The translations under genes and the position numbers were made by a program. From a virus, in IMG/VR virus record IMGVR_UViG_3300008267_011313, positions 1 to 20,872 of that record: a DNA stretch of 20,872 nt; one strand, given 5' to 3'. Positions 1-20,872 of the stretch are shown in pieces; within the stretch, counting starts at the first letter, position 1, and each line of letters opens with the position of its first letter. The notes beneath the pieces are model-generated. The model did no database searches, was not told where the DNA came from, and saw only the letters and a program-made list of their open reading frames with translations.

Positions 1-33
1 GGAAGAGCTAGATATCTGTAGGAGGATCAACCT

Positions 34-93
34 ATGCTAATCAAACTACAGTTCGGATTACGCCCAGTTACCCACTGCTCAAGCGGGTGTTGA
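34..93 (+). CDS. Possible 19-aa peptide or remnant of a truncated gene
   Basis: An ATG lies 8 nt after a perfect AGGAGG ribosome-binding sequence (20-25). The frame closes at a TGA one base before the convergent membrane-protein gene ends. It reads only 19 residues (starts MLIKLQFGLRP) and matches no family I recognise. The neighbouring plus frame is open from 41 to a TGA at 143-145 and reads like ordinary protein (contains AQLPTAQAGVELSTFHPI). A truncated or frame-shifted gene that originally joined the two frames is therefore possible. No tRNA or other RNA is evident in 1-94. Confidence 0.2.
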   Translation: MLIKLQFGLRPVTHCSSGC

Positions 94-94
94 A

Positions 95-493
95 TTAAGC
101 ACCTTCCATCCGATAGCGGAGGAGAAGGTGCAATATCCACGCTGACGCACTACCTAGGAATCCGTCGAAAAGGTAGACGAATATATTAAATGGCGAGTTC
201 TGCCATCCGGTATTGTACATAGAAATCTGGTAACAAGGACTGTACAGGAAGATACCGAAAATTACGCCAAGCCAGAACCCTACGCACAACGGACAGTTAA
301 CTAACTTAGTAAAGAACTTAGCTGCTTTTCCTGATCTTAGTACAGCAGTAGTTATATTCCCCTTGTCATCAAGGGTGTAACTTTTATAAGCAATCCATGC
401 ACGGAGAGGCTGCAACAGCCTGGAAAACACGATACCGTTAGCCCCACCGTAACAACTAAGAATAAAAATTATAAGCGTATAAATTTCAAACAT
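95..493 (-). CDS. Small phage membrane protein with a CPLC motif (DUF1360-like)
   Basis: This 132-aa protein has three hydrophobic segments, at about residues 4-26, 69-87 and 103-126, so it is probably an inner-membrane protein. The motif NCPLCVGFWLG (Cys67, Cys70), just before the second segment, resembles the DUF1360-type small membrane proteins found in phages and bacteria; their function is unknown. I chose the ATG at 493 because it forms a TAATG stop-start overlap with the upstream glycosyltransferase-like gene and has GGGGTG 7-12 nt upstream; a GTG at 502 would add three residues. The overlap suggests translational coupling. The identification rests only on motif resemblance; membrane location is a safer claim than family. 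Confidence 0.6.
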   Translation of the reverse strand: MFEIYTLIIFILSCYGGANGIVFSRLLQPLRAWIAYKSYTLDDKGNITTAVLRSGKAAKFFTKLVNCPLCVGFWLGVIFGIFLYSPCYQISMYNTGWQNSPFNIFVYLFDGFLGSASAWILHLLLRYRMEGA

Positions 494-1017
494 TATCTGC
501 ACCCCACTGGTAGTCTAAACATTTTTCGGAAGGCTGTACGATTAGCCTCCCAGGTTTCTCTCATGTAGCCATTTGAATTGTGGAGAATCACAATTGGCAC
601 TGCTTTGTTATTGAAGCCCTGCTCGTAGGCTGATAGGGTATAGTATAGATCGTAGAAGTCCCAATTCGTTGGAAATTCTTTTGGCTTCGCAAGACCGATC
701 TGATCAATAGTCTCTCTTCTAGCAGAAGTTGTACCTGCTGGGCCTACAAACCCCACGCTCTTTTTAGCTAGGGTTTGCTCTAATATTTGCTTAAATACAG
801 TGCGGTCAGAGAGTATTTCAATATCGTCATGACACATTATTACGATATCTTCTCTGCCGGGATTAAGAGTGTCTAATCCAGTCTGGTAGCCCTCAAACAT
901 TGAGTTGGCATCGTATGAGACATGATATTTAATATTTGCTTCTATTAAATAACTAAGTAATTTAGGTAGTGTTTTACTAGGTTTAGTAGTACGACTACAT
1001 ATTATAGCATATATCAT
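493..1017 (-). CDS. Glycosyltransferase-like protein (GT-A, StrF/Glyco_tranf_2_5 type), apparently missing its centre
   Basis: The 174-aa product starts with a beta strand and loop typical of GT-A nucleotide-sugar transferases (MIYAIICSRT). It carries an acidic metal-binding-type motif in IVIMCHDDIEIL (His63-Asp64-Asp65), then GFVGPAGTT near residue 89. The C-terminal third (NWDFYDLYYTLSAYEQGF, PIVILHNSNG, then a W..NR..F segment) matches the end of phage glycosyltransferases of this type as I recall them. Those usually have about 45-50 residues between GPAGTT and the IGL.KP segment, including a VLDG-type motif. Here the parts adjoin near residues 97-101 (about 715-730), so the enzyme may be inactive. 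It could modify phage DNA, virion or host surface glycans; no substrate can be inferred. The start has no clear Shine-Dalgarno sequence and is 15 bp from the divergent terminase gene. Confidence 0.6.
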   Translation of the reverse strand: MIYAIICSRTTKPSKTLPKLLSYLIEANIKYHVSYDANSMFEGYQTGLDTLNPGREDIVIMCHDDIEILSDRTVFKQILEQTLAKKSVGFVGPAGTTSARRETIDQIGLAKPKEFPTNWDFYDLYYTLSAYEQGFNNKAVPIVILHNSNGYMRETWEANRTAFRKMFRLPVGCR

Positions 1018-1032
1018 ATAATGGAATAATAG
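1011..1032. promoter_or_regulatory. Candidate divergent promoter pair between the glycosyltransferase and terminase genes
   Basis: Only 15 bp separate the two start codons. The plus strand has TATAAT at 1017-1022, 10 bp before the terminase ATG. The minus strand has TATTAT at 1026-1031, 8 bp before the glycosyltransferase ATG. If these are -10 elements, transcripts would be leaderless or nearly so. No convincing -35 was assigned, and AT-rich DNA yields such boxes by chance. Confidence 0.35.
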
Positions 1033-1959
1033 ATGGATTTAAATAAAATTAAAGCAGAATTTGAAAAATGTCGGAAGGATCCCGTACACTTTATTTGTAA
1101 TTATATTAAAGTCGTACATCCGATATTTAGACAAGCTGGGTGTACTACTTTAGTTGCTGCTTTCTCACTTTGGAAATGTATGTTTACGCAACATTACAAG
1201 GTGGTTATTTTGTCTAAAGATGACGATGCGTCAATGGAAGTTTTATCTAGAATGAAGACTGCCTATGATGAGCTTCCAGAGTGGCTTAAGCCTAAAGTAG
1301 TTAAAGACTCAGCCCATGCCATGCGGTTTTCTAACGGGTCTGAAATTAAATCTAAGTCATCCTCAAAACAATCAGGACGTTCTGCTGCTGCATCACTACT
1401 AATTCTAGACGAAGCTGCATTCATTGAGAATATTGATACGATTTGGACTGCTGCATTCCCAATCATTTCAACAGGTGGCTCAGTTATCGCTCTTTCCACA
1501 GTTAATGGTGTAGGTAACTGGTTCCACAAACAATATGTTGGGGCTAGGCGTGGCGAGAACTCTTTTCATGCTATTGACATTAATTGGAAGGATCACCCCC
1601 AATATTTTCGGCATCATGGGTACGAGAAGATGTACGAAAAATTAATGGATCAGGATCCTCCAGTAAATATAGACGAATGGGAAGTTAAAACTAGAGGGTC
1701 TATTAGCCATAAAGAATGGCTACAAGAATACGAAGCCGAATTCTTAGGAACTGGCGATACGTTTATCGACGGCGAGATACTGAAACAATTAAAAGAGCAG
1801 ATAAATGAAAATTATTCAACACGTTATAACAACCGTCTTCGTGTGTGGAATGCTCCTCACCCTAGTCACGATTACGTTATTGGCGTGGATACTTCTATTG
1901 GTCGAGGCTTGGACACAGAACTCCAATTAACGAGTTTGCGACAATGCTTGTTGAGATAG
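1033..1959 (+). CDS. Large terminase, N-terminal part (gp17-like ATPase plus start of nuclease), disrupted
   Basis: This 308-aa frame carries the ATPase half of a T4 gp17-like terminase, which pumps DNA into the prohead through the portal. It has a Walker-A remnant RQAGCTT (33-39), Walker B plus catalytic carboxylate LLILDEAAF (Asp126, Glu127), motif C STVNG (155-159) and the first nuclease aspartate in YVIGVDTSIGRG (Asp286). Two things are wrong. First, HPI (29-31) abuts FRQAGCTT; the 30 or so residues that normally lie between, with the Q-motif-like region and the K-S-R-Q lysine, are absent. Second, after GRG (about 1908) the frame ends in 16 unrelated residues, while homology resumes in the -1 frame. 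GGAA at 1023-1026 is a weak ribosome-binding site. As read, the protein should be inactive. Confidence 0.85.
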   Translation: MDLNKIKAEFEKCRKDPVHFICNYIKVVHPIFRQAGCTTLVAAFSLWKCMFTQHYKVVILSKDDDASMEVLSRMKTAYDELPEWLKPKVVKDSAHAMRFSNGSEIKSKSSSKQSGRSAAASLLILDEAAFIENIDTIWTAAFPIISTGGSVIALSTVNGVGNWFHKQYVGARRGENSFHAIDINWKDHPQYFRHHGYEKMYEKLMDQDPPVNIDEWEVKTRGSISHKEWLQEYEAEFLGTGDTFIDGEILKQLKEQINENYSTRYNNRLRVWNAPHPSHDYVIGVDTSIGRGLDTELQLTSLRQCLLR

Positions 1960-2432
1960 CCCGCGAGTACAACACAGCGTACATCATACCAGAGCGAAAC
2001 CTTATTGGTCATAATTTAATCTACCAAATTAAGGAAATCGAGCAATACGAAAACTTGTTTATGGACGATAAACACGAGCCTGGAGTCCAGGTTGCGGATG
2101 CCAATAGGCGGCAAATGCTGGTAAATATGGATGAAGCAATAAGATTAAATAAAATTAAATTAAACTCAGAACGCACAGTAGATGAGCTTTTAACTTTTAT
2201 TATTGACGAATCGGGACGGTATACAGCCGACGTTAACTGCCATGATGACTTAATTATGGCTTTAGCGTTGGCGGTTCACGGTTTTAATGAGATAAGAGCC
2301 AATACTCCCATGATACAACATCGTCCAAATGATGATAATAAATTTATTATGCCTATCTCCCAGTCTAAATATGTTATTAGAACTCCAGGTGGTTTAATAC
2401 ACGAAGAAGATCTTAAATGGCTACTAAGTTAA
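1944..2432 (+). CDS. Large terminase, C-terminal nuclease part in the -1 frame
   Basis: This frame completes the terminase RNase-H-like nuclease domain. It contains YIIPERN (Glu17 of this frame, corresponding to T4 gp17 E458) and NCHDDLIMALALA (Asp101/Asp102, near T4 D542). Homology starts before the ATG: in this frame PINEFAT (1923-1943) immediately precedes the Met, as expected from TerL proteins with a helix ahead of the REYN segment. The ATG at 1944 is therefore probably internal and the fragment part of the same ancestral gene as 1033-1959. By comparison with T4 gp17, about 21 residues between GRG.D and this segment are missing; a loss of about 64 nt would explain the frame change. The end overlaps the portal start by 16 bp. 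Confidence 0.8.
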   Translation: MLVEIAREYNTAYIIPERNLIGHNLIYQIKEIEQYENLFMDDKHEPGVQVADANRRQMLVNMDEAIRLNKIKLNSERTVDELLTFIIDESGRYTADVNCHDDLIMALALAVHGFNEIRANTPMIQHRPNDDNKFIMPISQSKYVIRTPGGLIHEEDLKWLLS

Positions 2433-4189
2433 ACGAAGGTTACACACAATTTAATCCCAGTCGCGGGAGTATATCTAGCTGGTTCGGTTCGTGGTATTAC
2501 CCCATCGGACGTACAGGTAAGTTCTTTGCTAAATTTTTAACTGGTCGCCCACAGCTAAATTTAGATCAAGACGGCACAACTCCACTTACGATAGAGCCAC
2601 CTGACCCACACCCGCTAGAGGGCGATACTGTACTTAGGAGAACTTCAGTTGGAAGTATTTCTCCGTTTAAGGCCACTCAATTAATTCCAGTTAATGAAGA
2701 AGAAATTGAGCGCAAGCGCAGATATCAAGAGTTTGAGGACATGGATGATTATCCAGAAGTCGCCGCCGCTTTTGATATTTATGCTGATGATTCAACTCAA
2801 ACAAACCTCGATGGAACGCACTGGGAGATTCAAACAGATGATCAGCTAATTAAAGATGAAGCTGAGACTTTCTTTGAAGATATCTCACTCCCTACGTTTA
2901 TCTGGGATATCGTTAGAAACACCGTCAAATACGGGGACTGCTTTATAGAGCTTGTTGTAGATATTGATAACATCAAGCGTGGAGTTCAGAAGATAAAGAT
3001 TCTAGATCCAAACTACATCTACAGAATCGAAAACAACTTTGGAATTCTTACAGACTTCCTGCAAGAAATTCCAATGCAGACAGATAATACTATCTTTGGA
3101 AAGATTGGTTCTACAACTGGACAAAGAATTGTTGTCCCACTTGATAAGAATCAGATTGTACACTTTAGAGTGTTTACATCTGACCCAACTTATTATCCCT
3201 ATGGTAAGTCAATTGCGGCTGCGGCGCGATCCATCTATAAGTCGTTGAAAATGATGGAAGACGCGATGTTAATCTACCGATTGACGCGCGCCCCCGAGAG
3301 AAGAATATTCTACGTTGACGTTGGTAATCTCCCAGCCTCCAAGGCTGAACACTATCTTGAAATGCAAAAGAACAAGTTCAAGAAGGAAAAGTATTTCAAT
3401 AGAAATACTGGAGAAATTGACGCTAGATTTAATCCAATGGCACAAGACGAAGACTTCTTCGTTGCTGTCAATGGCAAGGGATCTGGAACCAAGATTGATA
3501 CACTTAAGGGTGCTGAGAATCTAGGTGAGGTTGACGATGTTAAATACTTCAGAGATAAACTGTTAGCTACTCTGAAGATTCCAAAAGATTACATCGTAGA
3601 GAAAGACCAATCGCCAGAACGCAAAGCCAACCTTAGCCAGCTTGATGTTAAGTTTGCTAGAGTTATTGTGCGTATTCAAAGATGCATTGAGATTGGCTTG
3701 GAAGCTGTTCTCAAGCGTCACCTTCTTGTCAAAGGATTCCCACCTTTATCCGTTTCTAAGTTAAAGGTTAAACTGCCTGAGCCATCCGATATGTCTGCCA
3801 AGAGACAGTTGGATATTGATGAGCAGAAGCAGATGAATGATGAGGAAATACATGAAATTAAAACTAAGCTTGAGGAACAGTCTAAGGACCCAATTTTGGG
3901 AGCGATTGCTGCTAACCTTCCCCCCGGTACTCCAATGGGTCCCGTTCCTGGGATGGGCGGCATGGCTGGTGGTATGCCCCCCGGTGGTGCTCCTCCTGGG
4001 GCTATGGGGGCTGGCCCTGGACCTGGGGAAGCTGGTGGTCAAGAGCCTGCTGAAAATACCCCACCTACTCAAATGGAAGAAACCGACTACACTGACTTAA
4101 CCAAGTTAATGTTAAGTGAAGGTTTAAGCGAAGAGGCAATTAAAATTGTTAAAGATTTAGCTATTCAAAGGGAATTAAATAAAATTTAA
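2417..4189 (+). CDS. Portal protein, T4 gp20-like
   Basis: The 590-aa product is a gp20-family portal, the dodecameric ring at the head vertex through which the terminase packages DNA and to which the neck attaches. The strongest evidence is the RAPERRIFYVDVGNLP segment near residue 290, followed by F.RNTGEIDARFNPM, EDFF, TLKGAENLGEVDDVKYFRDK and LKIPKDYI. All align in order with T4 gp20 without gaps, so this gene looks intact, unlike the terminase before it. After the conserved core there is a Gly/Pro/Met-rich low-complexity linker at about residues 502-545 and a helical acidic tail. It overlaps the terminase end by 16 bp, the usual gp17-gp20 neighbourhood but without intervening gp18/gp19 tail genes. 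Confidence 0.93.
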   Translation: MATKLNEGYTQFNPSRGSISSWFGSWYYPIGRTGKFFAKFLTGRPQLNLDQDGTTPLTIEPPDPHPLEGDTVLRRTSVGSISPFKATQLIPVNEEEIERKRRYQEFEDMDDYPEVAAAFDIYADDSTQTNLDGTHWEIQTDDQLIKDEAETFFEDISLPTFIWDIVRNTVKYGDCFIELVVDIDNIKRGVQKIKILDPNYIYRIENNFGILTDFLQEIPMQTDNTIFGKIGSTTGQRIVVPLDKNQIVHFRVFTSDPTYYPYGKSIAAAARSIYKSLKMMEDAMLIYRLTRAPERRIFYVDVGNLPASKAEHYLEMQKNKFKKEKYFNRNTGEIDARFNPMAQDEDFFVAVNGKGSGTKIDTLKGAENLGEVDDVKYFRDKLLATLKIPKDYIVEKDQSPERKANLSQLDVKFARVIVRIQRCIEIGLEAVLKRHLLVKGFPPLSVSKLKVKLPEPSDMSAKRQLDIDEQKQMNDEEIHEIKTKLEEQSKDPILGAIAANLPPGTPMGPVPGMGGMAGGMPPGGAPPGAMGAGPGPGEAGGQEPAENTPPTQMEETDYTDLTKLMLSEGLSEEAIKIVKDLAIQRELNKI

Positions 4190-4212
4190 GTATTAAAAAT
4201 CCCTAGATACTT
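4188..4212 (+). other. Weak intercistronic hairpin after the portal gene
   Basis: AAGTAT (4188-4193, overlapping the portal stop codon) is complementary to ATACTT (4207-4212), giving a 6-bp stem with a 13-nt loop. No immediate T-run follows; the five T at 4224-4228 are the ribosome-binding-site spacer of the next gene. It is too weak to call a terminator; it could be an mRNA-stability element or chance. Confidence 0.15.
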
Positions 4213-4228
4213 GTGATAAAAGGTTTTT

Positions 4229-6082
4229 ATGTTAACTAACTTATTTGAGTCGCGTAATAAGACTTTTCTAAACCTAGTAAAACTAGGTGATTATCTCGCT
4301 CGTTCACTGAGAGAGAATGTTGAACTTTTCAACGTAGAAGATAATACTGTAACTTATCTTAGTGAGTCAGGTCAAGCCATTCGTGGTGAGTTTGATGGCA
4401 AGGCTTTAAAATTAAACAACATTGTTATCGAAGATGCACGTTTGTTTGAAGATAAAGAAGTTTACTCTAAGTTAGTTGACAAGAAGGTTAATGGCTTTCT
4501 TGCTGATATTCTTGAAAATGATCTTGAGAAAGTCCAGGAAAGCTTTGATTCAATACTTGGTCTTTGGGAGACAAGACTTCACTTTGACAGAGTGAAGGAG
4601 AGACTTGTAGCTAAGATTGAGAGATTCGATGAGCGCACTAAGATTGTTTCAACTGAAGAGTTTGATCGCGTTGTTGAGATGAAAGATGATCTAGTGAAGA
4701 TGCTTAAAGAGTCCTCTGGGTTTATTAATATTCCAGAGATCAGAAACACAATAAAGCTTTCCTCAGTGATCTCAAAGTCATTCAATACCCCAAGAATTAC
4801 TTATGATTCATTGACCGAAGGTAAGACCTATGAGATTCCAGCTACAGTAAATCACACGCTATACGATCACCTTTGCAAGCACGAATTAATCACCAAGGAG
4901 CTTGTTGAGGCAAAGTCGAAGCTTGATACTGTATGGCTTACCAATGAGAAAGTTCAAAAGCTTCCAACATTCATTTACGAGTCAAATGAAAACGTAATGA
5001 AGCTTCTGTCGGAGATCATTGTTGATGTTCCATACTTTGCTATGGCTACAAAGAAGCAAATCTCAAATCTGGTAGAGAATAACCTTGATCTTCTCGTTGA
5101 CACTAAGGCTGTCCCAGCTAAGGATGTTAAGGAGTTTGCTGCTAAGATCTTTGAGTTTAAGAAGCCAGTTAAGGAATATGTCACTAGCTTACTAAATGAG
5201 AAATATGGTGTGAATGTTCAGAATCTAACTGACGTTCCAACCTTTGACGCTCTCGTCAAGACCCATATAGTAATATTTGAGTCACTTGGCAAGCTTAGTC
5301 CAAAGAATTCAGTTCTGAAGAAGACTCTTTATGAATTTGCTGAGTCACTTAAGAACAAGAATGGTGTCGAAGCTATCGACGTATCAGACTTCCTTGATTC
5401 TGTATTTAAGGATTGCGAATACGACAGCATTTTACACGAAACCAGTTTAATGAACTATCTTAATTTTGATAAGGTCGCTGATGATCTTGGAAAGATTGGA
5501 CAAGTTCTAAAGATGATCCAAGCTGGCATGGGAATGGGTGCTGCCTCGCCTGCTGCTGGTGGCGGAATGCCCCCTGCGGCCACAGGAATGGCTGCTGAGG
5601 TTCCCGAGGGTGAGGGTCAGTACGAGACTGATGGGGGAGAGGACGCTGGGATGGATATACTCCCTGACGATGACGGTGAAGCTGGCGACGAGGTTCCTGC
5701 TATGGGTGCCGAGGATGCCGCCGCTGAAGTTCAAGGTGAGGAAGCCGCCGAGGAAATGGGCGACGAAGAGGGAGAGGACAGCGGTAACCTAGAAGGCTAT
5801 GAAGACGAAGCCGAATTTGTTGATAAGGATGAGCTTATTGACAATATGAGAGAGCTTGAGGAGCTTATTGCCATGTTAAAGTCTGAAGAGGAGGGAGAGG
5901 AAGCTCCAATGGGCGACGGCGATGAGATGCCTCCAATAGATACTGGAGAGGGAGAGGATGAAGTTCATATTGATGTGGACTCTCATAACGATGGGGAAGA
6001 TGACGAGGAAGAAGACGCTGAGGAATCCGACGAGGAGCCGCCAGCTAAACCAAAAAAGAAGAAGGGTAAGTCAGAAAACTAA
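4229..6082 (+). CDS. Acidic 617-aa protein, possible prohead core or scaffold component
   Basis: I do not recognise a family. Residues 1-430 are mainly charged, helix-forming sequence. A short Met/Gly/Ala/Pro-rich linker follows (about 431-454), then a strikingly acidic stretch of Glu, Asp and Gly (about 454-606), and a basic end, PKKKKGK. The place directly after a gp20-type portal is where T4 encodes its prohead core proteins gp67 and gp68 and the gp21 protease. An acidic, helical protein there may be a core/scaffold or protease-processed internal protein; this is inference from position and composition only. Expression signals are good: AAAGG at 4219-4223, five bases before the ATG. The linker resembles that of the portal, and the acidic part is GC-richer than the flanks. 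Alternatives are an internal head protein or a virion-associated regulator. Confidence 0.7.
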   Translation: MLTNLFESRNKTFLNLVKLGDYLARSLRENVELFNVEDNTVTYLSESGQAIRGEFDGKALKLNNIVIEDARLFEDKEVYSKLVDKKVNGFLADILENDLEKVQESFDSILGLWETRLHFDRVKERLVAKIERFDERTKIVSTEEFDRVVEMKDDLVKMLKESSGFINIPEIRNTIKLSSVISKSFNTPRITYDSLTEGKTYEIPATVNHTLYDHLCKHELITKELVEAKSKLDTVWLTNEKVQKLPTFIYESNENVMKLLSEIIVDVPYFAMATKKQISNLVENNLDLLVDTKAVPAKDVKEFAAKIFEFKKPVKEYVTSLLNEKYGVNVQNLTDVPTFDALVKTHIVIFESLGKLSPKNSVLKKTLYEFAESLKNKNGVEAIDVSDFLDSVFKDCEYDSILHETSLMNYLNFDKVADDLGKIGQVLKMIQAGMGMGAASPAAGGGMPPAATGMAAEVPEGEGQYETDGGEDAGMDILPDDDGEAGDEVPAMGAEDAAAEVQGEEAAEEMGDEEGEDSGNLEGYEDEAEFVDKDELIDNMRELEELIAMLKSEEEGEEAPMGDGDEMPPIDTGEGEDEVHIDVDSHNDGEDDEEEDAEESDEEPPAKPKKKKGKSEN

Positions 6083-6092
6083 AAGGTAAAAT

Positions 6093-9000
6093 ATGCCAGC
6101 AGGACCCCGCGCTACTCCATTCCCTGTAGTAGTTCAGTTTAGTGATCCAACTAATCCAATTACTCCAACTAAATTGTTGGAGTCTAGTTCTTTGTTTGTT
6201 AATAGCTTGTCTGCTGTTACAATAAGTGCTACAAACTATCAGAACCTTCCGGCTATTGGTGGAGCCACTTCAGTCGGTCAATTAGACGGAACTGGAATAT
6301 TTGTTTTAACTTCAACTAATAATTCTCTAAGTTCTTTAGTTTATAACATTGAACTTTCCACTGTAGCGTTGTCCGCTTATATTGCAGCTAATCAAGCAAA
6401 TTGGGCTGCAACAGGGGGAGGCTCGCCTGGAGATTTAGCTGCGTATGTGCTAACTTCTGTAAATTTTTCTTTAAGCTCCTTAGTAAATTCACATATAAGT
6501 GATGGAACAATTCACTTTACTTCTGGATCCCTAAGTTCTTCATATGCACTATCATCTTGGGTAAATGATAATTTCATTGATACTACAGAAATTATTCAAT
6601 ATGCTACCACAGGATCTTTACTTCCTTATGCTTTAACTGCGTCCCTGTCTAATTACCTGTTAACATCTATAAATGTAACTTCTCTAGCTGGGACTTCGAC
6701 ATTTGAAACAACTGGGTATGCTAGAGCTAACTATGCAACAACTGGGCAGTTGCAATCTTATGTTTTAACGTCTACTAATATTTCCTTAAGCTCTATTGTA
6801 ACAGGCCACATAGATGACGGAACGATTCACTTTACTTCCGGTTCCTTAAGCTCTGTTTATGCTTTATCATCTTGGGTAAATGCTAACTTTATTGACAACA
6901 CAGAGATAACTCAATATGCTACCACTGGATCACTCCTTCAGTATGCACTGACCGCTTCATTATCTAATTACTTAGTAACCTCTGTAAATGTAACTTCTTT
7001 AGCTGGAACTGGGGTATTTGCATTAACAGGAACCATAGCTTTAAGTTCCCTTACAGATGTTACAATAACTAATCCTCAAAATTATCAAGTCCTTACTTGG
7101 AATGGCACATCTTGGCAGCCATCTGCAATTGCTGGCGTTGGAACTGCCGCAAGCCCAGGGGGAGCAACTAATGATATCCAGTACAACGCTGGGGGAGGAA
7201 GCTTTGGCGGAGCAAATGGTCTAACTTGGACTCCAGGATCTCAACTGCTTTCTGCTGTAAGCATTTATTCTGTAAATGCTAGTGCTACTACTATATCAGC
7301 AACGAATTATTTAAATCTCCCTAATTTTGCAACCACTGCTACAAACGTAACTTCTTTCCAGGGGACTGGAATATTTGAAACGACTGGTTACGCTAGAGTA
7401 AACTATGCCACAACTGGGCAGCTAAATTCATACGTTTTAACATCTGTAAATAGTTCTTTAAGTTCAACAGTTATCGGGCACATTTCAGATAATTCAATAC
7501 ACTTTACATCAGGATCATTGAGTGGGGCGTATGTACTAACCTCGATTAATTCAAATCTAAGTTCATTAGTTTCTAATATACAAGCTTCTACAATATCTCT
7601 TTCAAGTTATATTGCAGCTAATGAGAGTTCTTGGTCTAGTGCAGGCGCAACATATCTTTCATCTTTATTAGATGTTGATGTAACTTCTAATAATCTTCCA
7701 AAACATGGAGATATGATTTACTACGCTTCATCTTTTGATGGAGTAAGTATAATAAATAAATGGGTTACACTTGAGTCTGATGTTAATGGTTCTGGTTCTG
7801 TATTAAAACTACTTAACGATGGGAATGGAGGGGTTTATCCAACTTGGGATAATAACCGTTTAATAAATTTACAAGATGTATTTATTCCCAACACAATCTT
7901 TAATTCAAATGAAACTATTGTATATTCAAGTATAGACATAGGCGGGGGAAATAGTGAATTTAAATTTATTCCAACTCCGCTACCCCCCTATGGTTTTAAT
8001 GAAATAAATTGTTTAATTGATGGTAATAATATTGGGGATATACTTCTTGCTGGACCAACTGCCACTAACCTTAATATCAGCAGCCCAAATAATACAATCA
8101 TTGCCTCTGGATTTGCTCCAGGGGGCGGTAGTAAGGTATTAAATTTATCGGTTAGTAATATATTTTTAAGTTCAAATTTACAGGATGTTAATGTAACTTC
8201 AGTATCCCAAGGTGATAGTTTAGTATGGGACGGATCATATTGGATAGCCTCTGCAATTGAGGCAACTCCTGTAGATCTCAGCCCGTATGTTTTAACATCC
8301 ACAAACTTTGTACTTAGTTCTTTAGTTTCTAGCATACAAACTTCTACAATAGCTCTATCCTCCTATATCGCAGCAAATGAATCTGCTTGGCTGGCTGGGG
8401 GCGGGGTAACAGTACCCTCAGAATCATCTGCGGTCGTATTTGTTGGCAACCCAGGGACCTCTCTATCCGCAAACGCTGCCATAAGAATAAATAATTCTGC
8501 CAGTACTTTACAAATTTTTTCGGATTCAGCTTCTGAAACTGGAGGAATTGATCTTTTTCCAAATTCAAATACTGAAGGATTACTTAGATGGGATCCAGAT
8601 TATCATACCTTAGGTATTCAAGGTGACGATGAGACTAGAATAACTTTAGGAATTGACGAGATCATCCCAGTAAGAAATAATACTGGGTTGACCATTTATA
8701 AAGGTCAAGTTGCATATGTGTCGGGAGCAGCTACGGGAGCTTTCAGAGGGACTATAAGTCCCATGGATCAATTTATATTAAACCCATTTTCAATTGGAGT
8801 TTGTTTAAAAACAATAACAAATGGTAATGATGGGTATTTAATAAAACATGGCCTAATAAAAAATGCATCAATAAGTGATGTAATAAAACCTGGAACAGTA
8901 TTAACTACTGGTGATATTCTTTACATCTCTGATAGTCCAGGAAAATTAACTAATGTAATCCCTGGACCTGGAAACCATGCAGCTACAGTTGGAATATTCT

Positions 9001-12000
9001 TAGCGAGCGGAACTGGACAAATTAGTTTTGGGGTTACTGTCAAAGAGTTCCCCGATCTTCAAGATTTGCATGATGTGGGAGCAAATCCAACTCAGAATGG
9101 GGACACTCTAGCGTGGGATGCATCTTTAGGGTACTATGTAACGAGTAGTTTAAACAGCTACGTTTTAACTTCGGTAAATACTGCTCTAAGCTCCACAGTA
9201 ACTGGACACATTGCAGACGGAACTATACACTTCACTTCAGGTTCCTTAAGTTCTGCATATGCACTTTCGTCGTGGGTCAGTAATAACTTTATTGACAATA
9301 CCGAAATAACAGCATACGCAACCACCGCATCAGTTCAACAATACGAAACAACTGCGTATGCAAGAAATAATTATCTACTTACATCAGTAAACGTAACTTC
9401 CTTAGCTGGGACGAGTACGTTTGAAACAACTGGATATGCCAGAACAAATTACGCTACAACTGGACAGATCCAATCATACGTTTTAACATCTACTAATTTA
9501 AATTTAAGTACCCTCGTTGGAAGTATAGAAACTTCTACCATCGGTCTGTCTTCTGTACTAGGGAGCCACATATCATCTGCGGTACACTGGACTCGGGATC
9601 AATTAAATACTGATTACATTAATGCATCTGGAGACTCTGTAAATAGTAATTTTTATTTTAATAGCTTAAGTGCATCTGTTATTAGTGCCACAACATATTA
9701 TAATGTTAGACCGCTAGTCAGTTCTGTCAATAGCAACTCTGTAACTAGCTTTACAGTAGACCCTGTATATGATTATTACATTGTAAGCACAGCGGATTCT
9801 AAAGTTTTTGTAGATCTTCCAAATCCTGCTGGACTTGTAAATAAATTTATAGCTATAAGCAAAATAGAACAAGACGGATCCCACAGAAGCGTAACTGTAT
9901 CAAGCCAGTACCTTAAAATAGGTGGCGTGGGCACTGTAGGACAAAATTCTGTATCTATATTTGATCCAACAGAAAAAGTAGAGTTTATATCTGATGGAAC
10001 TTCATGGAATTTACTAGGATTCCAAAAATCTTACGGTGTAGTAACAATTGCAAAAAATCAAACTGGAGCAACTATCCCAAAAGGCACTCCAGTAAAAAAC
10101 TGTGGATCATCAAATGGAGTAATTTTAGTTTCTGGAGTATCCTCGACTAATACGAGCTTGCCAGTATCTATATATGATTTACCAGATTGCATAGGTCTAA
10201 CAGAACACAGCATACCAAATAATGAATTTGGGCATATCATCTCTAAAGGAACTTTATACGATGTAGACACGGGATCGTTCTTCGTAGGGGATGAACTTTA
10301 TGTCGCGGAAAACGGCGGGCTAACTAGGAGCAAACCTACTCAACCCTATGAAGTTATACTGGTAGGAACTGTTACTATAGCCCATGCTACCAGCGGAATA
10401 ATTGAAGTTGACATAAAAGACTTAATTCATTTAAATGACATCGTTGGATTTAATGTAGATCCAAGCTTATTAAACAATAGCGTTGCATCAGACTGGACAG
10501 TTCTAAGATATTCAAACACAGATAAAGCTTTTATAAATTCTAAAATAAACGTAGCTAATGTTGAGGGTACTGGAGTTTTTGAAACTTCAGCTTACTCAAG
10601 AACTAATTTCCTGTTAACTTCAGTAAATGTAACCTCTTTAGCTGGAACATCAACATTTGAAACAACTGCGTATGCTAGAAACAATTATGCTACAACAGGC
10701 CAGTTAGGAGCTTATGTTCTAACATCTGTAAACTTTTCCCTAAGTTCTTTAGTAAATTCACACATATCTGATGGAACTATTCACTTTACTTCAGGATCAC
10801 TTAGTTCAGCATATGCATTATCTTCGTGGGTTAATGATACATTTGAAACAACTTCCTACGCTAGAACAACTTACGCTACAACTGGACAACTTCAATCATA
10901 CGTTTTAACTTCAGTAAATCTTTCTTTAAGTTCTTTAGTAAACAACCATATAGGGTCTGCTGTACATTGGACAAGAGATCAATTAAATAGTGATTACATT
11001 AATGCCTCTGGCGATTCTGTAAATTCCAAGTTTTACTTTAGCGGAGTAAGCGCAACAACTTTAAGTGCAACTACTTACCAAGGGGTATCACTAAGCGGAT
11101 CCCTTACAGATGTTACTATTGCAAGCCCAGTAGACTATCAAGTTTTAACTTGGTACAATGGGACTTGGCAGCCATCTTCAATTACAGGCGCAGGCCCAGG
11201 CGGTGGAACTCCAGGTGGAAACTCAACTGAGCTACAATATAATAACGGTGGCTCTTTCGGAGGTACAAGCGAATTAGTTTGGAATAGCACTCCTAAGCTC
11301 TTGTCAGGAACAAATATCGCTGCATTAAATTTTAGTGGAGGAACAGTATCTGCTACAACTTACTTAAACCTTCCTAATTTTACTACAACATCTACAAACG
11401 TAACAGCGTTCCAAGGCACAGGGATATTTGAAACTACCGCATATGCCAGAACTAATTATGCGTATTTGTCAGGTGCAGTATTTACCGGAGGGGTTAGTGC
11501 AAGTCAATTTTCAGCAACAAATTACTATAACCTTCCATCAGGAACAGCAATATGGAATGCTAACAGTCTTCTAGGAGTTCCACTAGAATTTAATACGGTC
11601 GTAGGTAATTTAACTGATGCAGATTTACTGTTTTACTCAGTTTCGTTGGGTAATAAGTGGATAAATGCAAATGGTCCTGTTTGGGTAGCAGCGGTGGGCG
11701 CAATATTTAATGCAAACAAGATTCAGGGAACTTCAGTAACAGCAACAGCCCCAACAAACAAACAAGGGTTGATTTATGACTCTACTGGAACGTCTTGGAA
11801 ACCAACTACATTAAATCTTAGTACAACATTAAATGATGTTCAAATTACTACAGTAGCTAATGATAATGTTCTAACTTGGTCATCAACTGCTGGCAAGTGG
11901 GTTCCAAAAGCTTTCGCAGCGGCAGCGGCTAAAAATCTGTCTGAGCTTGAAGACGTAAATGTGGACACTGTACCACCAAATCAATCTCTTGGAGATTATG

Positions 12001-12887
12001 CGGTATTGCAGTGGGATAACAGTGTGGATGGTAAGTGGGAGGGCATGGAAGCTGCGACTTGGATAAGTAATGTCCAATCCAATATAGATCACAACTCTTT
12101 AACTAATCTCCCAAATGGCAACCCTCATACACAGTATGCCACTCTATCTGGATCTGTATTTACAGGTGGAGTAAGTGCTGTTACTATATCTGCTACAAAT
12201 TATGTAAATCTCCCATCTGGAACTGCGATATGGAACGCTAGTCAGTTAAGGGGAGTAAACGTAACTGCAACAACTCCAACCACGCACCAAGCTTTAGTTT
12301 ATGATGGAGTAAACTGGACCCCTTCATCCTTACCCTCCCCCGTAGGGACAACTCCAGGAGGTCCAAGTACATCCGTTCAATTTAATAATAACGGACAATT
12401 CTCTGGAGTAGCTGAATTTGATTTCATCGCAAGCGGATCAAGATTAGAAGTTCCTATACTTTCAGCTACGACAGTTTCTGCTAATACGTTTGCTATGACA
12501 TATGTATCTGCGGCCCTAGCTGCGGATATTCAGATGCCGACCTCCAATGCTTTCGTAATTGGACCTTCTGCAACAATAGGTCCTGGAACTTGGCTTGTGA
12601 ATGCACACGCTACATTAAATAGGTCTACTACTACAGCGGCTACTTATACAGTAAGAGTTGCTTTAGGCTCAACCACCGTTGCTAGCACTAGCCAGTACCA
12701 TGCTTCTGTAGCAGGAATTGCAACTAATGTGTCCCTAACTTGTATAGTTTCTACTGGCGCGAGCACTACCATAGGTATAAGGGCAGCTACTAGCGCAGGA
12801 GCAACCACAGAATTGTTAAAAGCCTCAGCACCAATAAGTGCCGATGGAAATAATGCTACAATTATAACTGCTTTAAAAATAGGATAA
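6093..12887 (+). CDS. Giant repeat-rich tail fibre or virion adhesin, 2264 aa
   Basis: This Ser/Thr/Asn-rich, nearly cysteine-free protein is probably a trimeric fibre. The N-terminus has TISATNYQNL and a GGATSVGQLDGTGIF segment shared with the next gene, a likely virion-attachment region. The body alternates several modules: a 41-residue unit (YVLTS...HFTSGSLSS...ALSSWVN); a NVTSLAGTSTFETTGYAR...ATTGQL unit; a HWTRDQLN.DYINASGDSVNS unit (about 1163 and 1624); and several L.DV...VLTW....W.P units. Two copies of a globular N.TG.TI.KG domain occur at about 856-1000 and 1315-1455. The last 130 residues (from about 2135) lack repeats and look like a beta-sandwich tip that could bind the receptor. 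AAGGT (6083-6087) lies just before the ATG, 10 bp after the previous stop, so it is in the same operon. Confidence 0.8.
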   Translation: MPAGPRATPFPVVVQFSDPTNPITPTKLLESSSLFVNSLSAVTISATNYQNLPAIGGATSVGQLDGTGIFVLTSTNNSLSSLVYNIELSTVALSAYIAANQANWAATGGGSPGDLAAYVLTSVNFSLSSLVNSHISDGTIHFTSGSLSSSYALSSWVNDNFIDTTEIIQYATTGSLLPYALTASLSNYLLTSINVTSLAGTSTFETTGYARANYATTGQLQSYVLTSTNISLSSIVTGHIDDGTIHFTSGSLSSVYALSSWVNANFIDNTEITQYATTGSLLQYALTASLSNYLVTSVNVTSLAGTGVFALTGTIALSSLTDVTITNPQNYQVLTWNGTSWQPSAIAGVGTAASPGGATNDIQYNAGGGSFGGANGLTWTPGSQLLSAVSIYSVNASATTISATNYLNLPNFATTATNVTSFQGTGIFETTGYARVNYATTGQLNSYVLTSVNSSLSSTVIGHISDNSIHFTSGSLSGAYVLTSINSNLSSLVSNIQASTISLSSYIAANESSWSSAGATYLSSLLDVDVTSNNLPKHGDMIYYASSFDGVSIINKWVTLESDVNGSGSVLKLLNDGNGGVYPTWDNNRLINLQDVFIPNTIFNSNETIVYSSIDIGGGNSEFKFIPTPLPPYGFNEINCLIDGNNIGDILLAGPTATNLNISSPNNTIIASGFAPGGGSKVLNLSVSNIFLSSNLQDVNVTSVSQGDSLVWDGSYWIASAIEATPVDLSPYVLTSTNFVLSSLVSSIQTSTIALSSYIAANESAWLAGGGVTVPSESSAVVFVGNPGTSLSANAAIRINNSASTLQIFSDSASETGGIDLFPNSNTEGLLRWDPDYHTLGIQGDDETRITLGIDEIIPVRNNTGLTIYKGQVAYVSGAATGAFRGTISPMDQFILNPFSIGVCLKTITNGNDGYLIKHGLIKNASISDVIKPGTVLTTGDILYISDSPGKLTNVIPGPGNHAATVGIFLASGTGQISFGVTVKEFPDLQDLHDVGANPTQNGDTLAWDASLGYYVTSSLNSYVLTSVNTALSSTVTGHIADGTIHFTSGSLSSAYALSSWVSNNFIDNTEITAYATTASVQQYETTAYARNNYLLTSVNVTSLAGTSTFETTGYARTNYATTGQIQSYVLTSTNLNLSTLVGSIETSTIGLSSVLGSHISSAVHWTRDQLNTDYINASGDSVNSNFYFNSLSASVISATTYYNVRPLVSSVNSNSVTSFTVDPVYDYYIVSTADSKVFVDLPNPAGLVNKFIAISKIEQDGSHRSVTVSSQYLKIGGVGTVGQNSVSIFDPTEKVEFISDGTSWNLLGFQKSYGVVTIAKNQTGATIPKGTPVKNCGSSNGVILVSGVSSTNTSLPVSIYDLPDCIGLTEHSIPNNEFGHIISKGTLYDVDTGSFFVGDELYVAENGGLTRSKPTQPYEVILVGTVTIAHATSGIIEVDIKDLIHLNDIVGFNVDPSLLNNSVASDWTVLRYSNTDKAFINSKINVANVEGTGVFETSAYSRTNFLLTSVNVTSLAGTSTFETTAYARNNYATTGQLGAYVLTSVNFSLSSLVNSHISDGTIHFTSGSLSSAYALSSWVNDTFETTSYARTTYATTGQLQSYVLTSVNLSLSSLVNNHIGSAVHWTRDQLNSDYINASGDSVNSKFYFSGVSATTLSATTYQGVSLSGSLTDVTIASPVDYQVLTWYNGTWQPSSITGAGPGGGTPGGNSTELQYNNGGSFGGTSELVWNSTPKLLSGTNIAALNFSGGTVSATTYLNLPNFTTTSTNVTAFQGTGIFETTAYARTNYAYLSGAVFTGGVSASQFSATNYYNLPSGTAIWNANSLLGVPLEFNTVVGNLTDADLLFYSVSLGNKWINANGPVWVAAVGAIFNANKIQGTSVTATAPTNKQGLIYDSTGTSWKPTTLNLSTTLNDVQITTVANDNVLTWSSTAGKWVPKAFAAAAAKNLSELEDVNVDTVPPNQSLGDYAVLQWDNSVDGKWEGMEAATWISNVQSNIDHNSLTNLPNGNPHTQYATLSGSVFTGGVSAVTISATNYVNLPSGTAIWNASQLRGVNVTATTPTTHQALVYDGVNWTPSSLPSPVGTTPGGPSTSVQFNNNGQFSGVAEFDFIASGSRLEVPILSATTVSANTFAMTYVSAALAADIQMPTSNAFVIGPSATIGPGTWLVNAHATLNRSTTTAATYTVRVALGSTTVASTSQYHASVAGIATNVSLTCIVSTGASTTIGIRAATSAGATTELLKASAPISADGNNATIITALKIG
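6444..10835 (+). repeat. Dispersed 41-codon fibre repeats (module A)
   Basis: Four full units of exactly 123 bp lie at 6444-6566, 6759-6881, 9159-9281 and 10713-10835. A shortened fifth copy is at about 7431-7539. Each encodes YVLTS, a short helix-like segment, GHI or SHI, DGTIHFTSGSLSS and YALSSWV. Units 1 and 4 differ by one residue in 41 but by 19 codons. A second module (NVTSLAGT..FETT.YAR.NYATTGQ) precedes or follows most copies, so the fibre grew by duplication of combined blocks. Confidence 0.85.
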
Positions 12888-12897
12888 TTTAAAAAGC

Positions 12898-12907
12898 TAT
12901 ATAATAA
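12898..12907 (+). promoter_or_regulatory. Candidate promoter box before the second fibre gene
   Basis: The 37-bp gap between the fibre genes contains TATATAATAA, similar to a bacterial -10 element (TATAAT at 12900-12905) and loosely to the T4 late box TATAAATA. It ends 17 bp before the ATG at 12925, leaving room for a short leader. No strong ribosome-binding sequence is visible (AAGAGA at 12911-12916 is the best). Confidence 0.3.
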
Positions 12908-12924
12908 GCTAAGAGATTATATTT

Positions 12925-15900
12925 ATGGGAACTATAGGACCTAAGGAAAATCCAAAACCACTTATTTTGCACGTTGATAGCGATACAGGAATACCTTACA
13001 GACTTGCTGAAAGCGATATTCTAGTTGTGGGAACTATATCCGCAACAAACTATCAAAACTTAACTTTAACTGCTATAGGTGGAGTAACCTCAATAGGGCA
13101 GTTGGCTGGAACTGGAGTTTTCCTAACCACTGCCACTGCTCAGACAACTTATCTTGCAACAGGAACTGCGGCGACTACTTACGTTACTCAAACTTATGCA
13201 AATACTAATTTAGTTCAAAACTCAGTTTTAGATGAGTATCTTTATTTAGGTCCATTAACAGCTACTCTTGGCAACGGGGATATACCTTATTACGATGGGG
13301 CGAATTGGGCAGAAATACCAGGGGGTGTCAATGGTCAAGTTCTTACTTGGGATAATGGTCCCACATGGGACAGTCCATGCGGAACTGTATCCCTTCCAAT
13401 TTCTGTAAACAACGGGGGGACAGGCAATACAACCCAGCAACCCAACGGAATAATGTATTTTGATGGGACTGGAATAACCTCTGAGACTGGGTTTGAGTAT
13501 AGCCCAGGAGCAAATACTTTAAGTGTAAATACTCTTGCTCCTGTAAACCCATTGAATGTTCAGTATGGAGGAACAAACGCTACATCCATAGAGAATGCAA
13601 GAGTGAACTTAGGGTTAGGAAATCTTGCTACACTAAATTCACCAGTCCCAGTAGCAAACGGTGGAACTAATTTTACAGGACCCTACACTTCCGAAGGTGT
13701 TCTTTATTTTGATGGGACAAGATTACAAACTGATTCAGGATTTACTTATAGATCAGGAACAGATACTGCTACCTTAGGCAGTTTAACATTAATTAACTCT
13801 CTAACAGTCCCTAACGGAGGCACGGGAAGAAACACATTGACAGCCGGACATTTCTTAGTTGGAAATGGAACTGGGGCTGTTAATTCTACGCCTACTGGAA
13901 CTTTTGAAACAACTTCAAACGCTGCAACAACTTATTTTAATCAAAACACAGGTCTTCTCCCTGTAGCTAATGGTGGAACAAACAATTCAACTGCCCCGCC
14001 CACAAGAACTGTTATTTTTTACGACGGTGGTACAAATAAATACACCGGAGAAAATATCTTAAAAATAGGGACTACAGGAAAGCTTTTATCTGTTTGTGGA
14101 GTGGCAATCCCATCAAATAAACTTTTTATAGCAGATGGGAATGATGATCCTACTACAGAATTTAAATTAAAAGATATTTCAGATGTAACTGCAACTGTCG
14201 CCTCAAATGGGCAAGTTCTTACTTATAATATTGGAACTAGCCAATGGGGGCCAGCGGACCTACCTGCTGGATTAGCTACCCCAATAAGTATTTCCAATGG
14301 TGGAACTAATGCTACAGGCCCATTTATTGCTGACGGGGTTGTTTATTTTAATCAAGCGGCAACATCATTTGCGAGTAACAGCAATCTTACATTTAACGGA
14401 ACTACCTTAACAGCAAATCAAATTAGCTTAACTACTCCATTATCTGTTGCAAATGGTGGAACTAATACAACAGGTCCGTTTACCTCAAATGGAATAATAT
14501 ACTTTAACGGAACTAAAGTATCCACAGAAGCGGCTTTTTCATATACCGAGTCAACTAATACTTTAAGCACTGACACACTAAGCTTAGCTAATGCACTTAC
14601 CGTAGCTAACGGGGGGACAGGATTAAAGACAATTACAGCAGGAAGATTTCTTGTTGGGGATGGAACTAATCCAATAACGACAATAGCAACTGGAACATTT
14701 GAAACAACTTCAAATGCTTTTAATACCTATTTAGGAAAATCAACAAACGTAACTTCACTTAACGGAACTGGAGTATTTGAAACTACTTCAAATGCTACAA
14801 ATTATTTTAATAAAAATACAGACACTCTTTCAATAACTAGAGGTGGTACGAATGCAACTGGACCATTTTTAAGCAACGGAGTACTGTATTTTAATCAATC
14901 ACTAACGTCATTTGACAGTAACAGCAATCTTACATTCAACGGAACTACCCTAACAGCAAACCAACTTAGTTTAAATACAGCACTTAGCGTTGCAAATGGT
15001 GGAACTGGGGCAACTGGAACAGTAGCGGCTAGGTCTAATCTCGGGCTAGCAATTGGGACAAATGTACAAGCTCATAACTCTAAATTAACAGATTTAACAA
15101 ATTTTACAAATAATGGTTCTATACCTGTTATTGTTGCAGGGTCCTATGCAGATTTAATACCAGCGGATGCTACATCCTTTGGGAAAGTTTTACGAGTAGT
15201 AGATTACACCCCTGAGGGATCTCCCACTTACGGACCTTATTGGTCTCCATTTAGGTTTGATAATTTAATTGATGTAGATCCCACGTTAACCGCAGTAACT
15301 AATGGTCAGTTAATATCTTATGATACTGGAGTTAGTAAGTGGAAAGCTATAACAACAATTCCAATAGCTAATGGTGGAACAGGAGCAACTGGGGCAACAC
15401 AAGCTAGATCTAATTTAGGATTAGGATCTCTTGCAGTACTAAATGATCTAGCACTAACATCATTAAAAGATGTTACGGCTACAGTGCCTACTAATGGGCA
15501 AGTTTTATCTTATGACACAGCTATAAGCAGATGGAAGCCAGCGACGATCTCGCCTGGAGGTTCTGAGACTTGGACTACAACATTTTTAACAACCAACTCT
15601 ACGAATGATACAACTGGGTCTGTAGCAGCAGGGGAAATTTTATTTTCTGTAGTAACTGGAACTGTCTATAGTTATATTTACAATGTTGCATTTGATTGCA
15701 AGGCTGCTAACGGATTTATATATAAAATATCTGATCCTGGTGTTACAACTCATTATTGGAATATTGATTTTTCAAGACCAGGATCAGTGTTCTCAAATAA
15801 ATCTTGTAAAGCAGGAACTGGGCAAATGACTGATCAAACTGCTGCATTAGATGGTAATGACGGATTAGGCTACTTACGAATAGAAGGGATTATTAATCCG

Positions 15901-16005
15901 AGCAGTAATGGAGCCATACAGTTTGAATTTAAGCTAAACTCTGGTTCTGATCCTGCTACAATTTACACTGGGTCATACGTTAAGTACGCTCCAGTATCTA
16001 ATTAA
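12925..16005 (+). CDS. Second fibre/virion adhesin with NGGTG/NGGTN repeats, 1026 aa
   Basis: The N-terminal 75 residues are related to those of the preceding giant fibre (TISATNYQNL, GGVTSIGQLAGTGVF), suggesting attachment to the same virion site or an ancestral duplication. The body holds eleven GGTG/GGTN motifs, mostly as ANGGT, with intervening strands such as GPF..NG..YFN and F.GTTLTANQ. This is the pattern common in phage tail-fibre shafts. It also has L.DVTATV..NGQVL.Y...W.P units like those of the larger fibre. From about residue 880 to the end the sequence is non-repetitive and contains Cys, Trp and aromatic residues, as expected for a globular receptor-binding tip. The 3' end overlaps the convergent 74-aa gene by 8 bp. 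Whether the two fibres form one structure or are alternatives cannot be told. Confidence 0.78.
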   Translation: MGTIGPKENPKPLILHVDSDTGIPYRLAESDILVVGTISATNYQNLTLTAIGGVTSIGQLAGTGVFLTTATAQTTYLATGTAATTYVTQTYANTNLVQNSVLDEYLYLGPLTATLGNGDIPYYDGANWAEIPGGVNGQVLTWDNGPTWDSPCGTVSLPISVNNGGTGNTTQQPNGIMYFDGTGITSETGFEYSPGANTLSVNTLAPVNPLNVQYGGTNATSIENARVNLGLGNLATLNSPVPVANGGTNFTGPYTSEGVLYFDGTRLQTDSGFTYRSGTDTATLGSLTLINSLTVPNGGTGRNTLTAGHFLVGNGTGAVNSTPTGTFETTSNAATTYFNQNTGLLPVANGGTNNSTAPPTRTVIFYDGGTNKYTGENILKIGTTGKLLSVCGVAIPSNKLFIADGNDDPTTEFKLKDISDVTATVASNGQVLTYNIGTSQWGPADLPAGLATPISISNGGTNATGPFIADGVVYFNQAATSFASNSNLTFNGTTLTANQISLTTPLSVANGGTNTTGPFTSNGIIYFNGTKVSTEAAFSYTESTNTLSTDTLSLANALTVANGGTGLKTITAGRFLVGDGTNPITTIATGTFETTSNAFNTYLGKSTNVTSLNGTGVFETTSNATNYFNKNTDTLSITRGGTNATGPFLSNGVLYFNQSLTSFDSNSNLTFNGTTLTANQLSLNTALSVANGGTGATGTVAARSNLGLAIGTNVQAHNSKLTDLTNFTNNGSIPVIVAGSYADLIPADATSFGKVLRVVDYTPEGSPTYGPYWSPFRFDNLIDVDPTLTAVTNGQLISYDTGVSKWKAITTIPIANGGTGATGATQARSNLGLGSLAVLNDLALTSLKDVTATVPTNGQVLSYDTAISRWKPATISPGGSETWTTTFLTTNSTNDTTGSVAAGEILFSVVTGTVYSYIYNVAFDCKAANGFIYKISDPGVTTHYWNIDFSRPGSVFSNKSCKAGTGQMTDQTAALDGNDGLGYLRIEGIINPSSNGAIQFEFKLNSGSDPATIYTGSYVKYAPVSN
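13408..15400 (+). repeat. GGTG/GGTN repeat array in the second fibre gene
   Basis: Eleven copies of an N-G-G-T-(G/N) turn motif occur through this segment at variable spacing. Two of the blocks (around 14281-14460 and 14845-15003) are long near-duplicates sharing long DNA identity, for example SNSNLTFNGTTLTANQ at about 14374-14420 and 14916-14962. That points to a fairly recent internal duplication. The other copies are much more divergent in DNA. Confidence 0.8.
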
Positions 16006-16222
16006 CAATATCACCACGTTTCATAGATGACAGCAATCTTGAAACGATATTATCTCTAATGCCCTCTAACTCTTTAATAGCATTAGTTAAAGAGTGGAAT
16101 GTATCTAAACCAATCTGCTTTTCTTTCAAAGATACTATCTCTGCACAAACAGTATCAATGCTGTTCTTCTGAGTCTGGGTAAACTTGTATAATGAGTCTA
16201 GAACTATATTTGCTGGTTTCAT
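15998..16222 (-). CDS. 74-aa helical protein coupled to the UvsW-like helicase
   Basis: The protein (starts MKPANIVLDSLYKF) is predicted from composition to be almost entirely alpha-helical, with charged/hydrophobic alternation that could form a helical hairpin. Its ATG (16222) overlaps the helicase stop codon as ATGA, so translation is probably coupled; a TTG at 16234 would extend it by four residues. GGATAA lies before the ATG. T4 encodes the small helical protein UvsW.1 (76 aa) at the same place after uvsW. I see no clear sequence similarity, so this is a positional analogy only. The 3' end overlaps the convergent fibre gene by 8 bp. Confidence 0.65.
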   Translation of the reverse strand: MKPANIVLDSLYKFTQTQKNSIDTVCAEIVSLKEKQIGLDTFHSLTNAIKELEGIRDNIVSRLLSSMKRGDIVN

Positions 16223-17592
16223 AATTTTATCCAATTAATGTCATGTCCTTCTTTTCTGTAATGTTTGATTCGTTGCTTGGAGTGGTCGTTCATGTATGGT
16301 ATTTCATCCATGAAATCGTACACCATGACGGATGACTTGCCATCCATCTTACGCATACCACGCCCAAGCCCTTGAATCGTAGGAATCTTATCCTTCAACC
16401 CTCTAGCATTAATAAGGTGAGTGATTTCCTCGATGTTGATTCCAGTCTGCAATACTTTTGTTCCAATAAGGAAAGCAGCATCCTTAGATTTGATAAAACC
16501 TTTGATAGACTCCTTTCGCTCAGAGATTGAATTTATTCCCTCTAAGGTGTAGGAGTTGGGAATAGCTCGTCTAAGAATTTCAAGGTGCGCTAGATTTTTA
16601 ACTAGAATACAAACCTTGGCTGTTGGGTTGCTAGCGGAAATCTTTGCTGCCAGATCAATGATAAGACGGTTACGCTTGTTTGAGTTTACGATAAACTTCT
16701 CATACAGATTGGCGTAAGAGTCCGTCATATCCTGCTCTGAAAGATCATCCTTGTACTCTATGATCTGTATAACAGGCTTGGCTAGCTTCTGCTCACTGAT
16801 CAAGTCCTGGGTGGTCTTGGTCGTGATGATGCTCCCAAAAGCCCCACGCAGCGTTAGCTGACCAATAGGATCGTCTGGAAGAGTAGCGGTAAATCCGAAA
16901 CGGTAGCTAGCATTTGGAAAGCTTTGTATTGCAGCAACGGCAACTTCGCCACGACAGAACTTGTGAACTTCGTCAACAATCAACACCTCTGATTCGTTTA
17001 GATGGCTGTCAAATATCTTCTCAATGCTTTGAACGGTTGACAGCATTATTCTGCCGTTCTTGTAGTCGCCACCTAGGTTGATTCCAACACCCTTAAACCC
17101 ACACTTTTTGGTGAGGTAATCAAATGTCTGTGTGAGAATACTCCTCTCATCAAATAGTACAACCACTTTCTTATCTGGGAATGCGGTAAGCAAAGAGGCT
17201 AGGATTAGCGTCTTTCCAGAGCCTGTGGGGGATAGAATCAAGGCTCGCTCAGACTTTATTGCGTCTCCAACTGCCTTCTCTTGGTAATCGAATAGCTTAA
17301 ATTCTTTTATGCTAGTCTGAAATGTTCGCTCAGACCCAAGAGAATATTCTCTTTCTATCTCTGGCGTGCAGTTAACCGCTGCAAGATCTTGTAAAATTAA
17401 AGGTAACAGCCCAGTCTTAAATCTTCCAGCAGCAGTAATAAATCGTTTCTTGCCGTCCCACCCCCTACGTCGATACGCAGGCGTAAACTGATACCCTTGC
17501 ACAGGGAAAGCCCACTTATCTGATAATACTTTTATTATTTGTGGGTTATCAGTCTCGATTAGAGAGTCTATAATACCTACCCTAATTTTCAT
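16219..17592 (-). CDS. UvsW-like superfamily 2 DNA/RNA helicase
   Basis: The 457-aa protein shows the SF2 motifs in order: Q-like FDYQEKA (101-107), Walker A SPTGSGKT (121-128), DEVH box (207-210), motif III FTATL (234-238), a conserved-helicase C-terminal domain with GTKVLQTGINI (377-387), and motif VI QGLGRGMRK (407-415). The first 95 residues, with RRRGWDGKKRF, resemble the small N-terminal DNA-binding domain of T4 UvsW. In T4, UvsW unwinds R-loops and branched intermediates, remodels forks and helps turn off origin-dependent replication. It is close to the T4 length and looks intact. The start is 30 bp from the divergent gp26-like gene; a TATAAT lies 7 bp before the ATG inside a palindrome. 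Confidence 0.9.
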   Translation of the reverse strand: MKIRVGIIDSLIETDNPQIIKVLSDKWAFPVQGYQFTPAYRRRGWDGKKRFITAAGRFKTGLLPLILQDLAAVNCTPEIEREYSLGSERTFQTSIKEFKLFDYQEKAVGDAIKSERALILSPTGSGKTLILASLLTAFPDKKVVVLFDERSILTQTFDYLTKKCGFKGVGINLGGDYKNGRIMLSTVQSIEKIFDSHLNESEVLIVDEVHKFCRGEVAVAAIQSFPNASYRFGFTATLPDDPIGQLTLRGAFGSIITTKTTQDLISEQKLAKPVIQIIEYKDDLSEQDMTDSYANLYEKFIVNSNKRNRLIIDLAAKISASNPTAKVCILVKNLAHLEILRRAIPNSYTLEGINSISERKESIKGFIKSKDAAFLIGTKVLQTGINIEEITHLINARGLKDKIPTIQGLGRGMRKMDGKSSVMVYDFMDEIPYMNDHSKQRIKHYRKEGHDINWIKL

Positions 17593-17622
17593 ACCTACTA
17601 TTATAGTAGATATAGGAATTAT
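17593..17622. promoter_or_regulatory. Palindromic divergent promoter or operator candidate between uvsW-like and gp26-like genes
   Basis: The 30-bp spacer contains the perfect 15-bp palindrome CTACTATTATAGTAG (17595-17609; 7-bp arms around one base). It supplies TATAAT on the minus strand, 7 bp before the helicase ATG, and TATTAT on the plus strand (17599-17604). In the plus direction this would give a leader of about 12 nt containing AGGA (17614-17617), five bases before the ATG. A symmetric -10 serving both directions, or a repressor or activator site, would both fit. Confidence 0.4.
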
Positions 17623-18366
17623 ATGTCAAACTTAGATAAATTTCAACCGGATCGAGACTCTAGAATGGATCGTTTATTTGGGGATGCCCCAATAGAGACT
17701 GATGTAGTCATCAAACTCCCAACTGAAGGTAGATTTTATGTTGGAGGTCGGGCGGAAATAACGATCAGCCCAATAAAGTTTGAAGACGAGAAGCAATTAT
17801 CTACCAGTGTTAAGAATGGCATCAATCCAATAAATTTAATGTTATCCAAGTGCGTTAAAGGAATTGATACAAATTCATTACTTTTAATAGATAAAATCCT
17901 AGTTTTATTAAAAATAAGAGAGATTTCTTACGGTGAGAATTATCCAGCCCATGTAGTGTGCCCCAAGTGCATGGCAGAAGCTGATATTAATATTGACCTT
18001 AGCAAGTTAGTGGTAAACTATCTCCCCCAGGACATCTCGGATCCTAGAGAGATAACCCTTCCAAAACTTAAGAAAATTGCTAAAGTTAGATTTCCTAGGG
18101 TATCAGATGAACAATTTTTAAATAATCAAGAGCAAATATACAATAATATCTGGAGATTCGTTACCGAGCTAGACGGGACTACTGACCCAGTTTTTATTAG
18201 CCGCGCCATCCCTAAGATGCATATTCGGGATATTAAGTTTATTTTAAATAATATCCTACGTTCAGATCTTGGTTTAGATCCTAAGTTTATTTTGCATTGT
18301 GCTGAGTGTGGGGGGGAGTCGTTAATTACGGTTCCAATCAATGAAAATTTTTTTTCAGTGACCTGA
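17623..18366 (+). CDS. gp26-like T4_baseplate-family protein (baseplate hub/tail assembly)
   Basis: The 247-aa zero-frame product fits the T4_baseplate (gp26) family: an LPT.GRFY start to the domain (32-39), a DE-containing segment, LLLIDKILVLLKIREISYGENY (86-107), then a zinc-ribbon-like pair CPKC (113-116) and CAEC (226-229). The family is associated with baseplate hub formation in T4. It is a little longer than T4 gp26 (208 aa). The start has AGGA at 17614-17617. The last codons run through eight T (18348-18355), and a well-formed -1 frame extends 62 codons beyond, so a longer form is likely. Two CxxC pairs suggest metal binding. Family assignment comes from pattern recognition and should be confirmed with a profile search. 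Confidence 0.75.
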   Translation: MSNLDKFQPDRDSRMDRLFGDAPIETDVVIKLPTEGRFYVGGRAEITISPIKFEDEKQLSTSVKNGINPINLMLSKCVKGIDTNSLLLIDKILVLLKIREISYGENYPAHVVCPKCMAEADINIDLSKLVVNYLPQDISDPREITLPKLKKIAKVRFPRVSDEQFLNNQEQIYNNIWRFVTELDGTTDPVFISRAIPKMHIRDIKFILNNILRSDLGLDPKFILHCAECGGESLITVPINENFFSVT

Positions 18367-18542
18367 CAGCCAAAATAAACATAGAGGACTTGCTTCTAGA
18401 AGCCTACATACTGGTAAGTAAATGTAGTTTTACTTATCAAGATGTAAAGTCTATGACAAAGCTCGAAAGGGCTGTGTTTTTGAAGTTATACACCAAAGAT
18501 CTGGAAGCTCAGAAAAATGCTTTTGAACAACATATCAATTAG
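18345..18542 (+). CDS. C-terminal extension ORF read by -1 frameshift from the gp26-like gene
   Basis: This frame overlaps the end of the gp26-like gene and continues to a TAG at 18540-18542. It reads as normal protein: DLTAKINIEDLLLEAYILVS, then a YQDVKSMTKLERAVFLKLY segment. The (M)..(E)R..(F)L..L pattern near the end recalls small proteins downstream of phage tail-assembly chaperones. No good independent start exists: the frame has no ATG before 18439, and a TTG at 18390 has AGAGG very close. Slippage by -1 on T_TTT_TTT (18348-18354) joins it after Phe244 of the gp26-like protein to give about 306 aa. The end overlaps the next gene start (18517) by 26 bp. Separate translation from a non-ATG start remains possible. 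Confidence 0.7.
   Translation, partial: KFFFSDLTAKINIEDLLLEAYILVSKCSFTYQDVKSMTKLERAVFLKLYTKDLEAQKNAFEQHIN
18348..18355 (+). promoter_or_regulatory. Probable slippery site (eight T) for -1 frameshift
   Basis: In the zero frame the codons are AAT TTT TTT TCA, so the heptamer T_TTT_TTT has the X_XXY_YYZ phase needed for tandem -1 slippage. Eight T could also cause RNA-polymerase slippage. A perfect 12-bp palindrome GCTTCTAGAAGC lies at 18392-18403, 37 nt downstream, which is further than usual for a stimulatory hairpin. The zero-frame stop TGA follows at 18364-18366. Confidence 0.65.
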
Positions 18543-19467
18543 TGAGAGAAACAATCGACCCGCCGTGTTGGAGAAGGTCGGATTACAGGCTTTCTTTTTA
18601 TTAGACGGACAGTACGCTGATCCATACCAAATCAGTGCTGTTACTATCTTTGCTAGATCGGATAATCTTTATCCAAGCTCACTTCTAGTAAACTCCACTC
18701 AGTTAATAGACACTACAAACGTCAGCGGGCAGATTCTAATGAACTTCTGCAACTCATCTGCTGATACAAGCAACGTCGCCTTCAATGTATCGAACTACAC
18801 TGGCGGGCAATCAGCCAGCGGTATATTTAGAACTGGTGTTGGAAAGTACATTGTTATTCTTGATGGAACTATCAACCTTTCCGGTGTTATAAATCTGGAT
18901 GGACTTAACCAGCGTATAGCCAACGATGCTCAAGTAACAAAAGATTACAACGACATCTGGACTCTAAGGATGGCACAAGGCTCAGAGCTTCAAGTTGTAA
19001 TCAATGAGTTCAAGCTGAGAAAAGGAGGCTTTACAGTTATCACTGAGCCTCTAATGCTCAAAGCTAAGACTCGACTAATAAACAGCAAAGTAACACTAGG
19101 ATCAAAGGTTGATCTAAAACTAGCTACTAACATTGTCGTTGAGAACATGGGAATAGATGAGTCAGTAAAGAATCTACTTAGAGACAATGTGATTACGGGT
19201 GGCTCAATAGAAATTGTAAAAGTAAACGAAGCCGCTAACTTGCCCGCTAAGGTTACCGTATCAAGCTTTGCCGATACATCTGCCTACACTTCAATGAGTG
19301 CAGACAATGTGATGATATTCACTTGGAACACGGAAACTCTATCATCCCATCCACAAGTGACAGCAGGTAATTTTGATTCAACTCGTGGTGTCTACGCGAT
19401 CAGAGCTAAGTACAATCTGTTCAACGAGGTGTTGGTTACAGATCCAATGTACCTAACCCTGACATAA
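18517..19467 (+). CDS. Unknown 316-aa protein, probably virion or tail structural
   Basis: I do not recognise this family. The sequence is rich in beta-forming, Ser/Thr/Asn-containing stretches (DGTINLSGVINLDGL near 116-130; VTVSSFADTSAYTSMSADN later) with little Cys and no signal peptide or membrane segment. That is typical of phage structural proteins. It has a helix-favouring middle (RIANDAQVTKDYNDIW). Position directly after the gp26-like gene and its frameshift ORF, with a 26-bp overlap, suggests a tail or baseplate role. GGAAG at 18503-18507 is a plausible ribosome-binding site. The last 32 bp overlap the convergent primase gene. Alternative roles such as head decoration cannot be excluded. 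Confidence 0.65.
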   Translation: MLLNNISISERNNRPAVLEKVGLQAFFLLDGQYADPYQISAVTIFARSDNLYPSSLLVNSTQLIDTTNVSGQILMNFCNSSADTSNVAFNVSNYTGGQSASGIFRTGVGKYIVILDGTINLSGVINLDGLNQRIANDAQVTKDYNDIWTLRMAQGSELQVVINEFKLRKGGFTVITEPLMLKAKTRLINSKVTLGSKVDLKLATNIVVENMGIDESVKNLLRDNVITGGSIEIVKVNEAANLPAKVTVSSFADTSAYTSMSADNVMIFTWNTETLSSHPQVTAGNFDSTRGVYAIRAKYNLFNEVLVTDPMYLTLT

Positions 19468-20404
19468 TATCCCACTCGTTCATTTCAAATAGGCGAGTGC
19501 TCTTGAGAGCAGTTAGTAGCGCGGTAGGGTCTACTGCCCAAGCCTCATTCCAATCTTTGTACTTCTTTGGTGGGAAGCAGTAGTAAATGTGGGGCATTCT
19601 CATGACTCGCCTTAGCAACTCAAAGTTGCGAAGCCCATCTGTTCCAGCCTTATCGTTATCGTAAGCCACTACAATCTTGCCTTGATAGTATTTCAACTGC
19701 TCTAGCTGCGCTTTAGACACATGACACGAGATCGTAGTCGTAGCATTGAACCCTGCTAGCTGTAATGATATGGCATCAATAGCCCCCTCACAAATATACA
19801 AGGGATCCTTGCTGTCATACTTGAACGGAAAGAGAATTGCAGAAGACTTAATACCTCGGAAGTTAAGATACTTAGGTTCTTGGCCGAACAGGGATCTAGC
19901 TTGGAAGTAGTAGACGTTTCGACCGTTATCGTAAGGGATAATCAAACGATTTCGATAAGGACCCTCAGAGGTATAATAAAAGTCTCCATAGTGAGAGATG
20001 CGACGGTCGATTAAGTATATGGCGGCTGCGCTATTAACCTCGTTAAAGGAGGAGATGTCTACCCGCGTATACGCCTGCGAGAAGTCCTCTGGGAGCCGTT
20101 CTGAGGGGGTTTCTGGGGCAGGAGGCTCTGATGGCTCAGAGAAGAATTCCTCGACCAGGAATCGCTTATAAGCGTCCTTATAAGTGATGTTCTCTAGCCG
20201 AGAATAAAGGTGTAGGAAGTTACCCCGTTCTCCAGACTTAAAACATTGCCATAGCCCGCTATCTAGATTTACGGACATATGACGCTTCGGATCGTTATCT
20301 AAGAATAGGGAAGGTATCGTAAGTTCCCGTTCGCCACTTATTAATTTATATTTTCCCTGGAACTTTTTAAGTAGGTAGTCTCTAATATAAGTTGAGGATA
20401 TCAT
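19436..20404 (-). CDS. DnaG-type DNA primase with TOPRIM domain (T4 gp61-like role)
   Basis: The 322-aa protein has an N-terminal degenerate CHC2-like region: HMSVN and LWQCFKSGERGNFLHL (42-66). Only one of the expected zinc cysteines, Cys54, is evident. The catalytic core follows: RNRLIIPY (151-158), a TOPRIM glutamate in LYICEGAIDAIS (Glu206), the DxD in VVAYDNDKAG (Asp249, Asp251), and a KDWNEAW segment near 283-289 typical of phage primases. It would make RNA primers for lagging-strand synthesis; no helicase domain is fused. An acidic proline-rich linker lies near 88-106. Its ATG overlaps the ATG of the divergent nuclease gene (shared CATG), so its promoter must lie inside the nuclease gene; TATAAA is visible at 20407-20412 (minus sense). 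No clear ribosome-binding site is seen. Confidence 0.87.
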   Translation of the reverse strand: MISSTYIRDYLLKKFQGKYKLISGERELTIPSLFLDNDPKRHMSVNLDSGLWQCFKSGERGNFLHLYSRLENITYKDAYKRFLVEEFFSEPSEPPAPETPSERLPEDFSQAYTRVDISSFNEVNSAAAIYLIDRRISHYGDFYYTSEGPYRNRLIIPYDNGRNVYYFQARSLFGQEPKYLNFRGIKSSAILFPFKYDSKDPLYICEGAIDAISLQLAGFNATTTISCHVSKAQLEQLKYYQGKIVVAYDNDKAGTDGLRNFELLRRVMRMPHIYYCFPPKKYKDWNEAWAVDPTALLTALKSTRLFEMNEWDIMSGLGTLDL

Positions 20405-20872
20405 GTTTATAGACCGACTAAGTAGTTCAAAAAGTGACGTAATAGATCAATGTTTGCTCAAGTACGACTATAGATATATAAGGAAGCTTCCTGGCTACCC
20501 ATCAAAGAATGAGGATGCTTTGGACTTCGGAACTTACATACATAGAATTTTCGAGCTTGGACATACTGAGAATCATATCTCTGAGCTAGAAAAAATAGCA
20601 GAAAACATTAAAAAAGATTATAAGGTGCCTCTGATCTACAAGGACAGAATCACCCAATGCCTTCGTCACTTCCTAAGGTTTAATGGGGGGCTGGGGGAGA
20701 CCATGGCAGTAGAGCATGAGTTCTCCGTAGACCTAGCGGAAGGGATTAAATATAATGGCTTTATTGACCGCATCGTTAAGGGCCAACAAGGCGGAATCTT
20801 AATTATCGACTACAAGACTTCCAAGAAAGAAAAGACTCGCATAGACCTGTCTCGGGATAAGCAGCTTATGGG
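20403..20872 (+). CDS. PD-(D/E)XK nuclease, RecB/Cas4-like (partial, cut by window end)
   Basis: The visible 156 residues contain the RecB-family nuclease signature in order: His47 and Glu51 in FGTYIHRIFELG, VEHEF (103-107), Asp122 in GFIDRI, and the catalytic pair Asp136-x-Lys138 in LIIDYKTSKK. Such proteins act as Mg-dependent exonucleases in recombination or end processing, and T4-like phages often carry one. The start at 20403 is supported by GAGGA (20394-20398), four bases upstream, and by MFIDRLSSSKSDVIDQCLLKY, a typical start for this family. The start codon overlaps that of the divergent primase gene. The C-terminus, including any Fe-S cysteine cluster that would favour Cas4/AddB type, lies outside the window. 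Confidence 0.85.
   Translation, partial: MFIDRLSSSKSDVIDQCLLKYDYRYIRKLPGYPSKNEDALDFGTYIHRIFELGHTENHISELEKIAENIKKDYKVPLIYKDRITQCLRHFLRFNGGLGETMAVEHEFSVDLAEGIKYNGFIDRIVKGQQGGILIIDYKTSKKEKTRIDLSRDKQLM

Follow-up and report, generated by a model that had tools for sequence, protein, structure and literature searches.

Atkins et al. 2016 (PMC5009743) describe frameshifting of the G-T type as widely conserved among long-tailed phages "except T4". The T4 proteins gp26 and gp51, which are listed as hub assembly chaperones (PMC3004832), are regarded as the tail assembly chaperones of T4-like phages following the work of Vladimirov, Gautam and Davidson 2022, as cited in PMC10885494 and PMC12846349, and the title of that work argues for a mechanism other than frameshifting. 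In place of a frameshift, some T4-like phages are reported to have a short gene and a long (fused) one (PMC10885494). In addition, T4-like chaperone genes are known to contain poly-T slippery signals, and the paper reporting this suggests that they were noted by Vladimirov et al. 2022 (PMC12846349). The same source gives a GTTTTT signal for the TAC of phage Adele and of the Vandenendeviridae/Andersonviridae.

Organization of the locus

We identified a gp26-type gene in the window, that is, the whole 20,872-nucleotide stretch of viral DNA analysed here. It is very likely a tail-assembly chaperone gene of a T4-related phage in which a -1 ribosomal shift on a run of eight Ts (T8) gives a short and a long form. 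The locus includes the following features:

17614-17617: SD-like AGGA ahead of the zero-frame ORF
17623..18366, + strand: zero-frame ORF for the gp26-type short form (TAC-N / G-like), 247 aa, with matches in PF12322, phrog_150 and BFVD
18348..18354, + strand: slippery heptamer T_TTT_TTT, inside the T8 run 18348-18355; AAT TTT TTT is invariant in 16/16 loci
18364..18366, + strand: zero-frame stop TGA (TAA, TGA or TAG among relatives)
18354..18542, + strand: -1 frame extension, the gp51-type C-terminal part (T-like), 62 codons and the stop TAG
18412..18439, + strand: conserved hairpin, 57 nt 3' of the T run, possibly without a role
18517..19467, + strand: next ORF, 316 aa, with a 26-nt overlap with the end of the extension; the overlap is conserved

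The zero frame ends with AAT TTT TTT TCA GTG ACC TGA, which puts the heptamer exactly in the phase that a -1 tandem slip requires. The -1 frame opens with the TTC at 18354-18356 and continues through 18539, and its stop TAG (18540-18542) falls within the ORF that starts at 18517. A preliminary description of this DNA had claimed that the -1 frame stops inside the next gene, and on this point, as in its coordinates and arithmetic (zero-frame end, heptamer phase, 62 codons, 306 aa), it was right. The long product would comprise 244+62 = 306 aa, with the predicted junction peptide ...PINENFFFSDLTAK. The T8 run is the sole T or A run of at least 7 in the 20.9 kb window. Shuffles of both strands of this AT-rich contig give 3.6 T8 runs by chance; the mere presence of such a run is unremarkable, and its placement and conservation are the point.

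Relationship to gp26 and gp51 of T4

The zero-frame protein is a member of PF12322 (T4_baseplate; E 1.2e-14), with residues 32-244 covering positions 9-218 of the 219 in the profile and a score of 55 bits against the curated cut-off of 24.5 bits. It also matches phrog_150 (baseplate hub; E 1.1e-17), and its best match in BFVD is the baseplate hub subunit of SP-15 (E 8.7e-15). In T4, both gp26 and gp51 are full-length PF12322 proteins, and gp51, not gp26, continues into phrog_634. Since both proteins belong to PF12322 and gp51 bears a C-terminal extra piece, profile comparison equates T4 gp26 with the short form and T4 gp51 with the long form. The proteins named gp26 in P1, P22 and other literature are different proteins and were rejected as counterparts.

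Fold searches of the PDB (Foldseek) gave no match below E 0.3 and no similar solved chaperone, and sequence searches of the PDB likewise gave nothing informative; the gp26 model used in the fold comparison with known tail assembly chaperones has a pLDDT of 77. Bacterial genomes scanned with P0001 yielded no relative and hence no clue to the host.

Conservation of the putative shift site

We compared the window with 15 contigs encoding relatives at 60-89% amino acid identity, making 16 loci in total. All 15 relatives have kept the T8 run at the same codons (GAAAATTTTTTTTC), the zero-frame stop and the -1 ORF. Conservation of a T run together with an overlapping -1 ORF in homologous loci had been proposed as a check on the frameshift, and it is seen throughout the clade. 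The zero-frame stop may be TAA, TGA or TAG, at a distance of 21-24 nt from the GAA codon; the -1 ORF hardly varies in length. At each of the 16 loci, therefore, the 3' end of the gene has a conserved, in-phase slippery heptamer and a -1 frame that is open past the stop.

The codons of E-N-F-F-F-S are 100% identical among the 14 distinct fused proteins, which is the highest stretch of the gene, the median elsewhere being about 0.5. Throughout the clade the AAT codon has T as its third base; this base provides the X of X_XXY_YYZ and precedes any sequence that is read in both frames. The conservation of T8, stop and -1 ORF in 15 relatives puts this T run beyond chance.

A sequencing or assembly error, with a true T count that places both parts in one frame, would also account for the broken reading frame. 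The contig shows signs of faulty assembly elsewhere, its terminase gene having gaps of 87 nt and 61 nt compared with a relative. Nevertheless, the same T8 is found in 15 contigs under other IMG identifiers, and these concordant relatives, with their varied stop codons and near-constant lengths, led us to reject the error, to which we give hardly any credence. The different T count that the preliminary description named as grounds for abandoning the shift is likewise contradicted.

Coding nature of the -1 extension

Substitutions in the extension are distributed over positions 1/2/3 of the -1-frame codons as 975/343/1594, a pattern which indicates that the extension is selected as protein in the -1 frame. 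We found no conserved start codon of its own in the -1 frame of any relative. The first ATG is extension codon 36 in every relative, and the earlier TTG codons differ in place among relatives and are missing in L005 and L007. The extension is under protein-coding selection and has no start of its own, which agrees with its earlier portrayal as ordinary protein lacking a good start.

The extension model is helical, with a pLDDT of 86. The extension has a weak match to phrog_634 (baseplate hub assembly catalyst; E 0.021, profile positions 63-114) and a modest direct match to the T4 gp51 C-terminus (hhalign, E 2e-4, probability 48%); a BLASTP comparison with this C-terminus gave nothing, so the match is by profile comparison only. 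The presence of a gp51-type C-terminal part in the long form is seen more strongly in cyanophages, where the alignment of the fused product with T4 gp51 spans the junction and nearly the whole length (E 1e-14). The extension is no extra piece, as the preliminary description had it; it matches the C-terminal part of T4 gp51.

The second frame could instead be a separate small gene, with its own start or coupled to the upstream stop, as the cyanophage "gp51" is annotated. Cyanophages have an ATG 5 nt past the gp26 stop, and the Pseudomonas phage Cygsa01 has no heptamer and carries a TAATG overlap instead, both of which would suit such a gene. In the window clade, on the other hand, the first ATG lies beyond conserved residues, the earlier TTG codons are scattered, and a separate gene leaves the invariant slip codons unexplained. 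With no conserved start, we rejected a second gene in the clade and consider this explanation highly improbable. A homologue with its own ATG and no slippery run, which had been put forward as a case against the shift, was found only in the distant Cygsa01.

Slippery sites in other lineages

We also examined a cyanophage-type set of 80 contigs with 54 distinct gp26 proteins. The gp26 gene in this set has the invariant end NNT TTT TTC, followed by one codon and the stop, with the short gp51 as the -1 frame; all 54 distinct proteins have T_TTT_TTC and then the -1 "gp51" frame. The TTT and TTC codons are the only fully codon-invariant columns of the 103 conserved ones, and the codon before them always ends in T, though it may encode Ser, Asp or Asn. 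Among rhizobium phages, IC12 has T_TTT_TTC and RL38J1 has T_TTT_TTG, and in IC12 the -1 frame does not open with an ATG. A 46-aa "hypothetical protein" after gp26 of IC12 (L034, 3179-3360) resembles a truncated call of the -1 extension from T_TTT_TTC.

The extension is in the +1/-2 frame in SP-15, LIS04, GXN1, L017 and L022. Sister-group extensions are located at L019 3626-3931, L020 3551-3871, L021 3632-3997, L017 3273-3548 and L022 3722-4021, and the +1/-2 extensions of the sister group are unannotated or annotated as a small hypothetical protein. NCC_CGA_TTY near the stop is common to LIS04, SP-15 and GXN1, and a T6 run is found in LIS04, SP-15 and L017. The end of T4 gp26 (GAG TTC TTT GAG TTA CTA TAA) is not slippery.

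Proposed mechanism of the shift

According to the proposed mechanism, most ribosomes would end at the stop at 18364 and produce the 247-aa gp26-type short chaperone, and some would slip back one base on the eight Ts to produce the 306-aa long form. By analogy with lambda gpG/gpGT and with published T4-like work, the short form may coat the tape measure and the long form may bridge to tube or baseplate proteins. The conserved site and the coding extension make a -1 shift that yields short and long products with 244 shared residues, as originally suggested, the best reading. That the ribosome makes the slip, and how efficiently, is inferred.

The long form might also arise mainly by RNA polymerase slippage on T8, through loss of one U or gain of two. 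T runs of eight or more are slip-prone for polymerase, this one is the only T/A run of at least 7 in the window, and T8 is invariant in the clade together with the A4 that precedes it. Moreover, we found no classical ribosomal stimulator: the clade alignment has neither a conserved stem 5-9 nt downstream nor a conserved SD-like element 10-14 nt upstream, and a G-rich stretch about 30 nt upstream was rejected as an SD-like stimulator because it is not conserved. However, the cyanophage and rhizobium sites have only six Ts in the exact X_XXY_YYZ phase, which makes ribosomal slippage the easier reading in the cyanophages. The two frames, which here need Phe (TTC, -1 frame) and Ser (TCN, zero frame), largely dictate the eighth T of the clade, and the T in the third position of AAT fits the ribosomal heptamer. 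We therefore think it unlikely that polymerase slippage is the main route, although it may add to ribosomal slippage on U8. A ribosomal slip is preferred because homologous sites elsewhere keep the exact heptamer phase with only six Ts.

The AU-rich hairpin at 18412-18439 is inside the extension and is preceded by an invariant GAAGCCTACATA block. It folds at -10.9 kcal/mol (z -6.4, for a stretch chosen after the alignment), and against a synonymous-codon null it gives P 0.002-0.03 in 11/12 sequences; one compensatory pair occurs, in L008. Lying 57 nt downstream of the T run, it is too far away for a classical stimulator role.

Possible evolution of the chaperone gene

In a maximum-likelihood tree of 37 gp26-type domains, in which the root was not fixed, the T4-type gp26 and gp51 share one side of a branch (95/93), apart from the genes of cyanophages, rhizobium phages, the window clade and Thornevirus. 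Thornevirus, GXN1 and L017/L022/L023 form a group with the window clade (100/100). An unrooted tree that keeps gp26 and gp51 together is consistent with the replacement of one shifting gene by a duplicated gp26/gp51 pair in the T4 (Straboviridae) lineage. We lean towards a history in which the ancestral T4-related chaperone gene frameshifted on a T run to give both forms, as the window clade and the cyanophages seem to do to this day, a duplication in the Straboviridae hard-wired gp51, and gp26 lost its slippery site. If this is true, the exception in "all long-tailed phages except T4" would be a derived state.

Genomic neighbourhood and other features of the contigs

Chaperone genes usually lie between the tail tube and tape measure genes. 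The gp26-type gene directly follows the tail tube gene in SP-15, LIS04, IC12 and RL38J1, and it is just ahead of the gene for the tape measure (or a large putative tail protein) in SP-15 and LIS04. In the window clade it adjoins neither the tube nor the tape measure gene, its neighbours being a UvsW-like helicase and the 316-aa ORF. The tape-measure candidate of the clade is weak (phrog_23574, E 0.0024) and is four genes downstream of gp26. This candidate is a protein of 571 aa at 8825-10537 of L128, within a conserved block.

The large subunit of the terminase is split in the window (1033-2432; 308 aa + 162 aa), and in relatives it is a single unbroken ORF of about 515 codons. Two stretches of L132, of 87 nt and 61 nt, are missing from the window; the part between them is 87% similar and the flanks 96-98%, which suggests a chimeric assembly or a damaged gene. 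In G009, the contig of L013, the terminase (21506-23555) is broken into two frames (294 + 368 codons), and its matched parts lie about 900 nt apart, possibly owing to an intron or a homing-nuclease insertion. The window also contains a very long fibre-like ORF (6093-12887; 2264 aa) with many LTSVN/SSLVNSHI-type repeat segments.

Comparison with known systems

The link between gp26-type proteins and the G/GT chaperone class that the preliminary description proposed holds, but it is not new, having been published by Vladimirov et al. 2022, as cited in the papers above. Given that the chaperone role of gp26/gp51 and the poly-T signals are already in print, the locus represents no new class and is a well-supported new case.

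As in the TAC of phage Adele (PMC12846349), whose extension exceeds 200 bp, the 3' end of TAC-N in this locus carries a T-rich site with a predicted -1 shift. The virus families, the run and its context differ, and the likeness is one of arrangement. The resemblance to lambda gpG/gpGT is in the short protein and the rarer -1 fusion with a common N-terminal part, which here are predicted. The differences from lambda are that sequence and fold comparisons detect no solved chaperone resembling the window protein, and that the window-clade gene is not adjacent to the tape measure gene. The cyanophage gp26/short gp51 pair shares the slippery heptamer at the end of gp26 and a -1 frame of about 60 codons, whereas its heptamer is T_TTT_TTC instead of T_TTT_TTT, an ATG lies 5 nt after the stop, and annotation treats the second frame as a gene of its own (Sf-FS3). 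The cyanophage "gp51" after gp26 is probably a frameshift extension and not only a separate small gene, which could serve as a rule for annotation.

T4 gp26/gp51 resemble the two forms of the window in having PF12322 in both and in the C-terminal piece of gp51, which corresponds to the -1 extension; T4 differs in having two genes and a gp26 end that is not slippery, where the window has one gene and a predicted -1 shift. The conserved slippery sites of the window clade and of the cyanophage-type gp26 indicate that many T4-related phages use the shift; in their light, the two separate genes of T4 look like a derived state. The G-T frameshift appears to occur in a phage lineage that was formerly counted as being without it.
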